A DNA stretch of 64,000 bases, from NCBI RefSeq assembly GCF_000003815.2, contig NC_049980.1, positions 4,110,370 through 4,174,369 on the forward strand, given 5' to 3'. This document shows, piece after piece, positions 1-64,000 of the stretch. Position numbers and translations under genes: made by a program. The notes under the pieces are model-generated. The model worked only from the letters and a program-made list of their open reading frames with translations. It made no database searches and had not been told where the DNA came from. Position 1 is the first letter of the stretch. Each line of letters starts with the position of its first letter. Origin of the DNA: Branchiostoma floridae. Its lineage: Eukaryota > Chordata > Leptocardii > Amphioxiformes > Branchiostomatidae.

Positions 1-133
1 CTACCGCGACCATTTTTTCATGACAGTAAGAGACTACAGAGCATGGTGCTACCGCGAACTTAAAACCACCGCGAAAAGTCCCTTTTCCCGCTACCGTGAA
101 ATTAAATCCCCGCGAACTTAAATACATTTACAG
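1..133. mobile_element. Tc1/mariner-like MITE, window-truncated
   Basis: Right part of a short inverted-repeat element rich in CGCGAA/TTCGCGG motifs. It ends in CATTTACAG and is followed by TA at 134-135. The same family is complete at 39115-39321, where both ends and both TA duplications are present. The left end lies outside the window. No coding capacity. Confidence 0.75.
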
Positions 134-135
134 TA

Positions 136-884
136 TACAGTTTCGGTCTAAACATTGCCAAAAAATCTTTCAAGAATCATTTTAAAGGCAGATATGGAAA
201 AAAATGTCTGGGGTATTGGCCGACTGTACACTTGTACCAAATGTCAGGTCATTCGGTCCGGGAAGGACGGAGATGAATCGCCTTTAAGATTTAACAGGAG
301 AAGAAAGAAGAAAAAGCAGAAACGTTACGAATACAATATATTCAACCATACCTGTGGCATTGCTGAAATGTAATGAATAAGGTGGAAAATGAAATATATT
401 TCATTTGTCATTGTTGCTTAATTGAAATAAGCGGATTTTTCCAAAAAGTCGTCACAATTTTACCGCGAACTTTTACCATTTAGGAGATCACCAAAATACT
501 ATATTTCTACTAACATAAAATCCAGTCACTCATGATACAGTCGACGTCCATAATCCACAACCCTTTAAGAAGAATTCAACCTCAACAATGATAAACTTTA
601 ATTAGAAGTTAATGCTATGCAATCCATAATGCTACTGTCAATTTGAGACTGTACATGTGATTATCGTACGAGCATGAATTTGCATATAAAACACATTATT
701 ATCCCATCCTGTCACTTCACACCTCATAGCGGTGACGCGACCGGTTAGTGACATTTCACTTCGGGAGATATTTGACCTCGCGGTCACTCGGAGATGTTCC
801 GGTAAACTGAACGGCTGACCCCATCATCGCTACTGTTGATCCCGAGTGAAAGGCTGAAAGTCCCATGGGGTGAGATCGCGTGGC
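136..884. other. Non-coding, no supported gene
   Basis: AT-rich sequence with short ORFs only. A stray CCGCGAACTTTTACC motif near 467 resembles the flanking MITE. Around 660-690 the sequence GAGCATGAATTTGCATATAAAA resembles the 3' tail seen near 36630-36655, which looks like a LINE 3' end. Nothing else recognised. Confidence 0.5.
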
Positions 885-1160
885 GTAATAGGCAGCGTGT
901 TTGGCTCAGGTCCCAGGTTTGAATCGTGCCGTGTCACCGATCCTGTGCCCTTAGGAAAGGCAATGGACGCGAGTTTTTTTTTTTTTCACTTCACTTAGGG
1001 GAAAAATGAGTACGTAATTTCGGTTAGGCGCGTCCCTCGGATAAGACGTTAAATGGTTCCCTTGTCCACACCCAACGGACATTAAAGAACCCAGCACAAC
1101 TTTCCAAAAAGAGTATGGGCATACCTAAGTGTGCTATGTTGCAAATCCTTTTGTCTAGAG
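885..1160 (+). mobile_element. tRNA-derived SINE copy
   Basis: The head shows degenerate Pol III boxes: TGGCGTAATAGGCAGCG (A-box-like) and GGTTTGAATCG (B-box-like). It is followed by the body motif shared by the other SINE copies here: TGTGCCCTTAGGAAAGGC, a CACTTCACTTAGG stretch, GGATAAGACGTTAAATGG and TTAAAGAACCC. A T-rich run near 974-986 interrupts the body. Same orientation-independent body as 26925-27345. Assignment to a named family would need a Repbase search. Confidence 0.7.
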
Positions 1161-3023
1161 TAGACACTATACTTCAAATCACCCGAATGGAGGCCTGGCC
1201 AACTCCGTATCGTATCAACCATACGTTATTTTAAATCGTTCCTCCCCGTTTAACCCGGACTCCTGGAAGAATAGTGACGCATCAGTCACAAATGGAGATC
1301 CTTATCAATTCCATGAAAAGTGAAAATGTATGTACACATGTATGTGTTAGAAGCCAATATCAACTGAGCTGCCTGGTTTTGCCCTGTATTCAATTTCAAT
1401 AAATTAAAATCAAAAAACCAAACCAAACCATGCATATGGGACCTACCGCCGAACAGATACTGATCAGTGGTGGAGGTCCCACGAGAGATAACCTCAGCAT
1501 CCTTAACCAAAGGGGACAGGAAGGTTCGATTAACCAAATTCTGGTCATCTGAATCTTTTGACCTTCTGAAGCGATGTTACGGAACAATCACCTCAAAGTC
1601 ATCAACCAACCATCTCAAAGGCACCAAGCACTTGTTGTAATTCCTGTAGAATAAACAAAGGCTCACCACACTTTTCTCTGTGAAGTTCAATATTTTTGTC
1701 TCATAATCAGATATGTGTATTTGTATTACATTACAAGCAAGTCATTTATAATTGTCAGAAATGCTAGACAGTACGCATTTTCGTGCATTGCTAAAGCCAG
1801 AGGCAACCTAAGTAATAAATAGATTCAAAAATGCAATTCGTCTGGATAAGTAATACTGGATATGGAGATCTGTATGAAATTGATATCTGCTGCGCTATGT
1901 TTCCACATTTACATCATTATTTCATACTTTGAGCGGTTAAAAACGCGCAGAAACAAGCCGTGCTAGGTTTTCCTAAATATTGTAGTCCACAAAAATTAGG
2001 TCTTGATCCAGCCAGTAACCGCTTTCCGTCGACAATGTTCGTTAAGTTCCGGCCGCACACAGAAAGGTCACAGTAAACCAAGTGACTACTCGTCGGATTG
2101 GGTCGGGGAAGGTCGGGAGAAGTCAGACAGTGTCCGCGCCACTGTCGCATCAAATTTTGCTCCTTAAATAATCGTATTGAATGGGATAGAGTTGCCTTAT
2201 GTTATTACGTCGAAAAACGCCCCATAATTGAAACTTTCATAATTAAAATTCTACAGCTAGCCCTAACTCGGGCTATTATTGCTTAGGTTACCTTTAACTA
2301 GCTTGCAGAAAGCTAAACAGGGCCTCCTTGCCCTATCGGTCAATACATACTTGCAGCCCAACCCACGCCAATCGCACCACAATCATCCGAAGTCGTATAA
2401 ACCTATTTCCTTTAACAAGGATTGCTACAGGCACGCGTATTTTCCGTGAACAGTTCAAGATTGGAATCTGTTAACATACACTGTGACCACAATATCAGAG
2501 CCTGCCAACTTCAGGGAGAAAGTCCCTTGACTTGGCAGGTTCTGATACGAGCCCTACTGCACGTACAGCACCAGTTCCTGCATTTTCAAAAGGGATGTTG
2601 TACATACATGTTTGCATATCCAGATCCAGATCTACAACTGCCCTTCGACGCAACACACCAGCTTCGCAGGCACGCGGCGCGGCATCAGCTGGTTATATTA
2701 CACCGAAGGACCCGTCACACCTAACCTTTGCACATCTATCTGCAAGTATTGCTAAAAAAACATCCAGCGAATATCATACTGTGTTTGGTGATAACACATT
2801 TCACTCTATTACAATTCTTGGAAAATACGAGTTTTTGGACACATCAATTCTAGGTTGGTAACTCTGGTACTCGATGACTATTTCTTGTTCTATTGTGATC
2901 TGTGATCTGTGATTAGATACTTTTCAGTCGATACGTCTACCGCTTTATTGGTCATTTTGTAGCTCATGAAAGAGTTTGTTTCGAAGCCTGGTCAAACGGC
3001 TGCCCTCATCAGCATGGCGGCTC
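1161..3023. other. No supported gene
   Basis: Several short ORFs (up to about 109 codons) on both strands, none with a recognisable domain, splice context or codon pattern. No tandem repeat or terminal inverted repeat was seen by eye. Confidence 0.4.
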
Positions 3024-3118
3024 CCCATCAAAGTGTCTCTTCCCGTAATGAATATTCATGAAGGACAGGCTAGATAAAAGACGTCTCTAGAGGGTTTCCT
3101 GGAATCAACTTGAAGACG
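3024..3118 (+). repeat. Direct repeat, copy 1 (left of gap)
   Basis: The stretch containing CTTCCCGTAATGA, TGAAGGACAGGCTAGATAAAAG and TCTCTAGAGGGTTTCCTGGAAT recurs with few changes at about 4346-4440. The assembly gap 3119-3744 lies directly after this copy, so the two copies bracket the gap and about 0.6 kb of known sequence. Confidence 0.7.
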
Positions 3119-3744
3119 NNNNNNNNNNNNNNNNNNNNNNNNNNNNNNNNNNNNNNNNNNNNNNNNNNNNNNNNNNNNNNNNNNNNNNNNNNNNNNNNNN
3201 NNNNNNNNNNNNNNNNNNNNNNNNNNNNNNNNNNNNNNNNNNNNNNNNNNNNNNNNNNNNNNNNNNNNNNNNNNNNNNNNNNNNNNNNNNNNNNNNNNNN
3301 NNNNNNNNNNNNNNNNNNNNNNNNNNNNNNNNNNNNNNNNNNNNNNNNNNNNNNNNNNNNNNNNNNNNNNNNNNNNNNNNNNNNNNNNNNNNNNNNNNNN
3401 NNNNNNNNNNNNNNNNNNNNNNNNNNNNNNNNNNNNNNNNNNNNNNNNNNNNNNNNNNNNNNNNNNNNNNNNNNNNNNNNNNNNNNNNNNNNNNNNNNNN
3501 NNNNNNNNNNNNNNNNNNNNNNNNNNNNNNNNNNNNNNNNNNNNNNNNNNNNNNNNNNNNNNNNNNNNNNNNNNNNNNNNNNNNNNNNNNNNNNNNNNNN
3601 NNNNNNNNNNNNNNNNNNNNNNNNNNNNNNNNNNNNNNNNNNNNNNNNNNNNNNNNNNNNNNNNNNNNNNNNNNNNNNNNNNNNNNNNNNNNNNNNNNNN
3701 NNNNNNNNNNNNNNNNNNNNNNNNNNNNNNNNNNNNNNNNNNNN
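3119..3744. other. Assembly gap (626 N)
   Basis: A run of N. Every open frame that crosses it is an artefact. Confidence 1.
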
Positions 3745-4175
3745 GTGTGGTTTAATCGGATCGGAACAGGAATCCACAGACATGACAGACAGGCAGGTTT
3801 ACATAGACCGGTTGTAAATTTGATACTATTTTGCAAGAGGGCGTTCATGACCGGTCTCCCAATTTTAACCGCATCGAATCAAATGGGAATAGATTCGGGA
3901 TGCTCCGCCTTGTTTCTTGTCAACAGTACATGGTAATCTATATAATGAAGCTTACGTTATGTTGCATTTTTGGGGCTATCACTACACCGTTAGTAAGAAA
4001 CAAATAACTAGCAGCAAATTATGTTTGCAAATTGAGGCTGAAATATTTACATTACATTGTCATGCGGTGTATTTGAGAAAACAAAAAGATGGCGCGATTT
4101 TCGAAGATTGTGTAACGTGCTGGAAGAACGGATAAGCGACAGGCGTTCCCAGAATAGGGGATGCAGATAGCTAGA
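3745..4175. other. No supported gene
   Basis: Short stretch between the gap and a purine-rich repeat. Nothing recognised. Confidence 0.4.
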
Positions 4176-4312
4176 GGGGGAAAGTGGGAGAGGGGGAGAG
4201 GGAGAGAAAGGGAGGGAAAGAGAGGGGGAAAGAGGGGGAAAGAGAGGGGGAGAGAGGAAGAGAGAGAGAGAGAGGGGAGGGAGAGAGATAGAGGGGGAAA
4301 GAGAGAAAAGGG
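4176..4312 (+). repeat. GA-rich low-complexity tract
   Basis: Imperfect purine tract of GGGA/GAGA words. The Ser/Leu/Pro-rich and Arg/Glu/Gly-rich ORFs across it are compositional. Confidence 0.95.
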
Positions 4313-4345
4313 TTTCAGCATAGCTTTACACTGCTTTCCTTCGAA

Positions 4346-4440
4346 GCCTCTCTTCCGTAATGACTACCCGTGAAGGACGAGCTAATAGATTAGATAAAAG
4401 TCTCTAGAGGCTTTCCTGGAATTAACATTTAAGACTGACC
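4346..4440 (+). repeat. Direct repeat, copy 2
   Basis: Second copy of the 3024-3118 repeat, with diverged bases and a small insertion (GCTAATAGATTAGATAAAAG). Confidence 0.7.
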
Positions 4441-4780
4441 CATTCCGGGAATCATTAGTCGCTATTGGTCTGCAATTAGAGACCTACATAAAGCTGAACC
4501 CCATTTTGATTTTTCCAGATCAATTTCATTTTAGAGTTACGTACAGTATAATACGTAACTGTAGGAGTACTAAATGTGCATAATTTCATACATTTAAAAA
4601 AAATCACGTTAGTTATATATGACATGTTACATACCTTTTTGATCACGTTTTAAAACATGCTTTTAGCCATACTGGACCTTTGACCTTCATTCATAGGTTG
4701 TTATAATATATTACTTCTTTGGGCATCTAATTTCACGCATTCATAAGACGTACGTTCTGGGTCCCCTTGAGGCATAACGA

Positions 4781-5010
4781 TAGTTCACCTTTATCCGTAG
4801 GGTACACCTTTATCCGTAGGGTAACCTATATCCGTTATGTATACAAATTGGGTATTTGGGGATCGTTAAGTCGATGGATGCTAGTTATACATTGCAATAT
4901 CTTGAGAATTTTAACAGTTGAAACCCACGTCGCTGACCGGAATTCTCTAAATACCCATTTTTTTTTAAAACAACGAATCTAGGTTACCCCACGGATTAAG
5001 ATGAACTAGT
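4781..5010. mobile_element. Foldback MITE (TTCACCTTTATCC family), copy 1
   Basis: The left end TAGTTCACCTTTATCCG is inverted at the right end as CGGATTAAGATGAACTA. The subterminal GGGTAACCTATATCCG motif is duplicated at the left. The family recurs at 16877 and 19743. No coding capacity. Confidence 0.7.
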
Positions 5011-5561
5011 GTTACTTGTCAACGTTGTTATTTGGGGTGGGCTAACTCTTCGCAGACAAGGGCTGAATTAAGACGGGTTTATAATAGACGGGGCTTAATC
5101 ACAGGGGTATGGAGCGGCTGTCATTCAGCGCTAACTCAAGTGACCTAAATACGACAGTAATTGCCCCACGTGCAGTCGCTGAACTGTAAGGATATGAAAC
5201 ACTCTTTTGAAGGGCTCTTTTACCGACTCGACGTGTGTCTGTCCTCAAACATTCCATTCAACGTCCTATTCGAGGGACGTTCCTAAGGCCCCCATTCCAC
5301 TAGACGGCGATCGCGCTGCGCTCTCACTGCGACCTAAATAGGATATGTGTACCCTTCGCTTTCACACTGGGTATATCATACAAAACGTACAAGTGTGATT
5401 GAGAAGACAACAAAACACACAAAGTGTAAACAAATTCGTTTCTTTTCTATAGAAAATGCCTTTTCCAAGGACGCAAAGTCAGAGCATATTAGGCTACTCG
5501 AAACCAGGACATCTGTGCTTTGACACATTTCAATGATACCAAGGCATTATAATTGGCAGTT

Positions 5562-5564
<3 letters not shown>
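5011..5564. other. No gene; degenerate SINE-core traces
   Basis: Around 5245-5290 the words CCATTCAACGTCCTATTCGAGGGACG resemble, on the minus strand, the SINE body motif GGATAGGACGTTAAATGG. Otherwise nothing recognised. Confidence 0.35.

Positions 5565-5637
<73 letters not shown>
5565..5637 (+). repeat. (GA)n microsatellite
   Basis: Uninterrupted GA dinucleotide run of about 73 bases. Confidence 0.98.
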
Positions 5638-5640
<3 letters not shown>

Positions 5641-6112
5641 GTTATGTAGAAATAAACGACATCTGTTGTTTAGCAGTCAGACTAAATATGGCTTGGTGAA
5701 TTTTTGTATCGATTCGTTCTGCACTATACAGTTTTGAGCTTTTTAGAGTTCCTTATGTTTCTACCATGTATTTCCTCTGCTGTATGTGGAAGGAGTTCAG
5801 GACTGAGCTTGTTCGCAAACTTCTTTCAATGTCAATCTTTCAGTGACCTAAGACCGGTTAGCTGAGTTCATCTGAGTTCACACTTTCTTGGCAAACCGTT
5901 TCATCTACGCGTTGTCAGATAACTGTGCGAAGTTGGCTAATGGAGTTGTGAACTCTATAAGATGGTACGTATGACACTGTGGGGTAACTGATGCAGTTGT
6001 GATCTTCAAACACACAGCGTGTCTAATGGTTTTCTCACGTTAACGCCCCAATGACATTTCTTCGCGGCTTGTAGAGTAGCCGGACCATTTGCTGGCGTGT
6101 GTGTCCTATTGA

Positions 6113-7211
6113 GGCCATTTTGAGTCGATTACATGGATGCGGTCCGACGGAGAATCAATTTAAAGTGTTTTTAACTATACTGTAAATCGTACAAAGCAGC
6201 TGCGAACTGAGATCAAGTGTATGCCATAAATGTACCAAAGAATCGGAAGCGAATACTGAAGTCATAGAATGTAAATGTCAAAGTTAAAGAAGAATGCGGA
6301 GGGGAAGTAGAATGAAACTTGCTGCTCATTGTGTTAGACACACATGTACTCGTACTAAAATCATAGCCCCTAAGTTGGTACTCCGGGAGCCTACAAAGAA
6401 AGAAGACATGGAAGACATAAAGCCAGTTACATCGACAACCTTATAGCTGACACAAACCTCTCTGATGTGAAAGAAATTCAGTCCCTGATAGAAGATAGGG
6501 TGGTGTGGAGGTGGCTTTCAACTTTAGTTAGAGCGGGAGCTCGACGAAAGTAGAGTAAAGTAAGAAAAGACGATGAAAAAGAACAAGAAAAAAGAATCTA
6601 TTGCTCAATATGTTTATAATCTATGTTTTCAGTTATTTGTTCAACCTTCCTAACTAGGGCTGGGTACCGGTACGGTGTACAGGTACAAAACCGGTTTTTC
6701 TCATTGGACCGGTCCCGAAAAACCGGACCTGAAAAAAAAAAAAAACGGTAGACCGGATGTTTGACCGATTGGAAAATGAGGGGTTACCGGTCTAGGCAAA
6801 TAACAAGAGCGAAGCAGAGTAGACTCAGAGTATAGTCGTTTTACCAACTTTTACGGTCAATCTTACAGGGGTAGTTAGCCTTGTAGGATTTTTAAAACGC
6901 TAATGGGAGTCGAATACTACACAAAACAAATTTCTTTGTAGCCAAATGGACCATTGTTTTGAGTATCGTCCATTCACAAGTTTTCACTTATTGAATCAGG
7001 CCCAGGTTCAGGTCTGGACCTGGACATGATCCTCTGGACCTGAACCGGACCTGGACCTGAATTTTCTGTACCGGTACCCATTCCTATTCCTAACCTTTTA
7101 GATTCTATATTGAATACAGCTTTCTTTCTTGCTCAACTTTTTTCTTCGCATGCTTGCATCAGTTTTTGTGCTTCCCAGTAATGTCATACATATGGTTGAA
7201 TCAACATTGCC
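6113..7211. mobile_element. Harbinger-type MITE (type 2), split by insertion
   Basis: The left terminus GGCCATTTTGAGTCGATTAC matches the type-2 ends seen at 47722, and the right terminus near 7190-7211 (ATGGTTGAATCAACATTGCC) is the corresponding inverted end. Internal landmarks such as ACTGTAAATCGTA and TTTGTTCAACCTTCCTAAC match the 47722-48088 copy. It is interrupted by the hAT-type element at 6655-7086. Confidence 0.65.
6655..7086. mobile_element. hAT-type MITE with exact 8-bp TSD
   Basis: The ends are TAGGGCTGGGTACCGGTAC and, inverted, GTACCGGTACCCATTCCTA. It is flanked by identical 8-bp duplications TTCCTAAC at 6647-6654 and 7087-7094. The interior is rich in repeated GGACC/GGTCC words. 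The 8-bp duplication and TAGGG-type ends are characteristic of hAT transposons (established knowledge). No transposase ORF, so non-autonomous. Related copies at 36048, 47480 and 59103. Confidence 0.85.
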
Positions 7212-8589
7212 TTGCCGATTAACAGAATTGGCTGGAGGTCGGGTGGTCCTGTACTGTAGCCGGACTCTCTCGGGCTCACACAATACGACACACGTCAGTG
7301 GTATGGGGTATCTCTCATGATGCAGAAGCTGATGAAAAAGACGTCGGTATCTAGAGCTAGTCTCGCCGTAAGCCCTACAGTCGATCAGTCTCAGTGAGGT
7401 GAATAAATTGTACTTATAAAGGAGTCAGAAGGGAAAATGTACGATGGCCCGTAACGACACAGTGGAGAGATGCGCGTGTAGGTGCGGAGTGCGGAGCGCG
7501 AAAGCTTTGCATCCTGACATTGTAGAAAAAGAGTCTGTTAATGATACTGCTCTGTTGGATGGCACTGTAACGAAGTTAAAATTCTAAATACATCAAGCAC
7601 ACACTCGCAGCATGTTGGTATGTTACGCTGAAGGGCGGTTACATATATGTCGGATATAGCAACATCACAGTTACTGTAGAGCTTTTGGTTCCAATTAGTT
7701 GATGACTGGAAAACAGGTGGCCGGGCTAGATGGCGCATAGTGGTAAGGGATGGCGCTGAAGTAGCTCACAGAGGATGGGAGGTCAAGGAGGCTGAAAGAA
7801 GACACCGACGGCATGCGGCCATCGGTAAACAAGCCCCTTGAATTGAACTCTGGACTTAACATTAATAATTTGTCAAGTTGCAACGTTTTAGTTTATGCAT
7901 TTTGTATTTGATTTGTACCCTTTGTATTGTAACCGTCTAGGTTATCTTGGCGTAGTGTCGTAGTCTGTATAGACTGACTTAGGTCCGGACCATTCGTACG
8001 ATACCTTACCGATAGCTTAGCAGGGGTCCCCGACAGCTTCGCGCGCGTGTAGATGCTTCCCGACTTCGGGAAGGCTCATTAGCATATAACGCCATTTGGA
8101 AAATCGCGCTATATGTTTATGACTGCAAGCGCCATGGGTGTCCGGCGCCCTACGTTCTAGATCCCTCCCGACATCTCCACAGATATCGGTAAAAAAAACT
8201 GTGTGTAGATTGGGCCTTACAGAGTGAGAGAGAGGAAAAACCCCGGTGTAAGCATAGTTCAGGACATCTCTATTGAGGCTGGACTTTTTTTCGGAAGGGA
8301 CGTGACGTGGAACGTAGATCTCCCCCCTGTACAAAACATACCCAGCTTCTTAGAAAAACAAGATAACTTGCTGTCCTATCTATGTGCCACTAGGCACAAC
8401 AAGGATATGAACGAAGTTAATAAACGAACCGGCGGGAGATACTTATATCCAAACTTTAGCGATGGGTCGAGTCGGGAGCTAAATCTACGTCTGACTACCT
8501 AAGATGCCAGCGACAGACTTATCTGTATCAACTGTAGCTTAACAACAAAGGATGGCCCTAACGGACAAGGACACTGTAACTATTATCAA
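7212..8589. other. No supported gene
   Basis: Several ORFs of 60-105 codons overlap on both strands (for example 8017-8334 minus and 8224-8502 plus), without domains, splice context or repeat structure that I can recognise. The longer ones are not convincing as genes. Confidence 0.4.
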
Positions 8590-8880
8590 TAAGAAGATCA
8601 CATGAGGACAGCATTCAGCATTCTGAGAGGATTAAGGGAAAACAGGGCAGAGTGACCTTTGGCATAAAACACCATTTGGGACAAGAGCTCTCTATCAATC
8701 AGATCTGATGTGACCATACCAAATGATATACAAAAACTAAGGGACCAAACTCTTACCGAAAACAGTGGATGAGTAATACTGCGCCATGACATCTTCAGCT
8801 GCTTCCTCCCATCATTGGGGGTTTCGCCCCCTAGCAGGACCCCCTCCGGGAGGCGGGGCAGGCAGTGTGGCCAATACTGC
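8590..8880 (-). mobile_element. 3' region of the LINE
   Basis: Continues the minus-strand LINE past its stop codon. It includes a GC-rich segment (minus strand: GCCCCGCCTCCCGGAGGGGG, then GGGGGCGAAACCCCC) that can fold into short hairpins. A structured 3' UTR is typical of elements that prime on their own 3' RNA, but the exact end of the element is not visible to me; the 8590 boundary is approximate. Confidence 0.5.
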
Positions 8881-10797
8881 CTAGTCATGACCTTTCCAAT
8901 CACGTTCATTGCTTTGAATCCAGATCCATCGTGATGAGCGTCCTGCTTCTTCTGTTAGTCTTCTGGTAGCATCTCTCCTCTTTTTCCCATTTACACCAAC
9001 TGCTCCTAGTGCCTTCCACACTGACTGGCCAATAAAGCCTCTGGTCCCGACCTCCACTGGGAAGCATTGTGTCTTCCATCCTTGGTCTTTGCAATTCTGA
9101 ACAAGTTCCTGATACTTCAAGGCCTTTCTTTCATGGGCTTCCTCTAGTCTCTCTTCCCATGGAACAGTCAGTTCCAGAAGGACTACTTGCTTTGTCTGAC
9201 TTGACTTCAGGATCACCTCCGGTCTTAGACTTGTTGTTACTACTTCTTCTGGAAAGATCAACTTCTTGTCTAGGTCGACTTGTAAGACCCAATCTTTTGC
9301 TGTGTTGAATATCCCTATATCTTTCCCTCTTTCCTTCTTTCCTTTCCTCGCTTCCCCCTCTCTCAAGAATCTGATGAACTGCGGCCCCTTTCTGACCTGT
9401 TGCTTGTTTCTCGTCCTTTCCTCTTCAAGCACTGCTGCCAATACCCTCAGCACCTTGTCGTGCCTCCACCGGTATCTTCCTTGGCTCAAGGCCACTGGGA
9501 ATCCTGACAGAATATGGCTCAATGATCCTCTTTTACCACACAGGCCACAGTTCTCCTCTTCTTGCATCCCCCACATTTTCTTGTTTGCTGGAGTGGGTAG
9601 AAGATTGTACACTGACTTAAGGAGGAATTGCAATCTCAGGGGCTCCCATCTGTTCAACTCTTTCCGCATTACCTTTCTGTCTTTGACTCCTTCCCATCTA
9701 GTCCATGCACCCTGACTACCTTGACTCACTGCCTGGGCCCTTCTAACTTCCTCCTCTTTCCTTCTAGTTTCTCTCTGTACCATGTCCCTTCTCTCTCTTG
9801 ACCCTGCTGTGCACCAGCTCTGGTGGTCAGTTTTCCCTGCTCCTAATCCCAGTCTGCCTTGGGCCACCACTCCCACTATGTCGCGATGTCTAAAACTACT
9901 CTTGGCCTCTTGTACTGCCTTTGCCACAGACCACTTCCGTCCTGACCTCAGTTCCACGCCTGTCTGACTGACATTTTCATCCCTACTCCCCTCTAAGGTC
10001 ATCAGGGCCCTTGTCTTGCACACCTTGAACTCTTCCACTACTGAGGTGAACGGTAACTGCAGTCTCGCCGTTCTGCTGTATAGGCCTAGTCTGGTAAAGC
10101 TTGGTGGGAGCCCCAGCCACTTCCGGAGATGTCTGCTAATCTTCCTCTCGACTTCTTCCACTGTGGTAAGGGAGATATCATACATCGTCATTGGCCATGT
10201 TATTCTGGGCAGCAGACCATACTGGTAACACCAGACCTTGAATTTCCCTGGTAGTTTGCTTTCTTCTATTGCCTTCAGCCCTTGGTTAACTTGCTGTCTG
10301 AATTCCTTTATGTTGTTCTGGTCTCCTAGTGATTTGTCAAACTTCTTACCAAGGCTTTTTATCGGTTGTTCGGTTACTGAAGGTATTCTTTCTCCTTGAA
10401 TTTCCAACTGGATCGTATTATTCAATCTTCCCTTCCTCACTACCAATCTTCTACACTTTCTTGCTTTAAACTTCATTCTTGCCCAGGTTGCGGCCTCCTC
10501 CAAACTCTTGAGCATCCACCTAGAACTCAGCACACTCTCAGTTGTGATTGTAAGGTCGTCCATAAAAGCCTTTAACGGCGGCTGTCTGACTCCCGAACTT
10601 TTTTGGGCCTCTACTCTGGCGCATAGTTGGCTTCATGACAAGGTTCATCGCTGCTACGAAAAGTATCACTGAAATTGTGCATCCGGTTATAATCCCCCTC
10701 TGTAGGCTCTGCCAAGCTGTAGTGTTCCCATTGACTGTGAATCTTATCTGTAGACCGTCCAGGTACTGGCTTATCACTCTAATACTTTTAAGGTCTG
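8881..10797 (-). pseudogene. Non-LTR retrotransposon RT + RLE polyprotein, truncated and frameshifted
   Basis: Decayed LINE ORF encoding the distal reverse transcriptase and C-terminal restriction-like endonuclease. Read leftwards from 10797, the RT palm shows GITGCTISVILF and, after a frame change, the catalytic box FMDDLTITTES at about 10563. A 560-codon open frame follows. Near its residue 338 is CGLCG followed by SHILSGF: a CCHC-type finger in which the last Cys is replaced by Phe (TTC). Near residues 446-480 are RPEVIL, ELTVPWE and KALKY, matching the order of a PD-(D/E)XK nuclease, with the first Asp replaced by Glu. This architecture (RT, CCHC, RLE at the C terminus) belongs to the R2/NeSL/Hero group; the exact clade is uncertain. 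The frameshift lies in an A6 run at about 10596-10603. The 5' end stops at about 10797, inside the RT, as in typical 5' truncation. Dead copy. Confidence 0.9.
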
Positions 10798-10856
10798 GTT
10801 AAGATCCAGTCAAATATTAGATATCAAGACAACCCATTTTAAGCCTTTTTTGCTAT

Positions 10857-11145
10857 ATGAGAGGGGGAGAGAGATGAGGAGAGAGATGGAGAGAGGGTGT
10901 GAGAGAGGGGAGAGAGGAGACAGAGAGAGGGAGAGGAGAGAGAGGGAAATAGAGGGGAGAGAGAGAGGAGAGAGAGGGGAGAGAGAGGGGAGAGAGAGGG
11001 GAGAGAGAGAGAGGAGAGAGAGGTGAGAGAGGTGAGAGAGAGGAGAGAGAGGAGAGGGAGGGGAGAGAGGAGAGAGAGGGGAGCGAGAGGGGGAGAGAGA
11101 GGGGAGAGAGGAGAAAGTGGAGGGAGAGAGAGTAGAGGGGAGAGA
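10857..11145 (+). repeat. GA-rich low-complexity tract
   Basis: About 290 bases of GAGAGGGGA-type words. The Ser/Leu/Pro ORF on the minus strand is purely compositional. Confidence 0.95.
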
Positions 11146-11576
11146 TAACAACAGATTATTTTACAAACATGAGAGAAGAGTGATGTCTGTGCCCTTTTTT
11201 TAAGTCTTTGTCACAGTGAATTGGTCTAGTGGTCTACTATCCTCATCTTTAGCTAACGCAGCGTGCTCCCATGATTCATGTGATCCCCTTAAGGTGTACC
11301 AACTCCTTGGTACGTCCAGGTCTCTCCTGTACGATTTATCAATTCCCATCTACCAAAAACTAACAAATTATGAATGGCGAATGGTAATTTTCAAAAGCCT
11401 CTGGATAAAGCTTTAGGGACGATTTACAACTGAGATACTCAAAGTCCGAAAAGAGTGGTGGAAAAGTACTTCATTAACAAGCGAGTTGTTTTATTGATTG
11501 CACCCTGTTGGGCACTGATTTGGGATTCTTGAGCTTCCCAGATTTTTGATAACGAGTCAACTTTGAGTGAAACGTA

Positions 11577-11760
11577 TTCATTTATGATGGATGGTTCTCT
11601 GAAGGCTGATGGCTATCTGTTTAAATCTTTTACACATTTATCGACAGAAGTGTCGGACGTGGAAAGAAAGGTCTGTAGGGTTAATTCAGATCTTCTTATC
11701 AACATCACAAACGAATTCATCATGCAAGTTAAACTTGCAAACTTTTTTTACTTTGACTTT
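11577..11760 (+). repeat. Direct repeat copy A
   Basis: Begins ATGATGGATGGTTCTCTGAA and runs through TTACACATTTATCG and TTCTTATCAAC to AACTTGCAAAC. A diverged copy begins at 13096 in the same orientation, about 1.5 kb downstream. It lies directly upstream of the LINE tail, so it may be part of the LINE body. Confidence 0.8.
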
Positions 11761-11997
11761 CTATACAATGTCTTATCATCATGGTTGACTGTAAGTGAAA
11801 GACTCTATGTAAGCAACATGTGTACCGTTCACAAAAGACTCCGTTCCAAGGAACCGCCTTTATTGTACTGTAAACTATATCTGGTATCTAACCAGCACGG
11901 TTACTATACAAGACATGCAACACGGAAAAACTGTAGAAATGAGAAATCTTTTACATACAGAGCAACATCCAAATGGAACCAACTATCACATGAGTTG

Positions 11998-12485
11998 TGG
12001 AAAAGACTAAAGCTTTACGTCCAACACCAAGCTGAATTGGGACTTACCCAAATTTTCAGCCGACTCCGTCAGCCTTGTTCACGGAATGGACCCGTCTGCT
12101 GTAGCTTCCGGACATGACGTCAGGGACATACGACTGCAGCAGAGGGTCGTAGATGCCAGATAACCTGTGTCGCCCCCCGTCTCTGTTCAACGTTGGACGG
12201 TGGGCGCGGATGTACACAGCCTCCTTCACTCCTTTTGCAAAGAACTCCGGCTCCGAGTCAAGGATTTTGACTTTCTCAAGTGAAACTGAGTGTCCTGGCG
12301 AGCTGCTGCAGTCGTGTGTCCCTGACGTCACGTCCGGAAGCTACAGCAAACGGGTCCATTCCGTGAACAAGGCTGACGGAGTCGGCTGAAAATTTGGGTA
12401 AGTCCCAATTCAACTTGGTGTTGGACGTAAAGCTTTAGTCTTTTCCACAATGTCATTTACCAACACAGATGAACTTTCATGCTAA
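11998..12485 (-). mobile_element. Penelope-like insertion with inverted-repeat arms and 14-bp TSD
   Basis: Inserted in the LINE ORF, with the 14-bp sequence TATCACATGAGTTG at 11984-11997 and again at 12486-12499. Two long inverted arms (about 11998-12142 and 12303-12449) are nearly identical and enclose about 160 bp. The minus strand carries the C-terminal coding part of a Penelope-like element. TSDs of this length and inverted or partial terminal repeats are typical of Penelope-like elements (established knowledge). The 3'-side tail (12450-12485) is not in the arms and recurs at about 57550-57585. Confidence 0.75.
12056..12331 (-). pseudogene. Penelope-like GIY-YIG endonuclease C-terminus
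   Basis: The minus-strand frame reads HSVSLEKVKIL, then FFAKGVKEAVYIRAHRP, then LNRDGGRHRLSGIYDPLL. The order R/K-G-V-KEA-YIR, P-x-LNRD-GR-x-LS and DPLL is the hallmark of the C-terminal part of the GIY-YIG endonuclease of Penelope-like elements. The N-terminal GIY-YIG core and the RT are absent, so this is a short truncated copy. Diverged relatives lie at 26690, 31818, 32200 and 57300. Confidence 0.8.
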
Positions 12486-12749
12486 TATCACATGAGTTGC
12501 AAACTGTGAGCACATCCAAGATGTTTAAACAGCAGCTAATGAAACACATGCAAAGCTCAACATATGGCACACGAGGTACTCGATAAGGCACATGCGTTTT
12601 TATGATATTTTGTATGACTATTATTAGCACTTGTAATTGTAGGATGTTGTTATATGTTGTGTATGTTATGCACAGTGTCCATGTTTTCTGTGTAATTTTC
12701 TTACTCCTGGAGGAGCAGCGGTTGCATGTAACGTCAACAGCTAAAGCTA

Positions 12750-13090
12750 AGGGCACAACCCGCCGTACGTGCAATTTGTCCGTACGTATTTTGGAAGGCC
12801 ACGTCCGCCACGTTTTTCTGAAAACGTTCATGCTGTACAGGGCAGGCGTGTCGCCTGTACTGGCACGTACGGGGGCGAATCCGCAGCCCGATATCGCACA
12901 CAAAGTTTTGCCTGCACGTAAAGTTCTACGGCGTGTCTGCGTGCTCCAAAATCCGTTGGATTCCAGCTATACGAGTTCGTACGGAGGCGGCGCTTACCAC
13001 TTACGCCAGTTACGGATCCCTAAAGATTGTCCACGTTTTGACACGTAGACAGCACGTATTTGCACGTACACGTACGGCGGGTTGTGCCCT
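12750..13090. mobile_element. CpG-rich MITE with 22-bp TIRs
   Basis: The left end AGGGCACAACCCGCCGTACG is matched by its exact inverse CGTACGGCGGGTTGTGCCCT at the right end. The interior is unusually rich in CGTACG/ACGT words. A target-site duplication is not clear (TAA left, TAG right). A related right-half fragment lies at 13281-13410. No coding capacity; the 148-codon ORF across it is a chance frame. Confidence 0.85.
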
Positions 13091-13095
13091 AGCGT

Positions 13096-13260
13096 TATGA
13101 CGGATGGTTCTCTGAAGGCTGATGGCTATCTGTTCATATCTTTTACACATTTATCGGCAAAAGTGTCTGTCTTTGAGAGCAAGATCTTAGAGTTAATTCA
13201 GGTCTTCTTATCAACTTGCAACTAAACAAATCAATCATGAACTTGCAAACTTGTTGCTTT
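13096..13260 (+). repeat. Direct repeat copy B
   Basis: Diverged copy of 11577-11760 (ATGACGGATGGTTCTCTGAA at its start) with small indels. It lies between the CpG-rich MITE and its partial copy. Confidence 0.8.
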
Positions 13261-13280
13261 TACGGGTTGCCTAAAGCAAA

Positions 13281-13410
13281 GGGCACAACTCGCCGTACGT
13301 GCAAATACGTGCTGTCTATGTGCCAAAACGTGAGGAATCTTTTGGGATCCGTAAGTGGTAAATAGCGCCTTCGTACGAACTCGAATCTGACGGATTTAGG
13401 AGCACTAGGA
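13281..13410. mobile_element. Partial copy of the CpG-rich MITE
   Basis: Starts with GGGCACAACTCGCCGTACGT and continues as the inverted right half of the 12750-13090 element (GCAAATACGTGCTGTCTATG, GGGATCCGTAAGTGG). It breaks off near GGAGCACTAGG without a second terminus. Confidence 0.75.
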
Positions 13411-13900
13411 TGGCGAATGACTGTCTGCCTACCATTGTCTGATAAAGATGGATGTCAACAACATCTAGATCCTCAATTAGCTTGACATTTTTGTCAGCTA
13501 TTTTTTGTGGTCCATTGTGAAGTGCATTAATACAATGTAACATGACAGACGAGGAAACTACAGAACAATCACACTAGAATACGACCGCACATAAGATACA
13601 TAAACGTACTGAAGAAGCGAAGTTCATTCATTACCTTCTATGTCTTGTATTCCATTGATGGGACATACTGTAGACGAAGCGTTTCATTTTTAGCATCAAC
13701 TGTAGGTTTTGGACAGCACTACATGAGATGAGACAAAGCTTTACCTGACTTAAGTTATCTCTTATTTGCTTTAAGACAGACAAAGACAGTGTTTGACACC
13801 ACACTCAAATTGGTAACTTTAACAGTGCCACTTACATACTAAGGACAGAAGGTAAAATCACTACCATGTCGTTTTTGAGGCCGTTGTTATTCAGCCGTAG
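13411..13900. other. No supported gene
   Basis: AT-rich, short ORFs only, nothing recognised. Confidence 0.4.
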
Positions 13901-13924
13901 AGCTTTATTGATACTTAGTACGTA

Positions 13925-14050
13925 AAAGCTTTGAGAGGTCCTTGTCATGAGTTCATCATGTCATTAAGGGTCGAAGCCGACTTTAATACCTAAAACCACA
14001 CAAGTGTGCTATTTGATAAGTGTTTTCGTGAATAAGGTTGACGTGAGAGT
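13925..14050 (+). repeat. ~150-bp dispersed repeat, copy 1
   Basis: GAGAGGTCCTTGTCATGAG, then TTAAGGGTCGAAGCCGAC, then GATAAGTGTTTTCGTGAATA. The same ordered motifs recur near 15035-15170, 15905-16020, 16060-16690 (split) and 16720-16790. Confidence 0.7.
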
Positions 14051-14479
14051 GGCACAGTGCAGTACACAATGGAAAACAATCTAAGCGCCAACTAAAAACT
14101 TGCGAAATCCTTCATTTCCTTAAAATCTTTGGAGATCTGGAGACTTTTGGAGTTTGAAGGGACAGATATGGTCTAATCTTTCCTGTTTTGTCAAAATCTG
14201 TTCATTTCAGCAGTTTAGTTGACGTAAGAATAGGTTGAGTTGTTGGGTGCTACGAGTTGAATCAGGAGAAAACTGGGGAAAAATTTTAGGTTTCTTTAAT
14301 AAATCAAACGTTTGCTAGCAGATAATTCTATAATTTTGACTTGTTTCTTTGTAATCTTTAGATAATGTTTAGTTTTGATCATTTGAAGCGCTATGATTTT
14401 CTTGGTGTAGTTTTAAGCAATTTCATTTATTCTTATTGTTTAGCTTTGAGTACATACATTATGCTTCATTATTATCTAG

Positions 14480-14637
14480 ATTATGTACATTAAATTTCAT
14501 ATATCACTACCTTGTTTCTGAAGGGGAGCCATGAAAAGCTTCTATGACTTTCTCCCTGTATACTTTCTTTTAATTCTGTATCGTCATTTATTTTTAATTG
14601 TTGTATAATGTTCTGATATAAATAAATAAATAAAAAT
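14480..14637 (+). mobile_element. LINE 3' tail
   Basis: GGGGAGCCATGAAAAGCTTC, then TTTCTCCCTGTATACT, then GTTGTATAATGTTCTGATAT and an (AAATA/ATAA)n tail ending about 14637. This is the usual look of a CR1/L2-type LINE 3' UTR with a microsatellite tail. 5' extent unclear. Confidence 0.55.
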
Positions 14638-14639
14638 CA

Positions 14640-15030
14640 AAGCATTTCCTGTAGATTGAGGAGAAACAATCCCGTTTTATTTCAATGATTATACATGTTA
14701 ACTAGAGCGAACATGGTGTCTTGGGACCACCACGGAAGACTGGATGTTGTAGCCGGGTCATACTTTAAAAATGGTACATACTTCTTTCTCTGCAAAGAGG
14801 AAGAGTATGGAAGCTAAACACACTTCACTACCGGTGGACTGGCCCCCTGCTGTAGTGACTTATATATGTGTGACCCCAGGGCTTAAAAACGGAGATGGGC
14901 GCCAGGCCTACACAGCACAATGTGATGCATGGCAACTTTAGCTTTTAGCTTGGGACCCTATGGGGAGGTTTGCGCTGCAGGTCATCTTCCACAAAGAGCA
15001 AAAGCTACACAAATTTGAGCAACATCTTTG
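14640..15030. other. No supported gene
   Basis: Mixed non-coding sequence, nothing recognised. Confidence 0.4.
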
Positions 15031-15034
15031 AGAG

Positions 15035-15170
15035 GTCCTTGTCGTGAGATGTCCTTGTCTCTTCAGTTCACTTAGGGTCGACGACGGTTATAATGGCCCC
15101 ATATATTTAATTGCCCAAGTCCGCTATCTGACAAATAGGCCTGATAGGCCGTCTTCCACAAAGAAGAAAA
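15035..15170 (+). repeat. ~150-bp dispersed repeat, copy 2
   Basis: TTGAGAGGTCCTTGTCGTGAG, CACTTAGGGTCGACGACGG, CCCCATATATTTAATTGCCC, then GGCCGTCTTCCACAAAG. Confidence 0.7.
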
Positions 15171-15900
15171 TTGATAAAATACCTAAAGTTAGGCCACACT
15201 GAGTTGATCTTATGGTTGACATCAATGCGCGTATTGAATTTCGGCTGTTCTCCCACTTGAAAAATTAACCTCTGGAACTTTTTGACTCGTATTGCCGCAA
15301 ATGGCCAGCATGTGCCGGCTTGTATAAAACTATGAGTTATGTACTAGCACTAGTAGTTACCTCAAAACGTGCTAATTTTGACCAACCCTTGGTCAAACTG
15401 CCCATATGAGTATCACTGTCACAGTCATCTTCTACAGTCCTTAAAGTCATACACCTTCTGATAACGTGCTTCTTTGACCGTTCTTGTCAATATATTCGCC
15501 ATCAATTACTTCAGCTGAGTCTGCCAAGATGAACAAGACTAATTTGGTCAAACTGCTCTTATGAGAATCACAGTCTTATATCATTCACAGTCCTTTGAGC
15601 TATATACCTTCTAATAGTGTACTTCGAATTCTTTGACCGTTCTTGTCAATGTATTCGACTACTGTAGCTGAGTCTGTAATGATGAACAAGACAACCTGCA
15701 TGTGCCTCCTACAAATTAGACTTGTTGTTTCTTCTGATGCACTATGTTCTGTGGTCCAATTCGTAATACAAGCTTTGTAGGCCTGTGGTTTAGCAGTATT
15801 TGTTGCTGAATTTTTAATTTTTTTTGCATTAGTTTTGGGGTATCCAGAGGATGTCATCCATAAAATGATGAATAAAGTCAGTGTGGCCTTCCAAAAAATC
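15171..15900. other. Non-coding with repeated short segments
   Basis: Two similar stretches (about 15395-15500 and 15545-15660) share TTGGTCAAACTGC, GAGTATCAC/GAGAATCAC, ACCTTCT and TTTGACCGTTCTTGTCAAT, indicating a local duplication of about 150 bp. GAGGATGTCATCCATAAAAT near 15848 resembles a Harbinger-type MITE terminus. Confidence 0.5.
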
Positions 15901-15904
15901 TTCG

Positions 15905-16020
15905 AGAGGTTCTCGTCCGGGGCTCTTCAAATCACTTAGGGTTGAAGACGACTATATAATGGCGCCATATATTTAATTGCCCAAGTCCGACAAGTGTTTT
16001 CTTGAATCGGCCGTCTTCCA
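15905..16020 (+). repeat. ~150-bp dispersed repeat, copy 3
   Basis: Intact reference copy across the site ATATATTTAATTGCCCAAGT, which in the next copy is split by the MITE at 16121. Confidence 0.7.
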
Positions 16021-16059
16021 TTAAAAAACAAAAGTAATACGCAATCTTTCAGAGGCCCT

Positions 16060-16695
16060 TGTAGTGAGATTTTCAATTCGCTTAGGGTGGAAGGCAATTG
16101 ATATGACCCCATGTATGTAAGGCCACAGCAAGTAAATTGTATTGATGACATCGACGCTCTCATCGATTTTCGCCTGATTTCATAAAAACACAAAATTTAT
16201 TTTTCTTCGGAGATGGTCAACATGACGAGAAAGTACCAAAATGGTAAAGTATGTTGTGTTGTAGCCTAATAATTGTTCTTGTAGAAGTGACATTAATATT
16301 AGCGAGGTAGCCATGACTGTAGTTATAGGAGTTAAACCATTTGGATAGTCGTAAAAGTGGCACCACTATGGAAGTCTTGAGTGTAGTGGCCAACTGGGTG
16401 AGTAATACCAGTCTGCCACACTAGTGTCACTTTTACTACACTAGTTCACGTCTTGAATACAGGAATGAATGATTCGTTGTTAGTGCTGCCACATTTTGTC
16501 ACATAGACTCTTATTACAGCGTTTATGATGTATATTTTAAAAATTTAGCGATATTTATTTCGCCCTATCTCATTATTTTTGCAGTCTACAGACGATGACA
16601 TCCATACAATTCACTTGCTGTGACCTAATTACCCAATTTCGCTGTCCGACAAGTGTTTTAGTGAACAGGCCATCTTTCACGAAAAACAAAAAGCT
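16060..16695 (+). repeat. ~150-bp dispersed repeat, copy 4, split by MITE
   Basis: The left part 16060-16120 ends in ATGACCCCATGTATG. The right part resumes at 16629 as TTACCCAATTTCGCTGTCCG. Together they rebuild the family pattern of copy 3. Confidence 0.65.
16121..16625. mobile_element. Harbinger-type MITE (type 1), copy 1
   Basis: The ends are GGCCACAGCAAGTAAATT and, inverted, AATTCACTTGCTGTGACC, flanked by TAA at 16118-16120 and 16626-16628. Three-base TAA/TWA duplications and GGCC-type termini are typical of PIF/Harbinger elements. Diverged relative to the two younger-looking copies at 44225 and 58363. Non-coding. Confidence 0.85.
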
Positions 16696-16719
16696 ACGCA
16701 GCGTTAGGTAAAAGCTATG

Positions 16720-16795
16720 AGAGGTCCTTGTCAAGAGCTCTTCAAATCACTTAGGTCACTTGCCGACTATCATGACCTCATACTAGTATACCTTT
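16720..16795 (+). repeat. ~150-bp dispersed repeat, copy 5 (partial)
   Basis: GAGAGGTCCTTGTCAAGAG, then CACTTAGGTCACTTGCCGAC. The remainder is lost. Confidence 0.6.
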
Positions 16796-16876
16796 TTTTA
16801 TTTTAATGAAAACAAAAACTGAAAACAAGACCCCCCTGTACACATGCGGTCCAGGCGTGTCAAAATTCTGCATCAA

Positions 16877-17020
16877 ACACTAGTTCACCTTTATCCACGG
16901 GGTAGCCTATATCCATTGTTTTGAAAACAAATCATTTAGGTATTCAAGTCAACGGACAGTGGTTTCAAATGTTCCTATATTGCAGTATTGCAGTGTGAAA
17001 CCTTCTATCGACTTCATATC
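16877..17020. mobile_element. Foldback MITE (TTCACCTTTATCC family), copy 2, partial
   Basis: ACTAGTTCACCTTTATCCAC, then GGGGTAGCCTATATCC and GTCAACGGACAGTGGTTTC match the left half of the 19743-19934 copy. No right terminus seen. Confidence 0.6.
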
Positions 17021-17029
17021 TCTTAACAC

Positions 17030-17397
17030 CCTAACTCACTGGGTTTCGCCTGTTTGTGCCTGTTTGTGCCTGGTTGCAAAAGACAGTCGCCAACTGGTTT
17101 CAAACAGGCGCCAATGGGTCACCTCACATGTGGGGTCACCTGAAATGGGGACTTTTAAAATCGCAATTGGCAAAATCGCTCGAATAGGCCAGCAGTTGCA
17201 ATCACTGCCAATATCATTTTGAAATGGAATTATAGTAAATTGGTTTTTGATCCACTGGCAACGTCGCGATTTGCATCTAAGTCACTGAGGATGTGACATT
17301 CAGGGTGCGGCCATTTTGTTTGGAGAGGTCACGTGCTTTACCCGCGAGTCACAAGTCGCCATAACTTGTCGCAAACAGGCGAGGCCGAGTGAGATAC
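17030..17397. mobile_element. Inverted-repeat element (TCGCCTGTTTG family)
   Basis: Left arm CTCACTGGGTTTCGCCTGTTTG, right arm on the opposite strand CTCACTCGGCCTCGCCTGTTTG, about 350 bp apart. The interior contains further TCGCC/GGCGA words. No transposase. Confidence 0.55.
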
Positions 17398-17399
17398 CC

Positions 17400-19180
17400 G
17401 TTTTTTCCTGCCTTATCTTCGTTTCCAACCCGGTTGGGGATAAAATGTCCTTTGTTTGCTATACCCGTAACTACCTTACTTTCCACCAAAAAATATCTGT
17501 CAAAAATTCAAGGACATATTTAGTGTATGCAGTCTTTCATATCGAAGTGATTATTCCATCAAATATGTCCTGACTACGTTGGAAAGTCGCTCACTTAATC
17601 TATTTTAAGCTTAGCTGTCACTCAAGAAAGAATTGAAAATTTGGCCAAAACATCTTTAAATGTACCCATTATCCAATAGCTTTGTACGGTGATCGGTAAG
17701 CAAAGATTGCAAGCTTTCATGTTAATGCGTTTTTAAGAGCTTTGTGATACCCACAGAAAATAGGCAATGATTGGTTCTGTGATTGCGGCGATTGACCAAT
17801 CATCGTATCACATCTGGCGACTCGGGTTATTTCAGGACGTTCAGTTTTCTTACACGAAAACTTTTCCAGAGTTTTTATCGTAACGGGTGCACTCAATTAG
17901 TAACAAAGGTTTTCCTTTAACTGTGCACACCCAGTTCCGAAAATAGTTAGGGAAATGCTTTGAGGGTCCAAGTTTGAGTTCACATTTGTCATAATCTTCT
18001 GCAAAATGACATTAAATATTGACATGGCTGAAAAACGTAGGCAGTGATGTGTTTTTGTTTCTAAAGTTGCGTTTGAGCTCGAGCGTTGCTTCCGAATATT
18101 CCTCCGCGTTGAATGCAATCCGCCGGTTTGTCCCAGATTGACCTTTATGGTGTTGAGCAAGTAATTTATAAAGTGTAATGCCGCGCGCTGTGGATGATCG
18201 TGACTTAAGAATTAAGACTCCTCTCTAGTTCTCTCTAGCTCTAGAATTGACTGCATAGTACGTTAAGTTTTCTCGTTTTTGCTGCATCATTTTTCATTGA
18301 CATTGTGTTTTATTCTACTCGAAATCTACCAATTCCCTTTCCCCCTTAAACGGAATAAAAAAACAGAGTAGTTTTCAAAGCAGTGAGCAAGAAATGTCTA
18401 TCTTTTCCATTATGTAACTACAAACCTGTTATATAATGATACCTTAATGATACCTGCCATTTATAAAATGTCAGAAATGATTCCATAATAGTTTGTTCAA
18501 TTGTCTACTAAACACAGCCAAGCATCTCTCAATCAGACTTACATAAGCAATGGATTGAACCGGTACGTGTCAAAGTTAATCCCAGTTGTCAAGATACAGG
18601 ATAAAACGTAAGACTTAATTTGGACATATGAAGTCCTCTGGTGGCTATATTCAGTCTTATCAGTCTTACATACTAATACTGTGACCTTTGGAGAAATCTT
18701 TGTGACAAGCGTGTGAGATGGACTAGTCCACTGCTTCTTTTTTGCTCCATTGAAAATAACGGAAAAACGGTCAACATTTTGAATTTTCATCACTGGTCGT
18801 GTCTTTCTTCTATCAAAATTTGTATTATAGACATTATGATATGATGCCTTTCTGGGAGTTTATGGGTTATATGTTGCTTTGTTTGACAATGAAACAAAGA
18901 CATGACTTTGTTTTGCTGAAAAGTAGTGGACAAAATGTTTCAAACAGATCTGACAGTTAATATGCTAATAACTTTCAGCCCTCTGTCGTAATGCCGTCCC
19001 CTTGTTCTTGGCAGCAGGCACTGGCTAAACTCCCAACGGCTTCTAATTAGTTAATGTTGTCTAGGAGTAAATTTAGCTATTAAAAGTCCTGGCAGCGTGC
19101 AGCATGGAGTATCTGCATTGGTGTATGGTTAGGGCTGAACCCTGGGCACAGAAAGGGGATGTTTAACCAATAAAAGTACG
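17400..19180. other. No supported gene
   Basis: AT-rich, ORFs below 90 codons on either strand, no splice-supported exon, no recognisable repeat. Nothing further seen. Confidence 0.4.
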
Positions 19181-19187
19181 TGGATAA

Positions 19188-19431
19188 AGGTGGTACCTCA
19201 CTGCACTTGGGGCACCGGTGCGACACTGCGGGGTTCAAAAGATAACTGAACGTATTTTAGAGATGTGTGTATTTGTGTATTTCATTGTCTTCTAAGTCAT
19301 ACTTTTATGGATTGCGCGTTTGTGTATTTCGTTGTCTTCTAAGTTATACTGGCGAAACTAACACAACAGTGCTGCTGTAAACAAAACCCGCAGTACCACA
19401 CCGGTGCCACAAGTGCAGTGAGATACCACCT
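19188..19431. mobile_element. Harbinger-like MITE, TAA duplication
   Basis: The ends AGGTGGTACCTCACTGCACT and AGTGCAGTGAGATACCACCT are inverted repeats that extend inward to CACCGGTG. Flanking TAA occurs at 19185-19187 and 19432-19434. An internal direct duplication (TGTGTATTTC.TTGTCTTCTAAGT) is present. Confidence 0.75.
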
Positions 19432-19742
19432 TAAGTGTTGCATCACCTCCTTTCTTTTTCAGCCATGTCAGGGGCGATCAGATAATTGACAGAGTTAAAT
19501 GTCAGAGAGTCGCCCCTAAGCTCGCGATCAGTCTTACATAACCGAAGCTCACTTCGGCTTCTCAAGGTTAGACGTGACATTTAGTGAATACAGAATGGAG
19601 AGAATGTTGCCTTCGTAAGGAGCTTTAGTTCCGGTTGGTTAAGGCAGTTGTGGAAAACACTTGAATTATAGAATTCCCAAATCAATTAAACAAATTAAGT
19701 TTACATGTAAATTGTTATTGTTATTAGGTGGAAGTCATTACC

Positions 19743-19934
19743 ACTAGTTAACCTTTATCTGAGGGGTTGCCTATATCCGTTGTTTCTAAAAACAGGGTAC
19801 ATAGGGGAGTCAAGTCGACGGGCGGCGGTTCACAAATTTAAATATTGCAGTTTGAAACCACTGTACGTCAGTATGCCTTAACACAATTTTTCATAAACAA
19901 CAGAATAGGTAATCCGCGGATAAAGGTGAAGTAG
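19743..19934. mobile_element. Foldback MITE (TTCACCTTTATCC family), copy 3
   Basis: ACTAGTTAACCTTTATC at the left, inverted GATAAAGGTGAAGTAG at the right, flanked by CATTACC at 19736-19742 and 19935-19941. The 7-bp match may be the remnant of an 8-bp duplication. Confidence 0.75.
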
Positions 19935-19941
19935 CATTACC

Positions 19942-20624
19942 TTCCCTGCACGGTGTGCTGTTGGCTGACTTTGAAATGAAGGTCTAGGGCGCAGGTGTTT
20001 CTTTCTAAATTGAATGATCACGTTGCTTAAATGCTACATCCATTAACTGTATATTTGTGCCCCCACTAAGTGCTTTCTGGAAGGTTAAGTTTCACCTTTC
20101 TCCTTCTTTAACTTTGATACCATGTTACATCGTCAAATGTCAAGGCGTCGCCTGAGAACTCCTCTAATCTTGTAAAAGCTCTGACCATGACACGGAGATA
20201 CCGTATCAGCTTGCATATTATACCTTTGGGATCAGTCACACGAGTGTATATATCAAGCCGGTATGAGGCTTTGTATCTCCGTGAGATAAAGGGTTGGGTT
20301 TGTCTGTGTGTCTGTTTGTCTGTCTGTATGATTGGAGTTTGTAGTAAGCAAGGTCAATTTTGGCCCCCCTGATGTGTGACATTGGTACTGCAACTGATCT
20401 TCCGGTTGTTGTTTTTTGTTATCTTTTGACCTGAACATCCTATGGTCTTGATTTTTGGTGGCATATAGCTTGTTTCATACTCAGTTATAAGGACAATACG
20501 CACCTCATACGCATTTCAATCGTTTTGTGTCAGTACGCAGGCATACCGTACTCGCAGGGCCGTCCAGTGGGCGTACATAAGACTAACGATTGAGATGAGT
20601 TTGAGATAGGTACTGAAACTGACT
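19942..20624. other. No supported gene
   Basis: Includes a short TGTCTGTxTGTCTGT tract near 20300-20330. Nothing recognised as a gene. Confidence 0.4.
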
Positions 20625-20935
20625 ACTTTACGTATGGTCTGTCTTTCTTGTACATTGCCTGCAACTGAACATATGGTCAGTCTAACCTAAACATGTTCTG
20701 AAACCGACCACTATATGGTCAGTCTAACCTATACACGTCCTGAGGATGAACTGACCACCGTATGATCGCTCTAACCTAAAACTATTCTAATACTGACCAC
20801 CGAATGGTCACTATAACCTGCACACTTCCTAAAACTGACCACCGAATGGTCACTCTAACCTGTACACTTCCTAAAACTGACCACAGTATGGTCACTCTAA
20901 CCTGTGCATATCCTGAAACTACCCCATAGGAATCA
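20625..20935 (+). repeat. ~42-bp palindromic minisatellite, block 1
   Basis: Units of the form CTGACCACCxxATGGTCAxT followed by CTAACCTGTACAxxTCCTGAAA. Each unit carries a CTGACCA/TGGTCAG inverted repeat. Confidence 0.9.
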
Positions 20936-21814
20936 GGAAAAAAGGCCCTTTTAAAGTAGTCTTTCTTTTCTTACATAATAGCCACTAACTCTAAGACAAC
21001 AACGAAATACTAAGATCAGTATTAAGTGAATTTAAGACCACCTTTTAAAAGATTTGGTACTGACAACTGCAACACCGATACAAAGTCTTTCGTGTGCGTT
21101 CCAAGCGATCGCGTGATTGCCCGGTCAAAAGAGATTTGTGAAAAGAATCAAAGAAAGACTTACTTTGAGATCAGGTTGGTTTTTGCCATACTAAATGTCC
21201 GAGTTATTACATTATCGTATCGTATAGGGATCAAAGATTGGCCAGAAATGATCCCATAACTGGACAATCAAATGTCAACTTGAATCTCTAAAGCCCTCAA
21301 AGAGATGTGCGCTTTGTTATATAACCATGACACGAATCAATGTTTGGCTTTACCAGGTTACATAACGTTAATATTAGAATGTAAGCAAGTACAGTAAATA
21401 CAGAAGATTTGAAAATTTACTACATTATTATAGCCTACGCTTTTCCTCGGTTCCGTTCTAAGTGATTCTGGTCAAATGGCAAATTGTAAAAAAGGAACAA
21501 AGAAAGATTAAATTTGAGATCAGGTTGTTTTAAAGAGATTTGTCCGACTGACTGTCCAAACATATATGACATTATGGTGTTGAAATCACAGATTTGGCAG
21601 ATATGAACCCATAGCTCAACAATCAAATGTCAATTTGAATCTCTGAAGCCCTTAAAGAGATGTACGTAATCTTTTTTTATTTATTTATTATACAATTCTG
21701 ACACGAATCGATGTGTGGTTTTACAAAGGTTATATAGCATCAAAGGATAACGGTAGTCCCATAACATTTTGAGGCACTAGGGGCAGCGGGCTGTTATCCA
21801 CTGTGTCCAAAAAC

Positions 21815-22160
21815 CTACCACATTATGGTCAGCTTAACCTGTACATGTCCTGAAACTGACCACCTTATGGCCAGTCTAACCTGTACGCCCTGACACTGGC
21901 CACCTTATGGCCAGTCTAACCTGTACGCCCTGAAACTGACCACCTTATGGTCAGTCTAACCTGTACATGTCCTGAAACTGACCACCTTATGGCTAGTCTA
22001 ACCTGTACATACCCTGAAACTGACCACCTTATGGCCAGACTAACCTGTACGCCCTGAAATTGACCACATTATATAATTATGATCAGTCTAACCTGTACAT
22101 GTCCTGAAACCGACCACCGCATAGTAACTCTAATCTGTACGTGTCCTAAAAATGACCTGT
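21815..22160 (+). repeat. ~42-bp palindromic minisatellite, block 2
   Basis: About eight units of CTGACCACCTTATGGTCAGT / CTAACCTGTACATGTCC type, several lacking the ATGT, giving slightly shorter units. Confidence 0.9.
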
Positions 22161-23099
22161 CAGGAATTATAAAATAAAAACTGTCACTTTTACAGAATCC
22201 TTTTTGGTCCTTACATAATAGCCACTAAGTCTAAGACAGCAACAACGAACTGAGATCGAAGCTCAAGTCCTTCTGTTAGATCTACGTTAAGATAAAACCT
22301 TTTAAAAGATTTGCCAAATTTACTACAATATAATGGCCCACGTCTTTTAGTTTCCTTCGATGCGATCCCCGGTCAAACAGAAATATGTGAAAAGGAACAA
22401 AGAAAGACTTGCTTTGAGATCAAGTTGGTTTAAAAGAGATTTTCCCCAGACCAACTGTCCAAATCATGACATTATGGTGTGTGGATCACAGATTTGGCAG
22501 AAATCCCATAACTGGACAATCAAATGTCAATTTGAATCTCTGGAGCCCTCAAAGTGATGTACATAAGCCATGTCATACAGTTCTGAAACAAATCAATGTT
22601 TGGTTTTACAAATGTTATGTAGACTTTATTTTCTTACATAATATGCCATAAATCTACGACTACAACAACGAACTACGAACGCAGCTCAAGTACTAAGATC
22701 AGATGTAAGTTGAGATAAGACAACCTTTCAAAAGATTTACCAAATTTACCACAACGTCATGGCCTACGTCTTTGGGCTCCGTTCTGAGTGATCCTGGTCA
22801 AATGGCGACTTTTAAAAAGAAACAAAGAAAGACTAATTTTGACATCAGGATGTTTTTTTGGGGGCATTTGCCGGACTAACTGACCAGATTATGACATCAT
22901 AGTGTCAGGATCACGCATTTGTTAGAAATGATCCCGTAAGTGAACAACCAAATGTCAATTTGAATCTCTGGAGCCCTCAAAGAGATGTACATAACCTATG
23001 CCATACAATTCTGATACGAATCCATGTTTGGTTTTACAAAGGTTATATAATAACATTAAAAGATAAAGTTAGTCCCATAGCATTTTGAGGCAGCAGGGG

Positions 23100-23230
23100 C
23101 AGTTTGTTGTCCAACCTGTACATGTCCTGAAACTGACCAATATGGTCAGTCTAACCTGTTGATGTCCTGAAACTGACCTCCTTCTTTCTGACCAGCCTGA
23201 CCTGCAGATGTCCTCAAACTGACCTATTTG
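23100..23230 (+). repeat. ~42-bp palindromic minisatellite, block 3
   Basis: About three degenerate units inside the large satellite unit. Confidence 0.8.
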
Positions 23231-24584
23231 GAATCAGCAAAAATGTCACTTTTACAGAAGACTTTAATTTCTTACATAACATTCACTGAGTCTAAGACAG
23301 CAACAACGAACTAAGACCGAAGCTCAAGTACTAAGATCATCAGAAGTTAAGAAAAGACTACCTTTTAAAAGATTTACAAACATTATGGCATATGTCTTTG
23401 TATGCGTTTGAAGTGATCCTTTAATTGCCTGGTGAAATAGAAATGTGTGAGAAGAAACAAAGAAAGAGATGCTTTGAGATGAAGTTGGTTTTAGAGAGAT
23501 TTGCTGGACTGACTGTGCAAATCATGACATTTTGGTGTCGGGATCACATATTTGTAAAGAAATGATCCCGTAACTGAACAATCAAATGTCAATTTGAATC
23601 TCTGAAGCCCTCAAAGAGATGTACATAAGCAACGTCATACAGTTCGGACACGAATCAATGTTTGGTTTTACAAATGTTATGTAGACTTTATTTTCTTACA
23701 TAATATGCAATAAATCTAAGACTTCAACGAACTTTGAACGCAGTTCAAGTACTAAGATCAGATTTAAGTTGATATAAGACAGCCTTTCAAAGATTTACCA
23801 AATTTACCACAACATCATGGCCTACGTCTTTCGGTTCTGTTCTTGATGATCCTGGTCAAATGGCAACTTTTAAAAAGAAACAAAGAAAGACTAATTTTGA
23901 CATCAGGTTGTTTTGGGGGGGATTTGCCGGACTAACTGACCAGATTATGACATTATAGTATCAGGATCACATATTTATCAGAAATGATGCGCTAACTGGA
24001 CAACCAAATGTCAATTTGAATCTCTGGAGCCCTCAAAGAGATGTACATAAGCTATGTCATACAATTCTGACACGAATCAATGTTTGGTTTTACAAATGTT
24101 ATGTAGACTTTATTTTCTTACATAATATGCAATAAATCTAAGACTACAACGAACTTTGAACGCAGTTTAGGTAATAAGATCAGATTTAAGTTGAGATAAG
24201 ACAGCCTTTCAAAAGATTTACCAAATTTACCACAACATCATGGCCTACGTCTTTCTGTTCTGTTCTTGATCATTTGGGTCAAATGGCAACTTTAAAAAAG
24301 AAACAAAGAAAGACTAATTTTGACATCAGGTTGTTTTTAGGGGGATTTGCCGGACTAACTGACCAGATTATGACATTATAGTGTCGGGATCACATATTTA
24401 TCAGAAATGATGCCCTAACTGGACAACCAAATGTCAATTTGAATCTCTGGAGCCCTCAAAGAGATGTACATAAGCTATGTCATACAGTTCTGACACGAAT
24501 CAATGTTTGGTTTTACAAAGGTTATATAACATATTAAAAGATAAAGGTTGTCGAATAAAATTTTGAGGAAGTAAGTTGTTATCC

Positions 24585-24680
24585 ACTGACCACCTTATGG
24601 TCAGTCTAACCTGTACATGTCCTGAAATTGACCACCATGTGTTCAGGTTAACCTGCAGATGTGCTAAAACTGGCCTATCA
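24585..24680 (+). repeat. ~42-bp palindromic minisatellite, block 4
   Basis: Two units, ending in AACCTGCAGATGTGC. Confidence 0.8.
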
Positions 24681-25129
24681 GGAATCAGAAAAAATGTCTC
24701 TTTCATAAAATACTTTTTTTTCCTTACATAATATCCACTAAGTCTAAGACAACAACAACGGAGTAAGACCGAAGATCACGTCCTTCGATGAGATTTACAT
24801 TTAGATAATACCTTATAAAAGATTTTCCAAATTTGCTTCACGATCATAGCCTACGTCTGTCGGTTAGTTCTAAGTGACCCCTTTTCAAATAGAAATTTGT
24901 GAAGAGAAACAAAGAAAGACTGACCTTAAGAGCATTGCTTTTTAAGAGATTCGCGGACTGTCCAAATTATGGCATTATGGTGTCGGGATCACATAAGTGT
25001 CCTAAATCCCGTAACTGAATAATCAAATGTCAATTTGAATCTCTGAAGCCCTCAAAGAGATGTACACAAGCAATGTTATACAATCCTGACACGATTCAAT
25101 GTTGTTTTTGCCAAGGTTGTATAATACTA

Positions 25130-25310
25130 AAAGGTCATGTCGTTGTGTGTGCCGTAAGAGTCTGGGGCTTAGGACCTAGAGGTCACGAGTTCGATACCCA
25201 CCCTGCCCCCGACGTTGTGCCCTTGGGAAACTCTTCTCACTTCTCCCAGGTGTAATAATGGTTACCTGGCTTCGGTCGGGAGGGTAAAATACTTACCTTT
25301 TGGTCTGTTA
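25130..25310 (+). mobile_element. tRNA-derived SINE copy
   Basis: B-box-like GGTCACGAGTTCGATACCC, then GACGTTGTGCCCTTGGGAAA, CCAGGTGTAATAATGGTTACC and GTCGGGAGGGTAAAATACTTACC. The head upstream of the B box is degenerate. Similar copies at 43225 and 59795. Confidence 0.7.
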
Positions 25311-25385
25311 TTTTTGGCATTGTTAAAATAAGTTCTAAGATTTGAGTGCAGTGCCACATTGTCTTTGTCTGTCCTAAAGCAAATA

Positions 25386-25559
25386 CAGTAGAAGCCGGTT
25401 AATTGCACAACGGATTAACGCACACTTCCGTTAACTGCACAGAATCCCAAAATCCCAAACCGGTGCGGTCCAGCTAGATAACTTCGCATTATTGCACCAG
25501 TCGGATAATTGCACGAAATTCACTGGCAAATAGGCCGTGCAATTAAGCGGCTTCTACTG
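25386..25559. mobile_element. pogo/Tigger-type MITE, TA duplication
   Basis: Ends CAGTAGAAGCCGGTTAATTG and, inverted, CAATTAAGCGGCTTCTACTG, flanked by TA at 384-385 and 560-561 of the same kilobase. CAGT termini with TA duplication and GGTTAATT subterminal motifs are typical of pogo/Tigger-type elements. 174 bp, no coding capacity. Confidence 0.9.
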
Positions 25560-25561
25560 TA

Positions 25562-26689
25562 TCTAAGAAATATATTACTGTAAGAAACTTATCCCACACT
25601 ACAACTTCTGTATTAGTTAGATAAACGTTAAGTCATAGAACTGTTGTTATGTAGATGCCTTACTTTGTACCCCGTACAATTGTTGTGCAATAAACTATAT
25701 ATATATATATTAAAAGTTAAAGGTAGTTATAGATCGTATAAGGCAGTAGTGACAGTTATTCTCTGTGTCTAGGGCTCGCTTCTGGAAGGTAGAACCCATC
25801 CCTATCATTCTACAGCCTTTTACTTCTCCGAAGAAAAGTCAGGTACCCATTTCTTCACTTGGGTAGGGTAATGAAATTCGTGTTAAGTGCATTTTCCAAT
25901 TGCACAACATCTATAGCATAACAGGGGACTCCAACCTCCGTGTCCTGGAGCAAACACATCAATCGTTACATAAATACTATGCGAAACATATAACATCAAG
26001 ATATGACATAACATAGTTAAGTATAATATAGACATAACATAGTAGACATGGCATGCTATGTCCTTGTAAAACATAACATAAGACAGCAAGACATAACATA
26101 GTAATAATACACATGTAGTAATAATTAGATAGCATTAAAGTTATATAATGCTATCTAATACTATGTTATATTATACAATACCAAAGTCATAAAGTCTCAA
26201 AGTCTCATATACTATCTAATACTATTATATATACCTAACATATACTAAACATGGCACAACATTAGAGCTTGTTCGTAGTACAGAGCCTGTTTTTGTTGCA
26301 ATCCATTTTCAAACATCAGTCAAACCGTGACATTTTCATTTCTTCCTTTTCTGTACCTTGTATAATACTTTTGCTCCAGAAATCCTTCTTATAAGTAACC
26401 CGAGACTCTCCCACAAGGCATAGGTCAGTTTTAAGAACTCAGATGTTGAAGGAGTTGAGAAAAAAAAGAAAGATTGCTTTGGCAGGACCTTAGGATCACC
26501 TTAAAGGTACTCAATGACATTTTGATGACGTCCTTTCACGAGTCATGTCTTTACATAACAAGAGATCAAAAATCATTTGTATTTCATAACTTGAAACTTC
26601 ATCTGTGTTAGTAGAAGACATTCTGGAAAAGTTTAACTGTAATTTCTAACATGATAACTGAACCTTTCCAAATTTTTTACTTATAATTA
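25562..26689. other. AT-rich non-coding; ACATAACATAG low-complexity block
   Basis: Between about 25965 and 26270 the sequence is built from irregular ACATAACATAGTA and ATACTATCTAATAC words. Otherwise nothing recognised. Confidence 0.6.
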
Positions 26690-26900
26690 ACATAAATTTC
26701 ATGCCACATATGATCCACTGCTCACCGAGTCACGTGTACTATTTACATAACGTGACGTCACAGAAGCAGTGGATTGTTTATTCCTTGACAAAGACTGGTG
26801 CTGTTCAGTCAAAAATTTGGGTGAGTCCAATTTTCGTGTTGGAAATTACATTTCAACTTTTCAAAAACATTCAACTTTTCCAGACCATCTTTTTTTTTCT
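26690..26900 (+). pseudogene. Penelope-like element C-terminal relic
   Basis: The plus frame FHATYDPLLTESRV matches the DPLL end of the Penelope-like C-terminus seen at 12056-12331. It is followed by a CACGTG/TGACGTCAC segment and, near 26805-26825, by CAGTCAAAAATTTGGGTGAG. That last segment parallels the arm motif AAAATTTGGGTAAGTCC of the 12-kb copy. Stops and length show decay. Confidence 0.6.
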
Positions 26901-26924
26901 AAATCAGGTTCGTAGGGCCTGATG

Positions 26925-27345
26925 TTATCATCATGGTGATGAAGAGCGGCCCATAGCGATAACTGTAGCAGCATCTCTTCTCCCTAATTCAGAAATATCA
27001 AGCTTAAGCAAGCTTGACTTCACTGACTCAATAGGCGAAGCAGGGGTTACGAGGCTGCTCGGGAAATTCCCTACCCTATTTTGGCCGGAATGGTTTGATC
27101 CGCCACATCGCACCATCGCACATGTGGCGGGTTCTTTTACGTGCCCGGGGTGTGGCTCTCCCCAAACACGGGACCTCCATTTAACGTCCTATCCGACGGA
27201 CGACTCATTTTCACTTGAGTAAAGTGAGGAAAGTCGTGTAAAGTGCCTTTCCCAAGGGCACAAGACCGGCAACACGGCAGGCGGATTCGAACCGGCGACC
27301 TCTCGGTCACGGGCCGAATACACTACCACTGTGCTACGCGGCCCC
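26925..27345 (-). mobile_element. Full-length tRNA-derived SINE
   Basis: Read on the minus strand from 27345: a tRNA-like head with A box TAGCACAGTGG and B box GGTTCGAATCC (27283-27293). Then GTCTTGTGCCCTTGGGAAAG, CTCACTTTACTCAAGTGAAA, GGATAGGACGTTAAATGG, CGTAAAAGAACCCGCC and AACCCCTGCTTCGCCTATTG, and a short ATGATGATAAC tail. The 3' segment recurs at 49862-49920. The anticodon arm is not that of a functional tRNA. This is the best-preserved SINE in the window. Confidence 0.85.
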
Positions 27346-28560
27346 TCTATTGATATTCACTGGTCGTTTTTTTTTACAAAAGTTGAATTACACAACGATA
27401 TTCAGTTGTTAACATACGACGTCACTGCACATATCCAAAGTACAGAGAGGCTTTGATCTTCAGTTGTTGTTTTCCGACCGCACGGTGTAAGTTTCCTCCC
27501 GAGACTTAGCGGAGTTTGCCGAGTATTAAACTCGGATCAGTCCCTTGCGCATGTTATCCTCAGTAACCATAGTACATTACTGTTATGTCACACATTGTAA
27601 AGCCTACAGCTGGTTTCTAGTTACAGATATGTCACATTTGATACCTTACGAAACTACGCAATCAGTTACGAAACAACAAACAAGTCACAGTGTTGTCTCT
27701 CTTAAGGCGCTGGAAAAAATTAAAAAAATGTGTGTTTCTGGTTTTCCGACCGACCCAAGCAAAATATAATTTAGTCTAGCCTTTTTTGTCTCACCCGCTG
27801 GCAAAGCACTGCAAAAGCAAATATTATTTTCGATATGAAATTTAAAAAAACGAAATTCAAAATAATCATTCTGTATTCTCCTTTAAGAAGTTGATGTAAG
27901 AATAGTTTTGTAAACTTGGTCAGTTTATCAATACACCGGTGATTGTACAATGTACATATATATGTATGTATATATATCAGATCTGTATTCATTACAATAT
28001 AATTTTGACAATACCCGTGCTTTAATAGAGCGTTTCAGTTTTATATGCGCTAAACTGTATCTGTTGCATCGACCAAAATGTAAGAACCAGAAAAATAGTA
28101 TTATCATTACCTTAGGGCGCTTCAGTCTTTTATTGCTAAACTGTACTTGTTGCATCACTTCGGCCTAAATGCAACAAAAAGACAAAGAAAAATAGTAGAA
28201 TCCTTACCTACCGATCCTAATGTTTTAAGAACCGTAAACGGAATATTTTCTTCGTCAGGCCTAATCCTCACTCCCGCATGCACATCTGCTGTTGACGCTG
28301 ATGGACTTCGACGGGTGAAATTTGAACTTGGTGAGCATCTGTGTGAACCGAACCCGTTAAATTAGCGGATTAGTATATAGCGAGAAAACAGCAGGCTCCG
28401 ACAGTTAAAAGTAGAGTCATTGTACCATCGAGACAAAGTTGATGGATCGAATACGTTTGTTCTGATTTGAGCTGAATTTTACATCTGAACTCATTTTTTG
28501 TAAGCTTGTACATTGACAAAACTTTAACACGGGACTCATAAGTACTCATGTGGATCTACC
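27346..28560. other. No supported gene
   Basis: AT-rich. Near 28020-28165 two related segments (GAGCGTTTCAGTTTTATATG and GGGCGCTTCAGTCTTTTATT, each followed by GCTAAACTGTA.xTGTTGCATC) show a local ~115-bp tandem duplication. Nothing else recognised. Confidence 0.45.
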
Positions 28561-28564
28561 CTAA

Positions 28565-28884
28565 TGGTGCGGTCTCACAAGAATGTACTTTGCGTATGCA
28601 TGCTAAGTCCCAGTTGTACCGTTGCCCGTCAGGGATGTTCCGGTGGACTGGCGAACACCGCAGGGGTAACTCTCGGAGTGCTCCCGATTAGCATACGGTG
28701 TCTATTTGTTACCGGGTCTCGGACTCATTTTAGGTCCGACTTAGTATCGACCCGGGGCTCGACCGAAATAAGAATACCCCGAGAGCCACAACGCGTATGA
28801 GGTGCGTATTGCGCGAACGAACCTCGTAGAATTGTCCATATGGGCCCCATACGGACATGATATGCACGCTCGTGTGACTTCAGC
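28565..28884. mobile_element. Putative MITE, diverged relative of the GGTCACAC family
   Basis: The left end GGTGCGGTCTCACAAGAATG and the inverted right end (minus strand GGCTGAAGTCACACGAGCGT) both enclose GTATGxGGTxCGTA words. These resemble the elements at 48311 and 48622. Divergent, so low confidence. Confidence 0.4.
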
Positions 28885-29450
28885 CTTCGATAAAGTCTGT
28901 GATCAAAGAAGTCGTCTTTTTTTTCGGTTCAACAACCGAGCTGCACAAAGATGGGTAAAAAAAATCCTTTCTCACAAGCTTTACGTAAGCCCAAAAAAGT
29001 TCAATGCGGAACTCATGCGGCGATTGACGCCCGAGTGTGACACCCCCTAAGTTTCCTGTCTTCCAACTCTCTCACTGTCTGGCGATTTTGGCTCCCAGGG
29101 GATGCCGTCAGAAGGTATTTATGGCTTTCAGTAGTTAAACGAGCTGCAAGAGACCTCCCTATCTGGCTAGCGGCTCGTTATAGGGAAGAACTCAGGAGGT
29201 GACATTCATACACCAATTAGGGACGTGCTCAATTATCGAGAACGACTTCGCTGATTGTACCCTGGAGTATTCTTCTATGTCGCCTTCGTAAGGTCAACTG
29301 TCACAAAAGATTCGTTCAGTTCCTCGAGTTCCGAAAAGTGTCTCAATTCTATTTTTAGTTTTCGAGTTAAGTTTTGCACTGTTGAAACTTCATGTTACTG
29401 TACAAACTAAATTCAAATTTAGTTAACGTTGGGAAGAGGGTTAGCTAGAT
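28885..29450. other. No supported gene
   Basis: A T-rich run near 28916-28926 and otherwise unremarkable sequence. Confidence 0.4.
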
Positions 29451-29452
29451 TT

Positions 29453-29645
29453 TTGTGTGTTTGTGTGTCTCTCTGTTTGTGTCTGTGTACGTCTGTATGT
29501 GTGTGTGTGTGCATGTTTGTGTGTCTATGTGTGTGTCTGTTTTTGTGTGTGTGCCTATGTTCTGTGTTTGTCTGTGCCTGTGTGCCTGTTTCTGAGAGAG
29601 AGAGGGAGAGAGAGAGACAGAGAGACAGAGAGAGAGAGAGAGAGA
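29453..29645 (+). repeat. (GT)n followed by (GA)n
   Basis: A GT-rich tract to about 29590 that switches to a GA tract to 29645. It creates spurious Cys/Val-rich and His/Thr-rich ORFs. Confidence 0.97.
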
Positions 29646-30197
29646 TGGCATTCAAGTTGACATTGTCGTTGAATCGCCTAGAACATAAGCGATTAACAAC
29701 GCACTGCACGTTTTCAAATAGTAATTGGCTCACCCTACCTTTTCGAAAAAAAAATGCTACATGATTTATAGCAGGTACATAGTTTTTAAACACTTTAGGT
29801 GAACTAAAAAAGATTGTAACCTTGTTCGATGTTATCCGAAAGAACACAGCTCTCAGGTCATAACTCATAAGTTGCCACAACGCCTCCAAAACCGATCCCA
29901 GGATCAGTTTTTGAAATCTGGTGATAACGTTTCCCTTTTGGTTGTAAGTAGCCATTGATACATTCCATCTATTCCCGCCAGAGAGGCGACATTGAGACAA
30001 ATGCTGGAGGTTCAATAACACCTAGAAGAGAAATCAGAGTTTGATCCGGTCCAAAGTCCCCAAAGTCTACAATTACCCTAGCCAAGCCTCCTTGGTGTGT
30101 GAGAACGTCTGAAAACAGAGATAACACTGTTATGTAAGGGTGTTGTCAAGCCCAAACCTCTCCGATTGTAAGGAATGTAACGCACCTTTGACAGCTA

Positions 30198-31610
30198 ACA
30201 GAATATTTATCAACAGGAGCTACCGAGCCAGGATTATTCGTAAGAACTTTTTGAAGAAAGGCAAGGTCAAAGACTTACAAACCAGATTCCAAGAACAGAT
30301 TGCAGGGAAGGTAAGTTAGACGTACACGGCACACAGTGAAATATTTATCACTAGAGTCTGCCGCGCTAGGATTATTCGTAAGAACTTTGTGAAGAAAACC
30401 AAGGTCAAAGACTTCAAACCAGAGATTTGAAGACCGATTGCAGGGAAGGTAGGTTAAACAAAGACAGCACATACAGGAATATCTATTGATTGGAGCTTCC
30501 GCGCCAGGAGTATTCGTAAGGAGTTTGTGAAGAAAACCAAAGTCAAAGACTTACAAATAAGAGTTTTTTAAAGACCTTACTTACTTAGACTTAGGGGCTC
30601 CCGTGTCGTCCGACACATGAGGTAGTCAGGTTGGCCCAGCAAGCTCTGTAGACAGCTATCCTCTTTACATCTCTCCAGTTGATGTTAGCTGTTCGGAGGT
30701 CTCTCTCGATGGTCTGTCTGTAATTCATCTTAGGGCGACTTCTACGTCTCTTTCCCCGTGTTGCCAAGTGCATAACTTGGAATATATATACTAGTATGCC
30801 AGTCTGTCTGGTGGAAGTCTCATGACATGGCCCAAACAGCTCAAACGCCGCTTTCGAATGTTCACAGACACTGTTTTTTGGCTGGTCCTATCTCTTACTT
30901 CAGTGTTGGGTATGAAGTCATCCCATCTGATGCCTAGTATCTTCCTTTTGAAGACCGATTGCAAGGAAAATAGGTTAAACGTACACCTCACACAATGGAA
31001 TATTTATCAACGGGGTCTGCCGCCCTAGGATTATTTGGACTTTGTGAAGAAAGTCAAGGTTAAAGACTTACAAACCAGATTCCAAGAACAGATTGCAGGG
31101 AAGTTGAGTTAAACGTACACGGCACACAGTGGAATATTTATCACTAGATTCTGCCGCGCTAGGATTATTCGTAAGAACTTTGTGAAGAAACCCAAGGTTA
31201 AAGACTTACAAACCAGAGATTTGAAGACCGATGGTGTGGAAGGTAGGTTACACGAAGACAGCACATAGAGGGATATTTATCAACAGGAGCTGCCGCACCA
31301 TGATTATTTGTAAGGACTTTGTGAAGAAAACCAAGGCCAAAGACTTACAAACTAGATTCCAAGAACAGATTACAGGGAAGGTAAGTTAAACGAAGACAGC
31401 TCATAGAGGGATATCTATCAGCAGTGGCTACAGGATTATTTGTAAGGACTTTGTGAAGAAAATCAAGGTCAAAGACTTACAAACCAGAGTACGATTGCAG
31501 GGAAGGTAGGTTAAACGAAGACAGCACATACAGGAATATCTATCAAGAGGAGTCACCGCGCCAGCAGTATTATTCGGAAGAACTTTTTGAAGAAAGTCAA
31601 GACCAAAGTG
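30198..31610 (+). repeat. ~135-bp tandem array with exon-like units
   Basis: About eight units, landmark GATTATTxGTAAGxACTTTxTGAAGAAA, near 30240, 30378, 30517, 31037, 31171, 31310, 31442 and 31576 (spacing 132-139 outside the insertion). Better units are open from AATATTTATCA to GGGAAG and then read GTAAGT. Unit 1 translates as IFINRSYRARIIRKNF then KVKDLQTRFQEQIAGK, directly before the donor-like GTAAGT. Units 2 and 3 carry stops. The array is split by a LINE fragment at 30578-30948. I do not recognise the encoded peptide. Confidence 0.85.
30578..30948 (-). pseudogene. LINE ORF2 C-terminal tail inserted in the array
   Basis: The minus-strand frames carry KILGIRWDDFIPNTEVRDRT, RRLSCLGHVMRLPPDRLAY, and (one frame change later) HLATRGKRRRSRPKMNYRQT and RDVKRIAVYRACWANLTT. 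LGHV-R-PxDR followed by GKRxRxRPxxxxR is the well-known post-RT tail of several LINE clades. The 3' end carries a CTAAGTAAGTAAG-type microsatellite. Diverged flanks TTTTTAAAGACC (left) and CTTTTGAAGACC (right) look like a target duplication within the satellite unit. Confidence 0.8.
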
Positions 31611-31817
31611 TGACGCTTTAGAGTTTCATGACCCCATGCCTTCGCCAAATGATTTCGACCTTCACGACTGATGTATTTTTTGTGCTCTCAATACATGTAA
31701 TTATATATGCAAATAAGTTCCTTACTTAAAACTGTTTTATTCTAGTGTTTGTAAAAGAATGAGCAATCTACTGCTTCTGTGACGTCACGTTGTTCAGATA
31801 CAACACGTGATTAGGTG
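31611..31817. other. No supported gene
   Basis: AT-rich stretch. GTGACGTCAC near 31780 belongs with the adjacent Penelope relic. Confidence 0.5.
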
Positions 31818-31985
31818 ATCAGTGGATCATAAGTTGCAGGAAGTCTGAGGGATAGTTGTAAAGTCCTGATGTAGATGTCTTCTTTTATTACTCTTGCAAG
31901 AATTTCTGATTCTGTGCCCAAGCTTAAGATTCTTACTGTGTCCAGTGAGGTGGAGTGTCCAGTACACAATGTATGTGCTGCGAAA
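31818..31985 (-). pseudogene. Penelope-like GIY-YIG endonuclease C-terminus
   Basis: Open minus-strand frame: AAHTLCTGHSTSLDTVRIL, then ILARVIKEDIYIRT, then LPATYDPLIT before a stop. The H/C-rich start, ARVIKE-xxYIR and YDPL spacing match the Penelope-like C-terminus and share the pattern of 12056-12331. The linker between YIR and DPL lacks the LNRD-GR segment, so it is diverged or partly deleted. Confidence 0.7.
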
Positions 31986-32189
31986 ATTCCAAGTTGAAGA
32001 GTTGAATGGCAACGAAATCTTGTACTTTTTTACGGTAGCGTATATTCAACTGAGTGAAATGGGTGTGATAAGTAAGCACTTGCATACAAGTTTATCTGAT
32101 TTGGTAAGTTACAAAATGATAAAACTAAACTGTTCTCCAACTAGAAGAAAATCCAATCACACCAGGGCACACCAACCTTTTCTTTGAAC

Positions 32190-32345
32190 TTTGAACTTGA
32201 ACTTCTCTGAACGTGAGAAGAGGGACCCGATACCGACTTTCGGCGAACTTTGATCCACTGCTGACGTCACATGACGTCAAAAAATCACGTGTCTGCAGCA
32301 CTCGGGATTCACTTGGGTCGGATAAGTAAAGAAAAAGACCTAGCA
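32190..32345 (+). pseudogene. Penelope-like C-terminal relic
   Basis: Plus frame RGTRYRLSANFDPLL followed by TSHDVKKSRVC, the GR-xx-LS and DPLL end of the same domain, in opposite orientation to the 31818-31985 copy about 200 bp away. Only the last ~45 codons remain. Confidence 0.65.
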
Positions 32346-32699
32346 AGTCGGTCGAAAATCCCAGTGAGTGAAATTTCTTGAGCTAAAGAAGAATAGTTTA
32401 TTTTTTGTCCTTCGGTAAGAATTCTGTTCGTTTGAAGAGAGAGATAGTCATGGTTGCACATTTCTAATGAACCGTGGCCGATCGAATCACTGTAAAGGGA
32501 ACCACAAAGAGATAACTTATCGTCCTCAGAGAGCGCGGGGCGAGGGATCAGTGACCCTGGCGGTTTTCTTATCAACTCCCGGAGTACCTGTATATATGTT
32601 TTCCTCGCAGCAGGAGCAAGCGACCTTGGCTGTATCTCACCGCAAGTCTTGAATTTTTCACAGATAAGAGGCCTATGGGTGATCAATAAGTTCTGGACC

Positions 32700-33040
32700 T
32701 CAGCCAAAAATAATGCGCAGAGCTCGAATTCGTTTGGCTACCGATCTTGTGTCCTTGGGAAATAATCTCCAGGCAAATTTATCAGTGGCATAAGATAATA
32801 TCAAAGCTGGCTAAGGAGTACAGCTGGCCAAGAGGAGGTCAACTGCCACTCCGGTAGCCAAACACACTCCTAGGTCGGCTTAACTCCTCTGGCAGCCTGG
32901 CAGCTTTTTATGCTATCTTATGCTACCTTAGGATCTGCTTGGAGATTACTTTAGAAAGGCACTTTACACGAATTTCCTCACTTCTATTCAGATAGGAATG
33001 AGCATCATTTGTACATAGTCTGTTAAAGTAAGTTTATAAC
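32700..33040 (+). mobile_element. SINE fragment split by a foldback element
   Basis: The left part ends GATCTTGTGTCCTTGGGAAA. The right part resumes at 32949 as CTTTAGAAAGGCACTTTACA and CGAATTTCCTCACTT. Joined, they give the GTGCCCTTGGGAAAGGCACT body motif of the 26925 SINE. Confidence 0.7.
32763..32948. mobile_element. Foldback MITE, 9-bp TSD (Mutator-like), copy 1
   Basis: Begins TAATCTCCAGGCAAAT and ends with the inverse GATCTGCTTGGAGATTA. The arms extend inward (GGCATAAGATAATATCAAAG against TATGCTATCTTATGC). Flanks CTTGGGAAA and CTTTAGAAA match at 7 of 9 bases. The younger copy at 51805 has an exact 9-bp duplication. Confidence 0.8.
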
Positions 33041-33551
33041 ATGCGTTAACGTAGTGCCGTATTGCCCTTCTCTGTCCAAAGCAAGCACATAAATTTTGCT
33101 GCATGGTTACTACGTATGAAACCATTTATCAGTTTTCAACAAAATCCAAACCAATGTCATCATTACTTTGCAGACAACATCCTTTTAGAAACCAGTAACG
33201 TTAAGTTTGGGAGAAATACAATTTAGCTGCGGCCCGAGGTATGCGGGTGAATTTCTGCTCGAATAAAAGCCAGGTACCCACTTCTGCCTTTCGAATCCTC
33301 ATATCCACAATATCTTCACAGATTTCTTGGGATAAGGAACACGAACCAAACACCTCTGATCACAGTTCGCCCTTGTTTTGTCTCACAACACACAATTGCC
33401 GACTTTTAAAAGTACATCGACCTAAAAGCAATGACCATAACGATTTAAACTTTAATTTGGTTTGTATTGAGCTGTAGAATAAAATGGTTCATATTATACA
33501 ATTTTGCAACAACATTTTGAGTTCTGCTCCTACTTGGGGGTTACCCCCAAA
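33041..33551. other. No supported gene
   Basis: Nothing recognised. A 78-codon plus-strand ORF at 33241-33477 has no domain. Confidence 0.4.
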
Positions 33552-33579
33552 CCCCCCCCCCCCCCCCTCCCCCTCCCCC
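33552..33579 (+). repeat. C-rich homopolymer tract
   Basis: A run of C broken by two T, shortly before the gap at 33689. Such tracts often stall assembly. Confidence 0.95.
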
Positions 33580-33688
33580 AATAGTTCCGCAAGGGGCAAC
33601 TTAGGTATGGAGTTCTGCACCTTATTTATAGGGGAGTCTCAAACCATATTGATCAACCCTCGTAACGGCGGCCTAGTTTGGCCCAATA

Positions 33689-33788
33689 NNNNNNNNNNNN
33701 NNNNNNNNNNNNNNNNNNNNNNNNNNNNNNNNNNNNNNNNNNNNNNNNNNNNNNNNNNNNNNNNNNNNNNNNNNNNNNNNNNNNNNNN
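33689..33788. other. Assembly gap (100 N)
   Basis: Exactly 100 N, a common convention for a gap of unknown size. Confidence 1.
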
Positions 33789-34720
33789 GATCGTATCACG
33801 CCAGTTGCGTGTTATCACAAAGAAACTAATGGTGATAGAGTGTGTGGTGCAATGATTAGCAATCCAGGATAAGCTCTCTATGTGTTTATGTCAGCTTGCC
33901 AGTAGCAGTTGAGATGTAAAGCGGGTGTATCTCTGAGCCAAGGTCGTTGGTGCTAAATTGTCATATATTCAAAAGCAGCTGCAAGACGAGCAAATATTTG
34001 CCGTGAACTGTAAAATAATGTTGGAAAACGTATGCAAACGTCATAAAATACCAAAGACAAAGCTGTAAACGTGAAAGAAATGAGAATCTATTGTTTTATA
34101 TACCATACTTGGGGTGTTAAGTCATTTGTTCAACCACTTAGAAAGTACGAGTTTTTCCAAACATCTTATTCGCACGCTGGTATCACTTTTGGAGTTCCCA
34201 GAGGATGTAGTTCATATAATCGAATCAACCTGTTTTAAGAGACTCTTGATGTAAAGGAAATTACAAAAAAAAAACAGACACAGACTTTGAAGGCTTTAAC
34301 TCGCTCTGCTAATGTTTTGCACCATGTATATGTAGTGATTCATGTATATGCTGAGAGATTTATTAGGACTCAATGTAACCTGTATCTCTGTTTTATCTTA
34401 TCTAACCCTTACCTTCCTCATTACCTCAATGAAAAGTGGCCTACAGGTTGATTTAAGCTTTCTCATGAATAAATAACGATTCAGACAAACATGGCCTATC
34501 CTTTTGTTGTTCGCTGCTGGTATCGCATAGCATGGTAAATACGAAAAGATAAGATGTCATGTTCAAATGTTACAACAAAGATGAAAGCCGCACTATGCAC
34601 ATCTGTGCAGACAAAGGCTACTGATACCTGGAACTTATGAAAGTTGATTACACTATGGAGGTCACTTTTACATAATTGTAGACGTTGTATAATTCACATG
34701 GTAAACGACAGAACCGTTGC
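33789..34720. other. Non-coding; Harbinger-type terminus near 34110-34235
   Basis: Around 34115-34232 the words TCATTTGTTCAACC, CGCACGCTGGTATCAC, GAGTTCCCAGAGGATG and TATAATCGAATCAACC match the right part of the type-2 MITE at 47722-48088. No left end found. Confidence 0.55.
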
Positions 34721-34726
34721 AAGGCT

Positions 34727-34792
34727 GGCTACATGCAACGGCAACCAAAGTCGCTAGATGGCGTTGCAGTACTGAGCTACAATGTCGATCTA
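34727..34792 (+). repeat. ~62-bp dispersed repeat, copy 1
   Basis: ATGCAACGGCAACCAAAGTC then AGATGGCGTTGCAGTAC; recurs with changes at 35623-35690. Confidence 0.7.
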
Positions 34793-35573
34793 TGCACTTG
34801 GATGAGCAAGATGAGGCCATAGTGCTGTACGCTTTGAACCATTCACACCGAGATGCCCCCCCCCCCTATTCTTTTCAGTATGGGTCTTTAAGACAAAACG
34901 TTATCATTAATAAGATAGACAATATATAGAGCAGTCACTCATTTTTTACGAGATGACAAGTAGCATTTTTATTACATAGTATCATAATAGTACAAACTTC
35001 ATCATATTAGAGTATACACGAAAAGCTGAAGATTATATATACATTGTTTTAATAAGATGTCATGGAAAAGTCGTAAATATAATAGTCTATTTCAATCTAG
35101 TACTGGGGTAATACACACCTAACAAATAGATAGAATTATAAAGTGTATACTAGAAAGAATATATATATATTCAATTAGGATATACAAAAGTTGGGATAAA
35201 TGAAATCCAAAGATTGATTGATAATACAATTTGAAGAAAGATTTATTGGTCGTTCTTGACTAGTTTATTTAGGACTAACAAAATACAGGAAACGCATAGA
35301 ATGCAAAACTTAAACATAAAGCCACACTGAAACCATTACATGTATGACATCCGCGGCTATAAATTTTGGTCTGTTTAGAAAAAGCAATTTTTTGTAACCA
35401 TACTGAGAATTAGGCTACAAGAAGCTACACAATGAGCAATAAATTACACGATGGAAACTAACGGTAAAATGGCTGATTTCATATGGTAAAGGTTCCTAAT
35501 TTGGGGGGGGGGGGGAGGGGGGGGGGGGCTCAAAAAATGTCATCCATATAGTAGATCCAGTGTGATCTTATCA
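34793..35573. other. AT-rich non-coding
   Basis: Contains a G homopolymer tract at about 35503-35528. Nothing else seen. Confidence 0.5.
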
Positions 35574-35579
35574 TTTATT
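35574..35579 (-). terminator. Candidate poly(A) signal of the spliced gene
   Basis: AATAAA on the minus strand, about 150 bp past the stop codon at 35725. Position is plausible; cleavage site not determinable. Confidence 0.4.
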
Positions 35580-35724
35580 AAAAGTGCGTCTCTATCATGT
35601 ACTTAGTCTTATTTGTGTGACTATATGCAACGGCAACAAAAGTCGCCAGATGGCGCTTCGGTACGGTGCTGCAATGCTGATCCACCGCGGAGGGAATGAC
35701 CGCCTTTCTTGTGGCTCGTACTTC

Positions 35725-35795
35725 TTATCTTCTAAGGTAAACCGCTGAGATAACGGAGCCCGATGACCTCCTGGATGAATCACTGTCAGGAGAAC
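35725..35795 (-). CDS. Exon 5 (terminal) of the spliced gene
   Basis: Acceptor TTTTTTTCAG directly precedes GTTCTCCTGACAG. The exon completes a split Gly codon, then reads SPDSDSSRRSSGSVISAVYL, two Arg and stop. The preceding pyrimidine tract is strong. A low-complexity Ser/Arg tail. Confidence 0.75.
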
Positions 35796-38700
35796 CTGAA
35801 AAAAATGGTTTCAGGATCAAGAAAAAATTGTGAACAGTCACATAAGAACATCTTATGATTTACGTCATAAAAGAACGATCAAAGTTATCAAACTGTAAAG
35901 GATCCACATTTCTTAAGTTGTCTTTCTATCAAAGACCGCTAGACGGAGTTTCTGCACAGGGACACCGTCTCAGTCATAGAGGCCGCCTTGCAGAAAGGTC
36001 AACCTTTGCCGGTTGACAATAATCCTGCTGTCATAGTGTAAGCTAGCTAGGAATGGGTACCGGCACAGAAAATTCAGGTCCAGGTACGGCCTAGGTCCAG
36101 AAGATCAGGTCCAGCTCCGGACCTGAACCTGGACCTAACAGTCTGTGAAAACTTGTGGGCGATACTCAAAACAATGGTCCATTTCCCTACAAAGGAATTT
36201 GTTTGGTAGAGTATCCGGCGTCCATTTCTTAATCGTTTTAAAAATCCTATCTTCATGTAAACAACACTAACTGCTATTGTTTTATACCAAGTTTGACTGT
36301 AGAGACTCTGGAAAAAGGACTAACAACTCTCCCCTACTTCGCTATTGTTATTATCTTTGACATGTAAGCCCCTAAACACGCCCCAGAACACCTGCCGGTA
36401 TGATCTGTTCATTTTCGTATCGGTCCAACATCCGGTCTACTGATTTTTTCAAGTCGGGTTTCAACCATTACTTGACAACGCACCTTTCCCGTCGGACTCC
36501 GCTGTTCTGGTTCATTCTACTACAATATCGTGCGAGTCAAAACTTCAAACCGTGCAGAAACGCCTCCTTGCGCTTTCTGTTTGCTCTGTACCATTCATGT
36601 ATTTGATTTTGTTCACTTGCAATTAGCCCCATGGGCATGAATTTGCAATAAAACCTTACAAAACGCTAGACAGCGTACCTTTCCCGTCGGAATCGGCGGT
36701 TCTGTCGGATCCTACTTTAAAACAGTGCGATTCAAAACTCCCGCCCGTACAGATACGCCTCCTTGCGGTTTCTGTCTGCCCTGCACCATTAGGCAACGTA
36801 CCTTTGCCGTCGGAATCGGCTGTCCTGTTGGATCCCGCCGTCCTGTTCTTGCGGAATATGCGGAGCCGCTGTTGCCAGGGCCGCTCGTGCACAAAGCCGT
36901 CCGGACTGCTGTATTTGTACTCGTACTCCGAGGAGAAGGGAGCTGTAGGGACAAATAATAGAATGTTGGAGACCTCAAGACAGTGAGCCACTACTGTAAG
37001 TCTCAACCAGACACCTTGGATTAGTGATAGAACGAATAATGTAACTGTGAAAATTGCACATGTTGTAAAGGTAAGGCATTTTCTACAACTGCCTTTCTAC
37101 TGAGGACCGCTAGGTAGCATTTCTGCATCGGTACAGTCAGTCATGCCTTCGACTGACAGACAGACAGACATGCAAACAGACAGACAACAAGACAGACAAA
37201 CAGATAGGCGAACGGACAGAAAGCTAGACAACCAACAGACAGACATGCAGACAGACAGACAGTCAGGAAAACAGACAGATAGAGGAAACAGACGGACAGA
37301 CAGACAGGCAGGCAGACAGACAGACAGGCAAGCAGACAGACAGGCAGACAGACAAACAACATACGGACAGACAGTCAGACATACAGGCAGACTGCTAGAC
37401 AGACAGACAGGCATGCAGACAGACAGGTAGACAGGCAGACAGACAGACAGACAGATAGACAGACTAGCAGACATGTAGATAGGCAGACAGACAATCAGTC
37501 ATGTGGAGACAGGGTATGCAGACAGAAAGATGGACAATTACACAGAAACAAACCAAAACACTACCTACTCACAATTTAAGGATTATTAAAGCATCCTGGT
37601 GATAGTGGGCTAGTTCTACCAACAGTCATTCAACAGGTCCACAAACAAACAAATAGTGGTGCGTACCTAAACTCAATTTCAGGTTCAGGTCCGGACTTAT
37701 GGTGCATATTAAATTGCATGTAAGCATGAATTGAAATGCAATGTGAAAAATACATGAAAATGATAGACAGCCAGTGTAAACACGAACTGTTTTTTGTCTT
37801 TTTCCAGTGCAAATTTCTCTGTCTATGGATGGTTTTAGATGGTTTAGAACGAAAAAAGGGAATATAAGTGTGACAGATTGCTATTTGCAAGTCCGGACTT
37901 GGCTCCAGACATTTAGTTTTTTTTTTTTGGACTTGGACCTAAACATTTTTAGGTCCAATTCCAAGTCCGGGCTTTAGGTACGCACCACTACAAACAAACA
38001 AACAGACATTATTTTTACTCACTGATGAACTTGAGCGTCCTGCTGACAGTAGGGTAGATCTGAGAAGAGTCGTTCAGCAGATCCACGTGGTCTGTCGGCC
38101 GCCGCTTCAGTTTGTCCAGCGGGAAAGGATTACCGAAGTGCGAGAAGCGGAACAGACCTGGGAAAAACGGTTAGATTTTTATTTCAGCTTTTAGTTTGCA
38201 TTGTAATTTATGAGTACAGTAGTCCTCATTGTTGTCTGTATAGATTGACAGACAGTAGTAGTAGTAGTTGTTGTTGTGGTGGTGGTGGTAGTAGTAGTAG
38301 TAGTAGAAGTAGTAGTGTAGCAGCAGCAGTAGTAGTAGAAGTAGTAGCAGTAGTAGAAGTAGTACTAGTAGTATAGTTGTATTTTAACTTTATTGTAATA
38401 CAGTAAACAGACATGTATACATCATTTTTCAAGCTTGTTAAACTTGCAATAATACATCCAAAGCAACATTATCATAATGAAAATACAATAATAGTAATAC
38501 ACAAATGTATACATGTAAAATGTGAGTCAACAAAGCGTAAAAAAGGTAAAGATTGAAATTACTCAATTTGCTAGGAAATATATCAATTTTTGCTCCAATT
38601 CCAATTCAGAGTTTATTTTACGATGACTACACCCTTGGAAGCTTGTAAGACTTTGATTTCTTTTGGATCGGACTGTCTAAGAATTACTGTAGGAATCTGA

Positions 38701-41365
38701 AATTTCACATGTACAATGATAAATGTCTCTATAGGTAGCATGTGAGTTTCCACGTTTACATCAGTTTCAGAGCTTATGTCGACAGCCATCCTACTCCCTG
38801 AACACGTAATGACTCTCCCCTTAATTGTCTTCTCCACCTCCCCATGTGTAATGAATCTCCCCTTACTTGTCTCCTGTGTGGAAAAAGCCTCCCGCGCGCT
38901 CGTGGCCTTGAGCGGAGGTTTGGGCGGCCAGCGCCAGTAGTTGTAGCTGTAGCGATCGGCGCTAGGGGTCGCTGCGGACTTCTTTGACCTCTTCTTCCGG
39001 TCGGCGTTTCTGCCCGAGTTGTCCTGTTTGGGTCGTGACAATTGGAATCAGAAATTGTCACAGAAAACCTAACGATATCCCCTCTCATGATCTGTTTAAA
39101 GATTATTTCAGGTACTGTAAATGCATTTAAGTTCGCGGGGATTTAATTTCGCGGTAGCGGGAAAAAGGACTTTTCGCGGTGGTTTTAATTTCGCAGTAGC
39201 ACCATGCACTGTAGTATCTTAATGCCCTCGAAAATGTTCGCGGTGGTTTTAAATTCGCGGTGAAATGGCCAACGCGAAAACCGTGAACATAAATCCACCG
39301 CGAACATTTCTGCATTTACAGTATTGTCTCCGTTCTCATGAGCTCGTAAATAGGCTTTGTTTTGAAGGGGAAAGAATTTGTAAATACCCCACATTAATTG
39401 CAGTGGAAGACGAAATACATTCTATGCCCCTGTAACGACTAGTAAAGAAGAGAGCTATCTAAACAGGCCTCCAAAGCCTACTTAATACAAAAAAAGTGGG
39501 CACTTTGGCTTCCAGTACCATTTGTTGAAGAAGTCAACACCAAAATCTTAGATTGTAGTTCGTAGCCGTCCATATTGCAGTAGTCACTTGTTCCACTTGT
39601 CACCATTTAAAGTCCTATCAGAGGGACGCTACCAAAAGCTAGGTACCTGTTTTCACCTGAATAGTATTAGCAAAATTCGCGTAAAATTACTTTCTCACGG
39701 GGACAAAGTCAACAAGGCATATCGGGAGATTCTAACCCAAGGCCCCTGGTACATGGTGTACGGGCCAAATGCCCTACCATTACGCCACAATGCACGACTA
39801 GGCCACATAACACCTGTGTTGAATTTCCCATTCCTTGCTATATTAAAAGTGATTTACAAAGATTGGCAAAGGCTTGTTGACAAAGTCCATAAATAGATAA
39901 GTAACGTTAACCGCCAAATATTCGAAGTTGTTACCCTTGTGAAACATTGAGCTTGATCTCCAGAAGTCTAATCATGTATTTTTCAGTTATCAACCTCTGT
40001 CGTTGTATTGTTATTATTTTCTTTATCGTTATTTACTGTTTTTGATGTTAGACTTCTGGAAGAATAGATTAGTTAATTCTAATCTCATGAATTTCGAATA
40101 AACATCAAAGATCAGATAAATTTTCTTACCGTTTTTCTCTTGACCCGGGAGCGCTCGTCTGTCCAGTCCAGTAGGGGCAGGGTTGTAGGGGCGATGACAC
40201 TGAGGGGGGACAGAAACCGTGTTAGAATGTCGTAAAATTTGTGACAAAAATCCCTCTGCAATTCTAAAACTAGCCGCTAGTGAGGCAAAACTTGCATCAC
40301 TTCTTTCGGAGCACATTATAGCTATCTACTACCCCAAAATCGTGACCATGATATGTCCAGAACACGAGATGTAAAACAACTGTAATATTTCACTAAACCA
40401 CGCCTGTTTGCAAAAGACATTTGTCACCAATGGTCGAAAATTTATCCCCTAAAATTATCCCCTTAAATTTTTTTTTCAATAAAAGGGCAGCATTTCTTTC
40501 TCTCTATAGTTTCAGAGAGGACTCCTGGCTAAATATAGGATACCCGAAACAAAGCTATATTTCTTTGACAAAAGGCATGCCTAATGTCATGTTGTATTCA
40601 TAACTTCTAGATTTGTTATGTCATCAAACAGCCAAACACAGAACACCGGTAGCAAAACAACAAACCATGGATATATATACAAGTTCATGACTTGCTTTTT
40701 ACAACCTTTCCGTGTCACTTAAGGCCATGTTTATCCGATTATATGGATGACATCCACGCTAGCATCAATTTTCGCCCCCCCCCCCTCAAAAAAGTTTTTT
40801 CGACTACACTGTAAACCACGCCAAACAGCTACTGCAAACTGGGGAAATATATGCGGTAGATATGTGCAAATGGAGTATCGAAAAACGTACTAATGTCGTA
40901 GAATGTCTAAGTCAAAGTTCGGTATACCATAATCACGAATAAAAGTTCAAACAAACAAACAAACAAACAAACAATCTTTAGGAAAGGCCTACCTATATAT
41001 AACAACCAAACATTCACGAAAGTACGCTCATGAATTCTCATATCATTCTATCATAAAACAAGCAAGAGTAAACAAACAAAGTATGAGATCGCGTTGGTAG
41101 TAAAATTAAAACAGTCAATTAACTACCCATATCTATAAAGCAGTACTCTTTCGCCCCTTTCCCCCCTTGTTTCATAAAAATCGGTGATTTAGAACAGTCC
41201 GAAGATCCTATAACGTCCTTCCTTGTACCTGATGTCTGTCCCACCGTCGTCAGGGAGTGGCCCGTTGTCCCGTAAAAACTGCACCTGCTTCTTAAACTCG
41301 TCCTGGGCGTCGTCCTTCTCCATAACCATAGCAACGGCCTCGAAGTCTAAGCCGTTCTCTGCCAT
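35725..41365 (-). CDS. Spliced gene, unrecognised small protein (gene span)
   Basis: Minus-strand gene assembled from exon borders. Three downstream exons (38157-38023, 36942-36802, 35795-35725) all have AG/GT borders, join with consistent phase (each junction splits a codon after base 1) and run to a TAA at 35727-35725. Upstream, exon 40199-40130 joins the 38157 exon in phase. A start-codon exon (41365-41229) opens next to a CpG-rich region. Its GTAC donor leaves two bases, which does not fit the phase-0 start of exon 2, so the first junction is unresolved: an unseen exon, another donor or a sequence error. The assembled protein is under 200 residues, soluble, without signal peptide or membrane segment. 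It has a conserved-looking middle (FRFSHFGNPFPLDKL) and a Ser/Arg/Asp-rich tail. I do not recognise the family. Introns contain MITEs and microsatellites. Confidence 0.75.
36048..36460. mobile_element. hAT-type MITE, truncated
   Basis: Left end TAGGAATGGGTACCGGCACA with the GGTCC/GGACC-rich subterminal block. The interior near 36415-36450 (CCAACATCCGGTCTACTG) matches the 6655-7086 element inverted, but the distal terminus is missing. It lies in intron 4 of the spliced gene. Confidence 0.7.
36484..36801 (-). repeat. Tandem duplication of exon-4 end plus donor
   Basis: Minus strand: the last ~33 bases of exon 4 and the start of its intron recur at 36801-36679 (period 123) and, with an insertion, at 36604-36484. 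In copy 2 the sequence GATCCGACAGAACCGCCGAT runs to GACGGGAAAG, preceded by TAG and followed by GTACGC. That is a possible 33-nt, phase-1 mini-exon coding GSDRTADSDGK. Copy 3 has TGA in the same frame and a GTGCGT donor. About 65 bp resembling a LINE 3' tail (GGGCATGAATTTGCAATAAA) separates copies 2 and 3. Confidence 0.7.
36802..36942 (-). CDS. Exon 4 of the spliced gene
   Basis: Acceptor TTTGTCCCTACAG, donor AAAG/GTACGTTG. 141 nt: two bases completing a Thr codon, 46 codons, one base. It reads PFSSEYEYKYSSPDGFVHER, then PWQQRLRIFRKNRTAGSNRT and ADSDGK. GC-rich relative to the flanking introns, as expected for an exon. Confidence 0.8.
37155..37500 (+). repeat. (CAGA)n microsatellite
   Basis: About 345 bases of CAGACAGA-type words in intron 3. 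It gives Thr/Asp/Arg-rich and Cys/Leu/Ser-rich spurious ORFs. Confidence 0.97.
37654..37990. mobile_element. hAT-type MITE with exact 18-bp TIRs
   Basis: TAGTGGTGCGTACCTAAA at the left and its exact inverse TTTAGGTACGCACCACTA at the right. Flanked by CAAACAAA at 37646-37653 and 37991-37998, an 8-bp duplication (in simple sequence, so some chance overlap is possible). The subterminal GGTCC/GGACC words link it to the 6655 family. It lies in intron 3 of the spliced gene. Perfect termini suggest a recent insertion. Confidence 0.85.
38023..38157 (-). CDS. Exon 3 of the spliced gene
   Basis: Acceptor TTTTTCCCAG, donor ATCA/GTGAGT. 135 nt: two bases, 44 codons, one base. It reads LFRFSHFGNPFPLDKLKRRP, TDHVDLLNDSSQIYPTVSRT and LKFI. 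The strongest single exon in the window by composition, borders and phase. Confidence 0.85.
38249..38377 (+). repeat. (GTA)n / (GTT)n trinucleotide repeat
   Basis: GTAGTAGTA with GTT, GTG and GCA variants, in intron 2. Confidence 0.97.
38867..39023 (-). CDS. Candidate alternative exon of the spliced gene
   Basis: Inside an open frame running 39041-38613 on the minus strand. Border candidates are acceptor CCCAAACAG/GAC at 39024-39026 and donor ACAA/GTAAGG at 38866. With these borders the exon is 157 nt (52 codons plus one base). It starts in phase 0 and ends in phase 1, exactly like exon 2, so it would also join exon 3 in frame (split Ser codon). It reads basic (ADRKKRSKKS) then Tyr/Trp/Pro-rich (YSYNYWRWPPKPPLKATS). 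Alternatively the whole 39041-38613 frame (ending VLQASKGVVIVK) is a separate intronless coding segment. The acceptor lacks a good pyrimidine tract. Confidence 0.4.
39115..39321. mobile_element. Tc1/mariner-like MITE, complete
   Basis: CTGTAAATGCATTTAAG at the left, inverted GCATTTACAG at the right, TA on both sides (39113-39114, 39322-39323). The interior is rich in TTCGCGG/CCGCGAA. Same family as 1-133. In intron 2 of the spliced gene. Confidence 0.85.
39595..39800 (-). mobile_element. tRNA-derived SINE copy
   Basis: Minus strand: GTGGCGTAATGGTAGGGCAT (A-box-like), GGGTTAGAATCTCCC (B-box-like), then GTGAAAACAGGTACCTAGC and a degenerate body. The head is better kept than the tail. Confidence 0.65.
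40130..40199 (-). CDS. Exon 2 of the spliced gene
   Basis: Acceptor GTTTCTGTCCCCCCTCAG (strong pyrimidine tract), donor AACG/GTAAGA. 70 nt: 23 codons plus one base. It reads CHRPYNPAPTGLDRRALPGQ, EKN and a Gly codon split with exon 3. Frame is fixed by the join to exon 3; the other frames hit a stop there. Confidence 0.75.
40723..40930. mobile_element. Harbinger-type MITE (type 2), left-end fragment
   Basis: GGCCATGTTTATCCGATTAT then ATGGATGACATCCACGCTAG and ACACTGTAAACCACGCC, as in the left part of the 6113 and 47722 copies; a C tract at about 40775-40785. In intron 1 of the spliced gene. No right end. Confidence 0.65.
41229..41365 (-). CDS. Exon 1 (start codon) of the spliced gene
   Basis: ATG at 41365-41363 in the context AGAATGG (A at -3, G at +4). 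It reads MAENGLDFEAVAMVMEKDDA, QDEFKKQVQFLRDNGPLPDD, GGTDI, then AG before GTACAAGG. Acidic start, coding-like composition. The GTACAAG donor leaves two bases, so direct joining to exon 2 (phase 0) breaks the frame. An upstream donor CAG/GTGCAG after DEFKKQ would give phase 0. Without splicing the frame ends at a TAA at 41189, giving 58 codons. Linkage to the downstream exons is inferred from position and strand. Confidence 0.6.
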
Positions 41366-41780
41366 TCTGGACGATTTTTGTTGCTGTTGATAGGTCCGTT
41401 GCTACGGCAACACGAAGTGAGTCGTCGAAGTCCTAAGATCGAGCTAGCCTGTTTGCGTATTTTACGGAAACTGTACACTTCCCTCGAGGTAGGTCCGTTG
41501 TTGCACCGGGAGGTTCCGCGATACTTCCTCGGCGTTGACCCTCGTCCGCTCCCGAGAGGCGCCCATGCAAGGCCCGGTGGCGCGCTACTTCGGATTCGGA
41601 CGACTGGTCAAACACTACAGCCTCTGGACACGGTGGTCAAGCGTCTGTGTGCTGTGTTGGCCACGGTTTGGTTTATAGGATGGAATTCCACCACTGGATA
41701 CAACAAGGCGATAACCCAACCCCACCAACGCCGTGCCACCACTGTTATAAAGGCATTGAAGCGCGGCAAATTTTGACATA
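41366..41780. promoter_or_regulatory. CpG-rich candidate promoter
   Basis: The region directly upstream of exon 1 is markedly richer in CG dinucleotides than the surrounding AT-rich sequence (GGTTCCGCGATACTTCCTCG, CGTCCGCTCCCGAGAGGCGC, GTGGCGCGCTACTTCGG). No TATA box seen at the expected distance. This is the composition expected of a TATA-less, possibly bidirectional promoter. Confidence 0.45.
41565..41678 (+). CDS. Possible small divergent ORF
   Basis: ATG at 41565 in the CpG-rich region opens 37 codons, beginning MQGPVARYFGFGRLVKHYSL, on the strand opposite to the spliced gene. An overlapping frame continues with a hydrophobic stretch (LCAVLATVWFIGW). Size and composition resemble small mitochondrial inner-membrane proteins, but I cannot assign one, and a frame change or intron would be needed to use both parts. 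Speculative. Confidence 0.2.
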   Translation: MQGPVARYFGFGRLVKHYSLWTRWSSVCVLCWPRFGL

Positions 41781-43220
41781 AACACCGACTCTGTTTACCC
41801 ACACATAAACCCCATTTTGGCACTTAAAACACCCCAAACACACCACTCACACACCTGCTGTTGTTACACCTGTCTTACCTGGGCCCTCTGTGATGCACGG
41901 AAAAGTCTTTCCTGTGAGTGGTAATCATCTTGCAGACAGTACGACGATCTAAATTCTAATGGTATACTGTAAAGAGAGTCCTATTCCTTCTAACCTAGTA
42001 TTGGGGACGACGAAGTATTTTAATGTACTAAACCACGCGATCCAACCCTCTCTGTTTATACCATACATTGTCTCTACGTTGACATGTAACCAAACCCCCC
42101 AGTTTACATACAGTAGGTGGTTATTTATATAACCGAATCCGATCTTTTAAAAAACGCAATCCAGTGACCGTGGGTCATACACAATGCTATACGAAAGCTA
42201 CACTAGATAAAAAGTACTATAAATGATGTGTATTGAAGAGGATGAATATGATATTGTAAGGGATATAACGATTGACCTATATATGACAGGGCTAGTTCGG
42301 AGCCATCTGAGTTTGTTACAAGTTATCTGCTACGCTACGATGGCCATGAAAAAGATGTCCATACGTCCCATTCACTCTCGTCCGGACGGGGTGACTATGT
42401 AAGCATGCATTTGTAAGCGACACCTGTTGACTTAGTGTGGTACTGCGGGTAGGGTAACCGCGCAGGGTCGCGGGTCAGGGCTAAGGTAGCCCCGCCAACA
42501 GACAGGTATGCCACCCCGCCATTGTTAACGGGAAAATCATACTTTATACAGCCGTTCTGGTGTTTGTCTTTATAATAAAAGGAATTTCTGCTCTGCGACA
42601 GTTAATATGTTGTTTACCGTTCTACGCGCTCTATATAGAAAAGGGCCGTCTTTTCACTGAGGGTATTATTAGTAAGTGTTCTCAATGCAGAAGACCACTT
42701 TATATATGATATGATATGACAGCTATTATAGCTATATATCGGTACGTAATATTGCTACTTACGTATACAACGGATTTATATATCAATCTACAAACCCATG
42801 TAATTCATATACATATGGCTAGCGTAGTTCTTATTGGCGCATGATGTTATTTGTGTTTGTAACAAAATTACATTGCTTCGTAAATTGTTGTTTATCATTA
42901 ACGAATCACTATCAAAGCTCTTTACTGTATTGACGTTTTTGTTATCTTTGAATTACCAACAAATCCCTCCAGAAAAGAGAATTCGTAAAGCATAAAACGG
43001 GATATATATTTCCTCAGCACTCATCAATTGTTGTTGCTGCCATGACAACCGTCGTCATGGTAACGTACCGCGCTCTGCTCACGATTGCGCAATCATGTGA
43101 CCTGTAGCACTTGACCCACGCAGGGTCAGAACGTATACATGACTTGTTTATTTTCTTTAAGACGTTTAAAGATTCGAGGTGGGTGTTCGGGCCTAAGACC
43201 TTGAGGCAGGTGTACTTGGT
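41781..43220. other. No supported gene
   Basis: AT-rich. Nothing recognised on either strand. Confidence 0.4.
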
Positions 43221-43224
43221 GGTC

Positions 43225-43400
43225 TTGGTATCATGTAGCGTAACAGTTAGAACATGGAGGGTATATATAACCTCCTTGGTCAGAACATTTGTCACAGATC
43301 AAGAGGTCCATGGTTCAAGCCCCTAACATGCCACAATGATGTTGTGCCTTGGGAAAGGGACTATCTTCCAATTTCCCTTGAAAATGAAAACTTATGAATA
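43225..43400 (+). mobile_element. tRNA-derived SINE copy
   Basis: ATCAAGAGGTCCATGGTTCAAG (B-box region), ACATGCCACAATGATGTTGTG, then CCTTGGGAAAGGGACTATC. Same layout as 25130 and 59795. Confidence 0.65.
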
Positions 43401-43455
43401 CACCAAATAACATCAAAATATTAAGCTAAATCAGCATCAACGGAGAATAGTAATA

Positions 43456-43730
43456 AGGCCATGTTGATTTGATTATATGGATGGCATCCTCTGGGAACTC
43501 CAAAATTGATGCGAGCGAGCGAATAAAAAAAAAGTTTGGCCAAAAAAAAAAAGTTGGCTTCAGTATGAAATCAATGTGGCCAGGAAGGTTGAACATAGGA
43601 CTACAAACACATAGTACTGGTATACCAACAGTTAGATGTTGCGACCAGTACATCATACGGGTGCAAAACATTTTTTTTTCTTCTTGGACCAATCTGAAAT
43701 AAATTGTAAAGATTGCAATAAGAAACGAAC
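43456..43730. mobile_element. Harbinger-type MITE (type 2), partial
   Basis: GGCCATGTTGATTTGATTAT then ATGGATGGCATCCTCTGGGA and CCAGGAAGGTTGAACAT: the inverted right part of the 47722 element. TAA precedes it. The other end is not clear. Confidence 0.65.
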
Positions 43731-44221
43731 TGAGAACAAGATAACGGCAGTACAGACACAGGGATGGCTTATCAATCAAATTGAACAGTTTATTGTGTGA
43801 AGGGCTGCCCATAGGGAGTAGGGTACATATGGTACAGTCAGATGAGTTGAGAGGGTCAGACGAGAGTATTTCTTATGTTTAAACAGGATACGGATTGCAA
43901 CATATGGGTCATTTCAGTGTAACAGGTAGTGCTCAGTAGTATTCTTTGGATTACCACATTGACACGCAGGACTACTTATACAATAGTGTTTGAATAGGTG
44001 TGAAAGAACCCACCGCACTTATCGAAAAGAGAATGTGATATTCAGGGTGTGAGTGAATCAAAGCTAGGTGCTGGTCCCAACTAATAAGCGGTGGTAACTT
44101 GCATTAGAAAAAGAGAAACTTTTGGCGTGTCAAACTCATGTGCTACTCCACTACAAGGGACCGGTAAGCAGTAAGCGGCAAGGTAGTCTTATGCCCTCCC
44201 TAAAGGTCTCCAACTCCCAAA
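43731..44221. other. No supported gene
   Basis: Nothing recognised. Confidence 0.4.
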
Positions 44222-44224
44222 TAA

Positions 44225-44754
44225 GGCCACAGCAAGTAAATTTTATGGATGACATCAGCGCGAGCATTAATTTTCGCCTGATTTCAGAAAAAAAGCAAGA
44301 TTTTTTTCTTCTGCAGGGATGGTCAACATGACGAAGTAACAAAATAAGCAAATATATTGTGTTGTAGCCTAATAATTGTACTTGTACAAGTAACACTTGC
44401 GAGGTACCCAGGACTGTACTTGTAGACATGAAACTTATTGGATAGTTGTAAAAGTCACACCAATATGGAAGCCATGAGTGTGGTTACCAACTTTGTTGGT
44501 GATGCCAGTCTACCACACTAGTGTCACTTTGATCACACCAGTACATGTCCTTAATACAGGAATGAATGCCCTTTGGCTCTGATACCATGTTTTGTCCCTT
44601 TAATTCTTGTTACAACATTCGTCACAACTTTATGGTGCCTTTTTTGAAAATGTAGCCATCTTGTTTTTTTCCACCCATCTTGTTTTTTTCGCTCTATCGC
44701 ACTTTTTTTGCAGTCTGCAGAGGATGACATCCATATAATTTACTTGCTGTGGCC
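44225..44754. mobile_element. Harbinger-type MITE (type 1), copy 2
   Basis: Ends GGCCACAGCAAGTAAATTTT and, inverted, AATTTACTTGCTGTGGCC. TAA at 44222-44224 and 44755-44757. About 530 bp, closely similar along its length to 58363-58899, including ACTAGTGTCACTTTGATC and CACCCATCTTGTTTTTT. The subterminal GGATGACATC is part of a long TIR. No transposase. Confidence 0.92.
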
Positions 44755-44757
44755 TAA

Positions 44758-45949
44758 AGCAAAATACTGGATAAGCGTGTGTCTGAATCGTTCAGAACTT
44801 CCCTTCATTCAACCCAACTGATGTTAAATACCTTTGACGCGGAAATTAGGTAAGGCAGTCGCGCCGTATTGGGTTAATTTTGGACGATACTGAAGTCGAA
44901 GAGGCAGCAGCGCCTCTAGCGGGTATTGTGAAAGTGCTAAACATTTACATGTACCAATTTGACGCGCCTGTGTTAGCAGTGTCGCCTAACGGATTGTAGT
45001 AGTATTGCAGGAACCTTGACGGTGAGGCCTCTTCAGCTTGGACACAGCTGATATTATATTATGTAATATAATATATGATATGATATTTAGTTATTGGAAA
45101 TCGTCGTGAGACTGAATCAAAAACCAACGTAAAACGATTAAAACGTACCAAGAGGATTCCAGTGATAGAAGAATGCAACATAGGTAAAATATTCTAAAAC
45201 ATACAAATTTCACCGCCTTGTGCCATTTACCATTTTCGAAATCTAAAAAAAAAAGAAATTTTAGGAGACAAATTACGCCGATTTGCGCTGTGTTTTACTA
45301 TTAGTATATTACTATATTATAATTAAGACCTTTATTTGTGCATACATACCCACTGGGTTAAGTGCATGTCGCAACCAAAGATACATGAAATATATAGAAT
45401 GCTAACCAACACAAGGATCGTATTCTACTGTGTTTTAAGGATTGGCGCCCGTTTGCGCATCTTTGCGAATACCAAACGCAATCTGGCGAAGTTTTGCGCA
45501 GTTCATTGAGATACCGGTCTTACTCTGACTGTCTCCAGGACGTGATCTCACATGAGATAAGCAAGAAGTCATTAAGTTTATCACAATAGTGCACGTGCAA
45601 AGAAGTGTGAGTCTTTATCTGCCGGGTACGCATATAATTGTATCGCTGAATGACTTGCTTGTTCTCTGTTTCTATCTGTACGCTTTATTCTTGTCATTGA
45701 CGTCAGAACTATCCTTGGTATCCATAGGAGGTCTTTCTTCTTCACATTGCTGTGTTAGCAAAGCCAGTAGCATCCTCACACTCAGGGTTGACAATCACGG
45801 CAAAGCCTATGATATCACCCCTGACAACTCAGCAACAGTATTCGGTTATTAGGGGTGCCTTGCTTATGAATATTAATGAGCTTACCCTTATTTGGGCAGT
45901 CAGCCGTTGGGGATCGGCCGTCGACATGGTGAGCAAACAAAGCCATGGT
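44758..45949. other. No supported gene
   Basis: A short TATTATATTATGTAATATAA palindrome near 45050-45075. At 45435-45520 words similar to the 17030 element (GCGCCCGTTTGCGC, TTGAGATACCGG). A plus-strand frame ending near 45852 (SSILTLRVDNHGKAYDI) has no assignable domain. Confidence 0.4.
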
Positions 45950-45957
45950 AATACGTA

Positions 45958-46090
45958 ACATGATTGGCTGATAGCTTCCCAGCGGCCATTGCGGGACAGC
46001 TTTAGCCCGTTCAAAGCTCTCTCATCGCCTGTTCTCTGATTGGCTGGCAGCTGGTTTGTGGCGACGCCCCCGGTACCCATATATTAACCT
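45958..46090 (+). promoter_or_regulatory. Candidate Pol II promoter (CCAAT x2, GC box, TATA-like)
   Basis: Two inverted CCAAT boxes (TGATTGGCTGATAG near 45961 and CTGATTGGCTGGCAG near 46037), a GC-rich GCGACGCCCCCGG, then CATATATTAA near 46078. Spacing is plausible for a core promoter. No convincing ORF follows: the next ATG frames stop within a few codons. Confidence 0.3.
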
Positions 46091-46269
46091 CAGGCAAGCA
46101 GAGGTGAAAACAGATGGAGTCCCTCTGACGACTCTGTTTTGCCTTTGCGTAGGAGAATGAGCCAGTAGGTACTCAGTAGGTAGTATTGAGGCTATTTTAC
46201 GTCAACTTCTCAAACACAAGGCCACCATTTTTCGTCCTTCCGAGAATAGTTTCATCAGGTTGGTAGAAT

Positions 46270-46434
46270 ATAGGATATAGGAGAATTCTTTTTACACAAC
46301 CAGTGGGTACTATACATGGCTTACGTTTTGATGTCTCTCAGACACCCCCAGTGATGAACCGGGACGAGGGGGGATACAAGCTAAGCTATGTAAGTACCTA
46401 CTGGTTGTGTAAAAAGAATTTTCCTATATCCTAT
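46270..46434. repeat. 41-bp near-perfect inverted repeat
   Basis: Left arm 46270-46310 (ATAGGATATAGGAGAATTCT then TTTTACACAACCAGTGGGTAC) and right arm 46394-46434 pair with two mismatches around an 83-nt loop. Could be an unclassified small foldback element; flanking duplication not clear. Confidence 0.85.
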
Positions 46435-46807
46435 TTATATTTTATTTTTGGAACGGCCGGAAATGGATTCGCCCGCAGATGTTCATCCATATAATCAAAT
46501 CAACAACACGTGAACCAACCAATATGTGTACCTTACTGTATTTACGCATATTTTTAGAATCATAGATTTTTTTAGAATCAGTGTTCACGTGTACATGCTT
46601 TCTACTCTACGCCGTACAATTTCATTCATTAGATATAATGAATTGTATGTATCCCTATCGCAACGAGTAATGTGGGCAAAAGTACCTTGTCCTTTAATTA
46701 GTGACTCATCAAATTACAGGACAGAAAATAGATACATGTTCATGAACTAGGGAGAAAACATTTTCGCGAAAATGCAGAATGTTTTCCCGGTAGCCTTTTG
46801 TCAAGAT

Positions 46808-46860
46808 ACTCGCACACAATACTATACCATTAGGCTCGCACTGTATTGTTGTGTGCGAGT
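46808..46860. repeat. Short perfect hairpin
   Basis: ACTCGCACACAA (46808-46819) and its exact inverse TTGTGTGCGAGT (46849-46860). Confidence 0.8.
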
Positions 46861-47479
46861 GGAAAAAAATTACCAACACGTGCAGGTTTTGCTATCGCTG
46901 GCCTCTAATTTTGCATAATTGCTGTACAGTTATTAATATTCCGTTCATATTTTCCTTACGGCTAACATGTTGATGCCAGCTCTTATTGGTTGACGGCAGT
47001 TCTAAGATCTGATTGGTTCCTGACAGCAGAAGAATGAAGAAGGACACACCTGCAAAAACAATATGTTTTACATATCGGTAAGACATAATTATCGTCTTGG
47101 AGACCGGATGCTAAAATACAAGTCACAGCATCATGCTTATCATATCATATCATATCGTACCAGTAAAATTATGACGCTAGAAATGACCGGAGTTTATCAT
47201 GTGCAATATCTGTGATGAACGTCCAAGGCATAAACGCGAAAAATAGAATACATTATAGGTGGCAAACTGCTGGGAGATTCCATACAGAAATCCTTATATT
47301 TCTGGCATTTGCGTCATTTCTTGGACCCCCTATGTGTGAACTTTATTAGCTAGAATGTGAGTTTGCCAGCTATCCTATTATACACCCGGCTCCCACACAG
47401 AAAGGTATTCTAGCCCCGATAACCTAACTCCTGGAATACATGTGCATGTGCCTCTCTCACATATTCAAAACATCCCCAC
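46861..47479. other. No gene; segment shared with 61740-61800
   Basis: Around 47020-47070 AGAAGAATGAAGAAGGACAC then CCTGCAAAAACAATATGTTT recurs near 61757-61795 (GAAGAAGACACCAGC, AAAAACAATATGTTT), evidence of another dispersed repeat. Confidence 0.45.
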
Positions 47480-47586
47480 TAGGGGTGGGTACCGGTACAG
47501 AAAATTCATCAGGTTCGTTTCAGGTCAGAGAATCAGGTCCAGGTTCGAACCTGAACCTGTACCTTACGATTTTGCACCCACCCCTA
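47480..47586. mobile_element. Short hAT-type MITE
   Basis: TAGGGGTGGGTACCGGTACA at the left, inverted CACCCACCCCTA at the right, only 107 bp, with an internal GGTCCAGGTTCGAACCTGAA palindrome. No clear 8-bp duplication. Confidence 0.7.
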
Positions 47587-47721
47587 CTCTCGACCACTCC
47601 GCAACCAAGATCGGCGCTTGGTTTGGAATAGGACGGAATCCGCCGTGTTCTAGCTCCATTTAGCTCCCTGACCACTTCCAAGCAGAATATAACTTTTCCG
47701 ATTTTGATTTTTCAAAATTCA

Positions 47722-48088
47722 GGCCATTTAATTTGATTTTATGGACGACATCCGCGCGCGCACCAATTTTTGTCAGTGTCTAGAAAAATCGTTTTCGACC
47801 ATACTTTAAATCGTAGAAGGCAGCTGAAAAATTAGTAGATATATGCCGACCTTTTGCAGGTTGTCAAAATAATTTCAAAGTAGAAGAAGAAGATTTGAAA
47901 GAACAAGAATGACTCTTCTAATTTGTTTTAGTACAGTACAGTATAAAATACTCCTTCAGTTTAGTCATTTGTTCAACCTTCCTGACCACTAAAATTTCAA
48001 AATGAAGGCACCGTTATTTTTTGAGCACGCTCGCATTAGCTTTAGGGTTCCCAGCGGATGTCATCGATATAACCAAATCAACATGGCC
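47722..48088. mobile_element. Harbinger-type MITE (type 2), complete
   Basis: GGCCATTTAATTTGATTTTA at the left and, inverted, AACCAAATCAACATGGCC at the right; subterminal ATGGACGACATCC / GGATGTCATC. Flanks TCA (left) and TAA (right) are compatible with a diverged TAA duplication. Reference copy for the fragments at 6113, 34115, 40723 and 43456. Confidence 0.8.
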
Positions 48089-48310
48089 TAAGGAATAAAG
48101 TTTCTCCTCACTTCCCCGGCATTAAGACGTGCGGGAAGACATGCACAGACACGTCTACGTCAGCGCCGCGGAATTAGGGAAGGAAATAGGGTCTTATTTC
48201 AGGAGATTGGGGATGAACTCAGTCGGGAGTGTCAAATAGGTTCGTGCAAATTTCATCAGGAAGGAGGGCACTGAACTTTGTAACTATGGCTTGTGGAGAA
48301 TACCTTCCTA

Positions 48311-48621
48311 AAGGTGGGGTCACACCTGCGTATATATTCAAGTCTGTTTGAGGTGCGCATGAAGCTCTAAGTCTCTACCAGGCTCCACAGGTCGCGGGAA
48401 AAAAAATACAAATTGGACAAATTTAGATACATAACATGCCAGATGAGTTAGCTGACCGAGAAGTATGGTTAGCGACCCAGCTAACTCGTCCGACATGTTA
48501 CCTGTTTACGTTTGCCCAATTTCTATTATTTTTCCAACGACCTGTGGAGCCTGATGGAGGCAAATACTCCCATGCGCGCCTCATACGGACTTAAATATAT
48601 ACGCATGTGTGACCCCACCTT
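48311..48621. mobile_element. Foldback MITE (GGTCACAC family), copy 1
   Basis: AAGGTGGGGTCACACCTGCG at the left, inverted CGCATGTGTGACCCCACCTT at the right. The pairing extends inward through ATATATTCAAGTC and AGGCTCCACAGGTC. Nearly the whole element folds back on itself. Confidence 0.85.
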
Positions 48622-48930
48622 TAAGAGGAGGGGGATTCACATATGCATATTCATTCCGTATGAGGTCCGTATGGAAGACTTAGTCTCGTCCAGCATCCAC
48701 AGGCCACCAGAAAGCAGTAGAAATTGGACAAATATAGACACATAACATGCCAAAGGACTTAGCTATCCGATCAGTGTGGTTTGCAACCTGCTTACATCGC
48801 TGTAATATTATCTGGCTATACTTGCTCAATTTCTATATTTTTCCGGTGACCTGAGGAGTCTGATACATGCTAAAACTTCTATACGGACTTCAAACGGACT
48901 TAAATATTTTCGTGTGAACCATTTCTAAGG
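48622..48930. mobile_element. Foldback MITE (GGTCACAC family), copy 2, adjacent
   Basis: Diverged copy abutting copy 1 head to tail. It shares TCCGTATGAGGTCCGTATGG, GAAATTGGACAAATATAG, ACATAACATGCCA and ends near CGTGTGAACCATTTCT. Confidence 0.75.
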
Positions 48931-49368
48931 CCTAGGAAAAAAATCATATGAATGCATAATTACAATATGCTGTTGAAAATAATAGTACATGATGCATTTC
49001 GAGTTCACATTGCTAACCTGTATTTGTTGGGACACTTTTTTCAAAATCATAAAGAAATTATTTTTCAAGATAACTGTATCCCTACCGATAATATTTTCTA
49101 TGACAGGAACAGGAAACGCATTATTTTCTTTGCAAGGCCTAAGATGAGGCTTCTTCTGAAGATCAGGCGAGGACACGTTTCTTTGTGCCGTGAGGCAAAG
49201 ATGTTTTAAGATTTTCTTGCTAGCCTTGAGCTCATATTGGGTTAACTATTTTTGCTGTCACTTCCGTTGCAGTCTACATAAGCCTTGCTAGCTTCCGCTA
49301 CAGACTGCCAGTGGAAGAACAAGATTTTCACAATTTATTTTTCCTTCGCCAAAAAGGCTTTGCTTGTG
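48931..49368. other. No supported gene
   Basis: Nothing recognised. Confidence 0.4.
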
Positions 49369-49419
49369 CGTGTGTGTTTGTTGTGTGTGTATGTCTGTGT
49401 GTATGTGTGTGCCTGTGTT

Positions 49420-49450
<31 letters not shown>

Positions 49451-49468
49451 TATGTGTATGTGTGTGCC

Positions 49469-49508
<40 letters not shown>

Positions 49509-49523
49509 TGTGTGTGTGTGTGC
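49369..49523 (+). repeat. (GT)n microsatellite
   Basis: GT-rich tract with TAT and CCT interruptions, source of the Cys/Val-rich ORFs here. Confidence 0.97.
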
Positions 49524-49861
49524 GTGTTCATCAGATTATACTAGTATGGCTGACTGTAGACTGGAAATGTTAAATATTGCTGACATAAGCGTACAGTGTA
49601 AATACTTATCAGTTATTCAAACATTGCCTCAAATTGTCAGAAAAACTCATAAGCGTGCATCCTAGTTTCCTTAACTGCTGTCGCCTGATATGATAGATTA
49701 ACAAGCAGGTTTCCGCCAGAAACAGCCTTACCGCCTGCCAGCCCACGTGCACCCGGTGTCAAGCCAAACTTTTGCCCCTGCCAAATATTGGCCTGAGCTT
49801 TCAAGTAGGCCCGAGTCTTACTCGTGGGGCCTGGTATTAACTTCAAGCAGAGGTATGATAG

Positions 49862-49920
49862 GGGTAGGGAATCTCACAAGCAGCCCTCGTAACCCCTGCT
49901 TCGCCTATTGGGTCAGTTAG
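49862..49920 (+). mobile_element. SINE 3' fragment
   Basis: GGTAGGGAATCTCACAAGCAG then TCGTAACCCCTGCTTCGCC matches the 3' part of the SINE at 26925-27345. It is followed by a short direct repeat, GTTAGTCCTCACTCATAGAG twice. Confidence 0.75.
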
Positions 49921-50135
49921 TCCTCACTCATAGAGTTAGTCCTCACTCATAGAGTGAGCAATTGGGCTGGTCTCAATCATGATGTTTCTGACCTAGGGCA
50001 AACAGATGGTGTTACAGTTACAATCGTGTAACCCGTAACCGTGAGTGGTCTTGTTACGTGGCGACCGTTAAGTAAAAAAAATAGGTTTTAGCTGGTTTTG
50101 GGAGAAGGGGTTGCGCTGTGGAGGAGAACTTAAAA

Positions 50136-50153
50136 CCTAACCCTAACCCTAAC
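50136..50153. repeat. Short interstitial telomere-like repeat
   Basis: CCTAACCCTAACCCTAAC, followed by degenerate AACTCTAACTCTC and CCCTATCCCTAC words. Too short to imply a telomere fusion. Confidence 0.6.
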
Positions 50154-51217
50154 ATTAACTCTAACTCTCACCCTATCCCTACTCCAACCTCGATTCCCAA
50201 TCCTTACTCAACACAAGCGCAGAAGAGCAGAAATTTGTCGCAACACCGCACCCTCCTAGTCCACTAATTATTCCCGCTAAAACGTGCCGTCAGCCTCCGC
50301 TGTGCACCCACATCAAAACACAGTCTGTGGTCTAGTGACACATTGCCGTTGTTTGAAGAGCGCAAGAATACCAAATTGTTCTTCCGGCCACGTGTATGTC
50401 AAGCCTAGCTTCTTAAGGAGTCTTCCAATTATTCCAAGACGTCTTGTTGACTCTCCACGTCTTCTTCTTCTTGAGGGGTGCATCTTCAAGCATACAGACT
50501 AAGGTAATTAATATCTATGCAAATTCATATCTAAGATAGAAGTATGCGAAGAGTTTTGCCAAGCTTAGTGTGACAGATAGAAGATGAGGAGTGCCATTGC
50601 TTGGTTTTTCTGATTTCTGTATGGTAAAAAGACTCTCTTTTAAACGTATGAAATTTAAGAAACTATCTAACCTATAGCTAGACTTTAAGTTTGATGTTGT
50701 GTCATATCGGTACGTTTGAACAATGCTATTCACATTTCTTTCGAATTTGCGGCATTCTCGGACCATTTATATACATAATATAAGCTTAAGATTAATTTTG
50801 GTTTTACGTATTTAAGGATATTCATATCTGTTTAATACGCTTCATCGTGACTTTTATGATTTTAAAACCACTTTGTGATCCTCCAAACAATTAGAGGCGT
50901 TTTTCGCGGCCGTTTCCATGATTTGTAATTCACGTATTTGTATCGTGACGATATCCACAGACATAGTTTCGAAAGGCCAACGCGTATTCGCTACACAGGC
51001 GTCGCAAAGTGAGCCATGCACATCCGCTTAAGTTCTTAACCAAGGAGGTTTTCAAGATCGGCCAGTCTTCCTGACCACCACTTGGTCATGTTTGTATGGA
51101 AAGGAAGTGTCTTACAGAGTCATGTCCGATTTCGGCGGGGTTTTGGCGATCGTGCGTTAAGAATTCCTGTCGCGTCTTTGCTGCGAAGACAGAGGAAGAT
51201 GCATTGTGAACTTGAAG
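50154..51217. other. No supported gene
   Basis: Nothing recognised. Confidence 0.4.
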
Positions 51218-51292
51218 TGTGCGTATGTGTGTGTTTGTGTATGCGTGTGTGAGTGTACCTGTGCTGTGTATATATGTGTCTGTGTGAGTGTG

Positions 51293-51343
<51 letters not shown>

Positions 51344-51364
51344 GTGTTTGTGTGTGTCCGTGTG
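51218..51364 (+). repeat. (GT)n microsatellite
   Basis: GT-rich tract with variants; perfect core about 51295-51341. Confidence 0.97.
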
Positions 51365-51706
51365 GGTGTTGGCCATTTACGTATTACTCAAGGGGGTTAA
51401 GTCTGCCATCTCTGACTCTGGCATTATTTGAAATAAAGCTCTATATATTCAGAACTATACATCTGTCAGATCTATACTTCACCCAGTGTTTTTCCGGGTG
51501 TCTATATTGTACCTGAGTCTTGGTAAAAGTCTTTACAAGTACTCAGATACTTCTGTCCTTAAGTATAAGAATTACGTCCATGTGGCATTGGTGGGGATAT
51601 GTACAACCTATAGTGAAGCAGTATGTCTTCACCTATAGTGAAGAACGTTATACCAGGCTACGCTTTTGTATTCTTTTTCCCGTGCATACATGAATAATGT
51701 ATGTCT

Positions 51707-51778
51707 GGCTCGCTGGTCTAGTGGTATGATTCTCGCTTAGGGTGCGAGAGGTCCCGGGTTCAATTCCCGGGCGAGCCC
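51707..51778 (+). tRNA. tRNA-Pro (anticodon AGG)
   Basis: 72-nt cloverleaf. The acceptor stem GGCTCGC (51707-51713) pairs fully with GCGAGCC (51771-51777), with discriminator C. The D-arm holds the A box TGGTCTAGTGG. The anticodon stem CTCGC/GCGAG encloses TTAGGGT, giving anticodon AGG at 51739-51741. The T arm CCGGG-TTCAATT-CCCGG includes the B box GGTTCAATTCC (51757-51767). No intron; all stems are perfect. It reads proline CCU (and, after A34-to-I editing, CCC/CCA). It stands alone, 26 bp upstream of a foldback transposon. Unlike the SINE heads in this window it has no degenerate positions, so it looks functional. Confidence 0.97.
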
Positions 51779-51780
51779 TG

Positions 51781-51786
51781 TTTTTT
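51781..51786 (+). terminator. Pol III terminator of tRNA-Pro
   Basis: T6 run two bases past the tRNA 3' end. Confidence 0.9.
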
Positions 51787-51804
51787 GTCGACAGTGATAT
51801 TTTT

Positions 51805-51943
51805 TAATCTTCAAGCAGATCCACGGTGGCGTAATATAGTATCAAACCCACCAAAGGTGCCCGTTTGACTCCCTTTGGCCGGCTATACTCCTTGGTCAGC
51901 TTTGATACTACTTTATGGCACCGTGGGATCTGCTTGGAGATTA
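51805..51943. mobile_element. Foldback MITE, exact 9-bp TSD (Mutator-like), copy 2
   Basis: TAATCTTCAAGCAGATCC at the left, inverted GGATCTGCTTGGAGATTA at the right, arms extending through ACGGTGGCGTAATATAGTAT. Identical GATATTTTT at 51796-51804 and 51944-51952. Nine-base duplications with long TIRs are the signature of Mutator-like elements. Inserted just downstream of the tRNA-Pro terminator. Confidence 0.88.
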
Positions 51944-52095
51944 GATATTTTTGTCATTTGCAGACAGTCAGAACTTAAAGGCAATATGATAACAAAGAGA
52001 AACAGCAATATTGAAAATACGGGCCGTAGACAATTACTTGCAAATATCATAGACAGATTTTGGTACAGAGAATCTTTTGAAGGGGGACACGGCAC
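51910..52095 (-). pseudogene. Membrane-segment coding fragment, copy 1
   Basis: Minus frame CLRPVFSILLFLFVIILPLSS is a single hydrophobic stretch near an N terminus. Related fragments at 52470-52570 and 55880-56010. Family unknown. Confidence 0.4.
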
Positions 52096-52273
52096 GTTCG
52101 ACCGAATCTATCTTTTTTGGTACCAGTCTTTAAAAGGGCACCGACAACCTTGTACATACGGTTTGAAGCAACTTACATTATAGCCGAGGCCTGTTGTGGA
52201 GACTGTTTTGCCCGCTCGACTCCTTTTTTGGTACTAGTCGTTAAAAGGGCACTGACAACCTTAAAGGCAATTA

Positions 52274-52570
52274 TTATGATCCATTCGGAGACAGAAGAAA
52301 GGGCTTCCTGTACCGATCTTGTTTGAAGACCATATGATTAATAATAAGAGGTGCCCTCGCCCTCCCACACGAACCGAATGTTTGCGAAGTCTGTTTGAAT
52401 CGCATATCCGGTAAACCGTCACTCAAGGCGAAACGCAGTGCAACTGCAGACGATGTTTTGTTTTTCCTGATTTTGTTTTGTTTCTGATTGTGATATTTCC
52501 CATTTTCAGACACATTCAGAGGTAATATGACAACAGATAGAAACAGCAGTATCAAAAATACGGGACGGAG
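52274..52570 (-). pseudogene. Membrane-segment coding fragment, copy 2
   Basis: Minus frame FLILLFLSVVILPLNVSENG, KYHNQKQNKIRKNK, then module B as SDGLPDMRFKQTSQTF and KPFLLSPNGS, 93 codons. A type II membrane-anchor layout (short N terminus, one hydrophobic helix, polar stem) is possible but no enzyme domain follows. Confidence 0.4.
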
Positions 52571-55500
52571 CAGTTTCGTACAATCATCATTGCCAGTTGT
52601 TGATAGTGAGAATACTTTGTATGTCGGGAGGGGGGGGGGGGGTTAAAAGTCTATCTCACGTTCGACTTATTTCAAGTACAGTACCACGTCGTTAAAAGAG
52701 CCTTTTATCCAAGGCTCGAATGTAATCATTAAAGCTAGGGCTAGTGCTGTGAAGAGTATTTTGCATGCTGGTTTGGGAGGGGAGATGTTTCCGTCACGTT
52801 TGACTCCTTTCTAGTTCTATTCTGTTCAGTCCCATAGCTCCCAACCTTTCTAGTACAACATGTCGTTAAAGGGCTCCGACAGTCTTACATCCACGGCTTG
52901 AAGGCAACTATCGTAGCAAGGCCTTGTTATGATAATAATTTTGGCTGTTTGGGTGAAGGTATACACGTTCACGGCACGTTCGACTCCTTTGATTCTAGTA
53001 CCAAGTCTTTAAAAGAGCCCCTACAACATTTTATCTACAGCTTTAATGCAACTACCATAGTTAGGACCTTTTGTGTACACGAATTTGCATGTGTGTGTGG
53101 GGGGGGGGGGGGGAAGGGGGGTCAAGTTCATGACACGTTCTACCCTTTTTTGGTAGCAACATTAAAGGGATATTCCACTGCAGAAGGAAGCGTTATTTTC
53201 CAATAGATAATGTATCAATAAATGTATAATCAGCCGACCTCTGGTGGAATTACAATTGTGGTCAATTACGCAACGTGTGTATGTGAAACAATATGACACT
53301 CACTAAACCCATGCAGACCCTAACCATGCATTCCCTATACGTGTAAAGACACTTCCTTTGTCTTTGATATTTTTGGCATAAATGAAGGGCGCTGAGCACA
53401 CCAAGAAGGTCAATTGTTCACAAGATATCAAAGAACACATTACAAGACGTGCTTTTCTTAGCGCCCCTGAAATTTTGCAACTTAAATTAAGACAGGCGTT
53501 CTTCGGCACATTGTATTCAGCTATAGGCTTAAGATTGATTAATTGAATTAGAGGCTACTGAAGGGGTTTTTTAGAAGACTGAAGGCTTTTTGATACGCGT
53601 GGGGCTAATGGGTACTTTATCGTATAATGTGAAGTAGTATGCATTTCTCACTTCCTACAATTCATATCTTTCTGGAAATAACACTCCCTTCTGGAGTGAA
53701 ATGCCAATTTATAAGGACACCGACAGCCTTGCATATACGACTTGAAGGCAATTATTATGATCCAACTGAAGAAAGGGCTACCGGCACTGAACTTGTTTGA
53801 AGACCTTATTATGAATACCGAAGGTTGCCCTTGCTCTTCCTCACGAACAGAATATTTGCGAAGGTTGTTTGTTTGAATCTCATATCCGGTAAACCGTCAC
53901 TCAAGGCAAAACGCAGAGACTATTAGAATGTTGGAGAGGGAAGGCTCTACAAGTTCAAGGAACGTTGGACCAATATTTGTCTAGCGTGCCATGAACCGGC
54001 TTCGTTAAAGGGCGCCGACAGCCTTGAATCCATCAATGCAACTGTCATAGACAGGGTTTCCTGTGGAGACTGTTTTACATGTTTGAGGGGGTTTACAAAA
54101 TAATCTCACGTAGACCCCCTTTTTGTTACCACGTCGACAAAAGGGCAGCGACAACTCTTACATCTACGGCTTGAACGCAATTATTATGATCCCTTCGGAG
54201 ACGGAAGAAAGGGCTTCCGGCGCCGATCTTGTTTGAAGACCTTATTATCAATACCGAGAGGTGCTCTTGCCCTTCCACACGAACAGAACGTTTGCGAAGT
54301 ATGTTTGCTTGAATCTCATGTCCGGTAAACCGTCACTCTAGGCAAAACGGCGAGACTATTTGAATGTTGGGGGGGGAGGCTCTACAAGTTCAAGGTATGC
54401 TCGGCCAATATTTGTCGAACGTGCCATGAACCGGTGTCGTTAAAGGGCACCGACAGCCTTGAATCTATCATGCAATTGTCATAGGCGAACCGATGACAAC
54501 CTTAAGCTTACATCTACGGCTTCAATGCAACCGTCATAGGCAGGGTTTTCCCGTGAAAACTGTTTTACATGTTTGAGGGGGGTTACAGAATAACCGCACG
54601 TAGACCCCCTTTTGTTACCACGTCGACAATAGGGCACCGGCAACCCTTACATCTACGGCTTGAAGGTAATTATTATGATCCCTTCGAAGACAGAAGAAAG
54701 GGCTTCCGGCGCCGATCTTGTTTGAAGACCATATGATTAATGAATGAATGAATGAAGACTTTATTGCACATTTTTGCCACACCGGGCTAAGTACAGGTCA
54801 CAACAAGACAAGATACAGTTCACAGATACAAAATGAGACTATTGCTGGATAAATTCAACTTCTCCTCGCTTTTCTGATATAGTGGAGATAAAAGAGCAGA
54901 TATGTTTTATGATCGATGGTTTGTCTAGTTGCATTATGGATACCGAGAGGTGCCCTCGCCCTTCCACACAGACCGAATGTAAATGTAAACTTTGTTGCAA
55001 TCTCATATCCGGTAAACCGTTTGAAGGTGGAAAGCAGTGCAATGGACCCTTCCAGCCGAACACCATAAGCCCCGCTCCCTGTTCGATCTCGGGTTCTATT
55101 TCAAAACCTCGGTCAAAAACGGCGCGAGTTGCAAAAACATGGCCGCCGCCGCTATGAAGCTGAGAATACCGACTGACTTCGGTTTAGCTTTTTGGGCCCT
55201 AAAATCCTCTCAGAACTGGCGAAAGAAAAATGCTACGCATTCTTTGTTAAAGGCAACATCCACTGGGTACAGTCATTTGAGGAGGTGGCGTATATAGTTG
55301 CGGTAAGGGCGATATAATTTCAGTCAAAGCGGAAGCTGGAGATGCTCCATAATATTCAATGTTGGTGGGCAAGAGTGCCCGGTTTCTGACATGCGGTCAA
55401 TGCAGGTGTAAAGCTGGGTACGTATATATATGGCAAGCTTTCTACCGCGTTTGTTGAATGCATGACATTTGCATACATGCTAGGGAGAAAAACCAAATTA

Positions 55501-55869
55501 TAAGAAGAAAGCAGCTCGGTCACTCACGGAGAGGGAGCTTGTACCACATGCCAAATATAAGACCCTAATACAAAGTCCGCCAGTGCAGAGTTCTGTCTCT
55601 TCTGCGTATACTGCTTTACATGTACATCCTGCCCAGGAACAAATTAATGCTTTGTAGCGCCTACCCTTCCCAAAACAACTATACTCCGCCGGTGTAGTCT
55701 TAAACAAAAAAAGGCATAGCATTTTTCTTTGGCCATTTCTGTCCCACTAGGACTGTTTTTGACCGAGTATTCGAATTAGAATAGGGGATTCTATTTTTCG
55801 ATATGGCGTTCGGCTGGAAGGGTCCATTGCAGAGAGGTTGCCCCCATAGCGCAATTGACGTATTGCGGA

Positions 55870-56077
55870 CGGCATTGTGCCATTTCACGATTTTTTTATG
55901 CTTCTGATTGTGATATTTTTTATTGTCAGACATCAATAACTTGATGGCAATATATATGATACCAGAAAGAAACAGCAATATCAAAAAATACGGGCCGTAG
56001 CAATTATATGTGCTTGCAATTATCAAAGGTCGTGCTAGGGAGACTATTTTGTGTATTTGAGGGGGGAGGGGGGGCAC
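55870..56077 (-). pseudogene. Membrane-segment coding fragment, copy 3
   Basis: Minus frame YNCYGPYFLILLFLSGIIYI, then SDNKKYHNQKHKKI, clearly related to copy 2 (KYHNQK). Stops nearby; no domain beyond. Confidence 0.4.
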
Positions 56078-56779
56078 GTTTACGGCACGTTCGAACTTTT
56101 TTTGTGGTACCAGTCGTTAAAAGGGCATCGACAACCTTGTATCTACGGCTTAAAGTCAACTATCGTAGTCAGGCCATGTTGTGGAGACGTGTTCTACAAG
56201 GTCACGACACGTTCGGCCAGTATTTTTCAAACGTGCGATGAACCGGTGTTGTTGAAAAGGCCCCGAAAGCCTTATATCTTCTGCTTCAATGCAACTGTCA
56301 TAGCCAGGGGCTTCCTGCGGAGGCTGCTTTGCATTTTTGAGGAGGGGGGGTGGAGGAGATACAAGTTCACAGCACGTTCGACCCTTTTTTGGTACCAACG
56401 TTAAAAGTGTACTGACAGCCTTACATTTTCGGCTTGAAGGCAATTACTATGATCCCTTCGGAGAAAGATGAAAGAGCTTCCGGCGCCGATCTTGTTTACA
56501 GACGTATTTGTTCAAACCGAGCGGTGCCCTCACCCTCCCACACGTACCGAGTGCTCGCGGAGTACGACCTTAATTAATCTTTGTTTGAATCGCATATCCG
56601 GTGACCCGATTCAAAGCGGAACTCACCAGATCTGTAGCGGTTGAATACATTGGACACAGATACGTAGGAAATGACGGAAGTAGCCTTCTGTGAAGTATTC
56701 CCTGATTGTTTGCATCGCATATCACCAGCTCGAAGCCTAACGTACCAATTTTGTACAGTAGGTACAAGCTGTGTAAGGC

Positions 56780-57020
56780 CCTATTCCCACTTTTTATTTA
56801 TTAGTTTCACAAAACCATTGCTTTATTTCTACCGACGTTTCTGTCTGTCACCTTTTTCAGGGCAGTTCTGACTGGTTCACATTGTACTGCAGCCATAGGT
56901 GTCGCTGCTTACCTAAAGTATTTACATATATACAGTGATTTCCCCTGAGGAATGTGACATAAGGTCACCAAAACGTCGGTGAAAATAAAACAACGGTTGT
57001 GTAAAAAGATTATCTTTATT
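56780..57020. mobile_element. Inverted-repeat element with ACCGACGTTT arms
   Basis: CAAAACCATTGCTTTATTTC, TACCGACGTTTCTGTCTGTC, ACCTTTTTCAGGG at the left. On the opposite strand at the right: CAACCGTTGTTTTATTTTCA, CCGACGTTTTGGTGACC, CACATTCCTCAGGGG. Arms of about 60 bp around a ~90-bp centre. Termini of this kind occur in Penelope-like and other retroelements; class uncertain. Confidence 0.6.
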
Positions 57021-57299
57021 CTGTGACTTACTAGCATGATGAAAGTATTCACGGTGAATTCCTTTCAATTCTAAGAACCATACGTTACTGACACTTCTCT
57101 CTACCGTAACAAAAGGTTGCCATGAACGTGCAGCTGGCCTTGACAGCAGCAACCAAACTTTTGTCTTTCCTTGCTGCACACACGGCGCTAGTGTTCATTG
57201 TCAGTGGCACATTTGTAAAAGACATTTACATTTGTAGAACAGACCGATCAAAACATTAAAACAAAGCTATGAATGAAGACTAAACTTTACGTGGCCAAC

Positions 57300-57590
57300 A
57301 ATTTCAAGAGATTTGAGCTCACCCAAATTTTTCAATAGGGTCCCTCATCCTTGTTTATGGAATGTACCCGCCCGCTGTTACTTTCGGGGCGTGACGTCAA
57401 ACTCACGTGACTGCAGCAACGGGTCGTAAGTGCCAGATAACCTGTGTCGCCCCCCGTCTCTGTTAATTGTTGGACAATGGGCTAGAATGTATGATTGTCC
57501 CTTCAGTCATTTTGCAAGTTTAAAAATTCGGATTTCTTTAATTCTATAACGTCATTTACTAACACAAATGAACTTTCAAGATTAAAACAA
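57300..57590 (-). pseudogene. Penelope-like C-terminal relic
   Basis: Shares GTGCCAGATAACCTGTGTCG, CCCCCCGTCTCTGTT and ACGTCATTTACTAACACAAA with the 11998-12485 copy, in the same orientation. On the minus strand the INRDGGRHRLSGTYDPLL-like stretch is recognisable, but upstream frames contain stops. Confidence 0.65.
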
Positions 57591-57689
57591 AGTAATGTTT
57601 TTAATCATTTTCTTTTCTTTTGGGGGCATACCTGACCGATCATGCCTAAGCAAATAACAAGAGAGGAGAGTTGAGGAGAGATTATAGTC

Positions 57690-57905
57690 AAGTCTCCACA
57701 TTCAAACTTCGTCTAAAACAGAGGCAGTTAGTGTTGTTAACATGAAGATAGGATTTTAAAACACCAATGGACGTCGGATACTCCACCAAACAGAATCATT
57801 TGTAAGCAAAATGAACCATTGCTTTGAGCATAATAAGACCTTGGTCGACCTGATCCTCTGGACTGTACAAGTATTTGAATTTTATGTACCGTTACCCACC
57901 CCTAT
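57690..57905. mobile_element. hAT-type MITE fragment
   Basis: Right terminus only: ATTTTATGTACCGTTACCCACCCCTA, with CCTGATCCTCTGGACTG as in the 6655 element. Confidence 0.6.
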
Positions 57906-58358
57906 ACCGGGTGCAAACTATTATCTAGGCGGTAGAGAGTTCCGTACTTATACCCCAAATTACCTTACAGACCACTTTAGGAATATTAATAGCGAGGTCA
58001 CTCTGCTGACATATTTCTCAAACAGCCAGTTCCTATTTCCGCACCCTGACTGCAAGCCAACCTAATTTGTATCCAAGTCATGTTTCCAACATCCTCCGGG
58101 TTTTTTTCAACGTCCATGACTGCACGGGTCTAAATACATGAAAGAATGAATACCTTTATTTTGTTTACCCTCACCAAGAAGGTTAAATATTCTTTGTAGC
58201 GGTTAGGAACATGTGACGCAAGTTTGAGCTCTAGTAGCTTTCTTTGCAACTGCAGCGGTGTTTATTTTTTGTATATTTTTGCACAATCTGAGTTGAGCTA
58301 AGTACAGGTTACATGTTGGTACGAATATCAAGTCTTTATGGGTTTGGCCATTATGTAA
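57906..58358. other. No supported gene
   Basis: Nothing recognised. Confidence 0.4.
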
Positions 58359-58362
58359 ATAA

Positions 58363-58899
58363 GGCCACAGCAAGTAAATTTTATGGATGACATCAGCGCG
58401 CGCATTGATTTTCGTCTGATTTCAGAAAAAAAACAAGAATTTTTTTCTTCTGCAGGGAAGGTCAACATGACGATAAAGTACCAAAATGAGCAAATATGTT
58501 GTATTGTCGCATAATAATTGTACTTGTAGAAGTGACACTTGCGAGGTACCCAGGACTGTAGTTGTAGAAATTAAACTTATTGGATAGTTGTAAAAGTGAC
58601 ACCAATATGGAAGCTATGAGTGTGGTTACCAACTTTGTTGGTGATGCCAGTCTACCACACTAGTGTCACTTTTACCACACCAGTACATGTCTTGAATACA
58701 GGAATGAATGCCTTGTTGGCTCTGATACCATGTATTGTCCCTTTAATTCTTGCAACAACATTCATCACAACTTTATGGTGCCTATTTTTGAAAATGTAGC
58801 CATCTTGTTTTTTTTCACCCATCTTGTTTTTTTTCGCCCTATCGCACTATTTTTGCAGTCTGCAGAGGATGTCATCCATAAAATTTACTTGCTGTGGCC
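58363..58899. mobile_element. Harbinger-type MITE (type 1), copy 3
   Basis: Ends GGCCACAGCAAGTAAATTTT and AAATTTACTTGCTGTGGCC, TAA at 58360-58362 and 58900-58902. Long near-identity to 44225-44754. The 105-codon ORF at 58730-59047 starts inside it and is not a gene. Confidence 0.92.
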
Positions 58900-59102
58900 T
58901 AATGCCCGCCATATTGGATTGTTGAATCTGGAAGTTGTATGCTGTAAATGTCAATGCGTGCATGCCATTCAAGTCACATATCTAATTGAATCACTTCATA
59001 TATGGGATAACTTTATATACATGTACCAACTGGTAGCAGCTTTATAGTTGAGCTCCTGGTTCATATTAGTTGATAACTGGGAGACTCCGGTTCAGCCTTG
59101 GG

Positions 59103-59570
59103 TAGGGGTGGGTACCAGTACAGAAACGTCAAGTACAGGTACGGTCCAGGTCCAGAGGATCAGGTCTAGGTCGACTCAAGGAGGTTAACCTCCTTGGTCG
59201 ACTAGACCTGATTCTGGACCTAATTGTCTGTGAATGGTCGATGCTCAAAACATTGGTCCATATTTTGCTACAAAAAATCTATTTGGTGGAGTCTCCTATG
59301 TTCACGTAAAACAACGCTAACTGCCTCCGTTAAGCTAGACTAAGTTTAACTGTAGAAACTTGATAGAATGACTATAAATTGTGCTCTACTTCTCACTTGC
59401 TATTTTCTTGGACTAATAAGCCTCAAAACACGTGAATACCTGCCGCCGTAGTGCTAGTATAATCTGTTAATTTTCTAATTGGTCCAACATCCGGTTCACT
59501 GTGTTTTTCCGGACCGATCCAACAAGAAAAACGATTTTGTACCAGTACACCGTACCGGTGCCCACGCCTA
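59103..59570. mobile_element. hAT-type MITE, complete
   Basis: TAGGGGTGGGTACCAGTACA at the left, inverted CCGTACCGGTGCCCACGCCTA at the right. Interior includes ATCCGGTTCACTGTGTTTTT. A direct duplication (GGTCTAGGTCGACTCAAGGA, then inverted) near 59162-59205 forms an internal palindrome. The flanking duplication is not clear. Confidence 0.75.
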
Positions 59571-59794
59571 GCCTGAATTATGGGATACAAGTTTGGGCTA
59601 AGCCGTCTTTCAAAAGGAACATAAAATTGGAGGTTTTCAAGAGCATGCTTTGCGCACGTTAAACAGAAAGGATCAGCAATACTCGAGCACACTCCCTGAT
59701 ACTTAAATAGCAAAGGAAACTTGTCACTAGAGTAGAAGTGTCACTCGACAGTACAAGGGTTTAAACGGACCACGAAATCATGACGCATATAAAT

Positions 59795-60000
59795 AAGTTT
59801 CTAGGTATGATGCGTCGATGCGTGTGACTCATATTCATTTGTGTGGAATCGTGGTTGGCCCAGAACAAAGAGGCTCTAGGTTCTAATCGCCTAACATGCC
59901 AGCGATGTTGTGTGTTGGGAAACACAACTTTCATCACTCCATCCAGGTGTAAAAATGGGTACCTAACTTTGGAGCTAAAAGGTGGTGATAGAAGAGGGAT
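59795..60000 (+). mobile_element. tRNA-derived SINE copy
   Basis: AAGAGGCTCTAGGTTCTAATCG (B-box region), ACATGCCAGCGATGTTGTG, CCAGGTGTAAAAATGGGTACC, then GAGCTAAAAGGTGGTGATAG. Confidence 0.65.
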
Positions 60001-60330
60001 GGGCTCCACTTTCTAACACCGTGCCCTAGACAAAGTGAACAACAACCCACTGCCCCTGTGGCCCCAGAAAAGCTATAGAATTACCTGTCGTTCACGGTAG
60101 CACACCACAGGCCCAACACCATTTCATGCCTATGTTCCCCTAATCATACCCGTGCCATTTTTACTCTTATCAGCAGAAGAAAAATGCAGACGACTTGACT
60201 TTCAAATAATTTGTCGTTACGGATAGATTACAGCTGTCTTTCATGTTCATATTTTTTGCTTCTTGCCAAGTTTGATCACAAAAAATGTGCCGCGGGGACT
60301 TGACATGCTCGTCTACACAGTCGCCACTTG
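60001..60330. other. No supported gene
   Basis: Nothing recognised. Confidence 0.4.
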
Positions 60331-60338
60331 GATGTCTG

Positions 60339-60392
60339 TGACGTCACCGTGACGTCACTCCATGACGTAAGAGGTCATTTTCGCGCCATTGG
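60339..60392. promoter_or_regulatory. CRE/E2F/CCAAT cluster
   Basis: Two perfect cAMP response elements TGACGTCA (60339-60346, 60350-60357), a near-CRE TGACGTAA (60363-60370), an E2F-type TTTTCGCGCC (60378-60387) and an inverted CCAAT box ATTGG (60388-60392), all within 54 bp. The arrangement is typical of a proximal promoter. No confident ORF is attached on either side in this window. Confidence 0.45.
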
Positions 60393-60494
60393 AATGTTTA
60401 TCTGTCCAACAGGTGCCCCCGATTTTCTTCCCTCAGGAAAATTGTGCTTTTAACTGATGCGACTCAGGTGAAAATGAGTACTTTCTTTTAGGAG

Positions 60495-60617
60495 CTTTCT
60501 CTCGGATGGAATGTATAGCCGTAAGTCAATTAGTTGTTATAACTGTGCTTTTTGAAACTTTCTCTCGGATGGAATGTATAGCCGTAAGTCAATTAGTTGT
60601 TAACTGTGCTTTTTAAA
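60495..60617 (+). repeat. 63-bp tandem duplication
   Basis: CTTTCTCTCGGATGGAATGT through AGTTGTT(AT)AACTGTGCTTTTT occurs twice, at 60495-60557 and 60558-60617, nearly identical. Confidence 0.95.
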
Positions 60618-61780
60618 AAGTAAAGATATTTTGCAGCTAACTTCGGTGTAAATACTGTACAAAGCGTACGTCTTGTGCATAATCAAGAAATGAAGTTCAC
60701 AACTCAAATTTCGGGGCATATTTATACAATGTGGACATGTAGTCTGAAAAAGAGTTAATAGATCAATAAACGATTAGTATTTCATCAATATCCACCAAAT
60801 TTCAAATCATTGTGGTCAATACGTTCCAGTCGACGTCCTTTGAAAATCAGTAGCTAGATGGTGAGAAAAACAAGGTTGAGTTGTGTGGGTATAGTTCCTC
60901 ATGCCATGAAATTTTTGCAAAGACATTGTCAAAATGTTAGATGAGCATTCCCTTCAAAAAGAAAAAAAAATGGGTTATCTGACTTTCCGCAGAGCAACTC
61001 AAATGTCCACCCCACCCCCCCTTTTAGGATTACCTACGCTGCTGGGTGTGGCCTGCAAAGTCATGATCGTAAGGGTTTCATTTTAGGAGCTATCCAAAAA
61101 TGCGTTTTACTTATGCGATTACGCCCCAAAATTTCAATTATGCACCTTATTTCATGATGAGGCGCAGGACGTTTCTATTACCCTGTGTATGTCTTGTCTA
61201 TCGCGACAGGTTGAAAATTAGCGCTTCAATGATTCGAGACAGCAAAAATAAACTATAGCGTAACGCAGATGCTGCATATCTGCAACGTTCAAGAATGCAC
61301 ATAAAAGCACATAACGTCTAACAACTTGATCGCCATTTAATTTAATTTCAATATGTCGGCTAGAAGTGATTTTGTTGATTAGAACGTCTTGGATTCATAT
61401 TGAGGGTCTTCCGGGAATGTCTATGACATTAAAGTCGAGTGACTCCTTATAGGAAACGACAGACAATAACTGCAAGGGCCGTCAGTGACAGTCACTGCGT
61501 GTATAATGCACCGTTTAGGCCTAGGAAAAATGTTGTGTTTTCGGTTACATTCCTGAAAAAAATAGGTCGGTAGGACTTCTTTTTTGTTTTCTTTTTTCTA
61601 TATGTCGACCGAAATGAGCCCTATATCATTGTGTGCAAATGCGAAAAAGATTACCTACATCTGCTTGGTTTATGTCCACCTTACATCTACAGTATTTCCT
61701 TTTAACAGTGATGATGTCACTGTATGTCTAAGCTTTGAATGGTTCGTGGCAAAATAAGAAGAAAGAAGAAGACACCAGCA
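60618..61780. other. No supported gene
   Basis: Nothing recognised. Confidence 0.4.
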
Positions 61781-61789
61781 AAAACAATA

Positions 61790-62122
61790 TGTTTATCCCT
61801 ATCTATAGACATAGTACAATATGATATATTCAACTCGTATAAGGTCCGTATAGAAGTTTTAGCCTCTACCGGGCTCCACAAATCGTCGGAAAATAATAGA
61901 AATTGGACAAATATTATATGATAGCTAGATAACATGCCAGAAAAGTAAATTGGTCGCAAATCATACTCCTCAGACAGCTAGCTCCTCTGACATGTATGAG
62001 TCTATATTTTTTGAAATTTTTAATGTTCTACAGCGACCTGTGGAGCCTGGTAAAGGCTTAGTATTCAATACGGAACTCATATGGACTTGCATATATACGC
62101 ATGTGTGAACCCGACTTTAGAT
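61790..62122. mobile_element. Foldback MITE (GGTCACAC family), copy 3
   Basis: CTCGTATAAGGTCCGTATAG, CTCTACCGGGCTCCACA, GAAATTGGACAAATATTAT, TAACATGCCAGAAAAG, AGCGACCTGTGGAGCCTGGT, and the right end ATACGCATGTGTGAACCCGA. The left terminus is replaced by a segment shared with 47020-47070. Confidence 0.75.
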
Positions 62123-63370
62123 TCGATCGGGTTACCGGAAACACAACATTGTTTTCAATAGGCCTGACTCCTCCTCATCTCAACATGCATATAGAGCGAA
62201 CTTTGGGGAATCTCAAGAGGAACGGGTCTATAGAATTAAGCTTGTACAGCCTCAATCAAAATGTCGGATAATTTCTGAAATGCATGGAGTCGACAGTCGC
62301 CGCTTACCACCGTGTATTCTCGACATGTGCGTAGGTAGCCCCTAGGGATTTAAAAGTGCGCTTCGTTAGATTATATTTAGTTACTTGTCTGCAGAAACAA
62401 TTTGTTAAAAATCCCAGTCACCAAGTCGACTTTTAGCTGCAATACTATTATGCTCTTATTCTGTCAGCATTGATGTATCTTGGTTGGAGGATGGTATGAA
62501 GGAATTAACTCAAGGTTATATTTATAAATTTACCTAAGATGACAAACAATTACTTCGACGCATACCAGTGACAGTTATTGTACGCGTAGGCTGTGTTAAT
62601 TTTATTATACGGATGACATCCTCTGGAAACCCTAAAACTAATACGAGCGTTATGAAATCCTTCGTTATGAAATCCATTATGAAATTTCTTCGTTATGAAA
62701 TCCATATAACTTAAACATTGATTTTCCTTCGATGACGTCACATAAACCACAGAATTAGAAGCAAATGCAGAACCTGTCACCGCAGCTTGCAAAAATCATA
62801 CTTTGGGGAAGCAAATTTAAAAAAAAATTGTAATAATATCCTGCAGTTCTACGTAACCACGGTGCATTAGAGTTGTTTGTCTCTCATCAGTAATTTTAGT
62901 GTTAGAAGCAACCCGGGGCCCAGCCGTGACCACAAAATAGCCCGGTAGCCACAGGGTGTGCCATGAGGCCGCGTATGGATCACACGCAAAGTGACGAAAA
63001 AAGCATCTCGCGAACTTCCCGACAGGGCCCCCTTTTACCATTTGTGACCCAAGCATGACCCAGGGTTAACTTTTGACGTTTGGCGTCTGAAGCCATTTGT
63101 TTACAAATCTCCGAAGTCTTTTTAATTACAGTACTTGCAGTCTTAGCCTCCATAGCAGGCTCTCTATGGCCTTTTTTTTGGCACTTTTGCTGGCCATTTC
63201 TTTTTGTACTTGGTCGCTGATTGCTGGCCTCTCTGATAGCCGGCCATTTTAGAGCCTGCATGGAAACGGCGGTACAGAGTAATATTAAAAACGATTAGCC
63301 ATTCATCTGCCCTATTAACACATACGTTAGGAATAATTCACAACTCCGTGAGAGGCAATTCGCATGTCGG
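62123..63370. other. Mostly non-coding; Harbinger-type end and a doubtful ORF
   Basis: Near 62594-62640 TATACGGATGACATCCTCTG and ACTAATACGAGCGTTATG resemble a type-2 Harbinger terminus, followed by a triplicated TTATGAAATCC. A minus-strand 93-codon frame at 63261-62980 (KWPAIREASNQRPSTKRNGQ, Lys/Arg-rich) is open but has no assignable domain. Confidence 0.4.
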
Positions 63371-63379
63371 CTGCAAGCA

Positions 63380-63490
63380 TTTTACAACTCGGGCGACACG
63401 CGCCGCCCGGCCGCCACCTGGTCATTTGCATAGAGCATGCTTGTTTACCAACACATACCGAAAGAACGTCGAACTGGTAAGTTTTCACTT
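63380..63490 (+). promoter_or_regulatory. Candidate promoter with first-exon donor
   Basis: CpG-rich GACACGCGCCGCCCGGCCGC, an octamer-type ATTTGCATAG near 63424, then about 50 bp later CGAACTG/GTAAGT, a consensus splice donor at about 63478. Could be the non-coding first exon of a gene continuing past the window. No transcript support is visible. Confidence 0.3.
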
Positions 63491-64000
63491 TTGTCAGATT
63501 TCTGTCTGACTTCTGTGTTTTTAAAAAGCAGTTTGACCCAGAAACCGTTAGAGAATTGTCGGGTCAGTGCACACGAGGCGTGACAGCGCACTGTCCGCGT
63601 CCGGCGGAGATGCGTGCAGTTTATCAGCCGTCCACGGCAGGCAGGGAATTCGCACCTCCTTGTTAATCGCCCTAATCGTTTTTTGGCGACGCCTCAGGGG
63701 CGGAGCCGTTCTTATAGCACTGCGATTGAGTTGCCAGGAATTCTAAATATTCCACGCACGCATTCCCTGGGGAATTCGTTTTTGACAAGAACTTGCGGGA
63801 CGGGCGTTTGCATGTAACGTTGAGGAACTGTAAGTTGCTTCTTTGGGCAGTTTTTATACACTATTGCAGCTTTTAAAAGATATTTCAAATGAGCTTTCTG
63901 GAGACTAAAGACCAACGTGTCACATGTTTGTCGATGTATTTGGTAATTTATAACTTCTTACAGTGAAGAATGATAAGTTTGGACATGTAGCTGATACAGT
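63491..64000. other. No supported gene
   Basis: CpG-rich to about 63640, then AT-rich; no convincing ORF. Confidence 0.4.

Follow-up and report, generated by a model that had tools for sequence, protein, structure and literature searches.

A predicted six-exon gene of Branchiostoma floridae with an X-box-like palindrome close to its start codon

Gene structure and the first junction

The stretch of Branchiostoma floridae DNA considered here (contig NC_049980.1, 64,000 nucleotides, referred to as the window) carries on its minus strand, from 41365 down to 35725, six exons which join into an open frame of 711 nt, coding for 236 residues and closed by a TAA stop (Table 1). The five junctions, of phases 2, 0, 1, 1, and 1, are mutually consistent, and all five introns, of 1029, 1106, 709, 1080, and 1006 nt, are bordered by GT and AG. 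The start ATG stands in a good context, with A at -3 and G at +4, and is preceded in its frame by a TAG at 41404. With such features, the locus resembles a common split gene of animals, and a real one: as judged from its sequence, it is almost certainly a genuine protein-coding gene, and it is highly probable that the first five exons are exact as modelled.

Table 1. Features of the predicted gene and its surroundings (positions are those of the window)
Feature	Position	Strand	Remarks
X-box-like palindrome GTTGCCGTAGCAAC (RFX-type site)	41398..41411	-	32 bp upstream of the ATG; fits RTNRCC N1-3 RGYAAC
Exon 1	41229..41365	-	137 nt; donor CAG/GTACAA; ends in phase 2
Further match to this X-box consensus	41322..41335	+	inside exon 1 (coding)
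Exon 2	40130..40199	-	70 nt; phase 2 in, phase 0 out; absent from the first-pass annotation; internal exon of rank 2 in the blind scan
Exon 3	38867..39023	-	157 nt; phase 0 in, phase 1 out; absent from the first-pass annotation; weak acceptor, score about 0
Exon 4 (FRFSHFGNPFPLDKL)	38023..38157	-	phase 1 in and out
Exon 5	36802..36942	-	phase 1 in and out; internal exon of rank 1 in the blind scan
Tandem repeat of the end of exon 5, donor included	36679..36711	-	may serve as a mini-exon of 33 nt and 11 residues (GSDRTADSDGK) or as an alternative donor
Decayed third copy of the end of exon 5	36484..36509	-	84.6% over 26 nt, E 0.007; followed by a donor
Exon 6 (terminal), less certain	35725..35795	-	in phase; stop TAA; coding score -4.0 bits
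AATAAA, polyadenylation-signal-like hexamer	35574..35579	-	146 nt past the stop; first after exon 5

Four of these exons had already been proposed in a first-pass annotation, under the label of an unrecognised spliced gene with an unresolved first junction. The start exon and the three downstream exons are indeed found where that annotation placed them, with GT and AG at the intron borders, and the entry to 38157 as well as the junctions 38023/36942 and 36802/35795 are all of phase 1, as it had claimed. The clash that it had noticed at exon 1 is also real, since the 137 nt up to the donor after 41229 end in phase 2 whereas 38157 needs phase 1. Among the explanations then put forward, a missing exon is the best supported, more precisely in the form of two exons (40199-40130 and 39023-38867) that restore the phase while leaving the sequence as it is, so that an indel is unneeded. 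The label was right, and the missing-exon option wins.

The choice between the ways of crossing the first junction was made with approximate splice and codon tables (based on human usage, the effect of CpG being softened), the resulting bit scores being relative only. Out of 26 candidate exon readings, three pairs fit the phases. The model made of the full exon 1 and both new exons obtains 103.0 bits, or 55.0 after a cost of 8 bits per exon, and is the best of five models. Its 41229 donor, with a score of 0.5, is the lowest of the three exon-1 donors listed (the others scoring 1.6 and 2.8); the coding scores carry the choice. Among the six exons, exon 3 has the top coding score (20.4 bits). 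Other repairs were rejected: a single exon entered from the 41229 donor gives at best 13.8 bits (38946-38867) against 41.6 for the chosen pair, the 41245 donor with a short exon 3 leads to a total of 87.0 bits (39.0 after exon cost) against 103.0 (55.0), and the direct joining of exon 1 to 38946 yields 75.2 bits (35.2 after exon cost). With the phase-0 donor, 39023-38867 comes out as the best single exon (24.5 bits), and the best pair reaches 31.9.

The remaining proposal of the first-pass annotation is an alternative donor after DEFKKQ (41285). Both of its variants, in which exon 2 is either skipped or taken in a longer form, are in phase and open, and the donor itself scores 1.6 against 0.5 at 41229. 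Nevertheless, their totals of 82.6 bits with exon 2 skipped and 90.0 bits with the longer exon 2 (42.6 and 42.0 after exon costs) are lower than those of the chosen model, and it appears quite unlikely that the gene proceeds in either of these two ways, although skipping exon 2 from this donor is possible as a minor isoform.

The same locus emerges from blind searches of the window. In a scan for internal exons on both strands, limited to splice scores above 2, exon 5 ranks first and exon 2 second among 32 non-overlapping internal exons, exons 3 and 4 being missing because a splice score fell under this threshold. In addition, gene chains were searched with splice scores of 0 or less dropped and with a cost of 8 bits per exon, which was picked once 3 bits had proved too low, over-chaining the window into 23 exons (including exons 2, 4, and 5, the mini-exon of Table 1 and the 41229 donor, without exon 6). 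At the 8-bit cost, which is the one covered by the shuffles, the best blind chain of the window falls at this gene with 48.5, the next best having 11.5, while the maxima in shuffled sequence are 20.3 for 500-bp blocks and 25.2 for 200-bp blocks (60 shuffles each, blocks holding N being left unchanged). This chain recovers the exact borders of exons 2, 4, and 5 and parts of exons 1 and 3, without exon 6. Since the acceptor of the full exon 3 lies under the threshold, the chain goes through the 41245 donor and takes exon 2 in a frame different from that of the model, and it is this removal of the full exon 3 by the splice cut-off that leaves the chain below the 55.0 of the hand-made model.

With regard to coding character, the model frame outdoes the two other frames in codon score in each of exons 1-5. 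Exons 1 and 4 are free of stops in this frame alone, exons 2 and 5 in all three frames, and exon 3 in two of them. The GC content is 0.574 in the exons (0.726 at third positions) compared to 0.398 in the introns. The view that the stretch is no functional gene, and would be a chance chain of open stretches, a decayed copy or a mobile element, is hardly credible: the shuffle tests, the presence of introns, the count of zero internal stops and the lack of copies elsewhere in the window all speak against it. In this respect, the concern raised by the first-pass annotation that the exons might match a repeat family is answered within the window, where, leaving aside the tandem copies close to exon 5, the best other match of any of the six exons has an E of 0.27.

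The gene end and the duplicated end of exon 5

The first-pass annotation had seen strong internal evidence for a gene in the downstream junctions. While the exons are in phase as it said, this wording is overstated for the last junction, 36802/35795, in view of the coding score of exon 6, which is the lowest of the six (another open frame there scores 0.0), and of the number of candidates for its place. Within 3 kb, 32 in-phase terminal exons have an acceptor score of at least 0, and the best 12 of these 32 all have higher totals than exon 6, 4 of the 12 also having better acceptors (4.7, 4.8, 3.1, and 3.2). Besides, the blind chain picked 36122-36091 as its terminal exon. Exon 6 could consequently be wrong, with coding ending in 36711-36656 at its stop, in 36122-36091 or in an unlisted exon, which we regard as a tentative reading with a substantial minority chance. 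Against it, the T-rich acceptor of exon 6, with a score of 2.8, beats those of the three top-ranked alternatives (0.9, 0.2, and 0.0), only one of the 12 candidates listed has a frame at least as long as that of exon 6, and the nearest AATAAA belongs to exon 6. On balance of these signals, exon 6 is rather probably correct as modelled.

Another feature of this region is a repetition: the 34 nt that close exon 5 recur 123 nt downstream (36712-36679) with 88% identity. This copy could be used as a mini-exon, with an acceptor of 0.0 and a donor of 4.2, or its donor could be used alternatively, giving a 264-nt exon 5 with an in-frame extension of 41 residues. Both variants keep the frame. The 41 codons of the extension score -2.4 bits and are not coding-like. 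As for the mini-exon, the model that contains it reaches 54.9 after exon cost against 55.0 for the model that does not, the two being level, so that its presence or absence is indistinguishable by sequence alone. In front of the third, decayed copy, the single AG acceptor tested scores -5.4.

The predicted protein

The predicted protein of 236 residues has a mass of 26.98 kDa, a pI of 9.66 and a GRAVY of -1.01, and contains 11.9% serine, 10.2% arginine and no cysteine. It is thus basic, serine/arginine-rich and probably largely unfolded. A search of Pfam with the whole protein returned no family at E<=1, and with two pieces of it only two sub-threshold matches, to EB1_binding (E 0.18; 12.8 bits for a cut-off of 25) and to Surp (E 0.17; 12.4 bits for a cut-off of 21.1). 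In the PDB, no significant match was obtained, and the sole match at E<=10, to a putative protein kinase, was judged to be due to chance (E 2.2 with the whole protein and 0.68 with a piece).

As a positive control for the PDB search, a human ciliary protein was used as a query and matched three distinct chains, the names C20orf85 and Ciliary microtubule inner protein 1 being among those hit, the most distant of which is in entry 8snb (E 3.3e-07, residues 15-63), presumably a sea urchin sperm structure. These three matches indicate that axonemal proteins are present in the PDB library searched. Patterns of the protein were also looked for in collections of contigs that are not animal and thus say little on its relatives, none being confirmed among 27 stretches of viral contigs and 85 stretches of bacterial and archaeal contigs. 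To our knowledge, none of the human orphan cilium proteins bears a defensible resemblance to this protein. Among the papers listed in literature searches, as far as titles and the beginnings of abstracts tell, none was on this gene, which has no name to search for.

X-box-like sites and a possible ciliary role

According to PMC2375033, RTNRCC N1-3 RGYAAC is the least degenerate consensus of the X-box, palindromic X-boxes are over-represented in RFX-regulated fly genes, and an X-box of the loosest consensus in a single species is not predictive of RFX control. The distance considered here, up to 250 bp before the ATG, comes from PMC1794439. In the whole window, the strict consensus has two matches (Table 1), and shuffled windows contain 1.13 of them on average, 340 of 500 having at least one anywhere. 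By contrast with this, a strict match in the 250 bp before the ATG, where the palindrome lies at 32 bp, turned up in only 2 of 500 block shuffles, in a test that was suggested by the sequence itself and picked after viewing it. What is unusual about the X-box is where it lies, more than the fact that there is one. In the window, the fuller palindrome GTTGCCNNRGCAAC is seen at this very site and nowhere else, and 7 of 200 shuffles contain it somewhere; when 11 of the 12 palindrome bases are asked for, 33 of 300 shuffles contain a site. Looser X-box-like patterns show no excess over the whole window (15 for 13.79 expected, and 9 for 6.81), and the loosest consensus has 117 matches, a raw count that stands without a shuffle baseline. 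Two more X-box-like sequences, one base apart, are seen at 43036-43064, about 1.7 kb upstream.

With a consensus match close upstream of its ATG, the gene resembles the RFX-regulated (X-box) ciliary genes of animals, as these are described in PMC2375033 and PMC1794439. The putative site differs in lying slightly closer to the ATG than the range preferred in worms, according to PMC1794439, and at such a distance it could fall within the 5' untranslated region. A ciliary promoter is plausible on this basis, in which case an RFX factor would turn on its expression in sperm or in cells that bear cilia.

Small axonemal microtubule proteins, such as CIMIP1/C20orf85, are small and basic, and carry short aromatic/basic motifs. 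The predicted product is like these microtubule inner or associated proteins in being small and basic, in reaching no Pfam domain and in having motifs of this sort, and an orphan protein of such a kind would suit a structural axonemal protein. The product might accordingly be pictured as a small structural protein on axonemal microtubules, which would bind them via the short motifs YSYNYWRWPPKPP, FRFSHFGNPFPLDKLKRR, and PWQQRLRIFRKNR rather than through an enzyme domain; perhaps, then, it is microtubule-bound. What speaks against the axonemal reading is that, unlike the microtubule inner proteins, it has no significant similarity to any solved chain, and no match among the solved axonemal proteins of the PDB, although the control finds relatives of a known one.

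We consider it an even question whether the product is a protein of the cilium or flagellum, and we hold the same balanced opinion of the joint proposition, drawn from the sequence, that the gene is real and has such a role. The competing view keeps the gene structure and gives it a non-ciliary function, for example that of a basic disordered protein of the nucleus or cytoplasm, while the palindrome would be there by chance or for some other role. In its favour, the basic run KKRSKKSAATPSADR could, from a reading of the translation, be a nuclear signal, an X-box in one species is not predictive in the terms of PMC2375033 given above, no axonemal homologue was found in the PDB, and the X-box-like sites come without a window-wide excess. 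Its weak point is the palindrome at 32 bp from the ATG, in view of the scarcity of such sites within 250 bp upstream in the shuffles. We rate this non-ciliary function a little short of an even prospect. A bolder proposal is that the product is a lineage-restricted axoneme component, unrelated to the axonemal proteins solved so far, and that its C-terminal region is growing: an exon end would have been duplicated in tandem along with the splice donor, so that isoforms carrying either one GS(N/D)RTADSDGK unit or two would arise in phase. This we think unlikely.

The main value of these results lies in annotation, as what was a phase clash becomes a complete gene model. Besides, the duplicated end of exon 5 illustrates, on a small scale, one way for an alternative exon to originate in frame. 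Finally, if the ciliary reading is true, the gene would add a candidate to the orphan proteins of the cilium or sperm.

Retrotransposon-like frame, tRNA matches and repeats

The 583-codon open frame is probably the remnant of a retrotransposon, since it weakly resembles reverse transcriptases: its matches to RVT_1 (E 0.015) and to zf-RVT (E 0.011) both fall below the cut-off. It is listed below together with tRNA matches and tandem repeats.

Features located in the window
Feature	Position	Strand	Detail
Open frame	8884-10632	-	583 codons
42-bp tandem repeats	20672-24669		three places, around two larger arrays (~425-bp units)
tRNA match, weaker	27272-27343	-	Rfam only, 35.8 bits
Tandem repeat	30198-30557		138-bp unit, 2.6 copies
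Exon-like stretch	41394-41488	+	donor score 5.5 (good)
X-box-like pair	43036-43064		GCTGCCATGACAAC and GTCGTCATGGTAAC, one base apart
tRNA-Pro (AGG) match	51707-51778	+	ARAGORN and Rfam

Sequences upstream of the six-exon gene

About 1.7 kb upstream of the proposed six-exon gene, the X-box-like pair possibly constitutes a distal element, or else belongs to the promoter of another gene. Closer to the gene, the blind scan, in which both strands were searched for internal exons, detected an exon-like stretch on the opposite strand, and the overlap of this stretch with the X-box, the putative RFX-type site preceding the ATG, suggests that the promoter of the six-exon gene may be bidirectional.
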